Position numbers and translations under genes: made by a program. Positions 1 through 64,000 of a stretch of DNA of 64,000 bases are shown here, piece by piece. This stretch comes from Acinetobacter sp. ANC 4169 (GTDB lineage Bacteria > Pseudomonadota > Gammaproteobacteria > Pseudomonadales > Moraxellaceae): the NCBI RefSeq assembly GCF_002135355.1, contig NZ_NEGE01000001.1, forward strand, positions 234,264 to 298,263. The letters are read 5' to 3'. The notes beneath the pieces were generated by a model. It was not told where the DNA came from and searched no databases. It saw only the letters and a list, made by a program, of their open reading frames with translations. How positions within the stretch are numbered: the stretch's first letter is position 1; each line of letters begins with the position of its first letter.

Positions 1-404
1 GTTTTTTCAGCAAGTGCAAAACCAACAGCATTGGCAATACCTTGACCCAATGGACCAGTGGTTGTTTCAATACCAGGTGCATAACCCAATTCCGGGTGAC
101 CAGGCGTTTTAGAATGTAACTGGCGGAAAGATTTTAAATCTTCAATAGAAAGATCATAACCAGTCAAATGCAATAACGCATATTGCAACATAGAGCCATG
201 GCCATTCGACAATACGAAACGGTCACGGTTGGCCCATTGTGGATTTGTTGGGTTATGATTTAAAAATTCACGCCATACTACATCAGCGATATCTGCCATC
301 CCCATTGGAGCACCTGGATGTCCTGAATTTGCTTTTTGCACAGCATCCATTGCCAATACACGAATTGCGTTTGCAATACGACGTTCGTTAAGCGGGGTTG
401 TCAT
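1..404 (-). CDS. tkt: Transketolase, N-terminal part (runs off the left edge)
   Basis: The visible 134 residues are the amino end of a transketolase, the ThDP enzyme moving two-carbon ketol units in the non-oxidative pentose phosphate pathway. The protein begins [15 protein letters not shown] and soon shows [15 protein letters not shown], the family's first conserved block, then [20 protein letters not shown] and [13 protein letters not shown], which contribute cofactor and substrate contacts. The start at 404 fits the conserved N-terminus. The remaining ~530 residues lie left of the window. It is divergent from metK across a long AT-rich spacer. The call is secure from motif content; only the gene end is missing. 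Confidence 0.97.
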
Positions 405-1251
405 AGGTCAGAGTCCAACTAAATCGTTTAAAGAAGATGATGAATAGGAAAATTCAAAGCTGGCTATATTGTCTTAAAAAAACAGCAAGGGGTAAAGCCT
501 AATACTCAACATTTCACTATTTATTCGTGACTGTATATATTTTAATGGGTAATAAAGCTCAATTTGACACCGCTTTTAAGGATTGGCGAGTGAGGAAATT
601 GCTACAGTTATTTAATTTAAATCTGATATACCACATATTAACGATAACTCGCTTTATATGTATTGAATTGAAATATTATTCAAACATTCCTCTTCTCAAG
701 GAATCATGTTTATTATTTACTCCCCATCGATGAATTATCAGCACATGATGTCTCAACCAAACCGCTATTAAACGAAAATTGATAAATGAGCACCGATAGA
801 CACAAAAGCTGAATCAAATTCATCTTTGTAAATACTTGATGAAAAATTTAATGATTTAAAATCTATGTTTTGAGACTGTTCTTATTATTGATATAAGGTG
901 AACAGCGCCATTTCAAAACAATCATGCACTACAAGTAATTTGAAATAAAATATTGATCATTAAAATTATTTTTACATACAACTTTGAATAAACAATCTTG
1001 GCAATAATATTTAAACACCCCACAGATATGCTTTGACTGGCTGATTAAATAGGTCAGCTCTAAAAATTTTCATAGCCGAAATCCCAACTTTAAAGCCTAA
1101 TTTTTTCTGCTTATCAGTTTTTTAGATGCATATATCAATTAAAAAGTCGTGAAATTGAAATAAATTCATCCATTTTTATCGTCTAGAACTAGTCCAAAAG
1201 TCTAACTCGATGTAACATATCGGGTCTTTTGAATTAACTGTGATAGGACTT
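405..1251. other. Long AT-rich intergenic spacer between tkt and metK
   Basis: This stretch of about 850 bases separates divergent tkt and metK and must carry both promoters. A possible reading frame of 68 codons (527-733) has no Shine-Dalgarno sequence and an uninformative composition, so I do not call it. I see no riboswitch, tRNA or clear terminator. The metK ribosome-binding region just before 1252 reads GATAGGACTT. Confidence 0.6.
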
Positions 1252-2418
1252 ATGCGCGAGTACGCTGTATTTACCTCGGAATCTGTAAGCGAAGGCCATC
1301 CGGATAAAATGGCTGACCAAATCAGTGATGCTATTTTGGATGCAATCTTAACAGAAGACCCATATGCACGGGTTGCTTGTGAAACGCTTGTAAAAACGGG
1401 TGCGGTAGTACTTGCCGGTGAAATCACAACAACTGCAAATGTTGACTTCGAAGCAATTGTACGTCAAACCGTAAATGGTATTGGTTATCACCATTCTGAC
1501 CTTGGTTTTGATGGTTCAACCTGTGCTGTTATTAACATGATTGGTAAACAGTCTCCTGAAATTGCTCAAGGTGTAGACCGTCAAAAACCTGAAGATCAAG
1601 GTGCTGGCGACCAAGGTTTAATGTTTGGTTATGCAAGCCGTGAAACTGATGTTTTAATGCCTGCTCCTATTTCTTATGCACATCGCTTAATGGAAAAACA
1701 AGCTGAACTACGTCGTAATGGCCGTTTACCTTGGTTACGTCCAGATGCGAAAAGTCAGGTGACTTTTGCTTATGAAAATGGCATGCCTGTTCGTTTGGAT
1801 GCAGTGGTATTGTCAACCCAGCACGATCCTGAAATTTCACAAGCAAATCTTAAAGAAGCTGTGATTGAAGAAATCGTGAAGAAAATCATTCCTGCAGAAA
1901 TGTTCCATGCAGACACCAAATTCCACATCAACCCGACCGGGATGTTTGTGATTGGCGGTCCTGTAGGTGACTGTGGTCTAACCGGTCGTAAAATTATTGT
2001 CGATACTTACGGCGGTATGGCTCGTCACGGCGGTGGTGCTTTCTCTGGTAAAGACCCATCTAAAGTTGACCGTTCAGCAGCTTATGCTGGCCGTTATGTT
2101 GCTAAAAATATTGTGGCAGCCGGTTTGGCAGATAAATGTGAAATTCAGGTGTCTTATGCAATTGGTGTTGCAGAGCCAACCTCTATTTCAATCAATACAT
2201 TTAATACTGCAAAAGTACCTGAAGAATTCATCATTCAATTGGTTCGTGAACACTTTGACTTGCGTCCATACGGTATTACCCGCATGTTAGACCTGATTCA
2301 ACCGATGTATAAGCAAACTGCTGCTTATGGTCACTTTGGCCGTCAAGGTTCAGACACTGCATTTACATGGGAAAAAACAGATAAAGTTGAAGCACTTAAA
2401 GCCTCTGCTGGACTGTAA
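1252..2418 (+). CDS. metK: S-adenosylmethionine synthetase
   Basis: This cytosolic tetrameric enzyme makes S-adenosylmethionine from methionine and ATP. The start chosen gives [19 protein letters not shown], the canonical N-terminus carrying the ATP-binding GHPDK motif. A GTG twelve bases upstream would add MIGL and is less likely, because AGGA lies between the two starts. [18 protein letters not shown] (the P-loop-like motif of the family) is intact, and the length of 388 residues is normal. A strong intrinsic terminator follows at once, so the gene is probably monocistronic. It is divergent from tkt. The call is certain at family level. Confidence 0.98.
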
Positions 2419-2429
2419 TTTTTTTCATC

Positions 2430-2456
2430 AAAAAGCCCACATCTGTGGGCTTTTTT
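2430..2456 (+). terminator. Intrinsic terminator of metK
   Basis: AAGCCCACA and TGTGGGCTT form a GC-rich stem with a tiny loop followed by a T run, twelve bases after the metK stop. The upstream A tract could make it work in both directions, also serving the convergent small gene ending at 2474. Confidence 0.9.
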
Positions 2457-2473
2457 GTGGCTAAAATTATACA

Positions 2474-2716
2474 TTATTTGCTTTTCCCTCCTCCGTTTAA
2501 AACATCTAATAAAGAAATTTGCACCGGTGTTTCCTGATGGTCCTGCAAATAAACATGTACGACTTTAAAGATAATGACCGCAGCCAGGCATGTTAAAACA
2601 CAAAAAATCCAGAAACCATAAGGGCTTTTAATATTGTGTGAACCGCAATTTGTACATTCTTTTTCGGTTGATTCAACAACCTTGTTACAACAGGCACAAT
2701 GATATTGATATAACAT
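2474..2716 (-). CDS. Small zinc-ribbon membrane protein, unknown function
   Basis: The 80-residue protein has an N-terminal zinc ribbon (CACC near residue 8 and CTNC near residue 25) followed by one hydrophobic segment (FWIFCVLTCLAAVIIF) and a short polar tail. This suggests a single-pass membrane protein with a cytosolic zinc knuckle. The start at 2716 is chosen because GCAGGAGTG sits just upstream; a longer frame back to 2782 adds residues without a ribosome-binding site. It is convergent with metK. I do not recognise a named family and give no function. Confidence 0.7.
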   Translation of the reverse strand: MLYQYHCACCNKVVESTEKECTNCGSHNIKSPYGFWIFCVLTCLAAVIIFKVVHVYLQDHQETPVQISLLDVLNGGGKSK

Positions 2717-3031
2717 AAGTACACTCCTGCCAATTTTGTTTTTATTTTCCATCTGCTTATAGCTGATGGACTGGAGCCTCACTAAATCTTATGCCAGTCT
2801 TTTTTGAGATACAAGTTTATTGATCAATAATTAAAATTAACTCCAATATAAATATTTTAAATACTCACCCCAAATACTCATTTTTAATAAAATATATTCA
2901 TTAACCATCAAAACCAAGAGACATTATTTGTAACACAATGGAATACCTCACAATTTAACTTGCACGTTTTAATCCTCTCCCATGTGCTCATGTTTTTAGT
3001 TAAAATAGCTGTGAATAACTGGGAGTATTGA

Positions 3032-3220
3032 ATGGTTCAACTGATTAAAAAAGGCGGCTTACGCGAACGTGCCAACCGTAGTCGGAGCTATCAGGGTTCG
3101 GAAAATACCGAAACCACATTAAGACCCAATCGTTATGCACAGCCACAAAAAAATGAGGAAGTCATATCCACTACTCCCCCATATACACCTGCAACTGATG
3201 ATAGCAGTAAAGAAAGTTAA
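3032..3220 (+). CDS. Small basic hypothetical protein
   Basis: This is a 62-residue, polar, proline- and serine-rich frame without membrane segments or recognisable motifs; the first third is strongly basic. GGGAGT lies six bases before the ATG, which is the main support for translation. It ends by overlapping the stop of the convergent LysE-type gene by four bases. The upstream gap from 2717 is AT-rich and probably carries its promoter. It may be a genus-specific protein; function unknown. Confidence 0.5.
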   Translation: MVQLIKKGGLRERANRSRSYQGSENTETTLRPNRYAQPQKNEEVISTTPPYTPATDDSSKES

Positions 3221-3855
3221 AGCATGGCCAATGCGTCATACCATAACCAGATGGCAAAAATCAGGAATAATCCCCCCGAAATCACATCAATATAACTGCC
3301 AGAACGCTGATATGCCGTTTTAATTTTTGGCATGGATAGAATCAGCATCAATAACGTAAAAACCAAAAAGGTTTGTATGGGAATAATGATGGCAAGCTGG
3401 GTTTTTAAATGCGTTGAAGCGGAAGAACTTAAGGCTAAAGAAAAAACACTACTAAAATAAATCAGCGTTTTGGGATTGGAGAGATTGGTGAAAAGTCCCT
3501 GCAATAAATAGTTTTTAGCATCAGCTGTACCAGGGGGAACATTGTCATCTAAACGGGTGGCTTGCTGCAGGTTTTTGAGTCCTCCATTTAACATGGCCCA
3601 ACCCATACGTGCCAAAAATAAGCCCCCAACGAGCATTAAAATCTGTTGAATCCATGGGAACTGTTGAATCAGCACGCTAAAACCCAGCAAGGTCAGCACC
3701 ACCCAAACTACGATCCCTAAAGAAATTCCCAAAATAATTTTTAAGGTATTGGCTCTTGAAGTCGATGCTGAACTTTTGGCAATCAGTAAAACATCCGGCC
3801 CGGGGCTAAGCTGTGCAACAAAATGCAGTGCACAAATGGTCAAAAGCAATGACAT
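3217..3855 (-). CDS. LysE/RhtB-family amino acid exporter
   Basis: This 212-residue inner-membrane protein has about six hydrophobic segments and the LysE/RhtB N-terminal signature HFVAQLSPGPDVLLI, followed by ANTLKIILGISLGIVVW. Members export amino acids such as threonine, homoserine or lysine, driven by the proton gradient. The substrate cannot be told from sequence. Length matches the family. It starts at 3855 with no close upstream partner, so it is probably transcribed alone; fxsA, further right on the same strand, ends in its own terminator. Confidence 0.88.
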   Translation of the reverse strand: MSLLLTICALHFVAQLSPGPDVLLIAKSSASTSRANTLKIILGISLGIVVWVVLTLLGFSVLIQQFPWIQQILMLVGGLFLARMGWAMLNGGLKNLQQATRLDDNVPPGTADAKNYLLQGLFTNLSNPKTLIYFSSVFSLALSSSASTHLKTQLAIIIPIQTFLVFTLLMLILSMPKIKTAYQRSGSYIDVISGGLFLIFAIWLWYDALAML

Positions 3856-3952
3856 AACAATAAGGAAGAATTTTTAAAATCAGTATTATATCGTTTGTTC
3901 AATTTTTTGCATGGTTCCAGCTTTAAATACTTTAGTTAAAAATGAAGCACAT

Positions 3953-3980
3953 AAAAAAGCCGAATCATCATTCGGCTTCA
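3953..3980 (-). terminator. Intrinsic terminator downstream of fxsA
   Basis: AAGCCGAAT and ATTCGGCTT pair with a short loop; read on the minus strand the stem is followed by a run of T. It lies about 20 bases past the fxsA stop and separates it from the exporter gene. Confidence 0.85.
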
Positions 3981-3999
3981 ACTTTAAAAAAAGATGAAT

Positions 4000-4575
4000 T
4001 TATTTATTCACATCTTTCATTTCAATTTTTTTCGCTTCCGGTGTTACTTCACGTGCTTCACCATCAATAATGCTGGAATCGTGACGCTGTGAACCGCCTT
4101 GTTGCATGTCTTGCATTTGACGCATTAAATCGGCAAATGGATTCTGACCCTGAGCATCACCGCCCATGCCATTCATGTTGCCCATCATGCCACCCATCAT
4201 TTTATCCATCATGGCTTGCTGACGCTTTGCCATGGTTTTCATCATGACATTTTTAAAGGCATTCTGAACGCCTGGAATCAAAATCAACAATGCCAAAACA
4301 TCGGTAATTAAACCTGGAATCAGCAGGAAAAAACCGGCCAAAATTTTAGGTAAATTATTGGTCAAGGCAGGATCACCTGTCATTTGCCCCATTTGCATTT
4401 GCTGCATCTGTGGCATGACCCCTGCCGAATATTTACGAATCAGGTTCATACCGATAAAAAAGGCTGCAACAAACCAGAAAAATACGTACCACATGCTGCC
4501 GACGAGGTCACCCACGCCAATCCAGACAAAAACTTCCAGGATTAAGCCAACCAGTACAATAAGAAATAATTTCAT
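4000..4575 (-). CDS. fxsA: FxsA-family membrane protein
   Basis: The N-terminal ~115 residues are a FxsA domain: hydrophobic segments with LIVLVGLILEVFVWIGVG and LLIPGLITDVLALLILIPG, the family's characteristic proline-rich turn. In E. coli FxsA overproduction relieves F-plasmid exclusion of phage T7; the normal role is unknown. The C-terminal third is soluble and very rich in methionine, glycine and glutamine, then ends in charged residues. At 191 residues it is longer than the ~160 of E. coli, the extra being this Met-rich tail. It reads away from ruvC. Confidence 0.9.
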   Translation of the reverse strand: MKLFLIVLVGLILEVFVWIGVGDLVGSMWYVFFWFVAAFFIGMNLIRKYSAGVMPQMQQMQMGQMTGDPALTNNLPKILAGFFLLIPGLITDVLALLILIPGVQNAFKNVMMKTMAKRQQAMMDKMMGGMMGNMNGMGGDAQGQNPFADLMRQMQDMQQGGSQRHDSSIIDGEAREVTPEAKKIEMKDVNK

Positions 4576-4697
4576 GAAAATTAATCTAATCTCAACAAAA
4601 TGAATAAGGGGTAGTCATTAACTGCTTAATCACCATCAAGCTTTTTTGCTACGCTTATGTAACAATATGGGCATTATTTTATTTTTAAAGGCCTTGC

Positions 4698-5243
4698 ATG
4701 TCATTAATTATCGGTATTGACCCCGGTTCACGCTTAACAGGTTACGGCATCATCGAAAGAGATGGGCAGAAACTGACTTTTGTAGATGCGGGAACCATTC
4801 GTACCGAAACTCCGGAAATGCCTGAACGCTTAAAACGGATTTTTGCTGGTGTGGAACGGATTGTTAAATTTCATGGCCCTACCGAAGCCGCGGTTGAACA
4901 AGTGTTTATGGCACAAAACCCTGATTCTGCCTTAAAACTCGGTCAAGCCCGTGGCGCTGCCATTGCCGCTTTGGTGAATCTGGATTTGCAGGTGGCTGAA
5001 TATACTGCCCGTCAAATCAAGCAATCTGTCGTGGGTTATGGTGCGGCAGATAAAGAACAGGTTCAAATGATGGTGATGCGGATTTTAAATTTAAGCATCA
5101 AACCGCAACAGGATGCTGCCGATGCCTTGGCCGCAGCCATTTGTCATGCGCATGCCTCTGGCAGCATGAGTAAAATGGCAGTACTGAATGCCTTAGGTGG
5201 CATGGCACGTGGCCGTAGCCGATCTAGTGTTCGCAGACGCTAA
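4698..5243 (+). CDS. ruvC: Crossover junction endodeoxyribonuclease RuvC
   Basis: RuvC dimers cut Holliday junctions after RuvAB branch migration. The acidic active site is visible: Asp in [13 protein letters not shown] near residue 7, Glu in [12 protein letters not shown] near 67, and two Asp in [15 protein letters not shown] near 139-142. The length of 181 residues is slightly above the ~173 of E. coli because of a serine/arginine-rich tail. No ruvA or ruvB is adjacent, so it appears as a single gene here. The call is secure. Confidence 0.97.
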
Positions 5244-5249
5244 ATCAAT

Positions 5250-5579
5250 TCATGAAAGATATTGCGCAAAATCTTGACGCATTTCCCGGACTGAGGGTTG
5301 CTTGCTATAGGTGAAAGTCACTCTCCGGCCAAAACTTCTCATGTTCTTTTTCTGGTTCGGATCAATCCGGATAAAAACCAGTTCATCCAGTTCGTTACGA
5401 TGGTTGATTTCACAAATCATAATGGTCTGATTTTTTTCAATGACTTTATATTTGCCAAATTCTTTCTGCACAATGTCTTTAAATGATCTACTGGTTGAAC
5501 CAGCATCAGCGCGCTGCGTATAGATGACGATGCCTATACAAACGATCACCACTATAGCCACCACCAGATATTTATCCAT
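5250..5579 (-). CDS. Small membrane-anchored hypothetical protein
   Basis: The 109-residue protein starts with one hydrophobic segment (YLVVAIVVIVCIGIVIY) that could be a membrane anchor, followed by a soluble, mixed-charge domain of about 85 residues. No motif is recognised. It ends six bases from the convergent ruvC stop and lies just downstream of acyP and nnr on the same strand (gap ~38 bases), so it may be the last gene of that transcript. AAAGAT precedes the ATG on the minus strand. Function unknown. Confidence 0.65.
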   Translation of the reverse strand: MDKYLVVAIVVIVCIGIVIYTQRADAGSTSRSFKDIVQKEFGKYKVIEKNQTIMICEINHRNELDELVFIRIDPNQKKNMRSFGRRVTFTYSKQPSVREMRQDFAQYLS

Positions 5580-5617
5580 CTTTCCCTCTTAGTTCATTAT
5601 TCTTATCAAGTTTTCAT

Positions 5618-5893
5618 TTAACACAGTATTTTAAAATCATTCAGATTCGGATCTGGCTGAACTTGGGTTTGAATAATCCGGGAGACTTCTGCCCGGCTCG
5701 GCCCTACCAGACTTCGTTTTAAAAGCTCTTGAATGACCTGTTCATCTCCTACAACCATGGCTTCAACTTCACCCGTTTGCAGATTCTGGACATAACCTTT
5801 CAATGCTAATTCCAAGGCCTGCTTTGCAAACCAGCGCCGATAACCCACTCCCTGGACCTTGCCCTGAATGAGCAACTTCATCGCCTTATTCAT
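5618..5893 (-). CDS. acyP: Acylphosphatase
   Basis: This is a small alpha/beta sandwich enzyme hydrolysing acyl phosphates. The signature GKVQGVGYRRWF near residues 11-22 holds the catalytic arginine, and YVQNLQTGEVEA holds the catalytic asparagine and second signature. At about 91 residues the length is normal. The ATG at 5893 lies inside the end of nnr (the two overlap by 8 bases), so translation is probably coupled. A GTG one codon upstream is an alternative start. The family is certain; the physiological substrate is not. Confidence 0.93.
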   Translation of the reverse strand: MNKAMKLLIQGKVQGVGYRRWFAKQALELALKGYVQNLQTGEVEAMVVGDEQVIQELLKRSLVGPSRAEVSRIIQTQVQPDPNLNDFKILC

Positions 5894-7376
5894 CACAACT
5901 TCCTGTATTTACTACACGATATACTGCATCATGCATATGATGGGCCTGCAAACCACGCATGCCTTGCTGAGCCAGTAAGTCACCCGCCAAAGCATGCAAA
6001 GTCACAATTTCATGCAGATGAATTTTCCCGGCAAATTGCGCTTTTAAACTTGCAGTCATACCGGCCAAGACATCGCCCATGCCTCCCGTGCCCATTCCGG
6101 CATTTCCAGCGGTACAAATCCACAATTGATCTTCCAGAATCAGACTGCCCGAACCTTTCAGTACCCACTGGCCAGCATATTTTTCCTGAAGTCGATGAAT
6201 GGCTGCAATCCGGTCGCTTTCCACCTCTTTTACCGAACAATGTAACAGTTTTGCTGCCTCCCCCGGATGCGGTGTCGCGTAAGAATCTGCTTTTAATAAT
6301 TCAGGATATTCAGCTAAATACCACAGTGCATCTGCATCTAGTACCACATGTAAATGTGCAGAAGCATTCATTTTAGGGAACCATTTAAAATACTGCTGTT
6401 CTGACCAGCTGTCACGGCCGAGTCCCATCCCGAAACTCACCGCATCAACATGATCCAATAATTGCTGAATCTCGGCTTTAGTCAAGGCGTTGATATCACG
6501 TAGCATAATATTCGGCGCACGGGCCAAAATTGCGGTGTGATGTTTTTCATGACAGACGACAGTGACTTTTCCCGCCCCGGCACTAAAGGCCGATTCGGCA
6601 GCCATCATCACCGCACCACCCATATCTGCATGCCCGCCGACAATGAGTACATGACCATAACTGCCTTTATGACCAAAAGCCTCACGTTGGGGTAAATGGA
6701 TGCTATGCGATGAAAGCTGAGCAAGCGGTTTTAATTCCGTGTCTGTAGGAATCAGGGAAATGACCTCAACCTGTCCGGCAAACTCCTTACCTTGACCGGT
6801 AAACAGTCCTGCCTTTAAGCCCAGAGCCGTATAGGTATAATCTGCCTTGATAGCACTTGGTAAAGGCTGACCACTATTGGCCTGTATCCCGCTGGGAATA
6901 TCAATGGCAATTTTCAAACCGGTTTGGGCATTAATCGTTTGAATAATCTGCTGCCAGTCATCACTCAGTTCACGGTTTAAACCAATTCCGAACAAGGCAT
7001 CGATAAAGCAGTCATAGGGTTTCTGAAAGGCAAAATCTGGATAAATTTTTATCCCTGCATCTACCGCTTCTTGATAGGCGCTGTGTAAATCTTTTGATGC
7101 ACCCAATTCAGCGGCATAAATATCAACATTAAAACCATACTGATTTAAATATTTAGCCGTCAGATAACCATCGCCTGCATTATTGCCCTGCCCACAACAA
7201 ACTGCGATATTTTGTATATTTTGTTGCTGGAAAAGATGAACTAAGCGCTGCGTAATCTTCCAGGCTACTTGCTGCATTAAGCCATAAGAACTGTTTTGCT
7301 TGGCAAACCAGCGTTGTTCCCATGCTTGAATACTTTGGCTATGATAAACAGGGCTATGGTAAACTTGCTGAGGCAT
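5886..7376 (-). CDS. nnr: Bifunctional NAD(P)H-hydrate repair enzyme
   Basis: This is a two-domain metabolite repair protein. The N-terminal YjeF epimerase domain (about residues 1-210) shows VCCGQGNNAGDGYLTAKYL and the DALFGIGLNRELS motif. The C-terminal ADP-dependent NAD(P)HX dehydratase domain (about 225-490) shows HKGSYGHVLIVGGHADMGGA, TPHPGEAAKLL and TAGNAGMGTGGMGDVLAG. Together they repair hydrated NAD(P)H. The length of 496 matches fused enzymes. It is divergent from queG with only 23 bases between start codons, the same neighbour pair as in E. coli. Confidence 0.96.
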   Translation of the reverse strand: MPQQVYHSPVYHSQSIQAWEQRWFAKQNSSYGLMQQVAWKITQRLVHLFQQQNIQNIAVCCGQGNNAGDGYLTAKYLNQYGFNVDIYAAELGASKDLHSAYQEAVDAGIKIYPDFAFQKPYDCFIDALFGIGLNRELSDDWQQIIQTINAQTGLKIAIDIPSGIQANSGQPLPSAIKADYTYTALGLKAGLFTGQGKEFAGQVEVISLIPTDTELKPLAQLSSHSIHLPQREAFGHKGSYGHVLIVGGHADMGGAVMMAAESAFSAGAGKVTVVCHEKHHTAILARAPNIMLRDINALTKAEIQQLLDHVDAVSFGMGLGRDSWSEQQYFKWFPKMNASAHLHVVLDADALWYLAEYPELLKADSYATPHPGEAAKLLHCSVKEVESDRIAAIHRLQEKYAGQWVLKGSGSLILEDQLWICTAGNAGMGTGGMGDVLAGMTASLKAQFAGKIHLHEIVTLHALAGDLLAQQGMRGLQAHHMHDAVYRVVNTGSCDE

Positions 7377-7399
7377 TGTTCTTCCTTTTTTATATCATT

Positions 7400-8494
7400 A
7401 TGACTTCTTCCACACCTTCACAAAAAATTCCTGTAGATCAACATGATCCTGAAGCGCTGAAAGTGTGGATCAAAGCGCAGGCATTGCAATTAGGCTTTAG
7501 TGATTGTGTCATTGCCAAACCGGATGCTCAAGAAGAATTACCGCGTTTTCAGGAATATTTAAAACGTGGCTATCATGGCGAGATGAAATTTCTAGAAGAA
7601 AATCTGGAAAAACGCGCCAATCCTACTTTGCTGGTTCCCGGAACAAAAAGTATCATTTGTGTACGGATGAACTATCTGGTGGAAACACCCAAGCCGCGTT
7701 ATGTGCCGGATGAACCGAATGCTGCCATTATTGCACGCTATGCCCGTGGCCGTGATTATCATAAAACCATGCGCGGTCGCTTAAAAACCCTCGCAACAAA
7801 AATTCGTGAAAAAGTCGGCGAGTTTGAGTCGCGTCCATTTGCTGACTCGGCGCCTGTGTTTGAAAAATCTCTGGCAGAAAATGCCGGCATGGGCTGGACA
7901 GGCAAGCACACCCTGCTCATTCATAAAAAATCAGGTTCATTTTTTGTTCTGGGTGAACTGTTTACTTCTCTTGATCTGCCTTTTGACAAGCCAGCCACCC
8001 CACACTGCGGTTCGTGTACGGCTTGTATTGATATTTGTCCCACTCAGGCGATTGTTGAACCGTATATGCTGGATGCACGTAAATGTATTGCTTACCTGAC
8101 CATTGAATATAAAGGCATCATTCCCGAAGAATTGCGCCGCGGTATTGGTAACCGGGTGTTTGGCTGTGATGATTGCCAGCTGATTTGTCCCTGGAACAGC
8201 TTTGCCAAGAAAGCCAGCATAGAAGATTTTAACCCGCGACATGGTCTGGATCAGATCAGTTTACTGGATTTATGGCACTGGGATGAACCGACATTTTTAG
8301 CCAGTACTGAAGGCAGTCCCATACGACGTACCGGTTATCAAAGTTTTATGCGAAATATTGCGATTGGTTTGGGTAACGCTCCCTTTTCTCAAGAAATTAT
8401 TGAAACTTTAAAGCAATCTTACGAACAGCATGATGAGATTGTGCAAGTCCATATTGATTGGGCGATTCAAGAACAGCTGTTAAAATCCAATTAA
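7400..8494 (+). CDS. queG: Epoxyqueuosine reductase
   Basis: QueG is the cobalamin- and iron-sulfur-dependent enzyme reducing epoxyqueuosine to queuosine in tRNA wobble positions. Two [4Fe-4S] cysteine sets are visible: CGSCTACIDICPTQAI and CDDCQLICPWNSF, and RYARGRDYHKTMR and the ENAGMGWTGKHTLLI block match the family. I start it at the ATG of MTSSTPSQK (364 residues). An upstream frame would add 26 hydrophobic residues overlapping nnr and is rejected. The protein is cytosolic and transcribed alone. Confidence 0.95.
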   Translation: MTSSTPSQKIPVDQHDPEALKVWIKAQALQLGFSDCVIAKPDAQEELPRFQEYLKRGYHGEMKFLEENLEKRANPTLLVPGTKSIICVRMNYLVETPKPRYVPDEPNAAIIARYARGRDYHKTMRGRLKTLATKIREKVGEFESRPFADSAPVFEKSLAENAGMGWTGKHTLLIHKKSGSFFVLGELFTSLDLPFDKPATPHCGSCTACIDICPTQAIVEPYMLDARKCIAYLTIEYKGIIPEELRRGIGNRVFGCDDCQLICPWNSFAKKASIEDFNPRHGLDQISLLDLWHWDEPTFLASTEGSPIRRTGYQSFMRNIAIGLGNAPFSQEIIETLKQSYEQHDEIVQVHIDWAIQEQLLKSN

Positions 8495-8797
8495 ATTTTT
8501 ACGCTCAATTTAAAATTTAATTCCCTTTTTTAAGATTCAAGATAGTGACAAAGTTTTGCGCTAAGAAAAAACATAAGCTCCAGATCAGAACAAACTTATA
8601 AAAATAGTAAAAAAACTTTGCAGCGATATTTACAATAAAAAGCTTTAGTTTGTAACTAAATATACAATTTTAGCATAACGAAAAATGATTAAATTTAATC
8701 GACAGATACCATGAGATTTGGTCAATTATGCCTTTGGTTTTAGCATAAATTATGTATGATAAAAGCAATGAATAATGATGATTATGGATTTTCATTC
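8495..8797 (+). promoter_or_regulatory. AT-rich bioB upstream region
   Basis: About 300 bases of AT-rich non-coding DNA separate queG from bioB. They presumably carry the bioB promoter. I looked for a clear BirA- or BioQ-type palindrome and did not find one I would defend. A weak in-frame upstream start (8756) lies at its right end. Confidence 0.4.
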
Positions 8798-9787
8798 ATG
8801 AATGTACGCAATGACTGGACACGAGATGAAATTCAGGCCTTATATAACCAGCCTTTTCTGGATTTAGTTTTTGAGGCACAACGGGTTCATCGAGAACATT
8901 TTGATGCCAACACGATTCAAGTCAGCACATTGCTTTCAATCAAAACCGGCAAATGCCCTGAAGATTGCAAATACTGCTCACAATCGGCACATTACGACTC
9001 GAAACTGGAAGCGGAAAAACGTATTGCAGTAGATAAAGTAATACAGGAAGCCAAAGAAGCGCTTGCTTCCGGTTCATCGCGTTTCTGCATGGGTGCAGCC
9101 TGGCGTAATCCGCATGAACGCGATATGCCCTATGTACTGGAAATGGTGCGTGAAGTGAAGTCACTGGGTCTGGAAACCTGCATGACTTTAGGCATGCTCA
9201 ATCAATCGCAGGCAGAACGTTTAAAAGATGCAGGCCTAGACTACTATAATCACAATCTGGATACCTCACGCGAATACTATTCCAATGTCATCAGCACTCG
9301 TACCTTTGATGACCGTTTAAATACTTTGGATCATGTCCGTCAAGCAGGTATGAAAGTCTGTAGTGGCGGAATTGTCGGCTTAGGTGAAAACAGTAAAGAT
9401 CGGATTGGTCTTTTGTACGAACTCGCAACGTTACCAATTCACCCTGAATCGGTGCCCATCAATATGTTGGTGCCTATTGAAGGCACACCACTGGCCGATG
9501 TGGAAAAACTGGATATTACCGAGTGGATTCGTACCATTGCTGTAGCCCGTATTATTATGCCAAAAAGCTATATCCGCCTGTCAGCAGGGCGAGAATCTTT
9601 GTCTGATGCCGATCAGGCTCTGGCTTTTATGGCAGGTGCCAATTCGCTCTTTTCCGGAGAGAAACTCTTAACCACCCCGAATGCTGGCGAAGGCAAGGAC
9701 AAACAATTATTTGATAAATTGGGTTTGATTGCAGAAAAAGCCAAACCGACGGTTAAAGAACTTTCTGTAGATGCAATGGCAAGTTAA
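8798..9787 (+). CDS. bioB: Biotin synthase
   Basis: This radical-SAM enzyme inserts sulfur into dethiobiotin. The SAM cluster motif [11 protein letters not shown] (CxxxCxxC) is near residues 44-51. [21 protein letters not shown] and [13 protein letters not shown] are typical BioB blocks, and VRLSAGRES is represented by [15 protein letters not shown] with the conserved arginine of the [2Fe-2S] site. The start at [13 protein letters not shown] matches the usual N-terminus and gives 329 residues; in-frame ATGs at 8756 and 8768 would add 10-14 residues. It ends in a strong terminator and has no other bio gene nearby. Confidence 0.97.
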
Positions 9788-9804
9788 ACCGCCCATCTTG
9801 TACA

Positions 9805-9829
9805 AAAAAGCCCATATGGGCTTTTTTTT
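9805..9829 (+). terminator. Intrinsic terminator of bioB
   Basis: AAGCCCAT and ATGGGCTT make a perfect stem flanked by A and T runs, about 18 bases past the bioB stop. It probably works both ways, also ending the convergent gene at 9840. Confidence 0.9.
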
Positions 9830-9839
9830 ATTTGAGCAT

Positions 9840-10052
9840 TTAGATAGAACTAATCAAAATACCATAACGTGCATTGAGGTAATTCCCCTCACGAATAATA
9901 TCCGCCCCATTGGCATGGTAAACTACTAACTCTTGAGTAAAAGTGTCATAATTGAACGAATCAAAACAATCCTGATGATGGCTTAACCAGACCAAAGTGT
10001 CTGCCAATCGATCAGTTACAATATAAGTATCCGCCGTAAAATCAATGCTCAT
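9840..10052 (-). CDS. Small hypothetical protein
   Basis: The 70-residue protein is acidic and soluble, with no signal peptide, membrane segment or known motif. Its N-terminus reads MSIDFTADTYIVTDRL. Codon use is like the neighbours and it sits between the bioB terminator and an AT-rich spacer, so it is plausibly a real core gene. The next same-strand gene upstream is only the small 10465-10578 frame. Function unknown. Confidence 0.6.
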   Translation of the reverse strand: MSIDFTADTYIVTDRLADTLVWLSHHQDCFDSFNYDTFTQELVVYHANGADIIREGNYLNARYGILISSI

Positions 10053-10198
10053 AAGTACAGTTTCAAACAGTTTTTAGAGGTGTATTGTAACATTCTTATC
10101 CTTTTTTGATTTTTGCTGCTTTCTCAATCATTTTGCTTTTTTTATTTAGTTGCGGTGAGTCATGCTGAAAACATTGTTAGCATGGCAGTATTGTAGAA

Positions 10199-10399
10199 TT
10201 GAGCTCTATAAAGAATATCCAAAATACTGACTGTAGTAGCATTTATGCTTTAGCATCCCAGATTCAAGATATTTCAAACCTAAATAATCAAAATAATTTT
10301 TCTAAAAATACAAAGAATGATAGAGCTCAACTTGCTCAAGTTCGCATTGAAAACCTAGATGACCAATTACATAAAATTTTAATTATTAATTACTATTAA
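10199..10399 (+). CDS. Doubtful small frame before a terminator
   Basis: This 66-codon frame uses TTG as start and has a polar, asparagine- and isoleucine-rich composition with no motif and no clear ribosome-binding site. The one point in its favour is a good terminator 20 bases after its stop. It may instead be non-coding transcript or the decayed edge of the accessory region that begins here. Confidence 0.22.
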   Translation: MSSIKNIQNTDCSSIYALASQIQDISNLNNQNNFSKNTKNDRAQLAQVRIENLDDQLHKILIINYY

Positions 10400-10419
10400 T
10401 TTTTATTTTTTCAAAATTA

Positions 10420-10445
10420 AAAAGTGAGCATTATGCTCACTTTTT
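10420..10445. terminator. Bidirectional intrinsic terminator
   Basis: AAAGTGAGCAT and ATGCTCACTTT form a perfect stem flanked by A and T runs. It sits between a doubtful plus-strand frame and a convergent minus-strand small gene. Confidence 0.85.
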
Positions 10446-10464
10446 AATGTTCAATATAACTCAA

Positions 10465-10578
10465 TTAAAGTGGCTTATTCACTCCACATTTCCTACATTC
10501 CTTATGTTCCCCAATTTCTTCCATGTGTTCATATTCATACACATGTAAGCAAAATAATTTCATAAGTAATTGAAGCAT
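10465..10578 (-). CDS. 37-residue CxxC protein, prophage-type
   Basis: A short minus-strand frame beginning MLQLLMKLFCLHVYEYEHME ends with ECRKCGVNKPL. The GAAGGGAG ribosome-binding sequence lies just upstream of the ATG. A single Cys-x2-Cys plus upstream Cys and His residues suggests a small zinc-binding knuckle. It resembles the tiny zinc-finger proteins (DUF1660-like) found in prophages and islands. It sits at the edge of the accessory region. Real translation is plausible but unproven. Confidence 0.45.
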   Translation of the reverse strand: MLQLLMKLFCLHVYEYEHMEEIGEHKECRKCGVNKPL

Positions 10579-10764
10579 CGTCCCAACTCCCTTCTGATTG
10601 TTTTTAAAATTTAACTTTTTTAAAAATACATTTCATCCCGAAATATCAATGTGATTAAAAAAACATCACCCCCTATTTATTACCATATTTTTATGATAAT
10701 TCAAATAACTTAACCATAATTTATGACAAAAATTACAAAATAAAAATTCCCATTCATACCTTAA

Positions 10765-11321
10765 AGGGCTTTGTTGCATATACCTGTGATGAAGGCTGAT
10801 TAGGCAATACAATTTTCACATAAATAAGCCTGCCCCCAAAAACTTATCGCACAAGCAATTGCTCTTCTTACAATTTACAAGCGAGCTCTAATCAATCGTG
10901 GAAATATCACGATTTGCTTTGATGCTAAAACTCAGAGTAGGCAAAGTCGAATGCCTAAACAAGGACGACATCAAACCTATTTTGATACCGCCATTCAATG
11001 TTGCTTAATGCTTAAATCCCTCTTTCGTTTATCTTTAGCTATGGTCACTGGCTTTGTGCAAAGCTTGATTAAGCTTTGTGGTTTGGATTGAACACCCCCT
11101 GATTATTCCATCATCTATAGAAGGCAAAAGCATATTGATATTGCGATATTAGGAGATAAACTCAGCGCAAGGAATTTTCAGAGTCAGGTTAACGAGATTC
11201 ATGCACGCATAGCAGTGCTGAATAAATTCACCGAATTAGGCAGGCCTCCCCCAAGTAGTTGCTTGAATTTTGCTGGTTTGAGGAATGTTTTAACTTTTAA
11301 ATATTTATGCAACAAAGCCCT
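10765..11321 (+). mobile_element. Internally deleted IS5-family element with decayed transposase
   Basis: Inverted ends AGGGCTTTGTTGCATA and TATGCAACAAAGCCCT bound a 557-base element, flanked on both sides by TTAA, a likely 4-base target duplication. Inside, on the plus strand, lie pieces of an IS5-family transposase: NRGNISICFDAKTQSRQ, then MPKQGRHQTYFDTAIQCCL, a stop codon, and after an internal gap ILGDKLSARNFQSQV near the right end. Full elements of this family are about 850-1000 bases, so a central part is lost and the copy cannot transpose by itself. Confidence 0.85.
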
Positions 11322-11325
11322 TTAA

Positions 11326-11970
11326 AACCATAAACCCACTCCTCCAAATTTGTGCCTTTGATGATTATAGTAGAAAGAGATTTATAACGTTGGGCTCTAT
11401 GGTTTTTACATAAAGACAAGGTTGCGAAATTGATCCACAATAGAATAGAAATTGATAGCCTCGCATTATCTACAATCTAAAGAATGCAAGGTTAGTTGAT
11501 GAATATTAATGAGATAAATCACCTTTTAATAGCAATACACATATATTTCAAATAAATCACCTTTATTTTGTTTCAATACGAAAAATACATCTTTAAGTTA
11601 CTGAAATAATGGTATTTATGCCAAATTTTTATAAATATAATTTCTGAAATACATATCCTGGAACCACGCTTTCTTGGACAGGCATTAGTCTATTTAAAAA
11701 ACTTCTAATCGATAATTTCAAGTTTAAAAAAAATATCAGTCATTCTAAATAATTGAATATGTTATGCATGATGGATGGCTAGAGTTGTTCGATTGGCAGG
11801 GTAACTTAACTCATGGCCCTAGTTATATTTTTTTAAGTTTAATTTTTTATTTTTGATTCAGATTACGGTATAAATAAATTGCATTCTACAAAAAAAATGA
11901 TTAATATTCCGCCGCTTTATAAAAACAAACACAAGTAAAAAAATTTTAAGAAATCGATGGAAATTATAAA
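11326..11970 (+). promoter_or_regulatory. 645-base leader region of the beta-lactam-type operon
   Basis: This very AT-rich non-coding stretch lies between the IS remnant and the first gene of the biosynthetic operon. It must hold the operon promoter, because the ten genes behind it are tightly packed and same-strand. I see no regulator gene and no clear lux-box-like palindrome. Part of it (around 11400-11480) looks unlike the rest in composition and may be old mobile-element debris. Confidence 0.45.
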
Positions 11971-13032
11971 ATGCAAGAGAATAGCAGGAATATTCTAGAA
12001 CTGCCTACTGTAAGAGAGATAAGAACACAACTTAAACCGTTGATGCCTGAAAAGGCTTTTGAATCAAATCCTTCTCAGCTTTTACCACTTACATTACATT
12101 TATTAGTAGTGATCATAAGTATTAGTGCACTACGCTTTAATGATTCGATGATTATATTGCTCATCATTGCAGTTTTAGCAGGTAACAGCATCTTTTGTAT
12201 TGGAAATCTTTGCCATTATCTTGGTCATGGTTTGATTGTGCGAAATAAAAATTGGCGATATTTTACTGAGTATGTATTTTTTGCAACATCACTCACACCT
12301 GCTACCGTTTTTAAAGTTGTACATAATAAATATCATCATGCATATACAAATGGTGACCAAGATACTTTTCGGTGCTTTGCTGAAAAAGAGCGGACAACTA
12401 TACGAACAATATTAAGGTTAATTTTCTTTCCTAATAAAAATATTCCTTGGAATCCATTGGTTCTTATCTCTTATAACCTGGTACTCATGAACCAGATTAT
12501 GGGTGCCATGTTTGGTATTGGAAGAAATGGTAATGTTGTAATGCCAGTTATCCCTACGTACACACCACGCCAGCGTGCCATGGTATGGGCTGAGATGTTG
12601 GGGGTATGCGCATTTTTATTTATTTTGTATTGGCTTGGTGGTGCAGATACATCAGCTGTGATTGGAATTACCTTGAGCTATTTAGTAGCTGCCTCTATTT
12701 CCTGTTTTTATATATACACTCAACATGATACTGAAGAGTTAAGTAACGACAATCATCCCTTAATCAATAGTGTTAGCCTTAATCCCAATCGCTTTTTTGA
12801 CTGGTTGCATCACAATGTAGGCTATCATGTTGAACATCATTTGTTTCCTAATATGAACTATCGTTATGCAAAAGCTCTCTCAGCATTATTGCATCAGCAT
12901 TACCCTCATTACTATAAAGTCCGTCTACGTTTAGAAATCTGGCAACAACTGTTTTGTAATGATATCTACAAGCCTAACCCTGAACAGTCAGCAGCTCCGC
13001 TATACCCCGATCTAGACGAGAAGAGTTCATGA
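11971..13032 (+). CDS. Membrane fatty-acyl desaturase/hydroxylase
   Basis: This is a di-iron integral membrane enzyme with the three histidine boxes of acyl desaturases: HYLGH (82-86), HNKYHH (118-123) and HHNVGYHVEHH (280-290). Hydrophobic pairs of segments lie near residues 40-80 and 200-245. It is 353 residues long, normal for the family. Such enzymes desaturate or hydroxylate acyl chains held on lipid, CoA or carrier protein. As first gene of the operon it is likely to tailor the acyl group of the product. Its stop overlaps the next start in ATGA, indicating coupled translation. Regiochemistry and acyl carrier are unknown. Confidence 0.85.
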   Translation: MQENSRNILELPTVREIRTQLKPLMPEKAFESNPSQLLPLTLHLLVVIISISALRFNDSMIILLIIAVLAGNSIFCIGNLCHYLGHGLIVRNKNWRYFTEYVFFATSLTPATVFKVVHNKYHHAYTNGDQDTFRCFAEKERTTIRTILRLIFFPNKNIPWNPLVLISYNLVLMNQIMGAMFGIGRNGNVVMPVIPTYTPRQRAMVWAEMLGVCAFLFILYWLGGADTSAVIGITLSYLVAASISCFYIYTQHDTEELSNDNHPLINSVSLNPNRFFDWLHHNVGYHVEHHLFPNMNYRYAKALSALLHQHYPHYYKVRLRLEIWQQLFCNDIYKPNPEQSAAPLYPDLDEKSS

Positions 13033-14531
13033 AAATGAACTATGAAAACAATTTCCAGACTAATGAATCAATCAATGATGAATATCAGGATATCATTATC
13101 GTTGGTGCTGGATTGTCTGGTATTGCAGCTGCATATTATTTAAAACGACAATGTCCACATAAATCAATACGATTGCTAGAATCTCGTGATCGAGTCGGTG
13201 GTACATGGGATTTATTTAGCTATCCAGGTGTACGTTCTGATTCAGACATGTATACATTTGGTTTTAGCTTTCAGCCGTGGTCTGCTCAGCAGTCAATTGC
13301 AGATGGTAATGATATCCGTGACTACATTGAAAAAACTGCCGCTGAACAGGATGTTCTTAAATCAATTGATTTTGGCTGCCAATTAATAACAGCAAGCTGG
13401 TGCAGCAAGTCAGCACACTGGACATTGACTGTCCAGCGCAGTGGACGTGAAAAAACCGATACGATCCGTTGTTGTTTTCTGATTTTTTGTACTGGTTGTT
13501 ATGATCATAAATTAGGCTATAAACCGCAGTTTACTGGTGAATCTTTATTTAAAGGTGAAATTATTCATCCACAGCAATGGCCGAATCATCTCGACTATAC
13601 TGGTAAACACATCGTAGTTATTGGGTCAGGAGCGACAGCAATTACCCTAGTACCTACTATGGCAAAGACAGCAGCTCATGTCACCATGTTGCAACGCTCC
13701 CCCTCATATATCATGAGTATGCCACGCAAAGACCCATTTGCATATTTGTTACGCTGGGTATTACCGGCATTCATGGTACATCACATTTTGCGCTGGAAAA
13801 ATGCACTTTTTTATACGATATCTTTTGGAATTGCACGTAAATTTCCGCGCCTAGCCCGTATTTTCCTAAAGAGTCATATGTCTCGTGCAGCAGGCCCTGA
13901 TATTGATGCCAAACATCTTTCACCATCCTATATGCCTTGGGATCAGCGAGTATTGGTAACAACGGATGGTGAATTATTCAAGGCGCTACGTGAAGGCCAA
14001 GTCTCAATCTGTACTGCTGACGTGCAAGAATTTACCCCTCAAGGTGTATTGACCAATACAGGTGAACTGCTTAAGGCCGATATTATTGTTACCGCTACAG
14101 GCTTCAACATGCAGTATCTTGGAGGCGTGTTTGTAAGTATTGATGGTGATGAATTTAATATTGGTAATTCCGTGCTTTATCGTGGTTGTATGCTGTCTGG
14201 TTTACCAAATACAGCCATGTTATTTGGTTATACCAACTCCTCTTGGACACTAAAAGCAGAAGCATCTATGCGCTTTTTTTGTCGCATGATTAATTATATG
14301 GATCAACAGGGGCTGAATACCGGAACCCCAACCATTGATCAGTCTCATATAGAAACAGAGCCATTTTTAGAAATGACCTCAGGATATATCGGACGCGCTG
14401 CTGGATACATCCCTCTTCAAGGCCGGTCTTATCCATGGCGATTAAAACAAAATTACCTCTACGATCTGGCGGTACTACAATTTGGCCGGATCAACGATGG
14501 CGTATTGAAATTTACTAAAGCTGAAAAGTGA
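13029..14531 (+). CDS. Baeyer-Villiger-type flavin monooxygenase
   Basis: The protein has an FAD-binding GAGLSG (26-31), RVGGTWDLFSYPGVRSDSD (55-73), a type I Baeyer-Villiger fingerprint FKGEIIHPQQWP (174-185, FxGxxxHxxxWP), and an NADPH-binding GSGATA (199-204). It most resembles the EthA/AlmA branch, which acts on ketones or long alkanes in Acinetobacter and mycobacteria. At 500 residues it is full length. It is translationally coupled to the desaturase by a four-base overlap. In this operon it may oxygenate the acyl chain or, less likely, the beta-lactam scaffold. Substrate unknown. Confidence 0.88.
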   Translation: MKMNYENNFQTNESINDEYQDIIIVGAGLSGIAAAYYLKRQCPHKSIRLLESRDRVGGTWDLFSYPGVRSDSDMYTFGFSFQPWSAQQSIADGNDIRDYIEKTAAEQDVLKSIDFGCQLITASWCSKSAHWTLTVQRSGREKTDTIRCCFLIFCTGCYDHKLGYKPQFTGESLFKGEIIHPQQWPNHLDYTGKHIVVIGSGATAITLVPTMAKTAAHVTMLQRSPSYIMSMPRKDPFAYLLRWVLPAFMVHHILRWKNALFYTISFGIARKFPRLARIFLKSHMSRAAGPDIDAKHLSPSYMPWDQRVLVTTDGELFKALREGQVSICTADVQEFTPQGVLTNTGELLKADIIVTATGFNMQYLGGVFVSIDGDEFNIGNSVLYRGCMLSGLPNTAMLFGYTNSSWTLKAEASMRFFCRMINYMDQQGLNTGTPTIDQSHIETEPFLEMTSGYIGRAAGYIPLQGRSYPWRLKQNYLYDLAVLQFGRINDGVLKFTKAEK

Positions 14532-14567
14532 CCTACCACTACAAAGTCATCCCTAAATTAATAACAA

Positions 14568-16085
14568 ATGGACTTAGCCATGGACAATATTTATAAAAGA
14601 TTCCACCAAACAGCCATACGACTACCGAATAAGTGTGCAATTCGCTATGAACAACGTAGCATTGACTATCAAAATTTACTTCAAGCAGTAGAACGGGTTG
14701 GTAAACAGTTTGAACAGGCTAACCTTATACCAGGAACGGTAATAGCCCTATATTGTGATAATACTATTGAATATATTGTTGCTTATCTAGCAGCGGCTCG
14801 CAATCAGTTGGTGCTAGCTACACTTGATGTCCGTTATACCGATGCTGAATTAGCTGCTATTGTTGCAGAGTCTAGACCTGAATACATACTTGTTGAGAAA
14901 GACCGTCCTTTTGTTCACTCAGTATCAGCCGGACTTGAGTCTGGTCACATTATTGAAGTTCAAGATGATTTATCCCTATTCCTCATTCCCCTTAATCATC
15001 AGCTCCCACGTCATCCAGAGTTGACACCGACAGATTTTATCATTCAATACTCATCTGGCTCCACGGGAACTCCCAAGGGAATCAGATTAAGCCAATATGG
15101 CTTAATCAATAAACTGGAAAACTGGATTGCAACACTTTCTATCCTTGAGGATGATGTATTACTCAACACCCTCACCTTGAGTCACTGTTATGGCATGTAT
15201 GTGCATACTTTGACTGCACTATTTAGTGGTGCGACAGTCGTTATGCTCAATTTGGCCATGCTAACGCCACGTCGTATCGCCACAACTATTGAGGAACAAG
15301 GAGTAACAGTATTTGGTTCACTACCTTATATGTATCAATTACTGGCAGATCTCCCACAAAACTACCAACCCGATTTCACACAAGTACGCTATTTCATTTC
15401 GGGCAGCGCACCGCTAAACGAGAAAACAGCGAAAGATTTTATGCTGCGCTTTAATCGTCCGATTAATCAGGTATTTGGCCTGACGGAAATTGGGTTAATA
15501 ACCTTCAACCGCAATGTGAACGATGTAATGTCTACGGGTTGCCTGACAGCAAATATGGAAGCTCGTATTATTAATGCACAAGGCGAAGATGTTGCAGAGG
15601 GTGAAGTTGGAGAATTACTCGTGCGCTGTGCCTCCATGGCAAATGGCTATTTAGGTCATAGTGAGGAAGAGAAAAATAATTTTGTTGATGGCTGGCTACA
15701 TACTCAAGATTTTGTATACCGTAGCAACGATTATTTCTATGTTGCTGGGCGAAAATCACATTTTATTAATGTCGGTGGCAACAAAGTCAGTCCTGTGGAA
15801 ATTGAAGCTTGCTTAACTACTCATCCTGCAGTGAAAGAAGCTGCCGTTGCAGGTATAAATGATGATTATACCGGAGAACAGATTATTGCCTTTGTAGTCA
15901 TGGCTCACCCAGCCACTTCCTCAGAGCTATTAGTCCATTGTCGAGCATATCTTGCAGCATATAAGGTTCCTACACGCATCATACAAGTTAGTAGCATCCC
16001 CAAATCACCGCTTGGAAAAATACTTAAAAAAAATCTCCTGGAAGACTGGCTTCGAGAAAGCAATCAATCGGTGCAAAAGGTATAA
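14568..16085 (+). CDS. AMP-forming acyl-CoA/ACP ligase
   Basis: This is an adenylating enzyme of the acyl-CoA synthetase/NRPS A-domain superfamily. It has the phosphate loop YSSGSTGTPKGI (about 160-172), FGLTEIGLITFN for the adenylate, DGWLHTQDF, and the C-terminal KSPLGKILKKNL with the catalytic lysine. With 505 residues it has both N- and C-terminal domains. It probably activates a fatty or other carboxylic acid and loads it on the nearby carrier protein or CoA. A second ATG at 14580 has the better upstream GGA. The stop directly abuts the next start codon. Confidence 0.87.
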   Translation: MDLAMDNIYKRFHQTAIRLPNKCAIRYEQRSIDYQNLLQAVERVGKQFEQANLIPGTVIALYCDNTIEYIVAYLAAARNQLVLATLDVRYTDAELAAIVAESRPEYILVEKDRPFVHSVSAGLESGHIIEVQDDLSLFLIPLNHQLPRHPELTPTDFIIQYSSGSTGTPKGIRLSQYGLINKLENWIATLSILEDDVLLNTLTLSHCYGMYVHTLTALFSGATVVMLNLAMLTPRRIATTIEEQGVTVFGSLPYMYQLLADLPQNYQPDFTQVRYFISGSAPLNEKTAKDFMLRFNRPINQVFGLTEIGLITFNRNVNDVMSTGCLTANMEARIINAQGEDVAEGEVGELLVRCASMANGYLGHSEEEKNNFVDGWLHTQDFVYRSNDYFYVAGRKSHFINVGGNKVSPVEIEACLTTHPAVKEAAVAGINDDYTGEQIIAFVVMAHPATSSELLVHCRAYLAAYKVPTRIIQVSSIPKSPLGKILKKNLLEDWLRESNQSVQKV

Positions 16086-17453
16086 ATGATGACCTCATAT
16101 ACAATAAGCGGCTATCGATCTGACTTTGTTGCCCCAGAATCCAGTGTAGCAATTCATCAAACACTCTCTGTGGTTGATCAAGCTATTTCACACATGCCTG
16201 TACACAACCTGTTGTTATATCCAGGTTTACCCAATTTTTCACAAATGCGGGCTGCACTCGTAGAGACACTATCTATACAACCCGATTTTTCCGGACGTTT
16301 ACGTCGAAACTGGCGTGATCTCGGACGTGTGCGAATATGTAATTCAGAAGCAGGTATATTGCTTGAAGAGCAGCAGGTAAATGCTCCTGCAAGCGCTATT
16401 AATCTGCGATGTCCTGATCAAGCATTAATTTTTTCAGCACCTGAACCAGCGGCAAGCGTTGTTAATCAAGATGAGCCTCTGATACGGTTAAGAATCAGCC
16501 GCCTTTCCGATGGATCAGCTGTGCTTGGAATTTGCACGATACATAGCCTCACCGATGGCGGTGGACTGAGTCTTTTTTTACACAATCTTGCCCGAATACT
16601 TCGTGGTCAACCTGCTCAGCCCGTAGAGTTGGGACGCTATGATATTGAACACGACTTCAATGACTGGCGACATGGTTTGAAGATGCAGCAAGCAACTATT
16701 CAGCGCACTCTCTTCTGTCCAAGTCGAGACATCCAGCAAGTATACAATGGCTTGAATAGCATAAAACGCAAATTTTCACCCCATCAAAAGCCACATGCAA
16801 ATATCAAACCTGCTTTGTATGTTTGTATTGACCAAAGTGGTGTAGAGCAGCTGTATAAACAACATGGTGTAGTTGTGGGTCATGTATTAAATGCCATGGT
16901 GTTGCAAGCATTGTCGAAGACCCGTTTTGCTCAAGGCAAGCACTGTATTATGTATGTTCCTGTACTGGATGTCCGAGGACGTATTTATCCAGATAACTAC
17001 ACAGGCAATGCTGTACTCATGGGCGTTTCAGAAGTAGCTATGTCATTGGTTCAAGAAGATAACCTGAAGTCTTTAGGACTAAAACTATTTGCTGACAACA
17101 TGAAAGCCCTAAAAAAAGATTCTTTGCGTGCTTTTATTTCATTGATGCGTTTTTTTCGAGCTGAGATTTTTTTTCATCTGCTTAAAAATGAAGTATCGAT
17201 CATGATTGATAATATCAGCGAACTATCTTTTGCCTCTGTTGACTTAGGTTACGGCGTACCAAACCACATACAAATGCCGCCTCCATCCGGTATCCGGATG
17301 CCGTTCGTTTATATTTACCGCACCCAAGATGGCGGACTAATGTTTCAACTGTCTAACCCATTTGGTGACTGCAGCGAGTTTTGTGAACAGTTAGCAATAA
17401 CAGTAAACAAAAATTTGCCAGGTCACGGCAGTATCATAAAGACTGAAGGATAA
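16086..17453 (+). CDS. BAHD-like/condensation-superfamily acyltransferase
   Basis: This 455-residue CoA-dependent acyltransferase-fold protein has the catalytic HxxxD in IHSLTDGGG (His153, Asp157) and a second motif DLGYG near residue 380. That pairing, HxxxD plus DFGWG-like, is the hallmark of BAHD acyltransferases, which acylate alcohols or amines; NRPS condensation and PapA/WES proteins share only the first motif. Here it most likely transfers an acyl group, activated by the adjacent ligase and carrier protein, to an amine or hydroxyl of the product. The gene starts immediately after the ligase stop. Acceptor and donor are inferred. Confidence 0.75.
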   Translation: MMTSYTISGYRSDFVAPESSVAIHQTLSVVDQAISHMPVHNLLLYPGLPNFSQMRAALVETLSIQPDFSGRLRRNWRDLGRVRICNSEAGILLEEQQVNAPASAINLRCPDQALIFSAPEPAASVVNQDEPLIRLRISRLSDGSAVLGICTIHSLTDGGGLSLFLHNLARILRGQPAQPVELGRYDIEHDFNDWRHGLKMQQATIQRTLFCPSRDIQQVYNGLNSIKRKFSPHQKPHANIKPALYVCIDQSGVEQLYKQHGVVVGHVLNAMVLQALSKTRFAQGKHCIMYVPVLDVRGRIYPDNYTGNAVLMGVSEVAMSLVQEDNLKSLGLKLFADNMKALKKDSLRAFISLMRFFRAEIFFHLLKNEVSIMIDNISELSFASVDLGYGVPNHIQMPPPSGIRMPFVYIYRTQDGGLMFQLSNPFGDCSEFCEQLAITVNKNLPGHGSIIKTEG

Positions 17454-17458
17454 AAATA

Positions 17459-17689
17459 ATGCCAATACTTCATGATATGGATGCAATCCTACGAGAAGAA
17501 CTAGGACGTCGTAACTGCTTTCCAGAGCATATTCAGCCTGAAGACCAGCTGACCTCTTTGGGATTTGATTCATCCAGCGTGCTAAGAGTGATTTCTGTAA
17601 TGGAAGAGCACTACGAGCTTGACTACGAGAAAATGACAGATGGTCTTTGGACTGTTGCTGATCTGCTTCGACTCATTTCATCAAAGTAG
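17459..17689 (+). CDS. Acyl carrier protein
   Basis: The stand-alone carrier protein is 76 residues. The phosphopantetheine attachment motif is LGFDSSSVLRVISVMEE, with Ser38 following Asp37 in the usual DS position. Flanking helices and acidic character fit the family. GAAGGAT lies just before the ATG, six bases after the acyltransferase stop. The operon supplies its own phosphopantetheinyl transferase at the far end, so this carrier is probably dedicated to the pathway, holding the acyl chain between ligase, desaturase and acyltransferase. Confidence 0.85.
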   Translation: MPILHDMDAILREELGRRNCFPEHIQPEDQLTSLGFDSSSVLRVISVMEEHYELDYEKMTDGLWTVADLLRLISSK

Positions 17690-17700
17690 AGCGCTACCGT

Positions 17701-18549
17701 ATGAATTACAAAATTTTTAAAGTGCCTTATGAAGAAGGGGCTTATTGGCGCAAGGGTGCAGGGCGTGGTCCAGATGCTATTTATGAGCATCTGCAACGAG
17801 CACATCCACAGTCAGTTTCAGGTGACGCTAATCTAGGAATCCGGTTTTCATCTTTTCCAGTACAATTAGTCAGTCATTCCCCTTATTCCAAAAGTGGCTA
17901 TTTGGCAACAATTGAACAGGCTATTACCGATAGTTTGGACAAGCAGTTTTTCCCTGTAATTTTGGGGGGCGACCACGCTATTACTTTACCTATTATCCGT
18001 GCTTTTTCAGCGAAATATGGAGTTAAACAGTTTGGCATCATCCATATTGATGCACACTCCGATACTTTTCCTCCTGTAGATGGCTACAAATATCATCATG
18101 GGGCCGTATTTAGAAATATCGTTGAAGAAGGTCTCGTTGCACCAAAAAATATTCATCAAATTGGTGTTCGCGGTTTATGTGGCGATGGCTGGATGTCCTT
18201 TGTGGAAGAACAAGGAATTAACTTAGTGCATATGGACAAGTTTCGTGCTCTCGGTTGCAGTCTTCATTCTCTCAAGCTTAGAAAAGATATCCCCTACTAC
18301 GTTAGCATCGATATTGACTCAGTAGATCCTGCATTTGCTCCGGGTACTGGAACGCCTGTGCCAGGCGGCTTTAGCTCCGCTGAAATACTATTGCTAGCCA
18401 GACAAATTAGCACATTAGATGTAATCGGTTTTGATCTCGTTGAAGTCGCTCCTGTTTATGACCATGCCGATATTACGTCATTGTTAGCAGCCCATATTGT
18501 CGCTGAATTAATGATTAATATTAGTGCCTATAAGAAAGTGAGTACCTGA
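17701..18549 (+). CDS. pah: Proclavaminate amidinohydrolase-like ureohydrolase
   Basis: This manganese ureohydrolase of the arginase/agmatinase fold carries all metal ligands: GGDH (His92), HIDAHSD (Asp117, His119, Asp121) and SIDIDSVDP (Asp204, Asp206). Around them YHHGAVFRNIVEEGLV and AFAPGTGTPVPGG follow the pattern I remember of the clavulanate enzyme PAH, which removes the guanidino group as urea after ring formation. It is 282 residues, ~30 shorter at the N-terminus than PAH. Its position beside BLS and CeaS homologues argues for that role over plain agmatinase, but residues alone do not exclude agmatine. It overlaps the next start in TGATG. Confidence 0.82.
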   Translation: MNYKIFKVPYEEGAYWRKGAGRGPDAIYEHLQRAHPQSVSGDANLGIRFSSFPVQLVSHSPYSKSGYLATIEQAITDSLDKQFFPVILGGDHAITLPIIRAFSAKYGVKQFGIIHIDAHSDTFPPVDGYKYHHGAVFRNIVEEGLVAPKNIHQIGVRGLCGDGWMSFVEEQGINLVHMDKFRALGCSLHSLKLRKDIPYYVSIDIDSVDPAFAPGTGTPVPGGFSSAEILLLARQISTLDVIGFDLVEVAPVYDHADITSLLAAHIVAELMINISAYKKVST

Positions 18550-20066
18550 TGTTACAAGGTTTTTTTGGAGAAGCAGGGATTGCTGGAAATAGTATTAAGC
18601 ACCAGCCGAAATTCTCAGTATTAGCTCCCACACAACAAAAAATAACGATGCAGATGCCACAAGGTATTGTTAGCGTAGTAATTGCTTCAGATATATCCCC
18701 TAAAAATGATATTAAAGCTTTTGGTATTGGCTATTTATCAAATAGGGAAGTCATCGTTCGTACACTTGCAGCACTTCAGTACACATATTCTGAAACTGCA
18801 ACAGATTTTGATTTGCTGCACCAATTATATTTTCTGATAGGTCGTGATGCCTTTCGCTTGGCAGAAGGACATTTTTGCTGTGTGCTTATCTATGATACAG
18901 AGGTGGTATTGGCTACAGGAAAAACTCCTGGTCCAAAACTCTATTATTATCAGGGGGAGCATGGGCAATTGCTCTTCGCATCGGAAATAGGCGCATTTCC
19001 ATCGGAATATCTTGCTCTAGTGCCGCATGATTCAAATTTTGAACAACATGCTCATTGCGATCCCACATTTACACCTTTTGTTCATGTACGGTCAGTATGC
19101 CCAGGCGAATTAGTGCTCCAAACATTGAACCCGCTCTCAGCACCGCAACGCATCAGCTATTATAGTCCTTTGCGGACTATTCAATACTCCGCAGGCGACG
19201 AGCATACAGCCAGTGAGCATCTTCGTACAATTTTACAAGATGCGGTGAACGCTATTCCTGGGAAGCATGCCATTTGCCTGGTATCTGGAGGATTAGATTC
19301 CAGCATTATTGGTTATCTTGCGAAACAACATTTTGAGTCCGTACGTTATTTGAGTATTGGAACAGCACAGCGCAATGAATTTGAACCTGCACGCTTATTT
19401 GTGGAGTCCATTCAAGGTAATTATCAGCAAATTGAATTTTCTGAACAAGACTTTCTGGTGAACCTTGCCGAAGTCATAGCTTTAGTCGAGCATAGTTATA
19501 GCACTTACCTTGAGTACCTAGTACCTGTTCATATTGCCCACAAGCACTTGCCACAAGATGCGGATGTCATATTGTCTGGCTATGGTTCAGATATTTTATT
19601 CGCAGGATTTGCAAAACCTCACAATTCCACCCACGATATTGCCAGTTTAATTCGAACGGAATATCAATCTACATATTGGGCCAATGAAGCTTCTCAGACC
19701 TTAGGATTTGCCCATGGCCTGCATGTAGCCTACCCCTACTTTGATAGCCGGGTTGTAGATTTAGCATTCTCTTTTAGCCCCCACCTCTGCCACATCAAAA
19801 AAATTGAAAAATTTATATTAAGACAGGCTTTTTCCAATGATATCGATGAACGTGTGGTATGGAGAAAAAAAGTAGGCGTTCATGAAGGCACTGGTTGCGA
19901 GGACTTTTTTTCGGCATATCTCACTTCATCAAGTGAACAGATCAATAGTCTTGAGTTACGCCAACGTAAAGACGTTTTTTGTCATCGTATCCTCGAAGAA
20001 ATCATGATTTTAGGCATTACCCCACAAAACATAAACTTTAATAAAATAAGGAGTTCTATTCTATGA
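18549..20066 (+). CDS. bls: Beta-lactam synthetase-like ATP-dependent cyclase
   Basis: This is an asparagine-synthetase-B-fold protein that adenylates a carboxylate. The PP-loop LVSGGLDSS (246-252) is intact. The N-terminal Ntn domain starts MLQGFFGE and lacks the Cys2 nucleophile, so it has no glutaminase; this is the hallmark of beta-lactam synthetase and CarA rather than AsnB. GTAQRNEFEPARLF, LEYLVP (Tyr323), SGYGSDI (344-349), Glu380 and RKKVGVHEGTG (Lys441) align with remembered BLS blocks, including its Tyr/Glu dyad and catalytic lysine. At 505 residues it is close to BLS (~513). It should close the four-membered ring of carboxyethylarginine. Confidence 0.88.
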   Translation: MLQGFFGEAGIAGNSIKHQPKFSVLAPTQQKITMQMPQGIVSVVIASDISPKNDIKAFGIGYLSNREVIVRTLAALQYTYSETATDFDLLHQLYFLIGRDAFRLAEGHFCCVLIYDTEVVLATGKTPGPKLYYYQGEHGQLLFASEIGAFPSEYLALVPHDSNFEQHAHCDPTFTPFVHVRSVCPGELVLQTLNPLSAPQRISYYSPLRTIQYSAGDEHTASEHLRTILQDAVNAIPGKHAICLVSGGLDSSIIGYLAKQHFESVRYLSIGTAQRNEFEPARLFVESIQGNYQQIEFSEQDFLVNLAEVIALVEHSYSTYLEYLVPVHIAHKHLPQDADVILSGYGSDILFAGFAKPHNSTHDIASLIRTEYQSTYWANEASQTLGFAHGLHVAYPYFDSRVVDLAFSFSPHLCHIKKIEKFILRQAFSNDIDERVVWRKKVGVHEGTGCEDFFSAYLTSSSEQINSLELRQRKDVFCHRILEEIMILGITPQNINFNKIRSSIL

Positions 20067-21715
20067 AATTTAGTGAATTATTACTAAAAGAAATTAAACG
20101 TCGTGGTATTAAGAGAGTTTTTGGAGTACCTGGGCGTGAAAATGCCAGTATTCTTTTTAACGAAGTTGAAGGGATTGAGTATATTACTGCTCGCGTTGAA
20201 TTTAACGCAGGAATCATGGCCGATTTCACAGGACGTATGACAGCTAAACCACAAGTCTGTTTTTCCACAATGGGGCCTGGTGCAACCAATATGACTACAG
20301 CTGTTGCATCTGCCATGCTTAACAAGTCACCCCTCGTATTTTTTTCCGCCCAGCTTGAACGTGGTGATATTTATTATAATCAAACCCATCAATGTGTCGA
20401 TCAAACCGCCATTATGGCTCCGATTACCAAGTGGTCTTATGAATTAAAATCCACACAAGAGCTTTCGCAAGTCGTTGAACGTGCATTTACACTAGCAATG
20501 ACTGAACCCGTTGGTCCAGTACACATTGCCATTCCAACAGATATGTTTAAGCAAGAAGTATCTGCGCCTGAATCTATAGATCAACCCATTAATCTAGAAG
20601 TAATTGTTCCAAACCACCCGCTACAGAACGATCAAATCATGCGGGCACATAATATTATATCTTCTTCAAATCAAGCACTATTTTTAATTGGTGCGGAATC
20701 TGTTCGTACTAACCAACATGAAGAAGTTATCAACTTCTGTCGCGAATGGAATATTCCCTACATGACTGCGGCAAATGCTAAGGGTGCTGAACCATTTAGC
20801 AACAAGCTTAACTACGGTTCAGCCAGTTGCTATATGGAAGGAATTATTGGTTACCCTGCACTCCCGGATATCTTCACAGACGTTGACACACTGGTTTGTA
20901 TTGGTTATCAATACGTTGATGATCTTTTACCCAAAATGTGGGCCTATGGCAAACCTAAGACCATTATCAATTTAGCAGCCACTCCAACCTTCAGTATTCA
21001 TGATAAATACTGCCCTGACCTTGAAATTGTCGGTCATAGCGGAGAAATTTTAAATAAATTGTCTGCATTAGGGATACGGCGCCAAGCTGATCGCGACATT
21101 GAACATATCAAGGACTATTACCGCAAAGCCTTGACTGATACCTCCATACGCAATGGTCGCTTAACACCACAGCAGGTTATTGCTCAGGTTAACCCTTATT
21201 TTGCAGAAGATGCTATTTGCATTACTGATATTGGCTATTATCGCCATCATGCTATTTTGCTTTCAGAGCCGACCAATACCTCACAGTTTTTCAGTGACAC
21301 TGGTTTGTCCAGCTTTGGTACAGGTTTGCCAAGTGCAATTGCGGCTCAATTAGAATTCCCTGAACGTCGTGTATTCCTGCTTTGTGGTGATGGAGGCTTC
21401 CATTCCGGTAGTTGCGATCTAGCTACGCTGGCACGTTATCAATTACCTGTTATTATTATTGTTATGGACAATTCTGCATTTGAACTCATCCACCTTTATC
21501 AACAGCGACATAACACCGACATCAACAGTGATATCGTTTTACTTGATAAAATTGACTTTGTTAAACTAGCCGAAGCAAATGGTTGTCAAGGCGTGCGTAT
21601 TGATTCCGTACAAGAACTTGCCAATGCGATTAGCAACCATGACCGTACCGGACCACTGGTAATCGAAGTGCCTATGCGATATGGTGAGCATGATAAATTC
21701 CGTGAATCTTTCTAA
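20063..21715 (+). CDS. ceaS: N2-(2-carboxyethyl)arginine synthase-like ThDP enzyme
   Basis: CeaS joins glyceraldehyde 3-phosphate to L-arginine, the first committed clavam step. This 550-residue protein has the three-domain ThDP layout with catalytic Glu46, the GDGG motif (442-445) and Asn470. It also shows CeaS-specific blocks: VFGVPGRENASILF (19-32), NQTHQCVDQTAIMAP (106-120, His109), LNYGSASCYMEGII, TDIGYYRHHAILL and SSFGTGLPSAIAAQ. These match the Streptomyces enzyme far better than acetolactate synthase. AAGGAG precedes the ATG, which overlaps the bls stop in ATGA. Arginine as substrate is inferred from family and context. Confidence 0.9.
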   Translation: MKFSELLLKEIKRRGIKRVFGVPGRENASILFNEVEGIEYITARVEFNAGIMADFTGRMTAKPQVCFSTMGPGATNMTTAVASAMLNKSPLVFFSAQLERGDIYYNQTHQCVDQTAIMAPITKWSYELKSTQELSQVVERAFTLAMTEPVGPVHIAIPTDMFKQEVSAPESIDQPINLEVIVPNHPLQNDQIMRAHNIISSSNQALFLIGAESVRTNQHEEVINFCREWNIPYMTAANAKGAEPFSNKLNYGSASCYMEGIIGYPALPDIFTDVDTLVCIGYQYVDDLLPKMWAYGKPKTIINLAATPTFSIHDKYCPDLEIVGHSGEILNKLSALGIRRQADRDIEHIKDYYRKALTDTSIRNGRLTPQQVIAQVNPYFAEDAICITDIGYYRHHAILLSEPTNTSQFFSDTGLSSFGTGLPSAIAAQLEFPERRVFLLCGDGGFHSGSCDLATLARYQLPVIIIVMDNSAFELIHLYQQRHNTDINSDIVLLDKIDFVKLAEANGCQGVRIDSVQELANAISNHDRTGPLVIEVPMRYGEHDKFRESF

Positions 21716-21763
21716 CTTTACACTCTGATAAAATACTCACTGAAGATTTGAGAAAAGCCTTAT

Positions 21764-23059
21764 ATGGAAAAAGTATTTGATAATTTAGGCATCTATCTGG
21801 ATGAACATGCTGAACGACCAGTAGAACAAGATTTAATTTATTTTGAGCGTGTAGACAATGGTGAATCAATAGTCCTGCGTAACGATCTTTCTTGTCAACC
21901 TAGCGGCATTAAAAGTTACTCAGCACATATTGGTATATGTAAAGAAGGTTCTGCTGACTTCACTCTAATTGTTCTGGATAAGCCAGGTCTGGGGAAAGCT
22001 GTCTATACTCGCAGCCTAAGTTGCAGTGATGCGGTACGTTTTGATAGGGAAAATACCCGTGTAGGTAATATCCAGTCACTATGCGTTATTAGCAAGAATG
22101 CTAACGTATTCACACCTTCTGCCAAGCAAGATATTCTTCACATTGCCCAACAGGTGGAAACTGTAACTGGGGTTCCGATAACCCAGCAGTTAATTTCATG
22201 CACAGGAGTAATTGGCGTTCCATTACCCATGGACAAAGTCGTGTCAGGGATTCAGTCTGCCTCAGGCAATCTTGAATATGGTCAGCTCGAAGCAAGTGCC
22301 AATGCTATTATGACCACTGACAAACAAGCCAAAATGGTTTCTGTTGAGTTTGATGGAATTCGTATAGCCGGGTTCTGTAAGGGTGCTGGCATGATTGAAC
22401 CGAACATGGCAACAATGCTCGCATACTACTTTACCAATGCGGTCATTCCGGCACAAAGGCTAGAAGCCATTCTTAAGCGTGCAGCCGATTTGACATTTAA
22501 TGCGGTTTCTGTGGACACAGATACCAGCACAAGTGACACAGTTGCAATTCTTAGTACCGCTGAACGTGAAATGTCTGAAAAAGATATAGAAAACTTTGAA
22601 CGTGCTTTAACAGCAATGTTCTTTAAGTCTAGCCGAGATATTCTTGGTCAGGCTGAAGGCGCCAATTCAGTGATTGAAGCCCAAGTATCTCTTTCTACCT
22701 CATTCGAAGATGCACGCGCATATGCCAAAAAAATCATCAACTCACCGCTGATCAAAACCGCTGTACACGGTAGTGACCCAAACTGGGGGCGTGTAGTTAT
22801 GGCAATTGGTAAACCAATGGAACGTAATTCGTTGGCAGAGATTAACCCGGAGCAATTGCGTATTAGTATTATGGACGAGGTCGTATTTAATTATGGTGCA
22901 CCACTACCATTACAATTAGATATTTTGTCTAATCGCATGCGAGCAGCAAGAACGGTACGTATCAAGGTAGAAATTGGCGCACCAGTTTACACAGCTAAAG
23001 CATGGGGCTGTGATCTAAGCGAAGAGTACATTCGCATTAATGCTGATTACACCACTTAA
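21764..23059 (+). CDS. ArgJ/OAT2-type N-acetyltransferase
   Basis: This is a self-cleaving Ntn hydrolase-fold protein like ornithine acetyltransferase. CKGAGMIEPNMATML (205-219) contains the Ala216-Thr217 cleavage and nucleophile pair. SVDTDTSTSDT, HGSDPNWGR and the C-terminal WGCDLSEEYIRINADYTT are canonical. At 431 residues it has about 40 extra N-terminal residues compared with ArgJ. Clavam clusters carry such a gene (OAT2), where it handles acetyl groups from N-acetylglutamate; here it may boost arginine supply or acetylate an intermediate. Its position directly after CeaS favours a pathway role over a second housekeeping argJ. Confidence 0.88.
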   Translation: MEKVFDNLGIYLDEHAERPVEQDLIYFERVDNGESIVLRNDLSCQPSGIKSYSAHIGICKEGSADFTLIVLDKPGLGKAVYTRSLSCSDAVRFDRENTRVGNIQSLCVISKNANVFTPSAKQDILHIAQQVETVTGVPITQQLISCTGVIGVPLPMDKVVSGIQSASGNLEYGQLEASANAIMTTDKQAKMVSVEFDGIRIAGFCKGAGMIEPNMATMLAYYFTNAVIPAQRLEAILKRAADLTFNAVSVDTDTSTSDTVAILSTAEREMSEKDIENFERALTAMFFKSSRDILGQAEGANSVIEAQVSLSTSFEDARAYAKKIINSPLIKTAVHGSDPNWGRVVMAIGKPMERNSLAEINPEQLRISIMDEVVFNYGAPLPLQLDILSNRMRAARTVRIKVEIGAPVYTAKAWGCDLSEEYIRINADYTT

Positions 23060-23765
23060 TCCTGAAGATGGAGAACTTGTGACAGTGGGCTTTGGTTCAC
23101 TCGTTCACAAGTTTTTTCCTTCATCCTTGGGTATTTCGATCTTTGAAACTCAAATAGATCAAATCCCATCTTCATTCGTTTCTCCTACTAAAATTGCATC
23201 ACTTTCCACCTTTTCATCTCACAGAAGTGCCGAGTTTTATGCGGGTAGATATTGTGCTCACAAGGCAATGCAGCAATTGGGTGTACAAGAGATTATCGAA
23301 ATTCCCCACGATAAAAATCATGCACCTATATGGCCCATAGGTTTAACCGGCAGTATTAGCCATAGTCAATACCGGGCTATTGCAGTAGCAGGATGGGCAA
23401 CACAAGTTTTGGGATTAGGAATCGATATTCTTCCCGTATCAGAAGATATTGACTTACGCCAATATCATCTTTTTTGCACCTCTCATGAACTGGAAGCATT
23501 ACAGAATTTTTTCGATATCCAACGCCACTTCAAAGGATTAACTTTGCTTTCAGCAAAGGAAGCAGCTTTTAAATGTATTTATCATACGACAGGGAAACGT
23601 GTTGATTTACGTACAATATCGATTTTATGGGAACCCATAGGCACAGGATTTACGGCATATAGTTCCTGTGCAGAACACATACGATTGTATGGAAATCAAC
23701 TCGTCGCAAATCAACATTTTTATACAGGCGTTTACTCCATTCACGCTTCTACACGTAACTCCTGA
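23040..23765 (+). CDS. Sfp/EntD-type 4'-phosphopantetheinyl transferase
   Basis: This transfers phosphopantetheine from CoA to carrier proteins. The magnesium motif GLGIDILPVSED (about 124-135) and LLSAKEAAFKCIY (about 168-180) are present, as is TGSISHSQYRAIAVA. At 241 residues the length fits the EntD-like branch. The frame opens at 23040, overlapping the end of the ArgJ-like gene; a GTG at 23079 preceded by GGAG is the more likely start. As last gene of the operon it presumably activates the carrier protein at 17459. Its 3' end overlaps the convergent SRPBCC gene by 25 bases. Confidence 0.85.
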   Translation: MLITPLNPEDGELVTVGFGSLVHKFFPSSLGISIFETQIDQIPSSFVSPTKIASLSTFSSHRSAEFYAGRYCAHKAMQQLGVQEIIEIPHDKNHAPIWPIGLTGSISHSQYRAIAVAGWATQVLGLGIDILPVSEDIDLRQYHLFCTSHELEALQNFFDIQRHFKGLTLLSAKEAAFKCIYHTTGKRVDLRTISILWEPIGTGFTAYSSCAEHIRLYGNQLVANQHFYTGVYSIHASTRNS

Positions 23766-24262
23766 AGTAACACTAATGTCGTCGCCAAATCTTTATGTGA
23801 TCCTTCACGAATATTTTTAATTGCCTGCTGCTCAATAGCACTTCCTACTAGCGGGATGTCACACTGAATATGCCAATTCAGATCCATAATACACTGCCCT
23901 TGTTCAGAGTCATCAATTAAAGAGGTTTTGCAACGAATTGATAAGCCCTTGGGTTGTTTCATCTGAATTTCTACCCAACCTTCCATTGTTTGCCAATCCC
24001 ACGCATATGTATGTGTAATTGTCCGGGACTCATCCCCTTTCATTAAACGGCGCATGGAGGCTGGTAATTTCAGCATTGGTGGCAGTTGATATTGACAGCA
24101 AATTTCAAAATATTGCGGCTTATCATGGCAACCAATAACCGTAATATTTTCATAACCGAGACGTTTATATTTAAGAACTGGAAAATCAGAATGCGTAAAT
24201 AATGCTCGCATATCACTTAATGAGACAGGAAAAATAACTTGATCTGAAAAAGATTTAGACAA
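23741..24262 (-). CDS. SRPBCC/DUF2505-like lipid-binding-fold protein
   Basis: The 173-residue soluble protein has the alternating pattern of a START/SRPBCC helix-grip domain, most like DUF2505 (N-terminal SKSFSDQVIFPVSLSDMRALF, middle HTYAWDWQTMEGWVEIQM). Such proteins bind hydrophobic ligands; some are cyclases or hydrolases. It faces the beta-lactam-type operon and overlaps the PPTase gene tail-to-tail. AGGAGT lies before the ATG. It may bind or protect the lipid product, but no catalytic residues are obvious, and it could be unrelated. Confidence 0.6.
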   Translation of the reverse strand: MSKSFSDQVIFPVSLSDMRALFTHSDFPVLKYKRLGYENITVIGCHDKPQYFEICCQYQLPPMLKLPASMRRLMKGDESRTITHTYAWDWQTMEGWVEIQMKQPKGLSIRCKTSLIDDSEQGQCIMDLNWHIQCDIPLVGSAIEQQAIKNIREGSHKDLATTLVLLQELRVEA

Positions 24263-24416
24263 AACATACTCCTTTTATTTTTTATTTTTGCAGCTTTTTA
24301 GAATCATCTATTTTAATAGATCATGTGTAGTAGCTCAAACCTGATCTGACAATTACCCGATTTTTGTTGTATCTGTCAGCTTAAATTTGAGTTAGTACAA
24401 TTTAGAAGAGTTTTGT

Positions 24417-24443
24417 CTTTTAAATCTTTGTGCAACAAAGCCG
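24417..24443 (+). mobile_element. Solitary right end of the IS5-type element
   Basis: The sequence CTTTTAAATCTTTGTGCAAC, followed by AAAGCC, differs at only two positions from the right end of the element at 11295-11320, including its terminal repeat. No other part of the element is present. With the remnant at 10765-11321 it brackets the whole biosynthetic operon, both right ends in the same orientation. Confidence 0.7.
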
Positions 24444-24670
24444 TTTTGATTTAGTGGTTGGTACTAAAGGACAAAAGTGGAAGAATGGAGGTAATTCTGG
24501 TCAAGATGGCGCGGTATTGGTTTTGCTACTATTTCGACTAGCGAGTTAGACATTACTGCAAAATATTAAGTGCAGAATAAAAAACCAAATTAGTGCAAAA
24601 AAAGCCGAAAATTTACATCTACCCTGCTTACACGTATTTATTTTGATTGCTTACATGAATTTAGATATTA
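24444..24670. other. Unassigned spacer with a gene fragment-like stretch
   Basis: A plus-strand stretch from about 24449 can be read as DLVVGTKGQKWKNGGNSGQD before stopping. It has a coding-like glycine-rich texture but no start and no family I recognise. It may be the truncated end of a gene cut by the neighbouring IS or integrase event. The rest is AT-rich and featureless. Confidence 0.35.
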
Positions 24671-24673
24671 AAA

Positions 24674-24704
24674 AACCACTTAGGATTAGTACACGTAAGT
24701 GGTT
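24674..24704. terminator. Hairpin beside the tRNA fragment, likely native tRNA terminator
   Basis: AACCACTTA and TAAGTGGTT form a nine-pair stem with A and T runs. On the minus strand it follows the 3' end of the tRNA fragment by nine bases, where a tRNA terminator would be expected. Confidence 0.65.
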
Positions 24705-24712
24705 GTTTTATA

Positions 24713-24760
24713 TGGTGGGCCCACACAGACTTGAACTGTGGACCAACGGATTATGAGTTC
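24713..24760 (-). other. Integration (att) site: 3' fragment of tRNA-Ile2(CAU)
   Basis: Read on the minus strand, these 48 bases give an anticodon loop with CAT, the variable loop, a complete T arm (CCACAGTTCAAGTCTGTG) and acceptor strand ending GGGCCCACCA. The 5' half of the tRNA is absent; AT-rich DNA follows. The GGGCCCA acceptor and loop fit tRNA-Ile2(CAU), whose anticodon C is modified to lysidine, more than tRNA-Met. Beside a tyrosine integrase this is a classical attachment-site duplicate. The retained 3' half means the mobile element lies to the right and the original chromosome to the left. Confidence 0.8.
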
Positions 24761-24911
24761 TTACTTCACTATATTTATTAGCGTTTATTAGAGTTGCTAT
24801 ATTGCTTTAATTTAATGATATACATAGAATTATAAAAACACCCAATCTATTTTGAGTTGATAATAAAATCTTAAAATTGATTCTATCTGCTACCTATTTG
24901 CTACCTTTTTT

Positions 24912-26180
24912 ATGACAACTACAATATTTAAATTTACAACAACTCGACTTGCACAATGCACCTGCCCTTCTAAAAAGGATTATGTGATTTATTGGGATGA
25001 ATTAGTGAAAGGATTAGGCTTAAAAACTTACATCTCTACTAAAAAATCATTCCTATTTCAGTCTCGTTTAGGTGGTAAAGTCATCAAAATAAGTATTGGT
25101 TCATTTCCAAGTTGCACGATTGATCAAGCACGCCAAAAGGCTAAGGAACTTGATGTAATGTGTCTAAATGGGATTGATCCACGCCTAGAAAAAAAGAAGT
25201 TAATTGCTAAGAATGAGCATGAGGCTAGGGAGAATAAACGCAAAAAATTAATATTCAACGATATTTGGGAAGCATATCTTATTGCAAACAAATCACGATG
25301 GAGAGAGCGAACTTATAATGATCATATTCGTTTAGCATCTGGTAATAAAGAAATCAAAATTGGTAAGCGTTCAACTTTATCCAAACCACAGCCTATTTAC
25401 GCTCTTTTAAATATCCCTGTTAGTGAATTAAATGCCATCACGTTAAAGCAATGGTTAGATGAAGAAAATTCTATTCGTCCTACCTCCGCTTCACTTTCAT
25501 TTCGCTTAGTTAGAGCATGTTTAAATTGGTCAGAAGAGCAGATTTTATTTGCTGGATTATTACCAGATAAATCCATTCACGCGAAAATAGTTAAACAATC
25601 TGTCGCGTCCATCAAAGCTAAGAAAGATAGCCTACAAAAGGAACAGTTACCGTCATTTTTCAAAGCAGTACTAGCTCTTGATAACCCTTACATGACTGCT
25701 TATATTCTTATAACTTTAATAACAGGTGCACGCCGTAACGAGATTGCAAAACTTAAATGGAAAGATATTGATTTTAAATGGAATACTATGCACATCTCAG
25801 ATAAGATCGATGATGATGGTCGTACTATTCCACTTACTCCTTATGTCAAAAGTTTACTCACTGCATTGCATCGACATAATGATTATGTTTTCTATTCTGA
25901 GAGGTCATCCACGACCTATATAGTTGAGCCAACTAAAAGCCTTAAACTAGCAGCAAGGAATGCAGGTCTTGACGATTTATCTATTCATGGCTTACGGCGT
26001 TCATTCAAGACATTATCCGAATGGATTTCGCTACCTAGCGGCATTACTGCCCAGATTACTGGTCATAAACCTAGTGGCACAGAGGAAAAACACTATACTG
26101 TAAGACCTATAGACTTGCTCAGGAAATGGCATATTGAGTATGAAAACTGGATTCTTTCTCAAGCCAAAATTACCTTATAA
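24912..26180 (+). CDS. P4-type tyrosine site-specific integrase
   Basis: This 422-residue tyrosine recombinase has the DUF4102-type N-terminal arm-binding domain (GGKVIKISIGSFPSCTIDQA), a core-binding middle domain, and a catalytic domain with Arg in GARRNEIAKLKW (~273), HGLRRSF (His359, Arg362), GHK and the nucleophile Tyr395 in KHYTVR. All catalytic residues are present, so it may be active. It begins 150 bases from the tRNA-Ile2 fragment, the usual arrangement for islands using tRNA 3' ends. It reads toward the catabolic region. Confidence 0.92.
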   Translation: MTTTIFKFTTTRLAQCTCPSKKDYVIYWDELVKGLGLKTYISTKKSFLFQSRLGGKVIKISIGSFPSCTIDQARQKAKELDVMCLNGIDPRLEKKKLIAKNEHEARENKRKKLIFNDIWEAYLIANKSRWRERTYNDHIRLASGNKEIKIGKRSTLSKPQPIYALLNIPVSELNAITLKQWLDEENSIRPTSASLSFRLVRACLNWSEEQILFAGLLPDKSIHAKIVKQSVASIKAKKDSLQKEQLPSFFKAVLALDNPYMTAYILITLITGARRNEIAKLKWKDIDFKWNTMHISDKIDDDGRTIPLTPYVKSLLTALHRHNDYVFYSERSSTTYIVEPTKSLKLAARNAGLDDLSIHGLRRSFKTLSEWISLPSGITAQITGHKPSGTEEKHYTVRPIDLLRKWHIEYENWILSQAKITL

Positions 26181-26300
26181 TATTTTAATCTTTAAAGAAG
26201 GGCTCAGATGGGTCTTTATTCTAATAAATTAATACAATGATGAATGATCTCCAGATCATCTGATCCTTTATCATTCATCTTTTTACTTAAAATATATAAA

Positions 26301-26551
26301 TCAGAATTTAAAATCATATTTTGTCAAAATATCGAACTTCATCATAATCCTTACCAGTTTCAGCATCATAATTAATATAGAGCAGTTGAAAGCCTAAACC
26401 TTTCAGGTGGTTGTTGCTGAACATTGTAATTTAAGACAATATCCCGCTCAATTTCACGGTTATCTTTGCCTGCTGTCTTAAGGTTTTCACCGTAAATATA
26501 GCAATAACCAATATCGAGGTCCGGAATAATAGCATCGAGCTTATATTTCAT
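26301..26551 (-). pseudogene. C-terminal remnant of an OprD-family porin
   Basis: On the minus strand from 26551 the sequence reads MKYKLDAIIPDLDIGYCYIY and continues GENLKTAGKDNREIERDIVLN, then after a frameshift GLGFQLLYINYDAETGKDYDEV, and after a second frameshift YDFKF with a stop at 26301. This is the last three beta strands of an OprD-type outer-membrane channel with its terminal phenylalanine. About 340 N-terminal residues are absent. It is a decayed fragment left at the island boundary, not translated usefully. Confidence 0.78.
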
Positions 26552-26633
26552 ATTTAGATAATATAAATTCTCATCCTTTAGTTTCGGATACAGTAACCGA
26601 AGGATTTAAACCATATCAAGTTGTTTTAGGTAT

Positions 26634-26661
26634 GAAGTGAAAGAGGTAATTCTTTCACTTC
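26634..26661 (-). terminator. Hairpin downstream of the porin, possible operon terminator
   Basis: GAAGTGAAAGA and TCTTTCACTTC form an eleven-pair perfect stem 50 bases beyond the porin stop. There is no strong T run on either strand, so it may be a transcript-end stabiliser instead of a full terminator. Confidence 0.5.
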
Positions 26662-26710
26662 TTCCTTATAAGCATTTAATTTAAATAATTTTTAAAATAA
26701 TTATTTTAGC

Positions 26711-27907
26711 TTAAAAAGTAAAACCGATATTTAAGTTCACACGATACATCCATTTATCACTGTTTAGAGACGTTGCAGAAGTAAAACCTGTCCCATTAGT
26801 TGCACCACCAATAATATTGGCATTTTTACCCCAGGTGTAATCTGCCCAAACCATAAATGGCGAAGCGATGAACATTGCGCCCGTAGTATTCATTTGTGAT
26901 GCTTCCCAATCACCACGTTCTTTGTCTAAATAACTATAGTCATTATAGAAACGAATCGCTTTCAACTTACCCATATTTTGTATAGGCAAAGTATAGGCGA
27001 GATTGAGGCTCGCTACAGTTCCTTCTGAAGCAATAAAATATGCTGGCGTTAAGCCATTTGCTCCCATCAAGGTCATATCATTATCAACGCCGTCTGGGTT
27101 TTCTGCATCATACTGATAATGAATCACAGATGACTGTAAATTCCAACGCTGATAATTACTATTAGTGTGTAATCCTGCCGCGTAATAACTACCATCTTTG
27201 TCAGTGGTTTTATTATGCAACTCAGCAATAGAACCGGATAGACCAATCTCATGCTTACCCATTTGATTACTGCCAAATTTGCGTACAATGCGGGTGTTCA
27301 GCTGATTTTGCTTTTCATTCTGATACGCAGCTTGAAATGGTAAATGATTTTCTGAGAGATCATCATAAGTTGCAGACTCTGGTGAATAACGTAAATTAGT
27401 TTCCAGCATGCGCGGATAATACCCCAATTTGACATCCCACTCTGGGTTAATGTAGTTCCAGTTCACCCCCGGAGCCGCGTTATTGCCGTAGCCTAAAAAG
27501 AAGGGAATATGATAGGTCCAACCATTTTGTGGATAAGGATAAATTGAAAAAGGCTTATAGACCAATCCTGCTTCTATAGTGTTATTTTCATTTAAGTTAT
27601 ATCCAACATAGGCTTTTTCAATCGAGGTCTTTTCCTGATCTTGAATCACATAACTCGCATTCAAATAAGCATCATCAGATTTACCTTTTAGATCTAAACG
27701 GAAAATATCAAAATCCAGTTTTCCAGCCCCTCTGTTCGGACTGGCATCCCATTGTTCATAACGGTGGTTAAAACGCAGTACCCCTCCTACTTTCAATGAT
27801 TGCGTACCATCTTCGCTTTTCCACTCCAATGGATCATCCTTAGCCTGCACGGATACTGCCGTATTCAGTGACAATAAAATCATTACGGTTAAAATTGTTT
27901 TATTCAT
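26711..27907 (-). CDS. Outer-membrane channel (porin O/P-like)
   Basis: The 398-residue protein has a signal peptide (MNKTILTVMILLSLNTAVSV, cleaved after VQA) and alternating aromatic beta-strand pattern ending in NIGFTF, the C-terminal phenylalanine needed for outer-membrane assembly. It resembles phosphate-selective-porin-like channels. As last gene of the catabolic operon it probably admits the aromatic growth substrate across the outer membrane. It follows the aspartase gene by about 70 bases. Specificity cannot be read from sequence. Confidence 0.8.
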   Translation of the reverse strand: MNKTILTVMILLSLNTAVSVQAKDDPLEWKSEDGTQSLKVGGVLRFNHRYEQWDASPNRGAGKLDFDIFRLDLKGKSDDAYLNASYVIQDQEKTSIEKAYVGYNLNENNTIEAGLVYKPFSIYPYPQNGWTYHIPFFLGYGNNAAPGVNWNYINPEWDVKLGYYPRMLETNLRYSPESATYDDLSENHLPFQAAYQNEKQNQLNTRIVRKFGSNQMGKHEIGLSGSIAELHNKTTDKDGSYYAAGLHTNSNYQRWNLQSSVIHYQYDAENPDGVDNDMTLMGANGLTPAYFIASEGTVASLNLAYTLPIQNMGKLKAIRFYNDYSYLDKERGDWEASQMNTTGAMFIASPFMVWADYTWGKNANIIGGATNGTGFTSATSLNSDKWMYRVNLNIGFTF

Positions 27908-27975
27908 AATACTTCCTTATATCATTTTGTTTTATATACAAAACATTGTTTAATAATGATTTTGGTCAAAAAAAA

Positions 27976-29409
27976 TTAAGCGATGTTCTGTAACACTTCA
28001 ACCGTGCTAACTTCAGAAATTAAATTTTCAAAAGAAAATACTTGTTCTAGTTCCTGCTCTGTCATTAATCCTTCTAATAGTACAATTTCCTTAATTGTTT
28101 TATTCTCTGCTATACAGCGTTTACCTATAACGTCACAGCACTGATGACCTAGAATTGGATCTAGCAATGTGATGATTCCAACACTGCGCATCACCATGTC
28201 ATAGGCTTGCTTTTCATTGATTTGAATGCCTGCAAAGCATTTATGATTTAAACTATTTACACCTTCTATCAAAAGTTGAATCGATTCATTTAATGTTAAT
28301 GCAATGACAGGCTCCATCACATTTAGTTGTAACTGTCCCGCTTCGGCGGCCATACTAATAGTTAAATCATTGCCCATGACTTTAAATGCAATTTGATTAA
28401 CAACTTCAGGAATAACGGGATTCACTTTTGCAGGCATTATTGAAGATCCTGCTTGCAGTTCAGGTAATCGAATTTCTGCGAAACCTGTCCGTGGTCCAGA
28501 ACTTAATAAGCGTAAGTCATTACAAATTTTTGAAAGTTTACACGCCAGACGTTTTAGCACACTTGAAATCAAAATAAATACGCCACAATCACTAGTTGCT
28601 TCAATATAGTCATCTGCGCCTTTTAAAGGCAAAGCAGTTAAGAAACTTAAGGTTTGAGTGACGTGATGTGTATATCCGGTTGGGGAGTTCACTCCTGTAC
28701 CAATTGCAGTTGCACCTAAATTAATTTCTAAAAGAAGCTGACGCATTTGATTTATCAAGCGCTGATCTTCATTTAGCAATGTTGCAAAGGCCTGAAACTC
28801 TTGCCCAAATGTCATCGGAACCGCATCTTGTAACTGGGTACGTCCCATTTTTAATGCGAATTTAAATTCTGTAGATTTTAATTTAATAGTTTCTATTAAA
28901 CTCGAAAGTGCATTTATCAAATCATCTAAATAATGGTAGAGACTAATTCTGAGTGCTGTTGGATAAACATCATTAGTCGATTGTGATTTATTGACATGAT
29001 CATTTGGATGAAGTGTGCGGTAATCACCTTTAGTCAGCCCCAGATATTCCAAGCCAATATTAGCAATAACCTCATTGCAATTCATATTGACAGACGTCCC
29101 TGCACCGCCTTGATATAAATCAATTGGGAACGATGACGCCCATTTTTGTGGATAATCAATAAGTTGATTCGTTGCATATTCAATAGCATCTAACTGCAAT
29201 TGACTGATTTTCTGAAAATGAAAGTTAGTTCGTGCGGCCGCTTTTTTAACAAATCCTAATGCACGAATAAAATGGGGTGACTGCCCCACACTTAAACTAG
29301 AAATTTGAAAGTTCTCTACCGCTCTTACAGTATGAATTCCATAATACGCATCATATGGAACCTCTTTAGCACCTAGTAAATCATGCTCAATCCTTGTTTG
29401 CATATCCAC
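27976..29409 (-). CDS. aspA: Aspartate ammonia-lyase (aspartase)
   Basis: The fumarase/aspartase superfamily signature GSSIMPAKVNP, with the mobile-loop catalytic serine, is intact near residue 320. TGADDYIEATSD is represented by KGADDYIEATSD, and the N-terminal EHDLLGAKEVPYDAYYGI is typical of aspartase, not fumarase. At 477 residues it is normal. It interconverts aspartate with fumarate plus ammonia. Its presence inside an aromatic operon together with aspartate dehydrogenase is unusual and suggests that aspartate or ammonia is made or consumed in the pathway. Other lyases of the superfamily with related substrates are possible. Confidence 0.82.
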   Translation of the reverse strand: MDMQTRIEHDLLGAKEVPYDAYYGIHTVRAVENFQISSLSVGQSPHFIRALGFVKKAAARTNFHFQKISQLQLDAIEYATNQLIDYPQKWASSFPIDLYQGGAGTSVNMNCNEVIANIGLEYLGLTKGDYRTLHPNDHVNKSQSTNDVYPTALRISLYHYLDDLINALSSLIETIKLKSTEFKFALKMGRTQLQDAVPMTFGQEFQAFATLLNEDQRLINQMRQLLLEINLGATAIGTGVNSPTGYTHHVTQTLSFLTALPLKGADDYIEATSDCGVFILISSVLKRLACKLSKICNDLRLLSSGPRTGFAEIRLPELQAGSSIMPAKVNPVIPEVVNQIAFKVMGNDLTISMAAEAGQLQLNVMEPVIALTLNESIQLLIEGVNSLNHKCFAGIQINEKQAYDMVMRSVGIITLLDPILGHQCCDVIGKRCIAENKTIKEIVLLEGLMTEQELEQVFSFENLISEVSTVEVLQNIA

Positions 29410-29524
29410 TCACCTTCTTGTTTCTCTCTTAATGTATTCCTTACATCTAAATTATTTAGCAATTCCTCAGTATCGAGGAATTGCACAACTCACAATCTTG
29501 CTCAAATGATATTCTTAAGTTGTA

Positions 29525-31165
29525 TCAGTACAATTTCTTTTGTGGGGGCCCTGCAAATTTCAATGGACCAATTGAGTTCATATCTAGCTCAATGACAGCA
29601 GGTCCATTAAGTGTAATAGCTTCTTTAATTGCAGTTTTGAACTCTTCAGCGCTACCAACTTTCCAGCTTTTAACCCCCATAGATTCACCTAGGGCTTGAT
29701 AATCTGGTGTGTGCAATTCATTGAAATATTGGCGACCACCAAAATAGTTATTTTGAATGCCACGCATTACGCCATAACCACCATCATTCATCACCATAAG
29801 AACCATGTCGGTATTTTCTTGAGCCATTGTGGCAATCTCACCAATACCAAGCATTAAGCCGCCATCACCAACCAAGCCCACAACTTTTTTCGTTGGATTT
29901 GCAATTGATGCACCAATTGCGTGTGCAAGTCCTAAACCAATTGCACCTGCAAGTGAGTGAATATTTTTATTTGGTGTTTGTACTGGGAATAAACGGCTAC
30001 CCCAAGTACTACCAGACATTGTGATGTCACGTACAAAAATGCCATCTTCAGGAAGCGCTGCACGTAAGTGGTCGCAAATAAGTGCGTATTGATCCATTTG
30101 TGTACGTAAAGCTTCAATCGCACTTTCACGAGCAGCTTTAATTTCTGCATCGTAGCTTTTATCAACTTTATTGTTTCCGTTTAATGCAGTTACAACACGT
30201 GCTAATAAGTCTTTAGCTTCCGCACAGATAAATTGATTAACTTTATAGTTACGTTGTTGTGCAACAGGATTTGCATCTACTTGAATAATATTTTTAGGGA
30301 ATACAACTGAATAAGTTTTCGTTTCATTACTACGTAAGCGTGAACCAACAACGACAAGTAAATCGGCATCTTTAATCAGTTGTTCAACTGATGCTGAGTT
30401 ATGGAATGCACCCAATGTACGTGGATGGTTGTCTGCTAGTACACCACGTGCATGCGTTGATGAAACTACAGGAATTCCTAAATCTGCAATTGCTTTCACT
30501 TCTTCAACTGCATTTAAAGTCCCACCTCCAATCCAAAAAACTGGGCGTTTTGATTTTTTGATTTCTTCTGCAATTAAGTCAACTTCTACGTCTTCTGCAA
30601 CAGGAACTTGTAATGCTTTAACAGGTCCTAAATTTGCCGGTAAATCTATTTCTGCTGCTTGAACATCAATTGGAATTTCAACACTTACAGGTCCCATTGG
30701 TACTGTTGTTGCCACACGAATTGCTTCACGAATCACACCAACTGCATTTTCAGGACTTGTTATACGAAATGCAGCTTTGCTTGATGCTTTTAAGAACGTA
30801 AGCTGATCTTTAGTTTCATGAATGAAGCTTGCATCACGGTCTAAATATTCACGTTCAACCTGACCTGTTAAATGCAATACAGGACTACCTGCATTCATTG
30901 CTTCAATCAGTGAACCAACTGCATTCCCTGCACCTGCACCTGTACTTGTTAATGCAACACCTAAACCTGTAAAACGTGAATGTGCATCTGCCATTGTCAC
31001 AGAACCTGCTTCACCACGTGCTGCCACAAAGCGAATTTTTTCACGGCGACCCACGGCATCTGCAATTGGTAAATTATGAATAGAAATTACGCCATAAATA
31101 CTGTCTACTTGGTGCTGCTCTAATACACGTGCGATTGCTTCGCCTACATTTACTTTTTCAGTCAT
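29525..31165 (-). CDS. ThDP-dependent decarboxylase/synthase, substrate unknown
   Basis: The full three-domain ThDP enzyme (546 residues) has the catalytic glutamate in FVAARGEAGSVTMADAHSR (near residue 52) and the metal-binding GDGGLMLGIGEIATM...NDGGYGVM. It is closest in style to acetolactate synthase-like and benzoylformate decarboxylase-like proteins found with aldehyde dehydrogenase. A likely job is decarboxylating a 2-oxo acid from ring cleavage to an aldehyde, which the neighbouring dehydrogenase would oxidise. It differs clearly from the CeaS homologue in this window. It lies 49 bases after the aldehyde dehydrogenase stop. Confidence 0.8.
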   Translation of the reverse strand: MTEKVNVGEAIARVLEQHQVDSIYGVISIHNLPIADAVGRREKIRFVAARGEAGSVTMADAHSRFTGLGVALTSTGAGAGNAVGSLIEAMNAGSPVLHLTGQVEREYLDRDASFIHETKDQLTFLKASSKAAFRITSPENAVGVIREAIRVATTVPMGPVSVEIPIDVQAAEIDLPANLGPVKALQVPVAEDVEVDLIAEEIKKSKRPVFWIGGGTLNAVEEVKAIADLGIPVVSSTHARGVLADNHPRTLGAFHNSASVEQLIKDADLLVVVGSRLRSNETKTYSVVFPKNIIQVDANPVAQQRNYKVNQFICAEAKDLLARVVTALNGNNKVDKSYDAEIKAARESAIEALRTQMDQYALICDHLRAALPEDGIFVRDITMSGSTWGSRLFPVQTPNKNIHSLAGAIGLGLAHAIGASIANPTKKVVGLVGDGGLMLGIGEIATMAQENTDMVLMVMNDGGYGVMRGIQNNYFGGRQYFNELHTPDYQALGESMGVKSWKVGSAEEFKTAIKEAITLNGPAVIELDMNSIGPLKFAGPPQKKLY

Positions 31166-31213
31166 TTCTTCATTCCTTAAATTTTAAATTTCTCGTACAT
31201 TTTTAAATGTGTA

Positions 31214-32689
31214 TTAATCAGACCAAGGGTTTGCTTGTTCGTTTAAACCTAAATAAATACTTTTTTGTTGCATATAAGACAGGATGCCTAAGCGACCTTT
31301 TTCACGACCAATACCACTGTCTTTAAAGCCACCGAATGGCGCACTAATTGAGAACTTTTTATAAGTATTAATCCACACGGTACCTACTTCTAAAGTACGT
31401 GCAATTTTCCATGCTTTACGATAGCTTTCAGTCCAAATACCTGCTGCCAAACCAAAGCAACTGTCATTTGCTTGTTTAATCAAATCTTGTTCATTGTCAT
31501 ATGACATAACAACAAGAACAGGTCCAAAAATTTCTTCTTGGCAAGTTTGAGTACTGTTATTTAAGCCTGTAATAATGGTTGGTTTATAGAAACTACCTTT
31601 GGCAAATTCGCCTTCAGTAATTGCTTCACCACCTGTTACAACAGTACCGCCTTCTGACTTTGCAAGTTCTACATAATGGTGAACTGATTCCAAATGTTTT
31701 TGGTTGATTAATGAACCCATATGAACATTTGGTGTTTCTGGGTGTCCTACGCGTAAACCTTCAGTAATTTCTACAAGGCGTTTTAAAAACACGTCATAAA
31801 TTGATTTATGAATAAATAAACGTGAACCTGCGATACATGCTTGACCTGCTGAGCTGAAAATACCGTAAGCGATACCTTTTGCTGCAATTTCAATATCTGC
31901 GTCAGGGAATACAATTGTTGGAGATTTGCCACCAAGTTCTAACGAAGTCGTAATTAACTTTTCAGCTGCAATATGCGCTAAATGACGACCTGTGGTTGTA
32001 CCACCTGTGAATGAAATTTTGCGTACAAGTGGATGCTGTGCAATGGCATCGCCAATCACAGAACCACGACCTACAAGCACACTTAAAATGCCTTTTGGAA
32101 GACCTGCTTCTTCAAAAATTTCGGCAAGTTCTAAAGCAATTAAAGAAGTTGCTTCTGCAGGTTTTAGTATCACAGCATTACCCGCTGCAATTGCTGGTGC
32201 TAACTTTTGCACTTCACTTGCAATTGGTGAGTTCCAAGGGGTAATTGCAGCAATTACGCCCACAGGTTCATATACACTCATAGTGACAAAGTCTGATGCA
32301 CGTTGAGTAGTCAATTCTTCGTTAAAGGTTTCACATGCTGCCGCATTAAAACGTGCAGTTGCTGCTGCGCTCATCACTAATGCACGTGTTTCAGAAAGCG
32401 GCTTTCCATTGTCTCGTGTTTGTAGTTTTGATAATTCATCCGCACGGGCTTCAATAATATCTGCTACACGGTACAAAATTTTTGCACGCTCATGCGGTAG
32501 TGAATTACGCCATTCTGGCTTACGCCATGCCTGATCTGCTTTGACTATTGCTTCTTCAACATCTTCTAAAGTCGCTGTTGATATTTCTGCATTTACTGAA
32601 TTATCTGCTGGGAATAGGCTTTGAATCACATTCCCTCGACCAAGACGCCACTCACCTGCAATATAAATTTCTTTTACCATGGCACTCAC
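31214..32689 (-). CDS. NAD(P)-dependent aldehyde dehydrogenase
   Basis: This 491-residue enzyme has TPWNSPIASEVQKLAPA, the glutamate general base in ELGGKSPTIVF, the catalytic cysteine in SSAGQACIAGSR, and EEIFGPVLVV. All active-site elements are present. In the operon it sits between aspartate dehydrogenase and a ThDP decarboxylase and likely oxidises the aldehyde the latter releases. It starts ten bases after the aspartate dehydrogenase stop. The substrate is inferred only. Confidence 0.92.
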   Translation of the reverse strand: MSAMVKEIYIAGEWRLGRGNVIQSLFPADNSVNAEISTATLEDVEEAIVKADQAWRKPEWRNSLPHERAKILYRVADIIEARADELSKLQTRDNGKPLSETRALVMSAAATARFNAAACETFNEELTTQRASDFVTMSVYEPVGVIAAITPWNSPIASEVQKLAPAIAAGNAVILKPAEATSLIALELAEIFEEAGLPKGILSVLVGRGSVIGDAIAQHPLVRKISFTGGTTTGRHLAHIAAEKLITTSLELGGKSPTIVFPDADIEIAAKGIAYGIFSSAGQACIAGSRLFIHKSIYDVFLKRLVEITEGLRVGHPETPNVHMGSLINQKHLESVHHYVELAKSEGGTVVTGGEAITEGEFAKGSFYKPTIITGLNNSTQTCQEEIFGPVLVVMSYDNEQDLIKQANDSCFGLAAGIWTESYRKAWKIARTLEVGTVWINTYKKFSISAPFGGFKDSGIGREKGRLGILSYMQQKSIYLGLNEQANPWSD

Positions 32690-32698
32690 CCATCCCTT

Positions 32699-33490
32699 TT
32701 AAATCTGAATTGCGTCTACGCTATTTCTGCATGCACGAATAACACTGAGTGCAGCCAATGTTGATGTTTTTGGATTGCTTTCTAAAGGCACACCAATCAT
32801 TTCTATACTCATTTGACCAAAGCGACCCTCTGCCACAATGGTATGTTTGTTTTGTTTAATATTTGGATCTACGGTTAACTCAACTTGAGTCTCATCCATA
32901 CCAATACCAGCTAAAGCAATGGTTGCGGCTACATTGGCATTTGCAGGAAAATTCAAAGCAGCTTCACGAGCTGTGCCTTTGTAAAACACAGTCGCTTCTT
33001 TTACGCTGTCTAAGTCAATAAGCTTTTCTGCATAACTACCACGCCAACTATTTGGACTTTTACAGCCTTTATAAGTGACTTTTTCTAAGCCACCTTCTTT
33101 CGCTGCCGCAATACCATCAATACCTGCAATTGCACCTGCAAGAAGGTGAAGATGTGCACCTGATTTTTCAGCAGTTTTTTGTAATTTTTCGAAAAATACT
33201 GGATCTGCCAATGTACCCACGGAAATTAGACCAATGGTCCAACCACGTTCTAGTACATTCACAGCATGTTCTTTCACCGCAGCCTGACCTGCAACTTCAA
33301 TGACATAATCAGGTTCACCTAAACAGTCATCGATTCTAGAAATGACTTGCACATCAGCTGCGACCTTTTGCTTAACAACTTCAACACTGCGCTCAGGAAC
33401 AACTACCCATTTCAATTTAAGATCTTTTGGTAAATGACTACATACTTCATTTGCCATTGCTCCGAATCCAATCATCATTAACTGTTTCAT
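32699..33490 (-). CDS. L-aspartate dehydrogenase family protein
   Basis: The 263-residue protein has an N-terminal Rossmann motif (MIGFGAMANEV) and the family core GAIAGIDGIAAAKEGG, followed by FPANANVAATIALAGIG, DPNIKQNKHTI and NPKTSTLAALS, all diagnostic of aspartate dehydrogenase (NadX type). It interconverts oxaloacetate plus ammonia with aspartate using NAD(P)H; some members form iminoaspartate for NAD synthesis. Here it is translationally close to an SDR (9 bases) and aldehyde dehydrogenase (9 bases). A set of cupin, hydrolase, SDR, aspartate dehydrogenase, aldehyde dehydrogenase and ThDP enzyme also occurs in Pseudomonas, as far as I recall, without a settled role. Confidence 0.85.
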   Translation of the reverse strand: MKQLMMIGFGAMANEVCSHLPKDLKLKWVVVPERSVEVVKQKVAADVQVISRIDDCLGEPDYVIEVAGQAAVKEHAVNVLERGWTIGLISVGTLADPVFFEKLQKTAEKSGAHLHLLAGAIAGIDGIAAAKEGGLEKVTYKGCKSPNSWRGSYAEKLIDLDSVKEATVFYKGTAREAALNFPANANVAATIALAGIGMDETQVELTVDPNIKQNKHTIVAEGRFGQMSIEMIGVPLESNPKTSTLAALSVIRACRNSVDAIQI

Positions 33491-33499
33491 AAGTTCACC

Positions 33500-34294
33500 T
33501 TATAAATGCTTGTTGAAGCCACCAGACACATCAATGGTTGAACCAGTTGTATATGAAGCCAATGGTGAAGCAAGAAATACCAATGCACGAGCTGGCTCTT
33601 CTGGCTTGCCTAAACGAGCCATTGGAATACCGCGATTTTTCGCTATGTTGCCAATCCACTCTTCCCATGTTTGATTTTGGTCAGAACGGTCTGCAAAACG
33701 ACGTTTCCACTGGGCTGATTCCACCATGCCTAATAAGATCGAGTTCACGCGGATGTTATATTGAGAAAACTCATGTGCCATTGAATGTGTAAGGTTCAAT
33801 AACGCAGCACGTGCTGATGATGTTGCAATCATGTGAGGTTCAGGTTGCAATGCAAGTAGTGAGTTTACATTCGTAATTGAACCGTAATCTGAAACTTTTA
33901 ATGCAGGTAAAAATGCTTTAATTGGGTTTAAAACACTGAAGTATTTCAATTCAATTTCATTTAACCAATCTTGGTCTTCTGTATTGTCAAAATTAGAAAC
34001 ACGACCTTGTCCTGCGTTGTTAATTAAAATATCGACACCACCAAATTCTCCTTGAACTTGGTGCGCAAATTTTTCTACATCTGCTTTATCTAAAACATTA
34101 CATGTTGCTGTTACCACTTTTGCATTTGGATAACGCGATAAAATAAATTCTTTTGACTCTGCTAGGCGTTGTTCATTACGACCACACCAAGCAACACTTG
34201 CACCCTCTGAAACTAGAAGCTCAACAGTCGCAAGCCCAATACCAGACGAGCCACCGGTAACTACTGCATTCTTTCCATTCAATTGGAAGCTCAT
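33500..34294 (-). CDS. SDR-family protein lacking the catalytic Tyr/Lys
   Basis: This 264-residue Rossmann protein has TGGSSGIG for the dinucleotide, NNAG, the catalytic serine region TNVNSLLAL and HEFSQYNIRVNSILLG after the active site. Where classical SDRs have YxxxK, this one reads MIATSSARAALL, so tyrosine is threonine and lysine is arginine. It may still bind NAD(P) and use another acid, or have a non-redox role. It is packed between hydrolase and aspartate dehydrogenase genes. The family is certain; activity is uncertain. Confidence 0.85.
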   Translation of the reverse strand: MSFQLNGKNAVVTGGSSGIGLATVELLVSEGASVAWCGRNEQRLAESKEFILSRYPNAKVVTATCNVLDKADVEKFAHQVQGEFGGVDILINNAGQGRVSNFDNTEDQDWLNEIELKYFSVLNPIKAFLPALKVSDYGSITNVNSLLALQPEPHMIATSSARAALLNLTHSMAHEFSQYNIRVNSILLGMVESAQWKRRFADRSDQNQTWEEWIGNIAKNRGIPMARLGKPEEPARALVFLASPLASYTTGSTIDVSGGFNKHL

Positions 34295-34315
34295 TTCCCT
34301 ATCTCACATCAGTGC

Positions 34316-35128
34316 CTAATTAAGCGACAATAAAATTTGGTTGAATTGCGCTGCTTGGTCCAAATAACTTAAATGACCTGCATCTACAATTTCATAGCAT
34401 TGCTTCAGCTGAAACTGATCTACTAATGCTTGAATATCTTGTGGAGGCGTAATGCCATCCGCCATTCCTTTTACGACATGAATGTCTTGTGCTGGACTTA
34501 AATAGCTTTGAATCGCGTCATATGCCAGTAGATACGATGCATCTGTAAAACCCTCTAAATGAATGTTTTGCATCACGGCTTCAATCAGCACCAAAGCATC
34601 TACCGATGCATGTGCAACCAAGTGTGGCCCACGCGATTGCGCCATGCCAGAAGCACCTAAGCTCTGCAACATTTTTGGACGCTTTTCAAAAACATCCTGC
34701 TGTTTTTGTGCATCACAACCTTTGTAGCCCTGCGCCACATTGGCAATGACCAACACATCTACAGCATCTGGATATAATGCGTTGAATGCAGCGGCCTGCA
34801 TTGCGCCCAATGAGTGTCCAACCAAAATAACTTTGTTTAGACTTAAGCTATCCAACATTCCTTTTAAACGTCGTGCGTAATCTTCTGCATTTGGATATGC
34901 CGCCGCTAAACGGTCAGACTGACCATAACCCGGTGCATCCCATGCGATCACATGAAAATGATGACTTAAACCTTGTAGCTGCTTGACCCAAGAACCCGAA
35001 CCAGAGCTAATACCATGTAGCAATACCAAGGCTTTGCCCATACCCGCTTCACGGTAAGATTGCTGCACACCATCAAACTGAACGGTTTTCAATTTAAACT
35101 GAGCCAACTGATCAATTAAAGTCATCAC
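34316..35128 (-). CDS. Alpha/beta hydrolase
   Basis: The 270-residue serine hydrolase has an oxyanion-hole motif LLHGISSGSGSW, the nucleophile elbow VLVGHSLGAMQAA, and C-terminal Asp/His in DGITPP and DAGHLSYL. It is probably the carbon-carbon or ester hydrolase acting on a ring-cleavage product in this operon. It lies between the cupin and SDR genes with short gaps. It differs from the two MhpC-like hydrolases later in the window. The reaction is inferred from position only. Confidence 0.85.
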   Translation of the reverse strand: MMTLIDQLAQFKLKTVQFDGVQQSYREAGMGKALVLLHGISSGSGSWVKQLQGLSHHFHVIAWDAPGYGQSDRLAAAYPNAEDYARRLKGMLDSLSLNKVILVGHSLGAMQAAAFNALYPDAVDVLVIANVAQGYKGCDAQKQQDVFEKRPKMLQSLGASGMAQSRGPHLVAHASVDALVLIEAVMQNIHLEGFTDASYLLAYDAIQSYLSPAQDIHVVKGMADGITPPQDIQALVDQFQLKQCYEIVDAGHLSYLDQAAQFNQILLSLN

Positions 35129-35144
35129 TTCACTTCCTTAAAAA

Positions 35145-35666
35145 TTAACGCTTAATTTGTGAAAGCGGGTGTTCAGGCGGATAGTTCGGAATGGTTGGTT
35201 TACCCGTTCCCAGCATCACGCACATCAAGGCATCTTCTGTACCTGGGTTGAATAAGCCGCGGTAGATTCCTGGCGGAATTGAAATCAAATCACGCTCCTT
35301 TAAGCGAGTCGAAAATTTCTCACCTTCGTGCTCAATAAACAAATCAATTTCACCGCGCAACATGAAAAACACTTCCTCAACGTCATGGTGTATATGCAGC
35401 GGGCCTTCACATTGCGGCGGCAAAACCATAGTAGAAAACGTAAAGTTTTCAGCGGGCACGGTATTGCTATCATTGGCTACGCCTGTTGCACCTGTACCCA
35501 TGTAACGCATTTGCGCACGGCGGTATTTTGGATCGTAATCTGCTTGAAACTTCAAGGCATCAAAGTCATATTTACGAGTTTCAAAACGTGCAATACGTCC
35601 GCCAATCCAGTCTTCAAGTGACTGCTCTGCTGGCTGTGTCCAAGATTCAAATTGTTGTACCGACAT
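35145..35666 (-). CDS. Cupin-domain protein
   Basis: The single-cupin protein is 173 residues. The first metal motif is GPLHIHHDVEEVFFMLRGE, with two histidines and a glutamate, and the second is reduced to IPPGIYRGLFNPG without its histidine. Such proteins are dioxygenases, isomerases or binding proteins. Its constant company in this gene set suggests a catalytic role on the pathway intermediate, but the missing second-motif histidine makes oxygenase activity doubtful. RBS GGAGAAAG lies before the ATG. Confidence 0.78.
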   Translation of the reverse strand: MSVQQFESWTQPAEQSLEDWIGGRIARFETRKYDFDALKFQADYDPKYRRAQMRYMGTGATGVANDSNTVPAENFTFSTMVLPPQCEGPLHIHHDVEEVFFMLRGEIDLFIEHEGEKFSTRLKERDLISIPPGIYRGLFNPGTEDALMCVMLGTGKPTIPNYPPEHPLSQIKR

Positions 35667-35789
35667 GACTTTCTCCTTTTTCAGCTCTATGCAATTTCAC
35701 AAAAAGTGGAGCTGTATCTCATCTAGTTTGGATATTGACCATCACATAGCCATTACTTGCTACATGACGGCATAAATAGTTGTGAATGA

Positions 35790-37013
35790 TTAATAACGTT
35801 TCAGTAGTGGCAACAAGAAGAACGCCCCAATCACAGCAACGGCTGCCAAGAAGGTAATACCAATGTTGAAGCTGCCAGTTTGCATGACTATTGCACCAAT
35901 AATGACTGGAGCTGCAGCGCTAGCGAAGTTGCCAACACCATTGAAAATTCCGCCTGCGGTTGCGCCAACATCTGCAGACGTAATGCGCGCTAGCAAAGCA
36001 AATACTGCCGCAACACCGAAGCCCCAAGCCATTGCGCTTAAAGACATAGCTAAAATGACTAGCATTGGATTAGTTGCAATGACCATCAGGTACATGAAAA
36101 TACCTGCAATCAATAAACCACCACTGACTTGAACCGATCGCTTACCCAGTTTGTCTGAAAGAAACGCGCCAACCACTTCACCAATCAGCATGGCAATAAA
36201 TGGGAAGCTGGAATAAACGCCGAATTCTTTTAAATTGAAGCCTTTATCTTGAATCAGGTACGAAGGCACCCAGCTGTTGAGACCCCAAAGGTAGGTCATT
36301 AATGCAATGTTAAAGATGCACAGCAGCCAAAATGATCCATTGCTCAGCAAAGTTTTTGTGTTGTTTAAATGCGTACTGAAATTGACACGCTTGCCCATAC
36401 CTTTCAAATCAACAGTACGCTTCAGCTGCAGATTGCGGAGGCCATAAACGATCAGCATCAGTACCACAAAGGTCATTGCACCCATTACAAAGAAGGTGGT
36501 ATGCCAGTCATAATGCGCCAGAACAAATGCAGTGATTGGGAACCCCAAGAAAGCGCCAACCGGTGTGCCTAAAAGAAACATGGTGGATGCACGCGCTTGC
36601 TGGCGGTCTGTATAAGTTTGTTTCACAATGGTATAAGCCAAGGCGAATAGAGGTCCTTCTGCTAACCCTAGCAAGACACGAAGCGTCATCATCATGGCGT
36701 AATCTGTGGTAAAACCCATCAGAATCATCAATACGCCCCAAGAAGTTACGCTCCAGAACAGCATTTTTTTTGGGCAGAAAATATCACCCAAAAAGCTAAG
36801 GAACATTGATGAGAAACCGTAGGCCAATAGGAAACTGGTCATCAACCAACCGAGTTTGGCCTTATCCTGCCCTATACCCATTGCCTGCTGAAAAGTTGCA
36901 TCAGAAAACAATACAGCAATACTGATTTTGTCAAAGAAAGCCAGCACGACGCAGATCATTAAAATGATTGCAGGTGTCCAATGCTTGATCCCTGTTTTTG
37001 CATCATAATCCAT
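35790..37013 (-). CDS. MFS transporter, probable aromatic acid permease
   Basis: The 407-residue protein has twelve hydrophobic segments and the anion:cation symporter style of aromatic-acid MFS permeases: an N-terminal FFDKISIAVLF, the loop 2-3 motif FLGDIFCPKKML and GLAEGPLFALAYTIVKQ. It is an inner-membrane, proton-coupled importer. Within the operon it probably takes up the substrate that crosses the outer membrane via the porin at 26711. It lies between the ferredoxin reductase and cupin genes. Confidence 0.87.
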   Translation of the reverse strand: MDYDAKTGIKHWTPAIILMICVVLAFFDKISIAVLFSDATFQQAMGIGQDKAKLGWLMTSFLLAYGFSSMFLSFLGDIFCPKKMLFWSVTSWGVLMILMGFTTDYAMMMTLRVLLGLAEGPLFALAYTIVKQTYTDRQQARASTMFLLGTPVGAFLGFPITAFVLAHYDWHTTFFVMGAMTFVVLMLIVYGLRNLQLKRTVDLKGMGKRVNFSTHLNNTKTLLSNGSFWLLCIFNIALMTYLWGLNSWVPSYLIQDKGFNLKEFGVYSSFPFIAMLIGEVVGAFLSDKLGKRSVQVSGGLLIAGIFMYLMVIATNPMLVILAMSLSAMAWGFGVAAVFALLARITSADVGATAGGIFNGVGNFASAAAPVIIGAIVMQTGSFNIGITFLAAVAVIGAFFLLPLLKRY

Positions 37014-37058
37014 GGTAAATCCTTTAATTCATGGGCTAATATTTGGTTTGAGCGCTTA

Positions 37059-38267
37059 TTACTTCAGTTTCATTAAATTGAAGTCTGGATCTTTCAGCTG
37101 TGTAGAATCCAATTCACGCTGGCTGGCCATCCATCGTTTTGCCAATTTCACCAATTTCGAATCATTTACTGCAATTACGTTCAGCAGTAGCTGCTGTTCA
37201 TCTAAATAAAAAAATGTAATTTGCGTATCTGACGTTTTACGAATGATCACCTGATGCGTTTTTTCAGGCTGATAAGTCCCTAAAATTTGAATGTTGCATT
37301 GGTACTGATCAGACCATAACCAAGGAATATCTTGATATGCTGTCATTTCACCCAGCATTGACTTTGCAGCAGCAATAGCCTGATTCTGTGCATTTGCCCA
37401 AGACTGAATGCAGTAACCCAAGCCTGGGTGAATTGCGACATCACCTGCTGCATAAATATGTGCATCTGAGGTCTGACCAAATTCATTCACCACAATGCCA
37501 TCTTTGACCTCAAGCTCTGCTTGCGATGCCAACTCTTTGGCAATTTCCGCCCCAGCCCCTACTACTACGCAGTCAAACTGCTTGAGCTTAATATTTGCAT
37601 CAAAAACTTCTATTTTTTGATCGGCGGTTTCAATCAAATGTAATTTTGTTGCATTCAAATGAATTTCAGTACCTGCATCTTCATGCAACTGCTTTAAAAA
37701 ATCAGAAACTTCAGGACTCACACTGCGCGCGCATAAGCGAGAACCATATTCAAAAATTTCGACATTCTTGCCTTGCTTACGCGCTGTCGCTGCAATTTCT
37801 AAACCAATCCAGCCGCCGCCAATAATCGCAATATGTTCTGAAGATTTTAATTTTTCCGCCAATTTTTGGCAGTCTTTAATATCGCGCATGGTGCACACAT
37901 TGTGCATGCTTGACCAAGCAGAAACAGGAACCCGTGCACGGCTGCCAGTGGCAATCAACAGCTTGTCATAAGCTAAAACTTTACCGCTTTCTAAATGTAC
38001 CGTTTTATCCGCTTTATCCAGTTTTACCGCGTGGTCTGGCTTATGCCAAGTCACAGAAAAATCATTCACCTGATCTGCTGAAAACAGATTTAAGCTTTCA
38101 ATTTCTGCTTCTTGCGACAGCACTTGTTTAGACAGTGGCGGGCGTTCATAGAAGACTTGATCTTCGTTAGACACCACATGTATTTCTCCGCCAAAACCTT
38201 GACCGCGCAAAGTGTGGACTGCCCATCCAGCTGCTTGACCGGCGCCTACAATCACTATCCTGTTCAT
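37059..38267 (-). CDS. FAD-dependent ferredoxin reductase (BphA4 type)
   Basis: This NADH:ferredoxin reductase of the BphA4/rubredoxin reductase family passes electrons to the Rieske ferredoxin. It has FAD motif VIVGAGQAAGWAVHTLR, ERPPLSK, NADH motif AIIGGGWIGLEIAATARK and the second FAD motif IYAAGDVA. It is 402 residues from the ATG at 38267, which has AAGGAGATC upstream; an earlier in-frame start at 38291 lacks this. With the ferredoxin at 41402 and oxygenase at 39991 it completes a three-component ring-hydroxylating system. Confidence 0.92.
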   Translation of the reverse strand: MNRIVIVGAGQAAGWAVHTLRGQGFGGEIHVVSNEDQVFYERPPLSKQVLSQEAEIESLNLFSADQVNDFSVTWHKPDHAVKLDKADKTVHLESGKVLAYDKLLIATGSRARVPVSAWSSMHNVCTMRDIKDCQKLAEKLKSSEHIAIIGGGWIGLEIAATARKQGKNVEIFEYGSRLCARSVSPEVSDFLKQLHEDAGTEIHLNATKLHLIETADQKIEVFDANIKLKQFDCVVVGAGAEIAKELASQAELEVKDGIVVNEFGQTSDAHIYAAGDVAIHPGLGYCIQSWANAQNQAIAAAKSMLGEMTAYQDIPWLWSDQYQCNIQILGTYQPEKTHQVIIRKTSDTQITFFYLDEQQLLLNVIAVNDSKLVKLAKRWMASQRELDSTQLKDPDFNLMKLK

Positions 38268-38293
38268 GCTGATCTCCTTATCATCATTCACTG

Positions 38294-39223
38294 TTAAGCG
38301 GGTTTGACTTGACGACGGGTTTCATGGTCTAAACCGCCTTCAATCGCCCATTCAGTAAATAACGCTAAGCTATGTTCTTCTTCGCGCGGCTGCCATTCTT
38401 CAGTCAAATAATCATCATTGGTGTAGTATTCAAAAGCACCACCTAATGGAGAGTTGACATACCAGAAATAAGCCGATGAAATCGGGTGACGGCCTGGACC
38501 AATAAAGGTCGGCCAATCTTGACGGTTCATGCTTAAACCACCACCAATGACTTCATGAATATCGCGTACCACAAATGCCACATGGTTTAGCCCTGCTGGC
38601 TTATTGGGAATCGACAGCAGAAATAGATCATGATGGAAACCTTCACCACGACAGCGTAAGAATGCACCGCGCTTGCGGTAAGCATCCGACAAATAAAAGC
38701 CGACTTTTTCAATATAAAAAGCTTGAGTAGTTTCCAAATCTGGCGTAAAAAACACCACATGGCCAATATCTACAGGTTCTGCTTTTTCATAAACGGGACT
38801 GGCTGCATTGACTCGCTGTACATTGCCAAACTGATTGATGCCTTCAGTTTTCGCTACTGGCAGTTCATACGTAATGCTTTTTTCAAATACAATAGTCATG
38901 CCATTCGGGTCACGGCATTGCACATGCGACGCCGAGCTTATAAAACCCGGTTCATCAGCTAAACTGGTTTTTAACTTTTCAAAATCCTGTTCATTTTCAA
39001 CACCCCATGTTACTTCACGCAGTGTTGAGCCTGCTTCAATCGCTTTTGGTAAACGCTCATCAGCAATATCGAATAAATAAATTTTGCTGCCGTTTTGGGT
39101 TTGATATAAATCTGTACCATCAATATCTGACTCAACAGCTTTCAAGCCAAAATCAGCTAAAAATGTATTCGCTTCTTGGCGGTCTTCGACACCAAATTTT
39201 AGGACTTCAATTCCTGTAATCAT
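38294..39223 (-). CDS. Extradiol (VOC-fold) ring-cleavage dioxygenase
   Basis: This is a type I extradiol dioxygenase with two VOC domains. The 2-His-1-carboxylate iron site is visible in the C-terminal half: IGHVVFF, LNHVAFVV and GGAFEYYTND. At 310 residues from the ATG at 39223 (AAGGA upstream) it has the usual length. It should open a catechol-type ring between C2 and C3 after the Rieske oxygenase and SDR have made the catechol. It directly precedes the reductase gene. The ring substrate is unknown. Confidence 0.9.
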   Translation of the reverse strand: MITGIEVLKFGVEDRQEANTFLADFGLKAVESDIDGTDLYQTQNGSKIYLFDIADERLPKAIEAGSTLREVTWGVENEQDFEKLKTSLADEPGFISSASHVQCRDPNGMTIVFEKSITYELPVAKTEGINQFGNVQRVNAASPVYEKAEPVDIGHVVFFTPDLETTQAFYIEKVGFYLSDAYRKRGAFLRCRGEGFHHDLFLLSIPNKPAGLNHVAFVVRDIHEVIGGGLSMNRQDWPTFIGPGRHPISSAYFWYVNSPLGGAFEYYTNDDYLTEEWQPREEEHSLALFTEWAIEGGLDHETRRQVKPA

Positions 39224-39233
39224 GTTGTGTTCC

Positions 39234-39998
39234 TTAATTAAATACAAAACCGCCATTTACAGGAATATTCTGGCCCGTCACAAAAGAAGACATATCTGAA
39301 AGCAGATAAATCGCTGTGCCGTTCACATCCTGCGGAAGTTGCTGACGTTGTATGGCTCTTCCATTGACATACAAATCATGACGCGACTGCGGTACATATT
39401 CGGTCGCTTCAACCAAAGTCAGGCCTGGACTAATAGTGTTGACACAAATATTGTCTGTACCTAGCTCACTGGCCATTGAACGTGTCATAGAGAGAATTGC
39501 ACCCTTACTTGCCACATAAGCCATCAATTTCGGTGCACCCCATAATGCTGTGTCAGAGGCAATATTAATAATTTTGCCCTGACCTGAAGCCTTTAAATGT
39601 GGTACACAGGCTTGTGAAACTAGCCACGTGCCTTTCACATTGACCGTCATGACACGGTCCCAAAGTGCTTCGTCATATTCCATCATGTCTGCACCGCCAA
39701 CACCTGTTGCCAGTGCTGCGCAGTTAATCAACCCATCCAACCCGCCTAAAATATCTATTGCTGCTTTTACTGCCTGCTGGATGGATTGTTTTTGACTTAA
39801 ATCAATACTAACTGCAGATACATTCAAACCAGCTTTAGCCAGTTTTTCGGCTTCTTCTTGTACTAAATCTGCCAAAATATCTGCCATCACAACAGATGCG
39901 CCCGCTTCTGCAGCAGCTTGAGCAAAATCACGTCCTAAACCACGCGCCGCACCTGTTACAAGAATGCGTTTGTCTGCTAAAATCTGCAGGCTAGCCAT
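39234..39998 (-). CDS. SDR-family dehydrogenase (dihydrodiol dehydrogenase-like)
   Basis: This 254-residue classical SDR has TGAARGLGR, NCA in the NNAG position, and an intact YVASK active site; IRVN is replaced by ICVN. In ring-hydroxylation operons such proteins rearomatise cis-dihydrodiols to catechols. The start at MASLQ has AAGGAAG upstream and overlaps the oxygenase stop by eight bases, indicating coupled translation. The ORF open upstream to 40055 is inside the oxygenase gene and not used. Confidence 0.88.
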   Translation of the reverse strand: MASLQILADKRILVTGAARGLGRDFAQAAAEAGASVVMADILADLVQEEAEKLAKAGLNVSAVSIDLSQKQSIQQAVKAAIDILGGLDGLINCAALATGVGGADMMEYDEALWDRVMTVNVKGTWLVSQACVPHLKASGQGKIINIASDTALWGAPKLMAYVASKGAILSMTRSMASELGTDNICVNTISPGLTLVEATEYVPQSRHDLYVNGRAIQRQQLPQDVNGTAIYLLSDMSSFVTGQNIPVNGGFVFN

Positions 39999-41061
39999 TG
40001 GCAACTTCCTTAATTTCAATACGATTTTCAGGTTGAGAACCTTGAAGTGCTGCAAACTTTTTAAGTTGCTTCTCTGCTTCTTTTTTCATTAAACGGCGTA
40101 AACGTGATAAGCCCACATCATGCTGATAAAGGAATTCGTGTTTACGTGCATTTGGCGCAAGGTTTTCTAATATAATGCGGTCTTGCTCTAATACATCCCA
40201 ATGCAATTGTTCTAAGTAATTACGATACAAGAAGCGCCAAACATTACGTTGCCAACCTGAAACTTTACGGCAGCGCCAGAAGAACACACGTGTATTGTTT
40301 TCATCAATTGGTGTTGCAAAACCAACAATCCAAAATTCACCGCCTGGACCAAATGACTGACGGTATGGAATCGATAAACGTAACCAAGCTGCACCTGTTT
40401 GACCGTATTCAACCCAGTCAAAATTCACACCTGTTTGACCTTCTTTTTCAAAAACAAAACCATCTTTCGTTGAACGGTGTTTCATTTCCGCTGTTTTTTC
40501 ACCATCAGCCATTGAATGTGATGTGCAATGTAAATAAGTCCCATGCATTGGATCCATTACATTATCTACTGCATATTGATGGTTAACTTTCCAGTCTGCC
40601 ATGCAAAGAAATGCACTCCATTCTTCGCTTGCAAGTTGATCTGGAAGTACTAATTCAGCAGGTTGTTCCGCATCATTAATACCAAACCAAATAAAAATTG
40701 CATCGTGCAATTCTTGAACTTGGTAAGACTTTACGCAATCACTGCCTTTTAATGGACAGTCATGTACGGCAGGTACATCTTCAACAACGCCGTCATGACG
40801 TACTTCAACCCCGTGGTACCAACATGCAATACGGTTACCTAAGTTCCAACCTAAAGATAAACGTGCACCACGGTGTGGACAGCGGTCTTCCAATGCATGA
40901 ACTTGACCTTTATCATCACGCCATACAACAATATTTTCGCCTAAACGTGTAATACCAACAGGGTTAGAACCCACTTCCCAACTTGCCAATACTGGATACC
41001 ATTGGTCACGCAAACCTAGGTCTAAATATTGTTCAACATTCATTTCTGCAATAGTCATCAT
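39991..41061 (-). CDS. Rieske ring-hydroxylating oxygenase, large subunit
   Basis: The Rieske [2Fe-2S] motif CPH (Cys61, His63) and CWYH (Cys80, His83) is followed by the mononuclear iron site DNVMDPMHGTYLH (His173, His178). The 356 residues, single-subunit style, resemble vanillate demethylase or phenoxybenzoate dioxygenase oxygenases. It hydroxylates an aromatic ring, taking electrons from the Rieske ferredoxin and FAD reductase of the same operon. No small beta subunit is present. It may be a dioxygenase or an O-/N-demethylase; the following dihydrodiol-type SDR and extradiol enzyme favour ring dihydroxylation. Confidence 0.9.
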   Translation of the reverse strand: MMTIAEMNVEQYLDLGLRDQWYPVLASWEVGSNPVGITRLGENIVVWRDDKGQVHALEDRCPHRGARLSLGWNLGNRIACWYHGVEVRHDGVVEDVPAVHDCPLKGSDCVKSYQVQELHDAIFIWFGINDAEQPAELVLPDQLASEEWSAFLCMADWKVNHQYAVDNVMDPMHGTYLHCTSHSMADGEKTAEMKHRSTKDGFVFEKEGQTGVNFDWVEYGQTGAAWLRLSIPYRQSFGPGGEFWIVGFATPIDENNTRVFFWRCRKVSGWQRNVWRFLYRNYLEQLHWDVLEQDRIILENLAPNARKHEFLYQHDVGLSRLRRLMKKEAEKQLKKFAALQGSQPENRIEIKEVANG

Positions 41062-41075
41062 GATGTCCTTATCTG

Positions 41076-41375
41076 TTAATAACCTAAACGTTGCATTTCA
41101 GTGGAAAAGCTTACAACTGACCATAGATCGCCAGATTCATCTCTAAACCCTTGATCATTTAATGCATTCACTAAGTCATCTAATTCAGTTACACCATTAC
41201 TAAAAGCAGTAATTAAATGCTGAACAAGATCTTGCTCATATACGCTTGGTGCTTTGTAACGGTTTTGCCAAACCAAGTGCTCTACTTGACCTGGAATTTG
41301 AATATTATTAATACCTGCATCGCTTGAAGGTGTTGAATTAATCCATCTCGCTAGCTTTTCGTTATATTGCTTCAT
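41076..41375 (-). CDS. Small protein with recombinase-like HTH domain
   Basis: The 99-residue protein sits between the Rieske ferredoxin and oxygenase genes. Its C-terminus (LVNALNDQGFRDESGDLWSV) resembles the helix-turn-helix seen at the end of serine recombinases, an annotation I remember for small companions of Rieske operons. No catalytic residues are seen. It could be a structural or maturation partner of the oxygenase, or a DNA-binding feedback regulator. Gaps to both neighbours are under 30 bases. Confidence 0.65.
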   Translation of the reverse strand: MKQYNEKLARWINSTPSSDAGINNIQIPGQVEHLVWQNRYKAPSVYEQDLVQHLITAFSNGVTELDDLVNALNDQGFRDESGDLWSVVSFSTEMQRLGY

Positions 41376-41401
41376 TTGACTTCTTCCCTAATCATTTATT
41401 C

Positions 41402-41707
41402 TTAAAGCTGAATTTGAATTTCTTCGTTTTCAACTCTTACGGGATATGTACATAAATCACGACAGCCAGGACCACTTTCCAAAGCCCCCGTTTCTAAATT
41501 GAAAATCGCTTCATGGAGTGGACATTCAACTGTGAATCCCTCAATGAAGCCTTCAGTCAGCAACGCATATGCATGAGGGCAAATATTTTCAACAGCGAAA
41601 TAATTTTCCTCAATAACAAAGACACCAATTTTTTTATCTTCGATTTCAATCGCTTTAGGTTCCTCTTCAGCGACTTCGTTTACGTTGCAAATCGATATCC
41701 AGTTCAT
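41402..41707 (-). CDS. Rieske-type ferredoxin
   Basis: The 101-residue ferredoxin has cluster ligands CPHAYALLTEG and CPLHEAIF (CxH and CxxH). It relays electrons from the reductase at 37059 to the oxygenase at 39991. The ATG at 41707 is preceded by GGAAGATG; a frame five codons longer begins inside that site. It is first in a 15-gene minus-strand operon and divergent from the IclR regulator, so the operon promoter lies between 41708 and 41930. Confidence 0.92.
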   Translation of the reverse strand: MNWISICNVNEVAEEEPKAIEIEDKKIGVFVIEENYFAVENICPHAYALLTEGFIEGFTVECPLHEAIFNLETGALESGPGCRDLCTYPVRVENEEIQIQL

Positions 41708-41953
41708 GTGCTCATCTTCCATGTTTTATATTTAAAACAATATTGATAGAATAAGCTTTCCTTAAATTAAATGTCAATTTTTATATAAATATATTTATCA
41801 GTTACTTATTCAAAATTCACATTTTGAAATGTTTTATTTACAAAAATAAGTTTTATATACAAACATTGTGATATTGAAAATAGACAGTTAGAATGAAGAC
41901 TAGATATTCCTGTTTTTGAGGAATTTTTTTAATGAATACGGGTCAAGTTGGCA
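41708..41953. promoter_or_regulatory. Divergent control region of the first catabolic operon
   Basis: This AT-rich region separates the Rieske ferredoxin from the IclR gene and must hold both promoters and the IclR operator. A short plus-strand frame, MNTGQVGNEFNK, at 41932-41970 with GAGGA nine bases upstream overlaps the IclR start in another frame. It could be a leader peptide for translational coupling. Confidence 0.55.
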
Positions 41954-42772
41954 ATGAATTCAATAAGTAAAGATGGCCTTTTAGAGCATGAAACTGAATC
42001 TAATAATGATGAGCGTTATTTAGTGCCAGGTTTGGTACGTGGCTTAGCAATATTAAAATTATTTGATCAGAATCATCAGGAAATGACAATTTCTGAAATT
42101 GCAGAAAAATTAGATGTAAATCGTTCAAGTGCTTTTCGCTTAATTCACACTTTAGAATATTGTGGCTACTTAAAAAAAATGTCGCAAAAAAACTATGCCC
42201 TAGATAGCAATGTGATGGAGCTTGGCTTTAATAGTTTATCTAAATCATCAATGATTGATTTAGCTTCCCCAATCATGCGCGAACTACGTGATAAAATTAA
42301 AATTGCGGTACATCTTTCTATCTTGGAAGGTACTGATATCGTCTTTATCAGTAATGCACAATCTATTGGATCATTTACCAGTAATGTTCATATCGGAACG
42401 CGATGGCATGCACATGCAACAGTGATTGGCCAATTGGTCCTATCCCGATTATCTGAATCTGAGGTTATAAAGCGCTATGAAAACTTTACAGACTGGAAAG
42501 TTTATTCTGAGCGTACCCCCCATGATATTGATTCGCTATTAGCACGGCTGAAAGAAGTTCGTGAACAGGAATTTATGATTAGTTGGGGACACTTTAATAC
42601 TGATATGGCTGCATGTGCTGTACCCATTTACAGTCAGTCCACACAAGAAATGGCTGCAGTATTATCAGTCAGTTGTCCTTTAAGTACCTATACAGAAGAT
42701 GCTTTTAGAACTGACGTGGCTCGAACAGTTATCGCATATGCTGAAAAAATTTCTAAATTTATCTATATTTAA
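41954..42772 (+). CDS. IclR-family transcriptional regulator
   Basis: This 272-residue regulator has an N-terminal winged helix-turn-helix (TISEIAEKLDVNRSSAFRLI) and a C-terminal GAF-like effector domain (FISNAQSIGSFTSNVHIGTRW, AACAVPIYS). IclR proteins in catabolic clusters respond to the aromatic substrate or an intermediate and act as activators or repressors. It is transcribed away from the operon it most likely controls. The ATG at 41954 has a weak ribosome-binding site; TTG at 41948 is an alternative. A perfect hairpin terminator follows. Confidence 0.9.
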   Translation: MNSISKDGLLEHETESNNDERYLVPGLVRGLAILKLFDQNHQEMTISEIAEKLDVNRSSAFRLIHTLEYCGYLKKMSQKNYALDSNVMELGFNSLSKSSMIDLASPIMRELRDKIKIAVHLSILEGTDIVFISNAQSIGSFTSNVHIGTRWHAHATVIGQLVLSRLSESEVIKRYENFTDWKVYSERTPHDIDSLLARLKEVREQEFMISWGHFNTDMAACAVPIYSQSTQEMAAVLSVSCPLSTYTEDAFRTDVARTVIAYAEKISKFIYI

Positions 42773-42774
42773 AA

Positions 42775-42814
42775 TGAAAGCAACAACTTACATTTCATTA
42801 AGTTGTTGCTTTCA
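42775..42814 (+). terminator. Terminator after the IclR gene
   Basis: TGAAAGCAACAACTTA and TAAGTTGTTGCTTTCA are perfect 16-base arms around an eight-base loop, starting three bases after the IclR stop. There is no long T tract. Confidence 0.75.
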
Positions 42815-42834
42815 TAAATAATAATATTGAGATG

Positions 42835-43022
42835 TTCTACAATCGAATCAGGCGTCATTCGCATCTCGATGGGATGAGCCCAGAAGCCTTTGAGGCAGCT
42901 TCAAAATGAGGCTGTCTCATGTCTAGGATACTGGGAGCAGTCCAGCTTGTCCTTTACGTAGTGCACGCATGACTTCAATACCTTTTCGCTTATCATCAAT
43001 GACTATTTGCAACAGTGCCGTT
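42835..43022. mobile_element. Joined scraps of IS3- and IS6-type elements
   Basis: From 42835 the plus strand reads YNRIRRHSHLDGMSPEAFEA and stops, the C-terminus of an IS3-family transposase, followed by GGCTGTCTCA, likely its end. From about 43022 backward the minus strand starts with GGCACTGTTGCAAATAG, an IS6-type (IS26-like) terminal repeat, then encodes KGIEVMRALRKGQAG, the C-terminus of an IS6 transposase. Both elements are almost wholly deleted. The scar lies exactly between the two catabolic operons. Confidence 0.75.
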
Positions 43023-43077
43023 TTTTAAATGCTATCTATCTTACCTAAATGATAATCTAGCTTAATTGATAGATACC

Positions 43078-43863
43078 TTAAATAAACTCTATGTTAAGGT
43101 CGCCATATTTTTCAAAACTAGCTGTATAGCTCATTGGCTTGTTAACGACAGACATAGGGCCAAGCGCTCCAGTCAATATGACTTCACCTGCTTTAAGGGG
43201 CATATCCATCTTTGCCATAGTCTGTGCTAGCCATCGAGTTGCGATCAATGGGTTTCCTAGGCAATTTCTACCAATACCTTGAGAAACTTCCTCACCATTC
43301 GCGAGTAACTTCATTTTGGCATTTAACAAGTCTATTTCTGACAATTGATATGGGGTTTGTCCTAATACGACGAGTGCTGATGATGCATTATCAGCAATAG
43401 TATCTTCTATACGAATATCCCACCCCTGTATTCGGCTATCTACAACTTCAATAGCGATGAGCACATAATCAATAGCAGCCATTACTTCGATCATTGTCAT
43501 ATCTTTATGGGGCAAATCATGCTTTAGAACCAATGCCAGTTCTACCTCAACTTTAGGCTGTATCAAGGAATTAAGCGCTATCGTTTCCCCTTCCATCACA
43601 AGCATATTTGAGTAAATATTACCAAAATCTGGCTGATCTACGCCTAGTTGCTTTTGAACAGCATTAGAAGTAAGTCCAATTTTTCGACCAACAATTCTAT
43701 TTCCCAAAGATAAATATCGTTTTGTATTTATTGACTGAATTTCGTAAGCTTCTTCGACTGTTAAAGGTACATCAAATAATTCACGTATTGGTTTGCATGG
43801 AGATTTGGTTTCTTCTGCTTTCCATAATAAGTCTGCTGCATTTTGAAATAAATTCTGTTTCAT
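43078..43863 (-). CDS. mhpD: 2-hydroxypenta-2,4-dienoate hydratase
   Basis: This enzyme of the MhpD/fumarylacetoacetase-like hydratase fold adds water to the dienoate left after meta cleavage, giving 4-hydroxy-2-oxovalerate. Visible blocks are RIVGRKIGLTSNAVQKQLGV, PDFGNIYSNM, KVEVELALVLKHDL with metal-binding glutamates, and VDSRIQGW. At ~261 residues it is normal. It is the last gene of the Mhp-type lower pathway, after mhpE with a 250-base gap, which may hold a separate promoter. The ATG at 43863 has GGA upstream; 43869 is an alternative. Confidence 0.92.
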   Translation of the reverse strand: MKQNLFQNAADLLWKAEETKSPCKPIRELFDVPLTVEEAYEIQSINTKRYLSLGNRIVGRKIGLTSNAVQKQLGVDQPDFGNIYSNMLVMEGETIALNSLIQPKVEVELALVLKHDLPHKDMTMIEVMAAIDYVLIAIEVVDSRIQGWDIRIEDTIADNASSALVVLGQTPYQLSEIDLLNAKMKLLANGEEVSQGIGRNCLGNPLIATRWLAQTMAKMDMPLKAGEVILTGALGPMSVVNKPMSYTASFEKYGDLNIEFI

Positions 43864-44118
43864 AAACATTCCATGGATTTTGAATATAGCGGAGTTTAAT
43901 AAAGTGAACTGTCTAATTTATCATTGAAAACGAAAACACATTTATCACTGATCAACCTATTCTTTTTAATATGAAGAGTATTATCAAATAATCATGAAAC
44001 TATATTTAACAATTTAAATATCCAATATTTTAAAATTAAAAATATAAATTTATAGACATTTAGAACCATTTATATAAAAACATGAATTCATGTTTTTATA
44101 TAAATATTCGGTACCACA

Positions 44119-45147
44119 TTAACTGGCATTTTTATGTTTCACCATCGTCAGTGCTAAATCTTCAATCATATCTTCTTGACCACCCACGGTACCTCTTTTG
44201 CCCAATTCAACAAGTAATTCACGTGCTGAAATACCGTACTTCTGTTCTGCTCGCTTTGCGAACAATAAAAATGAAGAGTACACACCCGCATAACCTAGCG
44301 TTAGTGAATTACGATCAATTCGAATTGGAGAATCTAGCATTGGAACAACTAGATCTTCCGCTACATCCATGATTTTAAATAAGTCTATACCGTGATTTAC
44401 TCCCATACGCGTAAGTACAGCAACAAATACCTCTAGTGGTGTATTTCCTGCACCAGCACCTAGCCCAGCTACAGATCCATCAATACGATTAGCGCCTGCT
44501 TCTAGAGCAGTTAGAGAGTTGGCAATGCTCATTCCTAAATTATGATGGCCATGAAAACCAAGTTCTGTCTCTGGCTTTAAAGCATCTCTAAGGCTACTCA
44601 TTTTGTTGTGTACTTCTTGGGGAAGCATATAACCTGCTGAGTCTGTACAATAAATACAATTCGCACCATAGCTTTCCATAAGTAGCGCTTGCTCAACCAA
44701 TTTTTCACGATCAGCCATGTGTGCCATCATTAAAAATCCAACAGTATCCAGCCCTAATTCAGCAGCTTTGGTGATATGTTGTTGAGAAACATCAGCCTCC
44801 GTACAATGAGTCGCAACTCGTATACAAGAAACGCCTAGCTCCTTCGCCATGATTAAATGATCCGTCGTGCCAATCCCCGGCAAAAGCAAAGCTGATACTT
44901 TTGCCTGTTTCATTTCTGGAATGACTGCTGACAAATATTCTTCATCCGAATGCGCTGGTCGTCCATAATTCAGTGAGGCGCCACCCAGACCGTCACCATG
45001 GGTGACTTCGATCAATGGAATTCCCGCATCATCTAGACCTTTGGCAACACTCACCATCTGCTCAAGAGAAATCTGATGTTGCTTGGCGTGCATGCCATCA
45101 CGCAGACTCATATCGTGTAACTTCACTTTTTTATTTTTTAAATCCAT
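44119..45147 (-). CDS. mhpE: 4-hydroxy-2-oxovalerate aldolase
   Basis: This metal-dependent HMGL-fold aldolase splits 4-hydroxy-2-oxovalerate into pyruvate and acetaldehyde, channelling the latter to the adjacent acylating dehydrogenase. [18 protein letters not shown] holds the catalytic Arg/Asp/His, and [11 protein letters not shown] the metal-binding histidines. It is about 342 residues from the ATG at 45147, which has AAGGATG upstream; an earlier start adds eight residues. It lies 38 bases from mhpF, as expected for the complex-forming pair. Confidence 0.95.
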
Positions 45148-45184
45148 TTCTACATCCTTATCCGCATACAAATATTTGATTTTC

Positions 45185-46093
45185 TCAGGCTGTTGGTAAT
45201 GCTAAACGCTCTTTATAATATTCCTCTGCAAACATTTCAGCCGTGCGTAATGCTGCTGCCGTCATAATATCGAGGTTACCTGCATACTCTGGTAAGAAAT
45301 CGCCTAGACCTTTCACCTCAACAAAAATAGAGACCTTATTCCCATCGAAGATCGGACCATTGACTAAGGTATAGCCAGGAACATACTTTTGAACTTCTGC
45401 AACCATCTCTTTAACTGAGGCGATAATGGCATCTTGGTCAGGTGTAGATTCGGTTAAGCAATGAATGGTGTCACGCATGATCAGTGGAGGTTCTGCAGGG
45501 TTAATAATAATAATCGCCTTGCCCTGCTTGGCACCGCCTACTTGTTTTACAGCATCGGCCGTTGTACGGGTAAATTCATCGATGTTAGAACGTGTGCCCG
45601 GCCCGACAGATTTGGATGAAACCGTTGCGATGATTTCACCGTATTCAACTGGCTGTACACGGCTAATGGCAGCAACCATCGGCACGGTCGCCTGTCCGCC
45701 ACAAGTCACCATATTGACATTCATTTCTAGTGTTTCTGTGTGCTTTTTCAGGTTGACCGGTGGAATACAAAATGGCCCAATTGCGGCTGGGGTTAAGTCG
45801 ATCATCAACACACCTAGCCCGTTTAGCTTACGACTATTTTCCGCATGGACATAAGCCGATGTTGCATCAAAAGCGATTCGGATATCATCTTCTTTGACGT
45901 TTTCCAATATGCCATCGACACCGCTTGCGCAGACTTTGATGCCCATTTCCACAGCACGTTTCAGACCTTCAGATTCAGGATCAATGCCGACCATCCAGAC
46001 GGGTTCGACCCATTCCGAACGTTTCATTTTCATCAGCAAGTCGGTACCAATATTTCCTGGACCAATAATCACAGCTTTTAATTTCTTATTCAT
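45185..46093 (-). CDS. mhpF: Acetaldehyde dehydrogenase (acylating)
   Basis: This CoA-acylating enzyme converts acetaldehyde to acetyl-CoA. It has the NAD motif [16 protein letters not shown], the catalytic cysteine in [15 protein letters not shown], and [20 protein letters not shown]. At ~302 residues it is normal. It forms the channelling complex with the aldolase encoded next. The start at MNKKLK has AGGAG twelve bases upstream; a TTG three codons earlier is possible. It is downstream of a porin with its own spacer. Confidence 0.95.
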
Positions 46094-46221
46094 ACGAACC
46101 AATGCTCCTGATTTAACACTTATCTATTTTTCTATTGTCTAGAAATCTACTTTACAGCCTAATTTTTTTGGAGATTGGCAATCTATATCCCGATTACCAA
46201 TCTCATTCAATATTTTGCTGA

Positions 46222-47034
46222 TTAAAATGCTTTAGTTAATGAAACACGTAGTACGTTGCCTTCTAAGGTGTTTTTATTGGAAAATTCTTGATAGGCTGCG
46301 ATGTCGCCACCGAGCTTATATTTTGGTGAAAAATAACTTAGAGAGGCACCTAACGCATTTTTACGTTCATTACCATCGTCGGTTTCAAAGGTGTTATAGC
46401 CAGTCAACCCAAGACTGTACAAGCCATAATCTTTACCTAGACCCCACTCGACAATGACTTCGTCGTGTAGCCCGCTGCCATTTGGCATGCTATAACGTCC
46501 GAGTGCGCTAAAAGTAATATCGCCTTTTTGATTGAGTTTTGCATTCCCCCCAAGACTAAGCATGACGGAATCAAAGCCCTTTCCTGGACTGGCGGGCTTG
46601 TCTTTGTTGTATTTTCCAGTGTCGGCCCAATAACCGGTTCCAGCGGTGATGTCCCATCTGTCACTATGCCAACCTAAAATACCACCCACATATAAATCGC
46701 CAATCCCGGTTTGTTTATCGATACTTTGACCATCGACTTTTAAGTCAGTGCGCATCATCGGTAAAACAGTTTCAAAGGCTAAATTGGCACCCAATATTTC
46801 TTGTGAAGTTACCCATGCAAAGCGATGCGCAAGTGCATTTACTGTCAGGTCGATATGTGCATCATCGGCCTGATAATTGATATAGTAACCTTTGTAATAA
46901 ACACCCGATGGAGGTAAGACACTGCCTCGAACACCTTCCATACCCGGTACATAATGAGAATCTGAAGCCTGAGATGAAACAGATATGCAAGAGAATAAAA
47001 AAGCCAATGCGAGTTTGTTTAAACTAATATTCAT
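46222..47034 (-). CDS. Outer-membrane channel of the phenol/meta-pathway type
   Basis: The 270-residue protein has a signal peptide (MNISLNKLALAFLFSCISVS, cleaved after QA) and a beta-barrel pattern ending in LRVSLTKAF. It belongs to the SphX/MetA-like family often located in aromatic meta-cleavage operons and thought to aid substrate uptake. HVPGMEGVRGS-like YVPGMEGVRGSVLPPSG near the mature N-terminus is typical of the family. It is in the middle of the second catabolic cluster, upstream of mhpF. Confidence 0.82.
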   Translation of the reverse strand: MNISLNKLALAFLFSCISVSSQASDSHYVPGMEGVRGSVLPPSGVYYKGYYINYQADDAHIDLTVNALAHRFAWVTSQEILGANLAFETVLPMMRTDLKVDGQSIDKQTGIGDLYVGGILGWHSDRWDITAGTGYWADTGKYNKDKPASPGKGFDSVMLSLGGNAKLNQKGDITFSALGRYSMPNGSGLHDEVIVEWGLGKDYGLYSLGLTGYNTFETDDGNERKNALGASLSYFSPKYKLGGDIAAYQEFSNKNTLEGNVLRVSLTKAF

Positions 47035-47162
47035 ATAACATCCTTGTTGGTAATTTTAGAAATTACTGACTGATATACTTATCCAGAATTTGTAACGTGG
47101 AAGATTTAAATCCTGTGTTTAAAAATTACTTCCACATCACAGTGTTTATGTTGTAAATAGAC

Positions 47163-47708
47163 TTATGCCTCGGCTCGCTCTGCACCAATCATGATCACCA
47201 GTAATCTCACTGGTTTGCCACTGTCGTTGACCCAAGCGTGTCGAGTACCGTTTTGCACCATGATATCTCCAACATTCAACTCTTTACTGTCTTCATCCAG
47301 TAGCAGATTGACTGTACCTTCTAAAATGACTACATAATCAATGGTATTAGTTAAGTGATAACCCGGTGGTTCAGGCTCAAAGGTTTCTGCCAATCCCGGC
47401 AGGCGCGCAAAAGTTTCCTGAATCAGTTTGTCCAGATCAACCGGTGCAGGTGCATCGGCTTGAGCCGATGGGAAAGTGACAATCATCGCAGAAGTTCCTG
47501 CGACTTCAGGCAAAATGGTGCTTTGATCAACTTCTGGCGTTTTAAATGTGCCACCGACTGTGGTTTTTGCTGAAGTCCGCCAGAATACTTCCACGCTAAA
47601 GCCTGGTTGATATTCAAAATAATTCTCAACCTGAATCGGTGTTTCTGAAATGATTTGTGATTTATTGCTCAGGTTATTCCCCGTCACTAAGACCCGATAA
47701 TTGCTCAT
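47163..47708 (-). CDS. Cupin-domain protein
   Basis: The 181-residue protein ends in a single cupin (VVILEGTVNLLLDEDSKELN, then GTRHAWVNDSGKPVRLLVI). The first motif lacks the usual HxH and only one histidine is obvious in the second, so metal catalysis is doubtful; it may sense a small molecule or act as isomerase. It lies 35 bases downstream of the alcohol-dehydrogenase-fold gene and probably works with it. It is unrelated in detail to the cupin at 35145. Confidence 0.72.
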   Translation of the reverse strand: MSNYRVLVTGNNLSNKSQIISETPIQVENYFEYQPGFSVEVFWRTSAKTTVGGTFKTPEVDQSTILPEVAGTSAMIVTFPSAQADAPAPVDLDKLIQETFARLPGLAETFEPEPPGYHLTNTIDYVVILEGTVNLLLDEDSKELNVGDIMVQNGTRHAWVNDSGKPVRLLVIMIGAERAEA

Positions 47709-47742
47709 GTTTAATTCCTTTTAAATGAGATGCTGAAAATTT

Positions 47743-48846
47743 TTATGCTTCGTGAGCGATATAAAAATTTCTAAATCCGTTGCCTTGAGACTCGATATCT
47801 GTCAATGCTTCGTTAATTGCTTCGAGTGGATAAGCATGTTCCTCAAGCAACGAAAAATCTAAAACACCAGACTCAAATAATTTTGCAATTTCATTTCCTT
47901 CTGCTGGGGTGAACCATAACGAACCAATGTACTGCAATTGCGCGCACATAAACGGATGCGGATCAATCGGGATCGGCCCCGCGACACCACCGATCTGAAT
48001 AATTCGACCACCATGAGCGACAGCTTGTATACCATCTGTGGCCAACTCAGTAGGGGCTTTTGCACCAAGTGTATCGATCATGACATCTATGCCGTCAGGC
48101 AAATAACTACGCACCTGTACATGGATTGCTTCCTCACCTATCTGGACTGGAATAATGCGTTTGCTATCTAATGTTTGCAGACGCTGTAATGCCTCTGAAT
48201 CACGTGCTGCGACAAAGATTTTTGCTGCACCAAATGCTAGTGCCAGTAAGGTGGCATTTACTCCCAAAGTACCGCTCGCACCTAAAATCAGGATACTTTG
48301 TGACGGTCTTAATTGTGATTTACGAATCGCTGAATATGCTGTGCCCAAATATCCAAGTCGAGCCGCTGTAGCAAAACTTAAATTATCTGGTAGTTTGATT
48401 AAGCTGCTGATCGGTGCAGTCATATATTGACCATAACCTGCGTATGGATAACGCTTAAATACATTGGTTGAGCCAGCACCAAAGCCAAAATACCCCATAA
48501 ATGTATAGGAATTGCATAAGGTTGCATTCCCTGCGATACAAGACTTACATTCACCGCAGCCAATGCCGGGGTTGATATATACCCGATCACCCTTTTGATA
48601 GGTAGTCACGTTCGAACCCACCGCAGTCACCACGCCAGCCGAATCTAATCCAAAAATTGCTGGCAATTCTGGTAGCGGTAAAAATGGATACCATTCAGGG
48701 AAATAGGTGGTCACATTTTTTAGATTTGGAATAATCCCGCTGCTTTTGACTTGAACCAGTACATCATTAGGCCCCGGTTCAGGAATGGGTAATTCATCTA
48801 TGGTAAATTGTCCACCGATTGTATGTAATCGCGCTGCTCTCATCAT
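47743..48846 (-). CDS. Alcohol-dehydrogenase-fold reductase lacking catalytic zinc ligands
   Basis: This 367-residue MDR-family protein keeps the structural-zinc cysteines (CGECKSCIAGNATLC) and a Rossmann motif (LILGASGTLGVNATLLA). The catalytic-zinc ligands are gone: the usual Cys of GICHSD is Ile in SSGIIPNLKN, and GHE is GLD in AIFGLDSAGVV. Loss of that zinc is typical of MDR enzymes that reduce C=C bonds or quinones. In this cluster it could reduce an unsaturated lactone or acid before ring cleavage. The frame open to 48996 overlaps the Rieske gene; ATG 48846 or GTG 48852 with AAGGA is the likely start. Confidence 0.82.
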   Translation of the reverse strand: MMRAARLHTIGGQFTIDELPIPEPGPNDVLVQVKSSGIIPNLKNVTTYFPEWYPFLPLPELPAIFGLDSAGVVTAVGSNVTTYQKGDRVYINPGIGCGECKSCIAGNATLCNSYTFMGYFGFGAGSTNVFKRYPYAGYGQYMTAPISSLIKLPDNLSFATAARLGYLGTAYSAIRKSQLRPSQSILILGASGTLGVNATLLALAFGAAKIFVAARDSEALQRLQTLDSKRIIPVQIGEEAIHVQVRSYLPDGIDVMIDTLGAKAPTELATDGIQAVAHGGRIIQIGGVAGPIPIDPHPFMCAQLQYIGSLWFTPAEGNEIAKLFESGVLDFSLLEEHAYPLEAINEALTDIESQGNGFRNFYIAHEA

Positions 48847-48949
48847 GCTCACGACTGATCCTTTATTTATCAATACATTGATTCCATTCATTTTATTTTT
48901 TTGATTTTGAATAAAAAGCCAGTACCGATCTACGATACTGGCTATCATT

Positions 48950-50287
48950 TTAGTCTTCTTTAAATTGTCGAACTTTGTAGCCCGGGCGATGTCCATCAGC
49001 AGTATCTTTAAAGATCAAACTGGTATTTTTAGATGCACCTGCTACACCACGTGCTGGTTTGGCAATACCACGATTCCAGCGCGATGCCAGTTTACGCCAA
49101 GTGATTGGCGAAACATCGGTCGCCATCAACTGCTCATCTTGCCAGCCGGTACCATCGATATAGAAGTTTTGCATTGCTTCACGCGCATGTAGATCGCAGT
49201 CATTGAAGCCATGTAGACATAATGGTTTGTAAACCAAGTCAAAACGTTTCTTAAAGCGCTTACGTTCTTCAGGGGTATTACATACTTTGACCAAAACTTC
49301 CCAATATTCATGAGTATCATCAGTAATCGGAACATACCATTCATACTGTACAACATGTTCTTCAGGCCAGTTTTCAACCATTAATACACCCGGTAATACC
49401 ACCGATGTACGATAGAAACGCCCTTTCAAACCTTCAACTTTTACATTGAGTTCTTTGTTTTCTAGGACCGGTTCCCACTTATCTGTAAACATCCATTGCA
49501 TCTGACCTTTTGGTCCATTTTCATCTTCAACCACCGTGACTGCGTCATCAGAAGTCGGTACGATACCTAAAGGAAGTGTCCAATCCATTGCATGTACAAT
49601 TGTATTGTCTGCGTGTACAAGAATATGACCATTGTCGAAACCATTTTCACATGCAATACGCCAGTCACCAAAACCAGTACGATGCATACCTAGAATCAGT
49701 GCATTATCATCAAGTACGCTTGGTGAATCCGGCCATAATGGGTGTGGAAAATTGTCGTTATTTTCAGGGAAGCGGAATGGTAAGTCATGTGATAGTGGTG
49801 GAACATTTTCTAGTGGAAAATCATCATCACGAACAAACACAAAGATCATGCCATTTACTTCATGGACCGGATAAGTAGTAATGCCTGTTGTACCGATGAT
49901 CTTATCGTTAGGATTTCCTACAATCGTGGTCAAATCACCACTTTTTAAGTCAAAAGTAAATCCATGATACCAACAAGAAATGGTTTCTTTGTTAAAACAC
50001 ATTGGCTTTTCAGATAAACGTACACCCCGGTGTGCACATTGATCTTTAAGCGCAAAAACTTCGCCATTTACACGGCGTAGCACAATAGGAATGCCACAAA
50101 TTTGCATACCCTCAACTTGGTCTTCTACAAGTTCTTCAGTGAATAATGCTGGATACCAGTGGTTAATAAATCCCCAAGCAGCATCTTTATAAGGTTGGTA
50201 TTGGCTCTGTGTTTTGGCATCATTGGTACGGGCTTCACTAATCCCTTTTTGTACTACACGGCGTCGAATGATTTGTTCTTCAGACAT
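48950..50287 (-). CDS. Rieske oxygenase of the CarAa / 2-oxoquinoline 8-monooxygenase type
   Basis: This 445-residue oxygenase has Rieske ligands CAHRG (Cys84, His86) and CWYH (Cys105, His108), and an iron site ENGFDNGHILVH (His221, His225). LPLGIVP, LPGVLMVENWPEEHVVQYEW, FNDCDLHAREAMQNFY and WRKLAS follow the pattern I recall for carbazole dioxygenase CarAa. The length equals that of 2-oxo-1,2-dihydroquinoline 8-monooxygenase. Both are alpha-only enzymes on N-heterocycles. The one-piece reductase at 52553 fits the latter two-component system. The gene probably has its own promoter after the terminator at 50576. Confidence 0.85.
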   Translation of the reverse strand: MSEEQIIRRRVVQKGISEARTNDAKTQSQYQPYKDAAWGFINHWYPALFTEELVEDQVEGMQICGIPIVLRRVNGEVFALKDQCAHRGVRLSEKPMCFNKETISCWYHGFTFDLKSGDLTTIVGNPNDKIIGTTGITTYPVHEVNGMIFVFVRDDDFPLENVPPLSHDLPFRFPENNDNFPHPLWPDSPSVLDDNALILGMHRTGFGDWRIACENGFDNGHILVHADNTIVHAMDWTLPLGIVPTSDDAVTVVEDENGPKGQMQWMFTDKWEPVLENKELNVKVEGLKGRFYRTSVVLPGVLMVENWPEEHVVQYEWYVPITDDTHEYWEVLVKVCNTPEERKRFKKRFDLVYKPLCLHGFNDCDLHAREAMQNFYIDGTGWQDEQLMATDVSPITWRKLASRWNRGIAKPARGVAGASKNTSLIFKDTADGHRPGYKVRQFKED

Positions 50288-50570
50288 TTTTAAAATTCCT
50301 TTTTAAATTAATCGCACTGTATCTCAGGAACTTCATCTTATTTCATCTAAAAACGCTCACCGCTCCGAATAATGCTAAAATTATCCATGGAATGCATGAA
50401 TATTCTGCAAGACATAAAAAGAGTAATTTATACTGAAAATAACTTTTTAGAGATAATTTATTCTTCACTTTTTAAGTGAGAAAATTGCGTCAACCTAATT
50501 TGATAGAATTTTATTTTTATAATAAATATATTTATTTAAAAAAATTTTATATTTTGAATGGATAACATAC
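50288..50570 (-). promoter_or_regulatory. AT-rich promoter region of the Rieske gene
   Basis: About 280 bases lie between the hydrolase terminator and the oxygenase start. The sequence is AT-rich without coding content, and AAAAGGAATT precedes the oxygenase ATG. It is the natural place for a regulated promoter; no clear operator is seen. Confidence 0.5.
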
Positions 50571-50599
50571 AAAAAATACCTTTAATAAATTAAAGGTAT
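50571..50599 (-). terminator. Terminator after the mhpC-type hydrolase
   Basis: ATACCTTTAAT and ATTAAAGGTAT are perfect 11-base arms with a two-base loop; on the minus strand the stem is followed by six T. It lies about 30 bases past the hydrolase stop and splits the cluster into two transcripts. Confidence 0.8.
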
Positions 50600-50627
50600 C
50601 TTAAAAAAATTGTAATAATGATTTTAA

Positions 50628-51500
50628 TTAATGAATACCGTTTTCAAGAAAATCGAGCGTCATACGATTAAACTTATCCGCATACTCCCATTGTGCCCAG
50701 TGACCACATCGATTGAATACATGTAACTCTGCACGCTGTAAACCACTTAATAAAATTAGGCCTGTATCCATAGGTACAAATCGGTCTTCACGCCCCCAAA
50801 TAATCAATGTCTCATTGGCAATTTCATTTAGACGATGACTCACGTCAGGAAATTGCTTAGGATTTACTTTGAAACTATTAACAAAATTTTCAAGATGGTC
50901 TTTACGTGCCAGAATACTATTAAAGCGATTCGTGAACATTTCTTCCGTCAAATTGCTTGTGTCATATACGAAAATATTCATCATTTCTTTCAGATTTTCT
51001 AGGCTCGGTTCCTGATAAAGCTTGTTTATCCGCTTAATCCCTTCCGCAGGTTTCGGTGTGAAGATCCCCCCCCCACCTGTACCACCACCCATTAAAATCA
51101 ATTTATCGACCAAGTCGGGATATTCTAAAGTAAATGCAATCACACTATGAGCACCCATCGAGTTGCCGATCAGACTAATTTTGCTTAGGCTCAGTGCATC
51201 TACCAACCCTTTCAAAATTCGAGCATTCAAATGAGAGCGTGAACCACGATCATTCAGGACTGTATCGCTTTTACCCCATCCTGGACAATCCATCAAAATC
51301 ACCCGAAAACCTGTATCGATCAGTGGTTGAATATTGCGATTGAAGTTTGCCCAACCACTCGTACCCGGTCCAGAACCATGTAACATCACCACCACTCGGT
51401 CACCTTGCCCAATATCGTTATAATGAATATTGAATGTCGATGCTTCATCCTGAATTGAAATAAACTTGCTGGTTTCTGCTTCAGTCCATTGTTTTGCCAT
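50628..51500 (-). CDS. mhpC: Meta-cleavage product C-C hydrolase (MhpC type)
   Basis: This 290-residue alpha/beta hydrolase cleaves the ring-fission product of 2,3-dihydroxyphenylpropionate to succinate and hydroxypentadienoate. The oxyanion-hole motif [15 protein letters not shown] is the one of C-C hydrolases (MhpC, BphD). The nucleophile is in [13 protein letters not shown], with DRFVP and GHWAQWE giving the Asp and His. The start at MAKQWTEAE gives a length near E. coli MhpC (288). It is 40 bases downstream of mhpB and surely co-transcribed. Confidence 0.92.
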
Positions 51501-51540
51501 ACTTCTATACCCTAATTTTTTTGTGTTTTGAGTTAAATCA

Positions 51541-52485
51541 TCATTTAACAGTGGTAAGTGTGAGTGCGCCATATCCTGCAATCCATTCAGGAATGGGACG
51601 ATAATAACGCCATTTTTCTTTTGCCCGACCAAATGCTGCCATGGCAGCAGCAGCAGCGACCCAGTTTTTAACCTCGTGCGTCGATTTGCCTGCCAGATCA
51701 GAAAGCTCTTGGTTACTCAACGTATCTAATTCACCTAATTGCCCTGTAGCGATCAGATTCAAAAACCACTGATCCCACTCTGAATTTAAGGGATGCAATG
51801 TGTTCTGATCACCAACAAAATGGTGTGCTGCGTCAATGACACGTTGAGTCCGTGCTTCTCGTTCATCCGCAGGTAAATTACGTCCACTGCCCAGTAATCT
51901 ATCTTTGACATGATCATTGGCGCTATGGAGTTCCGGCACTGGTGGCTGATGCGAAAGACCACCAGAACCAATAATCAGTACACGCTTCTCTAATGTGGCA
52001 ACGAAATCTCCTAAAGCTTTACCAAAAAGTCGTGCTCTTTTAAAAGATGGCAGTGGTGTAGCGACAGAATTAATAAATACAGGAATCACGGGAACCTGAT
52101 CCAGCCCGCCTAACAAAAACTCTAAAGGCTGTGCAAAACCATGATCGACCTGCATTTTATGAGAAATAGCAACATCAATTCCTTGCTCCAATACATAAGT
52201 GGTAGCAGCTTCAGCAAGCTCGGCAGGGACTGACAAATCACCCTTAGCGGAGCCAAAATCTCCAATCGCATGTGCTGCCGTGCCAATACAAAACGATGGC
52301 ATCATGTCGTAAAAAAAACCGTTATAATGATCCGGTGCAAAGAGCAAAACCAATTCTGGATCAAATTCCTCAATCTCTTTACGCGCATTGGCAATCGTAT
52401 TTTTGATTTCATCTAGAATGGCTTTTTCTGGATCAAGCAACCCAATCAAGGGCGTATGAGATAAACACTGTAAAAGTGCCTGCAT
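51541..52485 (-). CDS. mhpB: 2,3-dihydroxyphenylpropionate 1,2-dioxygenase
   Basis: This is a class III (LigB-type) extradiol dioxygenase. Blocks [68 protein letters not shown] and [11 protein letters not shown] follow E. coli MhpB closely, and the length of 314 residues is the same. Active-site histidines lie in VDHGF and FAPDH. The substrate is therefore very likely 2,3-dihydroxyphenylpropionate or the cinnamate analogue. This pins down the central intermediate of the cluster. Confidence 0.95.
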
Positions 52486-52552
52486 TTCAGGTTACCTCAT
52501 CGTAAACTTTAAATAGATAATCATTAGCCTATTCTTCAATCTGCAGATACCA

Positions 52553-53689
52553 TTAATTACTGGCAACAAACTGCTCAGCGAAAATATTCTCTGGTTTAAC
52601 ACCTAACTCTAATAAACGAGTAGTTGCAGCATTGATCATCGGCTGCGGACCACAAAGATAAGCAACTGTGTTGGAATCGGTTATATCAGCTTCACTCAAG
52701 GCACTCACCGGACTTCCGGCATGATGACCTTCTTGGGCTTCTCGATCTACGCAGATTCTTGCTTCTAAAGTCGGTAACCACTGGCTCCTTAACGCAATGT
52801 CATCCAGGCAAAATAGTGCTTCAGGTGTGGCACAGCCGAAATTGAGTAGCATTTTAGGTTTGACACCACTACTTTGACGCAAGGTATCAATGATCGATAA
52901 AATCGGGGCTAAACCAGTACCACCAGCGATAAAGATATGCTTGGCACGCTTATGTTCTTCGCGTAGGAAAAATGAGCCATAAGGACCTGATAACGTTAAT
53001 ACATCATCGACCTTGGCATGTTCTGTCAAATACGTGGACATCTGCCCATCCGGGATCAGGCGGATGAGAAACTCAAGTTCCGGGATAGATTTGTTGGTAC
53101 TGGATGGAGAATAACTGCGTAATACACCAACACCAGGGATGCTAATCTGCATAAATTGACCTGGACGAAATTGCAGATAATATCCTTCTGCTAACTCTAC
53201 TTTTAGGCGTACTGCATTTGCACCAAGATGTTCAATGGAGTTAATAAAAGCTTTGACTTCTTGTGCACTAATCGCGCCAATGTCACTGCCATAATCTAAA
53301 TCAAAGCTACAATCAGCATCGGCTTTTGAAATACATAATAGACGGTTGCCCAGATTGTATTCACTTGAAAGTAAAGTTGAACTTTTTCCATTTAGCGTAC
53401 TGGCTTGACCATCTTTTAAGGTACAAATACAGCTGGAACAACTGCCTGAACGACATTGATATAACAAGGGGATATCGTTTTCTAGGGCAGCATCGAGGAT
53501 GCTAGTATTGGGCTGAACTTCAAATTCTTTGGTTACACCATCGGAGAAGTTCAAGGTAACTTTATGCGTGATGACATGGAGATCCGAATGATTTGATTCG
53601 CTTCCAGTAGAGGAAGTAGCAGCCATGTTGTTATAACTCTGGCTATCTTTAAGAAGATTAGGGTTGTGAACACATTCATCCATGAGCAT
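52553..53689 (-). CDS. One-piece [2Fe-2S]/FAD oxygenase reductase, copy 1
   Basis: An N-terminal plant-type [2Fe-2S] ferredoxin (CRSGSCSSCICTL plus LLC) is joined to an FAD domain (RSYSPSS) and NAD domain (GGTGLAPILS, CGPQPMI). This is the layout of class I/III oxygenase reductases such as OxoR and AntC. It should serve the Rieske oxygenase at 48950. It is 378 residues from the ATG with AAAGGAA upstream. Its last ~285 bases recur at 63717-64000 with no mismatch I can see, so a second copy exists. It starts the reductase-mhpB-mhpC transcript. Confidence 0.92.
   Translation of the reverse strand: MLMDECVHNPNLLKDSQSYNNMAATSSTGSESNHSDLHVITHKVTLNFSDGVTKEFEVQPNTSILDAALENDIPLLYQCRSGSCSSCICTLKDGQASTLNGKSSTLLSSEYNLGNRLLCISKADADCSFDLDYGSDIGAISAQEVKAFINSIEHLGANAVRLKVELAEGYYLQFRPGQFMQISIPGVGVLRSYSPSSTNKSIPELEFLIRLIPDGQMSTYLTEHAKVDDVLTLSGPYGSFFLREEHKRAKHIFIAGGTGLAPILSIIDTLRQSSGVKPKMLLNFGCATPEALFCLDDIALRSQWLPTLEARICVDREAQEGHHAGSPVSALSEADITDSNTVAYLCGPQPMINAATTRLLELGVKPENIFAEQFVASN
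52564..52847. repeat. Direct repeat, left copy (partner 63717-64000)
   Basis: These 284 bases, inside the 3' part of the reductase gene, are identical base for base to 63717-64000, which is cut by the window edge. Similarity breaks off precisely around the stop codon: the last codons differ only silently and downstream DNA is unrelated. The offset is 11,153 bases. Confidence 0.95.
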
Positions 53690-54002
53690 GAATTTAATTC
53701 CTTTTAGTTTGCTTTTCACTCCCCCTATAGTGGAAAAATTTCATCCTCAAGCGCGCTCCATCTAGTACCCCTTTTATCCCCAAAGTGCATATAATATTTT
53801 AAGATAAACATCTTATAGACAGCATTTCTTCATCAAGTGAATAACAAGTAAAATTCGGTACCATACCCTATGATTAAGCATTTATTTTTAAAAAAGTACA
53901 CTATTCAGAATCAGAATAACAGACCAGCCATAGACTGAAATAGCGAATCAACTGATTCAACACTTCATATTTAAAAGAAGAATAGATAAATATGAGCACT
54001 TC
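53690..54002 (-). promoter_or_regulatory. Control region before the reductase-mhpBC transcript
   Basis: About 310 non-coding bases lie between the AraC gene's stop and the reductase start. This is the expected location of an AraC/XylS-type activated promoter for the reductase-mhpB-mhpC transcript. I see no unambiguous direct repeats that I would call AraC half-sites. Confidence 0.45.
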
Positions 54003-55001
54003 TCAACGAGATAGTGTTTCATACGGAGTTTCTCCAAATCGGTGTTTATAATCTGTTGAAAAATGTCCTAAATGATTGAATCCCCATTTAAATGCGATCG
54101 TTGTAACTTTATCCGTACCCAAACTGGCATTTTTTAGATCTTCATAAGCATATTGCAGTCGAATTTCTTTTAAAAAATGCATTGGTGTAGTATTTCTATA
54201 TTTTTTAAACCCGTTAAATAATGACCGAGCACTTACACCGGCAAATTCTGCCAAATCGTTAATGCTAATCGCTTTTTTTGCATTTTCCTGAATATAATAT
54301 TCAACTTTCTTCACAAATGCCGGCGCGATTGAAATGCTATCATTATGTATTTCGTGAGAATAGGTATTGAGTTGATAATTTAGCAGCATATTCACTAGAT
54401 TATTTTCGATTTGGGAGACCATCAAAGGAGAAAGATCGTCTTCATCGGATACAAAATTGGATATCCAGTTCACCATCCGCAACCATTGTATACCAGCTTT
54501 GGTATCTACAGACATGGTTGGATCAAATTCGATATTCTTATTTAAAGTCCGGTTTAAAATTTGCTGGCAATTTTTTTCAACCAATTTTTTATCGATACGA
54601 ATCACTAATTTTTCGGTATCAGGCTGATGGTTAATCACGCTTTTGACATAAGGATTAATAATGCCTATTTCTTTAGGGGTACATAATATCTTGTCTTTGC
54701 CTAAAGTAATTCTTTCAAATCCACGTATTGGGATCTGAATCAGAAAAAAATCTTCAAAAACAGCAGGCTGAATGGTGATTTCACCACCATAACTCATTCG
54801 ACCAACACCAATATTACCAATCTTTCTATAGAAAAATTGCGCATTCAAAGAACTAGCTACACTCTCCACTCTTAAATCATTAGCACATAGCATTTTGGCC
54901 CCACTCGAACGAATTTCTTCAATATCACTTGAGTGGCAAACTTCATAATTTGAAAGCACTAATTCAGGGGCTACACCCGTATCAAAACTTAACTTTTGCA
55001 A
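54003..55001 (-). CDS. AraC/XylS-family transcriptional activator
   Basis: The 332-residue regulator has a C-terminal double helix-turn-helix (ISINDLAEFAGVSARSLFNG, then RLQYAYEDLKNA and FKWGFNHLGHFSTDYKHRFGETP) and an N-terminal AraC-binding-like sensor domain. It is of the XylS/AntR/BenR sort that activates aromatic operons on binding a substrate. It is same-strand as the operons on both sides and sits between them, so it may control both. A perfect 18-base inverted repeat lies 61 bases upstream of its start. Confidence 0.92.
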   Translation of the reverse strand: MQKLSFDTGVAPELVLSNYEVCHSSDIEEIRSSGAKMLCANDLRVESVASSLNAQFFYRKIGNIGVGRMSYGGEITIQPAVFEDFFLIQIPIRGFERITLGKDKILCTPKEIGIINPYVKSVINHQPDTEKLVIRIDKKLVEKNCQQILNRTLNKNIEFDPTMSVDTKAGIQWLRMVNWISNFVSDEDDLSPLMVSQIENNLVNMLLNYQLNTYSHEIHNDSISIAPAFVKKVEYYIQENAKKAISINDLAEFAGVSARSLFNGFKKYRNTTPMHFLKEIRLQYAYEDLKNASLGTDKVTTIAFKWGFNHLGHFSTDYKHRFGETPYETLSR

Positions 55002-55061
55002 TGTTATTACTCCTTGTATATAGACATTACTTTTGTGTGTTCGTCCTGAACACGCTTTTGA

Positions 55062-55102
55062 ATATCTATTTAAGAATTAAGGAGTAATTCTTAAATAGAT
55101 AT
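55062..55102. promoter_or_regulatory. Perfect 18-base inverted repeat upstream of the AraC gene
   Basis: Arms ATATCTATTTAAGAATTA and TAATTCTTAAATAGATAT surround a five-base loop AGGAG. The stem is too AT-rich and lacks a T tract for a typical terminator. It lies 61 bases before the regulator's start and 184 bases beyond the lipocalin-like gene, so an autoregulatory operator or mRNA element is plausible. Confidence 0.65.
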
Positions 55103-55285
55103 CGATCAAGTTTTAAGTTTTTTTTGTAAAATCCACATTGCTAATCCATTGTAAATGACAAAAAGAATTGCCTCACAATGATCACGTGGATGGCTGCCAT
55201 CAAATCAAACGACGATCAAACCTGCTCAAGTATTAATCATGCAAGTTAGCATCACAATGATCAAAACTATCAGATTTAATATTTT

Positions 55286-55714
55286 TCAGACCTGACGTCT
55301 AAAGGTGAGTTTGGCGACACGTGCTTCAGAAGTCCCTTCTTCAAGTTTAGCTGTCATAAGGGTGAGCACATCGCCTTGTAATTCAGCAAAACGATGTTGA
55401 GTGCCACCAATCCAATTTGGGAAAATGCTATATTTCACATGATGAGTAATGGTATTGCCCTCCACATCAAATCCCCCAGCATAAGTCAGATAGCTGTTAT
55501 ACGCTCCTGCTTTTTCTGCATCATCAGCCGACCATTGACCACCGGTAGTAAAGACTTTGCGGTCTTTCTGGCTAATCACACAGGACATGCCATAGTCGCT
55601 ATACTCAATAAAACCGTCTAACTCAGTACCCATTGGCAAAACAATACGCCCATCGTCATACAGTTGTTCCCAAGACTGTACAGTCCAGCGACCTTTAATC
55701 GTGTCTCGATTCAT
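55286..55714 (-). CDS. Lipocalin-like domain protein
   Basis: This ~142-residue soluble protein has a lipocalin_5-like pattern: KGRWTVQSWEQLYDDGRIVL, then GFIEYSDYGMSCVISQKDR and repeated beta strands to the end. Such proteins bind small hydrophobic molecules and occur in catabolic clusters; some are isomerases or cyclases. The start at 55714-55717 has AGGATAAAG immediately upstream, while the longer frame to 55858 overlaps the hydrolase gene. It likely acts on an intermediate of the neighbouring ring-cleavage set, but no catalytic residues are recognised. Confidence 0.75.
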   Translation of the reverse strand: MNRDTIKGRWTVQSWEQLYDDGRIVLPMGTELDGFIEYSDYGMSCVISQKDRKVFTTGGQWSADDAEKAGAYNSYLTYAGGFDVEGNTITHHVKYSIFPNWIGGTQHRFAELQGDVLTLMTAKLEEGTSEARVAKLTFRRQV

Positions 55715-55766
55715 CATCTTTATCCTATTCATTTTAGAAATTCTTACAATTTTTATGTGTATAATT

Positions 55767-56615
55767 TTATTTATCGGTGAGTACAAAATCCGCCAATAAT
55801 TGAGTGAACTCTTTGGCCTTTTCAATCTGTACCCAATGACCGCATTCACCAAAGACATGTAATTGTGATTTGCGAATTAAGCGTACCAGACGTTCAGAAA
55901 CTTCAAGCGGAATAACCAAATCATCACGACCGTGGATAATCAAAGTCTGGTGTGGGAGTGAGCGGATTTCATCCTCCTTTAGTGCCAACATTTCAATACC
56001 AGCTTGACGCGGTTCAGGAAAGAGCTGTTCAAAACGCGTTTGAACATCATCTCGGATGCTAGCTTCATAACGCATTCTGACTAAGTCATCAGTAATAATA
56101 CTGTGATCATAAGCAAACACCTCCATCAAACCACGCATTGCTTCTACAGAAGGCTGGTAACCCCACACTTTGTCTAAACCCGCTGTCAACTCAAAGGATA
56201 ATCCCGCTGCCCCCATTAATACGAGCTTATTCACTTTATCAGGATGTGTTTTGGCAAATGCTAAAGCTATAGCCCCCCCAAAAGAGTTACCTACAATCGA
56301 AACACGTTCGATATTTAATGCATTTATTAGGCCAACCAGTGAATCAACCCACGCAGCTCTGTCTAATTTTTTATTTTTAGGGCATTGACTATAACCAAAA
56401 CCAAGCATATCAGGTGCAATAACCCGTGCTTGCTTAGACAACTCTGGGATAATGCCACGCCAATTGGCCCAACCTGTTACCCCTGGCCCTGAGCCATGAA
56501 TTAATAAAATCACATCTCCTTTACCTTGATCGTGGTAGTTAATGATGCAATCATCTACTTGAATACTGTTCGCAATTTCAGGTGATTGTTGTAGCTGAGT
56601 ATTTAAACTAGACAT
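55767..56615 (-). CDS. Second meta-cleavage-type C-C hydrolase
   Basis: This 282-residue alpha/beta hydrolase has LLIHGSGPGVTGWANW, the oxyanion motif typical of MhpC/BphD hydrolases, the nucleophile in SIVGNSFGGAIALAF, DDLVIP and CGHWVQIEKAKEF. It is a paralogue of the hydrolase at 50628 and lies just downstream of an extradiol dioxygenase, so the pair should process another catechol ring-cleavage product. The gap to that gene is about 18 bases. Substrate unknown. Confidence 0.9.
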   Translation of the reverse strand: MSSLNTQLQQSPEIANSIQVDDCIINYHDQGKGDVILLIHGSGPGVTGWANWRGIIPELSKQARVIAPDMLGFGYSQCPKNKKLDRAAWVDSLVGLINALNIERVSIVGNSFGGAIALAFAKTHPDKVNKLVLMGAAGLSFELTAGLDKVWGYQPSVEAMRGLMEVFAYDHSIITDDLVRMRYEASIRDDVQTRFEQLFPEPRQAGIEMLALKEDEIRSLPHQTLIIHGRDDLVIPLEVSERLVRLIRKSQLHVFGECGHWVQIEKAKEFTQLLADFVLTDK

Positions 56616-56632
56616 ATGTTTTTAAACCTTCC

Positions 56633-57586
56633 TTAGTTATTTAAATTTTGAGTTGTTGTCACGACAGGGGCACGCAGACCTTTTTGTGCCAATCGTTTCA
56701 ATATTTGTCGTGCTTCTTCACGTTTATCATCTGGTAACCAGGTTCTGTCATGCCCCCAAAGGCTCATCCCTTCAAGTTCGGTTGGCTCCCAATCGGGCCC
56801 GACTGTACGTGTAGCCCAGCCTAATTCAATCATCCAATCATCTGGGTTTTTTAAATAGAATGAAGTAGCATGATCATTAATATGTCGACCTAGAGTTACA
56901 CCAATACTCTCAGGATTGGTCAACGCCATATCATAAGCTCGTCCAACATCATCAAAATCATTGTACTCAAGCATTAAATGATAGATCTTCGCTGGGCCAC
57001 CGGTATGGGCGATTCCAATCGTATGATGTCGCGGATTACAGTGTAGAAATTCAACACGAAACGGCGCGTTGGTGTGATCACTCAGCTTAAAACCGAAGAT
57101 GTTGCGATAGAGATGACTTAATTGTTCGAAATGTTCTGTAATTAATGCAACATGTCCCAGCCCCATATCTCCTGTTCGAAATCCACCAATCGGGCGACCC
57201 GGTACAAATGGAGTATCTGCATCTGCCAGACCATAAGAAACCTCTATGCGCACACCATCTGGGTCATAAAAAAACACCATGCCATCTACACCGCGAAGTA
57301 ATCGCTCCTGAGCTGTGCCTTCGATTACCACATAGCCTTCGTCTTTCAACTTTTGCGTGATATTTAGAAGCTCAGCTGCATTGGCAACTTCAAAGCCCAT
57401 ACTCATGCTAGTAACTGCTGCTGTTTTCATGATGAGAAAGCGCTGGATTTTTTCATCTACGCGTAAACGAAGACACTGATTTAACTCAACAGTTTCGACC
57501 TGCATCCCGATATGATCTCGGGCTTGCGTCGCCCATGCCTCTAAATGAGGCGTTTCTACCACAATGTAACTTAATGCCTGTATCAT
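56633..57586 (-). CDS. Type I extradiol dioxygenase
   Basis: This two-domain VOC-fold dioxygenase has iron ligands in the second half: LGHVALI (His), KIYHLMLEYNDF (His) and WMIELGW (Glu). The style resembles 2,3-dihydroxybiphenyl 1,2-dioxygenase. It is 317 residues from the ATG at 57586 with AAGGACAT upstream; the longer frame is rejected. It is flanked by an SDR upstream and a C-C hydrolase downstream, a complete dihydrodiol-to-cleavage set. It is the third ring-cleavage enzyme of the window. Confidence 0.9.
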   Translation of the reverse strand: MIQALSYIVVETPHLEAWATQARDHIGMQVETVELNQCLRLRVDEKIQRFLIMKTAAVTSMSMGFEVANAAELLNITQKLKDEGYVVIEGTAQERLLRGVDGMVFFYDPDGVRIEVSYGLADADTPFVPGRPIGGFRTGDMGLGHVALITEHFEQLSHLYRNIFGFKLSDHTNAPFRVEFLHCNPRHHTIGIAHTGGPAKIYHLMLEYNDFDDVGRAYDMALTNPESIGVTLGRHINDHATSFYLKNPDDWMIELGWATRTVGPDWEPTELEGMSLWGHDRTWLPDDKREEARQILKRLAQKGLRAPVVTTTQNLNN

Positions 57587-57615
57587 TCTTATGTCCTTAT
57601 TAATATTTAAAATGA

Positions 57616-58392
57616 TTATTCTGCTGACATTCCACCATCGATAGAAAGCATCGTTCCAGTGACATAAGATGCCTGATCGGACAACAACCACATCACCGCC
57701 GATGTCACTTCATACAGTTGACCAATGCGATGCATAGGCACTCCATCATCGTACATATGGTCATCACCCCCAGTTACCCGATCGTAACCTGGGGTCTTTA
57801 TTGGACCTGGGCAAATGGCATTTACTCGAATATTTTGTTTGGCATAATCCAAAGCAACTGCACGTGTTGCACCTACAATTCCGTGTTTTGAAGCAATGTA
57901 TTCCGGTGTATTCGGCATTCCTTTTAACCCAAAAATGGAGGCATTATTCACGATGGATCCACCACCATTTTTAAGCATTGCTGCCGTTTCATATTTCATC
58001 AAGTAAAGGACACCTTTTAGATTTACATCTATCGTGTCTGATATATCCTCAATTGATGTTTCATGCATACAACCGAATTCACGTTGAATACCAGAGTTGT
58101 TAAAAGCTGCATCCAAGCGACCATAGGTATTGAGAGCGAATTGGACTAAGGTTTCACAATCTTCCGCTTTAGATATATCTGTCACTTGAAATACAGCTTG
58201 TCCACCAGTATTCGTAATTTCATCAATAACCGCTTGTCCTAATGCAGGATTGCGGTTACCAATCACAATTTTAGCCCCTGCTCGTGCTAAGGCCAGGCTT
58301 AAATCACGTCCCATACCGCTAGCACCACCAGTCACTAATACGACTTTGTCTTTCCATTGACAATCTGTATTCATCGATCCATTTCTATTCAT
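57616..58392 (-). CDS. SDR-family dehydrogenase
   Basis: This 258-residue classical SDR has VTGGASGMGRDL, the NNSGIQ variant of NNAG, NNASIFG with the catalytic serine, the YIASK active site and NIRVNAICPGPIKTPG. It probably oxidises a cis-dihydrodiol or hydroxyl group to give the catechol used by the extradiol enzyme encoded next, 30 bases downstream. A start at MNTDCQ (six codons in) is equally possible. Substrate unknown. Confidence 0.9.
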   Translation of the reverse strand: MNRNGSMNTDCQWKDKVVLVTGGASGMGRDLSLALARAGAKIVIGNRNPALGQAVIDEITNTGGQAVFQVTDISKAEDCETLVQFALNTYGRLDAAFNNSGIQREFGCMHETSIEDISDTIDVNLKGVLYLMKYETAAMLKNGGGSIVNNASIFGLKGMPNTPEYIASKHGIVGATRAVALDYAKQNIRVNAICPGPIKTPGYDRVTGGDDHMYDDGVPMHRIGQLYEVTSAVMWLLSDQASYVTGTMLSIDGGMSAE

Positions 58393-58436
58393 TATTCTTC
58401 ACTTCTCTGATTAAATTGAATTTTAAGTAACCCTGC

Positions 58437-59885
58437 TTATGCCCTTGGAATACGGCCAATAATGCTTTCTAATATCTGGCCTATGGCTAGTAATCGACGA
58501 TCACCTCCCTTTGGACCGTCAAGTTCCATACCCACAGGTAAACCTGTTGAACTCCCTAATCCAACAGGTATTTGAATGCTTGGAATACCTGCACTTGCGG
58601 AGGGTTCAGTGTTTTGGATTAATCGTTCAAAATTTGCAGGTTGATAGATATCATCATTGGCTAATGGAGCCACCATTGCAGTGGTTGGAAAAATCAAAGC
58701 ATCGATGTTGTATTGTGTAAATAATTCCTGATAGCGCTCTCGCAATAATTCACGCCCACCATTTTGAGCAGCTTTATATAATGGTTCTACATCGACCAAA
58801 CCATCAGCCGTAGGCATTTTTCTTGGAAGTACCCACTCGTCATAAATAGCTCGAACATCTGGACTACAGATTTTTTTGGCTAGATCTTCAATACTTATAT
58901 TATGATCATAATCACTTAAATATTTGACCATACAATCATAGGCTTCATGAATAACAACAGTGAATCCAACTGGCTCGTTTAATGCCTGAAGGCCTGAATC
59001 TTCTATAGTTATAATCGTCACACCATACGATTTGAGCTTATCAATAGTGTTTTGTGCTAACTCTGCCGTATCCGTATCAAGGTTACGCCAAAATTCTTTT
59101 GGCAAACCCAGTCTTAATTCATGTGTAACAATCGGCGGCAATTCAAATTCTTCGGTAATGATACTATCGAGTAGGGCTAGATCAGACATAGACAATGCCA
59201 TTGGCCCGACAGTATCTCGGCTTTCAGCAATAGGTATTAAGCCTTTACTAGAATAACGACCAGCACTAGGACGTAATGCTGCACAACCATTAAGTGCAGG
59301 TGGAATACGCATAGATCCGCCAGTGTCTGTACCCAAAGCTCCTAATGCCATTCGTGCACCCAATGCTGCTGCACTACCAGAAGATGAGCCACCTGCAATA
59401 CGTCTACTATCATATGGGTTACGTACACCCATCCCTGTACCCGTATTATAGGCTTGATTATATCCCGTCGCCCCAAATGCCAATTCATGCATATTCGTCT
59501 TACCAATAATAATGGCACCTGCATCACGTAGCTTAGCAACTGTTGGAGCATCTTCGCTTGGAATATAATCTGAAAAGGCAGGTGTACCCGCTGTAGAACG
59601 TAAACCAGCAGTATGAATATTATCTTTGATAACAATTGGGATACCACTAAGTGGTTTCATTGTTTTTCCACTTAGACGCTGATCATCAGCCTCTTGAGCA
59701 GCTTCAAGTGCTCTTTCACCCTCTAATGTGATAAAAACATTAAGTTCTTTCCCCTGCTCTGCGCGCTCTAGACAAGCTTTTACAAGTTCAACACTTGTCA
59801 TTTCACCATTGCGCAATGCACTCAATGCTTCTGCAATCGTGATATCTGTCAGTAGTGAATGCGTAGTTGCTTCAAATAATTTCAT
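58437..59885 (-). CDS. Amidase-signature enzyme 1
   Basis: This Ser-cisSer-Lys amidase has lysine in PIVIKDNIHTAG, the signature RIAGGSSSGSAAALGARM and the nucleophile serine in GTDTGGSMRIPPALNG. The 482 residues cover the full fold. It hydrolyses a carboxamide, or possibly a cyclic imide or lactam-derived amide. Located directly upstream of the SDR-extradiol-hydrolase set and next to a racemase-fold gene and a second amidase, it suggests that the substrate of this cluster contains amide nitrogen. Substrate unknown. Confidence 0.9.
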   Translation of the reverse strand: MKLFEATTHSLLTDITIAEALSALRNGEMTSVELVKACLERAEQGKELNVFITLEGERALEAAQEADDQRLSGKTMKPLSGIPIVIKDNIHTAGLRSTAGTPAFSDYIPSEDAPTVAKLRDAGAIIIGKTNMHELAFGATGYNQAYNTGTGMGVRNPYDSRRIAGGSSSGSAAALGARMALGALGTDTGGSMRIPPALNGCAALRPSAGRYSSKGLIPIAESRDTVGPMALSMSDLALLDSIITEEFELPPIVTHELRLGLPKEFWRNLDTDTAELAQNTIDKLKSYGVTIITIEDSGLQALNEPVGFTVVIHEAYDCMVKYLSDYDHNISIEDLAKKICSPDVRAIYDEWVLPRKMPTADGLVDVEPLYKAAQNGGRELLRERYQELFTQYNIDALIFPTTAMVAPLANDDIYQPANFERLIQNTEPSASAGIPSIQIPVGLGSSTGLPVGMELDGPKGGDRRLLAIGQILESIIGRIPRA

Positions 59886-59907
59886 TCATATTCTCCTTTT
59901 TAAACCT

Positions 59908-60645
59908 TCAATAGATAAAAGCATCATCCTTAATTTTTTCAGGATTTGGATAAGCAACTTTGCTATGACTCAATCCCAGGTCAAGTAATAGCTCACATTG
60001 CTTATATGCAATAACACCTGGGTTCAGTACTGGAACTGAGAGATGCTCAGCGAGATAAGCATGGGCTTGGTGCATTGTGGTCGATCCGAGTATCAATACG
60101 TCCGCACCGTCTTCTTCAATAGCTCGTTTGCTAGCTTCTAATAACTTAGCAAATACAATATCCTCTTTTCCCTCAAGTAAGGCTTGCGTATCAGGTCTGA
60201 CATCAATGGAACGCACTGAAGCCAAGTGAGATTCAAGACCATATTCTTTTAACGTTTTCCGATAGAGCGGATACCACTGTGGCCACATGGTGATAATGCT
60301 AAATTTATGCCCTAGTAAGCAGGCTGTATGAAAACTGGCAATGGCTGGAGAAAGAACTGGAATGGATAAGCGTGAACGCAGTGCAGCCAATCCCGAGTCA
60401 CTCATTGTATTAATACAAACAGCATCGTAGCCTTCTTCTTCTGCTGTAATGCCGGCTGCAATCACTGCATGTTCCATGATTGCCATATCATAATAACTAT
60501 CAGCTAAAGTGAGCACTTGACCCGCCCCCATAAAGCTCACTTCAATATCATCACGCATTAGTGCCTTTGGCAGTTGCGACTCGACTAAAGGTCTGGTGTA
60601 TTCGCTCATAGGTACCGGGAAAATCATCTTGATTCGCTTTTTCAT
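59908..60645 (-). CDS. Asp/Glu/hydantoin racemase-fold protein without catalytic cysteines
   Basis: The 245-residue protein has two pseudo-symmetric alpha/beta domains like HyuE racemases. The first active-site loop reads AVCINTMSDSGL where racemases have ACFGDPGL, putting threonine in place of cysteine. The second reads LILGSTTMHQ where they have LGCT, putting serine in place of cysteine. It is therefore unlikely to be a two-base racemase; it may be an isomerase, decarboxylase or lyase of the superfamily. It lies between the two amidase genes, 23 bases upstream of the first. Confidence 0.8.
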   Translation of the reverse strand: MKKRIKMIFPVPMSEYTRPLVESQLPKALMRDDIEVSFMGAGQVLTLADSYYDMAIMEHAVIAAGITAEEEGYDAVCINTMSDSGLAALRSRLSIPVLSPAIASFHTACLLGHKFSIITMWPQWYPLYRKTLKEYGLESHLASVRSIDVRPDTQALLEGKEDIVFAKLLEASKRAIEEDGADVLILGSTTMHQAHAYLAEHLSVPVLNPGVIAYKQCELLLDLGLSHSKVAYPNPEKIKDDAFIY

Positions 60646-60823
60646 AAATTCATTCCTTTTATATTAAAAACTTCCTGTAAATTAAAAGCCAAGCGTCACA
60701 ACCTTAAAAGACAAAGGGATTCCTATACATATAGACACAATCATATTTTCACTTTGTCTATTCATAATTCACTTTAATCGGCTGTCACACTTAACCAATT
60801 CCAAAGCAGTGCTTGAAAATGCT

Positions 60824-62233
60824 TTATTCCATATTTAAATTAGGACGCAACTTATGCCAATCACTCACTTCCTGCACAGCCATACCAGCTCGACATAGGG
60901 TTGCTTCGCCCCCTTTTCTTCCTATGAATTGACCACCAATCGGCATATGGTTATCTGTTAAACCAATTGGAAAACTCATACATGGATGACCGCTAACATT
61001 AAATGGCGCGGTAAATTGAATTAAATGACGATTCGCTTCTGGATCTTGTGCCAGATTGGCCAACTGATCATGCGTAGGTGCAGCATAAGGTTGTACAGGT
61101 GCCAAAATAATATCTATGTCTTGTAGCAAAGCATCCATTGCGCCATTAAAGCGTTGTGCTTCTAACAAGATTCGCTGGTAATCCATCCCACTGAGTTGCC
61201 GTCCGCCATCAATCAAGCGGCTTAAAGCAGATCCATATTGAGCTGCATATTTAGGATATGTTTCCTCGTGAGCAACTGCTATTTGAACACCACAATGTGA
61301 TTCCCAATTAGAACTGACATGATAGGTATCAGGCATTTTTATCTTTTTGACTCGCCCGCCACCGGCAAAAATAATTCGTATGATTTCTTCCAGCGCTTTT
61401 TGAATCACTGGGTCTACATCCTTATTGATCCATTCAAGATCAACACCAACTGTCAGTCCCTTAAAGCTTGGCTCAATACTCGGAACTTCCAGACAAACAC
61501 TAGACAGAGAGGTCGGATCTAAAGGGTCATGACCCGATATCGTCGACAATAAAAATAGCGTATCCCGCGCGCTACGGGTGATGGGTCCAACATGATCCAG
61601 ACTTGCCGCCATTTCCATCACACCGTGACGACTTACTCGCCCCCACGTTGGTTTTAAACCTGTTAAACCATTAGCTGCACAGGGAAAGCGAATAGAACCT
61701 CCGGTATCACTGCCCAAAGAGCCATAACATAACCCCGCTGCTGTAGCGACACCTGCACCACTCGATGATGCACCTGCCCAATAGGCAGCTCCCCACGGAT
61801 TATTCGGCTCGACAATATCAGGATGATGAATTGCAAAAGCCCCTTCGGTCATCTGCAATTTACCGAGCATGACGGTTCCGGCTTCACGTAATCGAGTGAC
61901 CACGGTTGCATCATGTTCAGGGATACGATGAGCATGCAACGGCATACCTGCAGCGGTGACCACACCTGCTATATCAATCAGATCTTTAAATGCAATCGGA
62001 ATGCCATGCAACGGACTACGGCAAATACCCTTTGCTAATTCATCTTCCGCCTGTTGCGCCTGTTCTAAAGCAATATCTGCTGTCACACGTGCATAACTGT
62101 TTAATTTACCGTCCAAAGCTTCGATACGAGATAACTGCGCTTTAGTGACCTCTACAGGGGATAACTTTCGGCTACGGATCAATTGCGATAGTTCGTGCAT
62201 TTCTAAATAATGTATATCAGTTGAATTATTCAT
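60824..62233 (-). CDS. Amidase-signature enzyme 2
   Basis: This second Ser-cisSer-Lys amidase (469 residues) has PIAFKDLIDIAG with the lysine, YWAGASSSGAGVATAAGLCY where the signature reads GASSSG, and GSDTGGSIRFPCAANG with the nucleophile. It is related to but clearly distinct from the amidase at 58437. It is probably transcribed separately from the racemase-fold gene (gap ~180 bases). It may act on a second amide bond formed in the same pathway. Confidence 0.9.
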   Translation of the reverse strand: MNNSTDIHYLEMHELSQLIRSRKLSPVEVTKAQLSRIEALDGKLNSYARVTADIALEQAQQAEDELAKGICRSPLHGIPIAFKDLIDIAGVVTAAGMPLHAHRIPEHDATVVTRLREAGTVMLGKLQMTEGAFAIHHPDIVEPNNPWGAAYWAGASSSGAGVATAAGLCYGSLGSDTGGSIRFPCAANGLTGLKPTWGRVSRHGVMEMAASLDHVGPITRSARDTLFLLSTISGHDPLDPTSLSSVCLEVPSIEPSFKGLTVGVDLEWINKDVDPVIQKALEEIIRIIFAGGGRVKKIKMPDTYHVSSNWESHCGVQIAVAHEETYPKYAAQYGSALSRLIDGGRQLSGMDYQRILLEAQRFNGAMDALLQDIDIILAPVQPYAAPTHDQLANLAQDPEANRHLIQFTAPFNVSGHPCMSFPIGLTDNHMPIGGQFIGRKGGEATLCRAGMAVQEVSDWHKLRPNLNME

Positions 62234-62357
62234 AAACTAATTCCAATTAAGACCGTATAAGAAACTTCTACTCGTATCTAAATCCGAGAGTTATAGATGA
62301 GATAGCTTTCTTAAAAAACTAAATAACCAACTATGTTTAAAAGAAAATTTATTTAAA

Positions 62358-63680
62358 TTACAGTTCAATTTCACTGCGATTACGCGTCAAGGTATCAATT
62401 AAGGCATACAGGATTTTTTCTGCACAAGGCATTAAATCCGGTATATAAGTCGCTCCCATGCCCCCTAAACCTTCTGCAACGGGTAATGGTGCACCCGTCG
62501 CCGGCCACGGCCAACCTATCCTCGCTGTCGGCACACCATAGCGTCTCAATGCAGCGCCATCCGTCTGACCAGCCAAATAATCTGGCGTACCATGTGGTTT
62601 TTGCTCCACATGTTCCCAGCCACGTTTACAAGACTGAATGATCCAGTTTTCCGGATCAGTTGTGCCGCCTGGAACAGAACCATATTGCTCCCAATCTACA
62701 TCCAGATCAGGGAACCGCTTTTTAAGATCATCAATGAAGCTGGCAAATTGAGCTTTCACATCAGCTGGACTGACTCGAGGGTTCACACGTATATCAAAGA
62801 ATATTTCAGTCACCGCACTCGGAAATGCAGGGCGCTCAACATCACCACCACGAACACCTGCAATCCAGCCATGTGGCTTAATCACGCCACTGGTATTCCG
62901 TTCTGCATATTCAACAATCCATGCTTGTAATTCATTGATGACCGTAGCTGCTGGAATAACTGAACTTCTAAAACCGGGAGCATCGTGTGGTACACCCGCA
63001 TAGCCAAGCGTGCCTTTAACCTGTAATTTAAACCATGCCATTCCAGGTTCTTCATGATAAACCCAGTTCCACGGCTTCATAATGATGGCGTAATCTGGAT
63101 ACATGCCACGATTCAGCATGTGAATAACGCCATTTGACATCCCTGCATTTCTAGAACTAATGTCAACTGGCATTCCACCATCTGCCATACCTACAATCAG
63201 ATCACCCTTAAGTGGCACTTCAGCTTCAATTAAAGCATTAGCAACTTCAGTCAGAGTTGCTACCATAGCTTTAGGATTTGAAGCTCCCAAACCAAAAACC
63301 CAGTCATCTATTTGCTGTGCAAAAGGCTGCAAATCGGCCTCTTGGCCCTTGCCAGTCAAAACTTCTTCACCTGGCGTACGATCAAGATGCGTATCTATAG
63401 GCGCATATAACAAAACTGTCGCACCATCACCCGAACCTCGATACTCAGCCATGACATTTCCAGTCATATCGTTCATAGGGTAATAACGAGATTTCATGCC
63501 AATTTTTTTAAAATGCTCGGCCATAAACTCGCTTGCTTCACGAACTGCGCCTGTTGGGCTATGGATATTCGTTAAATCAAACAATAATTTTTGTAAACGT
63601 TGAGGGTTTAATTTTGAGCAAGCCTTTTCATACCATTGAATCTGCTCAAGGGATAAAGGGATTTTTTTAGTAACTTCCAT
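62358..63680 (-). CDS. M20-fold amidohydrolase-like protein with altered metal site
   Basis: The 440-residue M20/ArgE/DapE-family protein has a catalytic domain and an inserted dimerisation domain. The usual zinc-site signatures are changed: GHxDTVP reads APIDTHLD, the bridging Asp of GAxDMKG is Asn in GASNPKAM, and the EE general-base pair reads DGGMPVD. It may bind metal differently or be non-hydrolytic. The start at MEVTKK has GAAAAG upstream; the longer frame runs into the reductase gene. It is encoded 25 bases downstream of reductase copy 2. Confidence 0.8.
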   Translation of the reverse strand: MEVTKKIPLSLEQIQWYEKACSKLNPQRLQKLLFDLTNIHSPTGAVREASEFMAEHFKKIGMKSRYYPMNDMTGNVMAEYRGSGDGATVLLYAPIDTHLDRTPGEEVLTGKGQEADLQPFAQQIDDWVFGLGASNPKAMVATLTEVANALIEAEVPLKGDLIVGMADGGMPVDISSRNAGMSNGVIHMLNRGMYPDYAIIMKPWNWVYHEEPGMAWFKLQVKGTLGYAGVPHDAPGFRSSVIPAATVINELQAWIVEYAERNTSGVIKPHGWIAGVRGGDVERPAFPSAVTEIFFDIRVNPRVSPADVKAQFASFIDDLKKRFPDLDVDWEQYGSVPGGTTDPENWIIQSCKRGWEHVEQKPHGTPDYLAGQTDGAALRRYGVPTARIGWPWPATGAPLPVAEGLGGMGATYIPDLMPCAEKILYALIDTLTRNRSEIEL

Positions 63681-63705
63681 TTTTCTTTTCCTAAAATTTA
63701 AGTAT

Positions 63706-64000
63706 TTAGTTACTAGCAACAAACTGCTCAGCGAAAATATTCTCTGGTTTAACACCTAACTCTAATAAACGAGTAGTTGCAGCATTGATCATCGGCTGCG
63801 GACCACAAAGATAAGCAACTGTGTTGGAATCGGTTATATCAGCTTCACTCAAGGCACTCACCGGACTTCCGGCATGATGACCTTCTTGGGCTTCTCGATC
63901 TACGCAGATTCTTGCTTCTAAAGTCGGTAACCACTGGCTCCTTAACGCAATGTCATCCAGGCAAAATAGTGCTTCAGGTGTGGCACAGCCGAAATTGAGT
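63706..64000 (-). CDS. One-piece [2Fe-2S]/FAD oxygenase reductase, copy 2 (partial)
   Basis: The C-terminal 97 codons of a second copy of the reductase gene at 52553, including CGPQPMINAATTRLL and the stop at 63706. Protein sequence is identical in the visible part; the last two sense codons differ only silently (AGC for GGC context, AAC for AAT). The rest lies beyond the right edge. A second reductase suggests a second oxygenase farther right or a duplicated segment. Confidence 0.95.
   Translation of the reverse strand, partial: LNFGCATPEALFCLDDIALRSQWLPTLEARICVDREAQEGHHAGSPVSALSEADITDSNTVAYLCGPQPMINAATTRLLELGVKPENIFAEQFVASN
63717..64000. repeat. Direct repeat, right copy (partner 52564-52847)
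   Basis: These are the same 284 bases as 52564-52847, still continuing at the window edge, so its full length is unknown. Homologous recombination between copies would excise or amplify the 11,153-base segment carrying reductase, AraC regulator, ring-cleavage and amidase genes. Confidence 0.95.

Follow-up and report, generated by a model that had tools for sequence, protein, structure and literature searches.

A compact ten-gene operon of Acinetobacter predicted to build an acylated monocyclic beta-lactam from arginine

In the Gram-negative genus Pseudomonas the formation of tabtoxin involves TblS, a protein similar to beta-lactam synthetase (BLS); to our knowledge this compound has a different precursor and no CeaS/PAH/OAT set. 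The substrate of CarA is carboxymethylproline. Within the parts of the literature examined, arginine-derived beta-lactams have been characterised from Streptomyces only. Early clavulanic acid genes also occur outside producers of this compound, for example in the clavulanic acid-like clusters of Streptomyces pratensis and other bacteria described in the excerpts of two reports (PMC12482188, PMC6856088). According to the excerpts of the more recent one, more than half of the hits to the S. clavuligerus cluster carry early-precursor genes, so that partial clusters as such are already known, and the mutants of this 2025 study point to the monocyclic intermediate guanidinoproclavaminic acid as the beta-lactamase inhibitor (PMC12482188).

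The window, by which we mean the whole 64-kb stretch of Acinetobacter DNA that was analysed, contains ten plus-strand reading frames between 11971 and 23765, all of them open (Table 1). They are separated, in order, by -4, +36, 0, +5, +11, -1, -4, +48 and -20 bp. Pfam assigned a family to each of the ten proteins: FA_desaturase, FMO-like, AMP-binding, Transferase (BAHD), PP-binding, Arginase, Asn_synthase, TPP enzyme, ArgJ and PPTase. The preliminary description had claimed ten tightly packed genes on one strand, and the coordinates and gaps confirmed this. Its assignment of four adjacent genes to relatives of proclavaminate amidinohydrolase (PAH), BLS, carboxyethylarginine synthase (CeaS) and OAT2 agreed with Pfam and with a ranking of PDB matches, and its families for the remaining genes (desaturase, flavoprotein, ligase, BAHD-like protein, carrier protein and PPTase) agreed with Pfam. 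It had also called the early genes fused with a lipid module; the two modules are neighbours within one operon, with no gene fusion, and "acyl-loading" is a safer name for the second than "lipid". The term clavam-type fits the early steps alone, because a clavaminate synthase-like gene is absent among the ten genes, which also rules out a clavulanic acid cluster. Neither a 2OG-oxygenase family (Pfam, E<=1e-3) nor an exporter or self-resistance family (Pfam) was found among the ten proteins.

Table 1. Features of the operon and of the borders of the inserted block (positions in the window)
Feature	Position	Strand	Evidence
Insertion-sequence remnant, left border of inserted block	10761..11325		inverted repeats and broken frame
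Fatty-acid-desaturase-family membrane di-iron oxidase	11971..13032	+	PF00487 5.6e-26
Baeyer-Villiger-type flavin monooxygenase	13029..14531	+	PF00743 1.1e-16
AMP-forming acyl ligase, predicted carrier-protein loader	14568..16085	+	PF00501 2.8e-69
BAHD-like acyltransferase	16086..17453	+	PF02458 64.3 bits, cut-off 22.7
Acyl carrier protein, Ser38 in GFDSS	17459..17689	+	PF00550 24.1 bits, cut-off 20.8
PAH-like amidinohydrolase	17701..18549	+	best PDB match 1gq6, 173 bits
Beta-lactam-synthetase-like enzyme	18549..20066	+	Tyr345, Glu380, Lys441; no Cys2
Carboxyethylarginine-synthase-like ThDP enzyme	20063..21715	+	best PDB match 1upa, 379 bits
OAT2/ArgJ-family acyltransferase	21764..23059	+	best PDB match 1vz6, 231 bits
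Phosphopantetheinyl transferase	23040..23765	+	PF17837 3.4e-18, PF01648 6.1e-10
DUF2505 protein, convergent with operon, inside inserted block	23741..24262	-	PF10698 1.5e-13
Second copy (80%) of insertion-sequence end 11278-11323, right border	24401..24446		repeat search
Return to host sequence, with roughly the final 46 nt of tRNA-Met(CAT), 5' part missing	24648..24758	-	comparison of relatives

The best PDB match of the ThDP protein is a carboxyethylarginine synthase, and the next entry, an acetolactate synthase, reached 191 bits. A quick tree of 51 rows (49 of the best 120 of 149 relatives, the window protein and CeaS1) placed the protein in a clade with CeaS1 (SH-aLRT 99); the acetolactate synthases chosen as outgroup did not form a single clade. 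Comparison of 27 chosen proteins of this clade with 12 proteins of the acetolactate-synthase side revealed 30 CeaS-specific columns common to the window protein and CeaS1. The ranking, the tree and these columns rule out an acetolactate synthase, and some of the best 120 of the 149 relatives carry the automatic name N2-(2-carboxyethyl)arginine synthase. Judged from its clade and residues, the enzyme is predicted to make N2-(2-carboxyethyl)arginine, which CeaS forms from arginine and glyceraldehyde 3-phosphate.

For the BLS-like protein the PDB ranking was led by CarA (1q15, 105 bits), followed by BLS (1jgt, 89 bits) and by asparagine synthetases with at most 58 bits. The dyad Tyr345/Glu380 and Lys441 are kept in all 26 rows of the alignment; Lys441 is also present in AsnB and is therefore non-discriminating. 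We take Y348, E382 and K443 to be the counterparts in BLS. The N-terminus reads MLQG, without the glutaminase Cys2; AsnB begins with MC. The fold is nearest to product-bound BLS and closer to BLS than to AsnB. In the tree, from which one fragment (P0027) was left out, the 26 rows formed a clade of their own (100/100), with BLS1, the S. cattleyicolor protein and CarA on long branches at an open node. Tree, fold, dyad and missing Cys2 exclude an asparagine synthetase. Thus the preliminary description, which had made its reading depend on the synthetase-like protein falling outside AsnB and the ThDP protein outside the acetolactate synthases, held on both points.

Identity of the BLS-like protein to characterised or named enzymes is 20-28%, and since in addition CarA and not BLS is the best PDB match by sequence, its substrate may differ from that of BLS. 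Its weak sequence resemblance to the characterised BLS and CarA enzymes would also suit an enzyme that forms another amide or lactam, in which case the operon would yield a modified arginine or ornithine lipid without a beta-lactam ring; the combination of a free amine with an acyl module would resemble aminolipid synthesis. The invariant Tyr/Glu dyad and the fold argue against such a lipid, as does the presence of CeaS in the same cluster in all four named cases (the window, Nocardia, Cellvibrio and Paenibacillus), and we regard it as unlikely.

The PAH-like protein matched proclavaminate amidinohydrolase before a 3-guanidinopropionase (140 bits), keeps the metal-binding motifs GGDH, DAHSD and DIDSVDP and is the sole arginase-family gene found in the genome. 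Its tree united the PAHs of the four clusters in one clade (97) and left open the node that relates them to S. clavuligerus PAH1 or to agmatinases. The OAT-like protein had as its first PDB match an ornithine acetyltransferase, which we take to be OAT2 of S. clavuligerus; it belongs to the Pfam ArgJ family (353.7 bits, cut-off 32) and contains the KGAGM-MATML region, presumably the self-cleavage site. It has an N-terminal extension in common with the Nocardia and Paenibacillus proteins. In the tree the operon OAT was separated (100) from 25 housekeeping ArgJ proteins of the order, with S. clavuligerus OAT1 on a very long branch, so that a kinship with the clavam OATs is tentative. The protein is also distinct from the genome's own ArgJ, and a housekeeping ArgJ is disfavoured. 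The placement of both proteins is weaker than that of CeaS and BLS, because they also pass NCBIfam cut-offs for agmatinase (189 vs 174 bits) and ArgJ (363 vs 351; 298.1 vs 298), respectively. By sequence alone a plain agmatinase would still fit; the genomic context disfavours it. Identities to the plasmid-borne S. clavuligerus paralogues (L037) were 37% for CeaS, 39% for PAH, 28% over 266 residues for BLS and 26% for OAT.

Of the 34 loci that a scan of genome contigs with two BLS peptide patterns brought up, three were close relatives (identity 38-50%); the remaining 31, with E values of 2e-8 or weaker, were set aside. The protein searches scored 7995 and 7999 candidates sharing most words, and the genus and class genome searches were samples. 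Each of the three other loci, from Nocardia, Cellvibrio and Paenibacillus, contains a ligase. A BAHD protein was recognised in two of the four clusters; Cellvibrio has a condensation-domain protein instead, and neither of the two was recognised in the Paenibacillus cluster. The Nocardia carrier protein lies below the Pfam cut-off (17.2 vs 20.8 bits) and that of Cellvibrio was recognised by eye; the window carrier protein gave no tblastn match in the Cellvibrio or Paenibacillus loci and is 61% identical to its counterpart in N. concava, whose ligase is 58% identical to that of the operon. Within about 10 kb to either side, these three loci gave no match at E<=1e-3 to the desaturase, the flavoprotein or the PPTase. 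The recurrence of ligase and carrier protein beside the early genes supports the earlier suggestion that the product may be acylated.

The acyl ligase scores far under the NCBIfam cut-offs. Ligase, desaturase and carrier protein are the three genes of the JamABC alkyne cassette, as far as the excerpts of its description go (PMC8406139), and all three are present in the operon, so that a beta-lactam with an alkyne or terminal alkene tail can be conceived. We consider this quite unlikely: none of the best 60 of the 224 PDB matches of the ligase is named fatty acyl-AMP ligase, and the three other loci have ligases and no desaturase match. The BAHD-like protein carries HSLTD at 153 (HxxxD) and DLGYG at 386 (a variant of DFGWG). 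Its best PDB sequence match is rosmarinate synthase, an ester-forming enzyme, and the best match of its predicted fold, a low-confidence model (pLDDT 64.8), is plant HCT. The flavoprotein shows the FKGEIIHPQQWP fingerprint at residue 174 and matches cyclohexanone monooxygenase best in the PDB (6e-35, best stretch residues 21-229). The desaturase has the His boxes HYLGH, HNKYH and HVEHH and was found in one of 59 sampled genomes of the genus, its own, at E<=1e-10.

Observed directly are the genes with their order and relatives, the conserved catalytic residues and the position within an insertion. Taken together, they indicate that the operon probably turns arginine into an acylated beta-lactam with a single ring. 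First, CeaS would attach a three-carbon unit to arginine, giving N2-(2-carboxyethyl)arginine, which BLS, to judge from dyad, fold and clade, would adenylate and close to the four-membered ring of deoxyguanidinoproclavaminate. PAH would then strip the guanidine to leave the free amine of deoxyproclavaminate, 5-amino-2-(2-oxoazetidin-1-yl)pentanoate. From their families and co-occurrence, the AMP ligase is expected to load an acyl group onto the carrier protein activated by the PPTase, and the BAHD-like enzyme may transfer it from there to the amine. Tailoring of either the acyl chain or the amino-acid portion might fall to the desaturase and the Baeyer-Villiger-type flavoprotein, the weakest step of the scheme, and OAT could raise the arginine supply or move an acyl group.

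In S. clavuligerus PAH acts after the hydroxylation by CAS, according to excerpts of PMC6097109. Among the ten genes of the operon there is no 2OG-oxygenase for this reaction. This would favour a bicyclic clavam-like product, for which the desaturase-family protein replaces clavaminate synthase, hydroxylates and perhaps cyclises, with acylation as late tailoring. Other oxygenases in other clusters (TauD-like in Nocardia, PhyH in Paenibacillus) and a weak match of the desaturase to the arginine hydroxylase GntB (22.8 bits) point in the same direction. However, the GntB score is far under the NCBIfam cut-off of 380, and the same protein matches the fatty-acid desaturase DesB with 109 bits, itself under the cut-off of 500. 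A bicyclic product therefore appears improbable.

The operon is located in an insertion. Comparison with relatives showed that host synteny stops at 10746. The left remnant has perfect 20-nt terminal inverted repeats (arms 10761-10780 and 11306-11325, 100%), and its frames are interrupted by stops; from the frames alone, the broken frame was read as a transposase. Six stretches of relatives were compared: both flanks were found in L066, L067 and L068, and the compared stretches of L069, L070 and L071 were without the right flank. Among the matches listed, none apart from that of the window to itself touches 23741-24319 (query bases 1-579). The conserved 111 bp at the right gave no Rfam match and contain the tRNA-Met end. 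An integrase at 24912 was rejected as the carrier; it lies beyond the truncated tRNA-Met, outside the block, and a 70% similar integrase occupies the same place in a relative without the operon (G012), so that it more likely belongs to an island on the right. The contig ends with the window, and the right end of that island lies beyond. The assignment to the genus agrees with catabolic genes from another part of the window, whose match to A. baumannii is 76.6%. A search of 72,556 plasmid records gave no near match to the operon, and a plasmid origin was discarded. The operon GC3 of 29-39% resembles that of three host genes (28-40%), and a recent transfer from Nocardia is not favoured.

The position between transposon remnants and the presence of the BLS gene in one of 149 sampled genus genomes would be compatible with an acquired operon that is carried silently; a scan for promoters and terminators was uninformative, the promoters showing no excess over shuffled sequences (24 vs a mean of 41). 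Against such unexpressed cargo stand the ten open frames and the host-like GC3. In addition, the BAHD protein falls into a database cluster of four member sequences with a representative 99% identical to it, by which other intact carriers seem to exist. We hold silent carriage to be rather improbable.

An acylated arginine-derived beta-lactam is predicted to be a new kind for Gram-negative bacteria. The preliminary view that such a product was undescribed in bacteria of this type is in line with the search results listed for open-licence PMC literature; it needs the amendment that relatives of the genes are already in databases, some of them auto-named. More tentatively, and with slightly less than even confidence, we propose arginine-built acyl-azetidinones as a new natural-product class, in which a transferable CeaS/BLS/PAH/OAT unit with acyl-loading ligase and carrier is spread over Pseudomonadota, Actinomycetota and Bacillota and each host adds its own tailoring enzymes. 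In the Acinetobacter version the monocyclic beta-lactam would bear an acyl chain that is both desaturated and oxygenated, and its target would probably be one with a serine active site. The core is shared across three phyla, and the operon is compact and belongs to a Gram-negative genus of low GC that is noted for its resistance to beta-lactams, which makes a possible new type of beta-lactam easy to approach by experiment.

Among the systems compared, the Gram-negative locus of Pantoea sp. At-9b (L073), which from its neighbours we take to be a carbapenem cluster, likewise has a ring-closing enzyme derived from BLS/AsnB with the Tyr/Glu dyad; unlike the operon, it shows no CeaS, PAH or OAT among ten annotated neighbours. 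The JamABC cassette shares the combination of ligase, desaturase and carrier protein. Its ligase is of the fatty acyl-AMP type (FAAL), a name absent from the best 60 PDB matches of the operon ligase, and its desaturase is JamB; the operon's desaturase is unmatched in the three other clusters. The excerpts on the clavulanic acid-like clusters make no mention of the acyl-loading unit of the operon (PMC12482188, PMC6856088). With the early clavulanic acid/clavam pathway of S. clavuligerus the operon has in common the four adjacent early-enzyme relatives, the CeaS-specific columns and the BLS dyad; in contrast to it, the operon lacks clavaminate synthase and possesses ligase, carrier protein, BAHD-like protein, desaturase, flavoprotein and PPTase. 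Since guanidinoproclavaminic acid needs hydroxylation by CAS and a cas double mutant was inactive, as stated in the excerpts available (PMC12482188), a pathway with the early genes and no CAS would test the role of unhydroxylated or otherwise oxidised, acylated monocycles.

The ten open reading frames of the operon are all located on the plus strand and either overlap or are separated by at most 48 bp. According to Pfam they encode FA_desaturase, an FMO/Baeyer-Villiger-type flavoprotein, an AMP-binding ligase, a BAHD-like transferase, a carrier protein, arginase-family (PAH-like) and Asn_synthase-family (BLS-like) proteins, a ThDP enzyme (CeaS-like), an ArgJ-family (OAT-like) protein and a PPTase. 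Coordinates, spacing and families confirmed the packed same-strand set of ten genes claimed in the preliminary description. The sought motifs are present in nine of the ten proteins, as judged by alignment for the BLS-like and CeaS-like proteins and by a pattern check for the others. The proposed identities of the early enzymes CeaS, BLS, PAH and OAT were supported, most strongly for CeaS and BLS. We read the operon as a new form of the pathway for arginine-derived beta-lactams, with a predicted product and activity.

Features of the window and of the Nocardia concava locus (L003)
Feature	Position	Strand
End of host synteny, left	10746	
Insertion-sequence remnant	10761-11325	
Ten-gene operon	11971-23765	+
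BAHD-like transferase	16086-17453	+
N-terminal extension of OAT-like protein	21764-21900	+
DUF2505 gene	23741-24262	
Restart of host synteny	24648	
Integrase and catabolic gene set	24912-64000	mostly minus
125-bp stretch	~42824-42948	
Di-iron protein and second AMP ligase	L003:2996-5919	
GDSL hydrolase	L003:13192-13878	

Related clusters were found in three other bacteria. The order in Nocardia concava is AMP ligase, BAHD, ACP, PAH, BLS, CeaS, GDSL hydrolase and OAT, with identities to the window of 58% (ligase), 39% (BAHD), 61% (ACP), 65% (PAH), 50% (BLS), 72% (CeaS) and 63% (OAT). Paenibacillus xylaniclasticus shows the order ligase, ACP, PAH, BLS, CeaS, OAT, after which come genes for ABC transport and one encoding a PhyH protein, and Cellvibrio sp. 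UBA7671 the order CeaS, ligase, ACP-like gene (recognised by reading the frame, without a family scan), other enzymes, PAH, BLS, OAT and a condensation-domain protein. CeaS, BLS, PAH, OAT, the ligase and an ACP-like gene are present in all four named clusters, the Nocardia carrier protein lying below the Pfam cut-off; we take them as a conserved unit. None of the three other loci gave a match to the desaturase, the flavoprotein or the PPTase at E≤1e-3. In Nocardia the place of the desaturase and flavoprotein, upstream of the shared genes, is taken by another AMP ligase and by a di-iron protein that resembles the ribonucleotide reductase small chain. As to the GDSL hydrolase between CeaS and OAT in Nocardia, nocE genes with a GDSL domain have been noted within clavulanic acid-like clusters of non-producers (PMC6856088). 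The OAT-like extension of about 44 residues is common to Nocardia and Paenibacillus and absent in Cellvibrio, OAT1 and the genome's own ArgJ. Further CeaS relatives, among the matches listed, come from metagenomes and named records such as Paraburkholderia, some automatically named N2-(2-carboxyethyl)arginine synthase.

Among the sampled genomes the window's own was the sole carrier of the BLS-like gene (1/149 of the genus, E≤1e-20), the desaturase (1/59 of the genus, E≤1e-10) and the CeaS-like gene (1/369 of the class, E≤1e-90), although this last result does not include Cellvibrio, a known carrier that belongs to the same class. Of 150 genomes from the genus to which the Nocardia record belongs, two matched the CeaS query: the record itself at 72% and another at 33%. 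The BAHD-like protein has very few relatives: among 6185 candidates, four protein clusters reached E≤1e-8, of which one is that of the window and the other three show 39-44% identity. Since its database cluster has four members with a 99% identical representative, near-identical carriers seem to exist.

Host synteny is interrupted for 13.9 kb in the window; the corresponding distance is 163 bp in the relative G013, 2.1 kb in G018 and about 1.8 kb in G012, which has an integrase there. At its left the inserted block is bordered by the insertion-sequence remnant, whose 20-nt inverted repeats are perfect, and at its right by another copy of the end of this element; it includes the DUF2505 gene, which converges on the operon. 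The operon has a GC3 of 29-39%, close to the 28-40% of three host genes, so that base composition does not favour recent acquisition from a donor of high GC. To the right follow about 46 nt of a tRNA-Met 3' end, an integrase and a long gene set up to the contig end, read by eye without a family scan as aromatic catabolism (Rieske-type oxygenases, hydrolases) and in part matching A. baumannii at 76.6%. The 125-bp stretch within it is 96.8% identical in a plasmid of Acinetobacter sp. NCu2D-2 and is perhaps a common mobile-element piece; the plasmid search as a whole gave 884 records at ≥99%, many of them enterobacterial.

As acceptor of the acyl group the amine freed by PAH is proposed, and ligase, carrier protein, PPTase and BAHD-like transferase would fit the needs of such a step. 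Acylation of the predicted product is a good inference; that the acyl group is a lipid is a guess. The best solved relative of the transferase by sequence is the ester-forming rosmarinate synthase (2.5e-9), the amine-acylating agmatine coumaroyltransferases rank lower (0.0036 and 0.042), and its model, itself of low confidence (pLDDT 64.8), matches plant BAHD enzymes. N- rather than O-acylation is therefore deduced from the pathway and not from the enzyme. For OAT, desaturase and flavoprotein, we consider putative roles in acyl-chain tailoring likelier than in ring tailoring.

We found no report of the cassette, or of CeaS in Acinetobacter, among the papers listed by a non-exhaustive search of the open-licence PMC literature, most of them judged by their listing. 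In the known pathway, as described in part of PMC6097109, CeaS forms carboxyethylarginine, BLS closes the ring, and hydroxylation by CAS precedes removal of the amidino group by PAH. A family scan of the ten operon proteins revealed no 2OG oxygenase, and a clavulanic acid cluster was dismissed as the identity of the operon. With this gene content, the substrate of PAH would be the monocycle without the hydroxyl group, or else hydroxylation would fall to the desaturase-family protein. In the available text of a 2025 study (PMC12482188), clavulanic acid-like clusters occur in many genomes, and more than half of the matches to the S. clavuligerus cluster contain the genes for early precursors. 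The same study traces beta-lactamase inhibition to guanidinoproclavaminic acid and describes the activity as gone in a cas double mutant, which argues against inhibition by the monocycle alone when it lacks the hydroxyl group.
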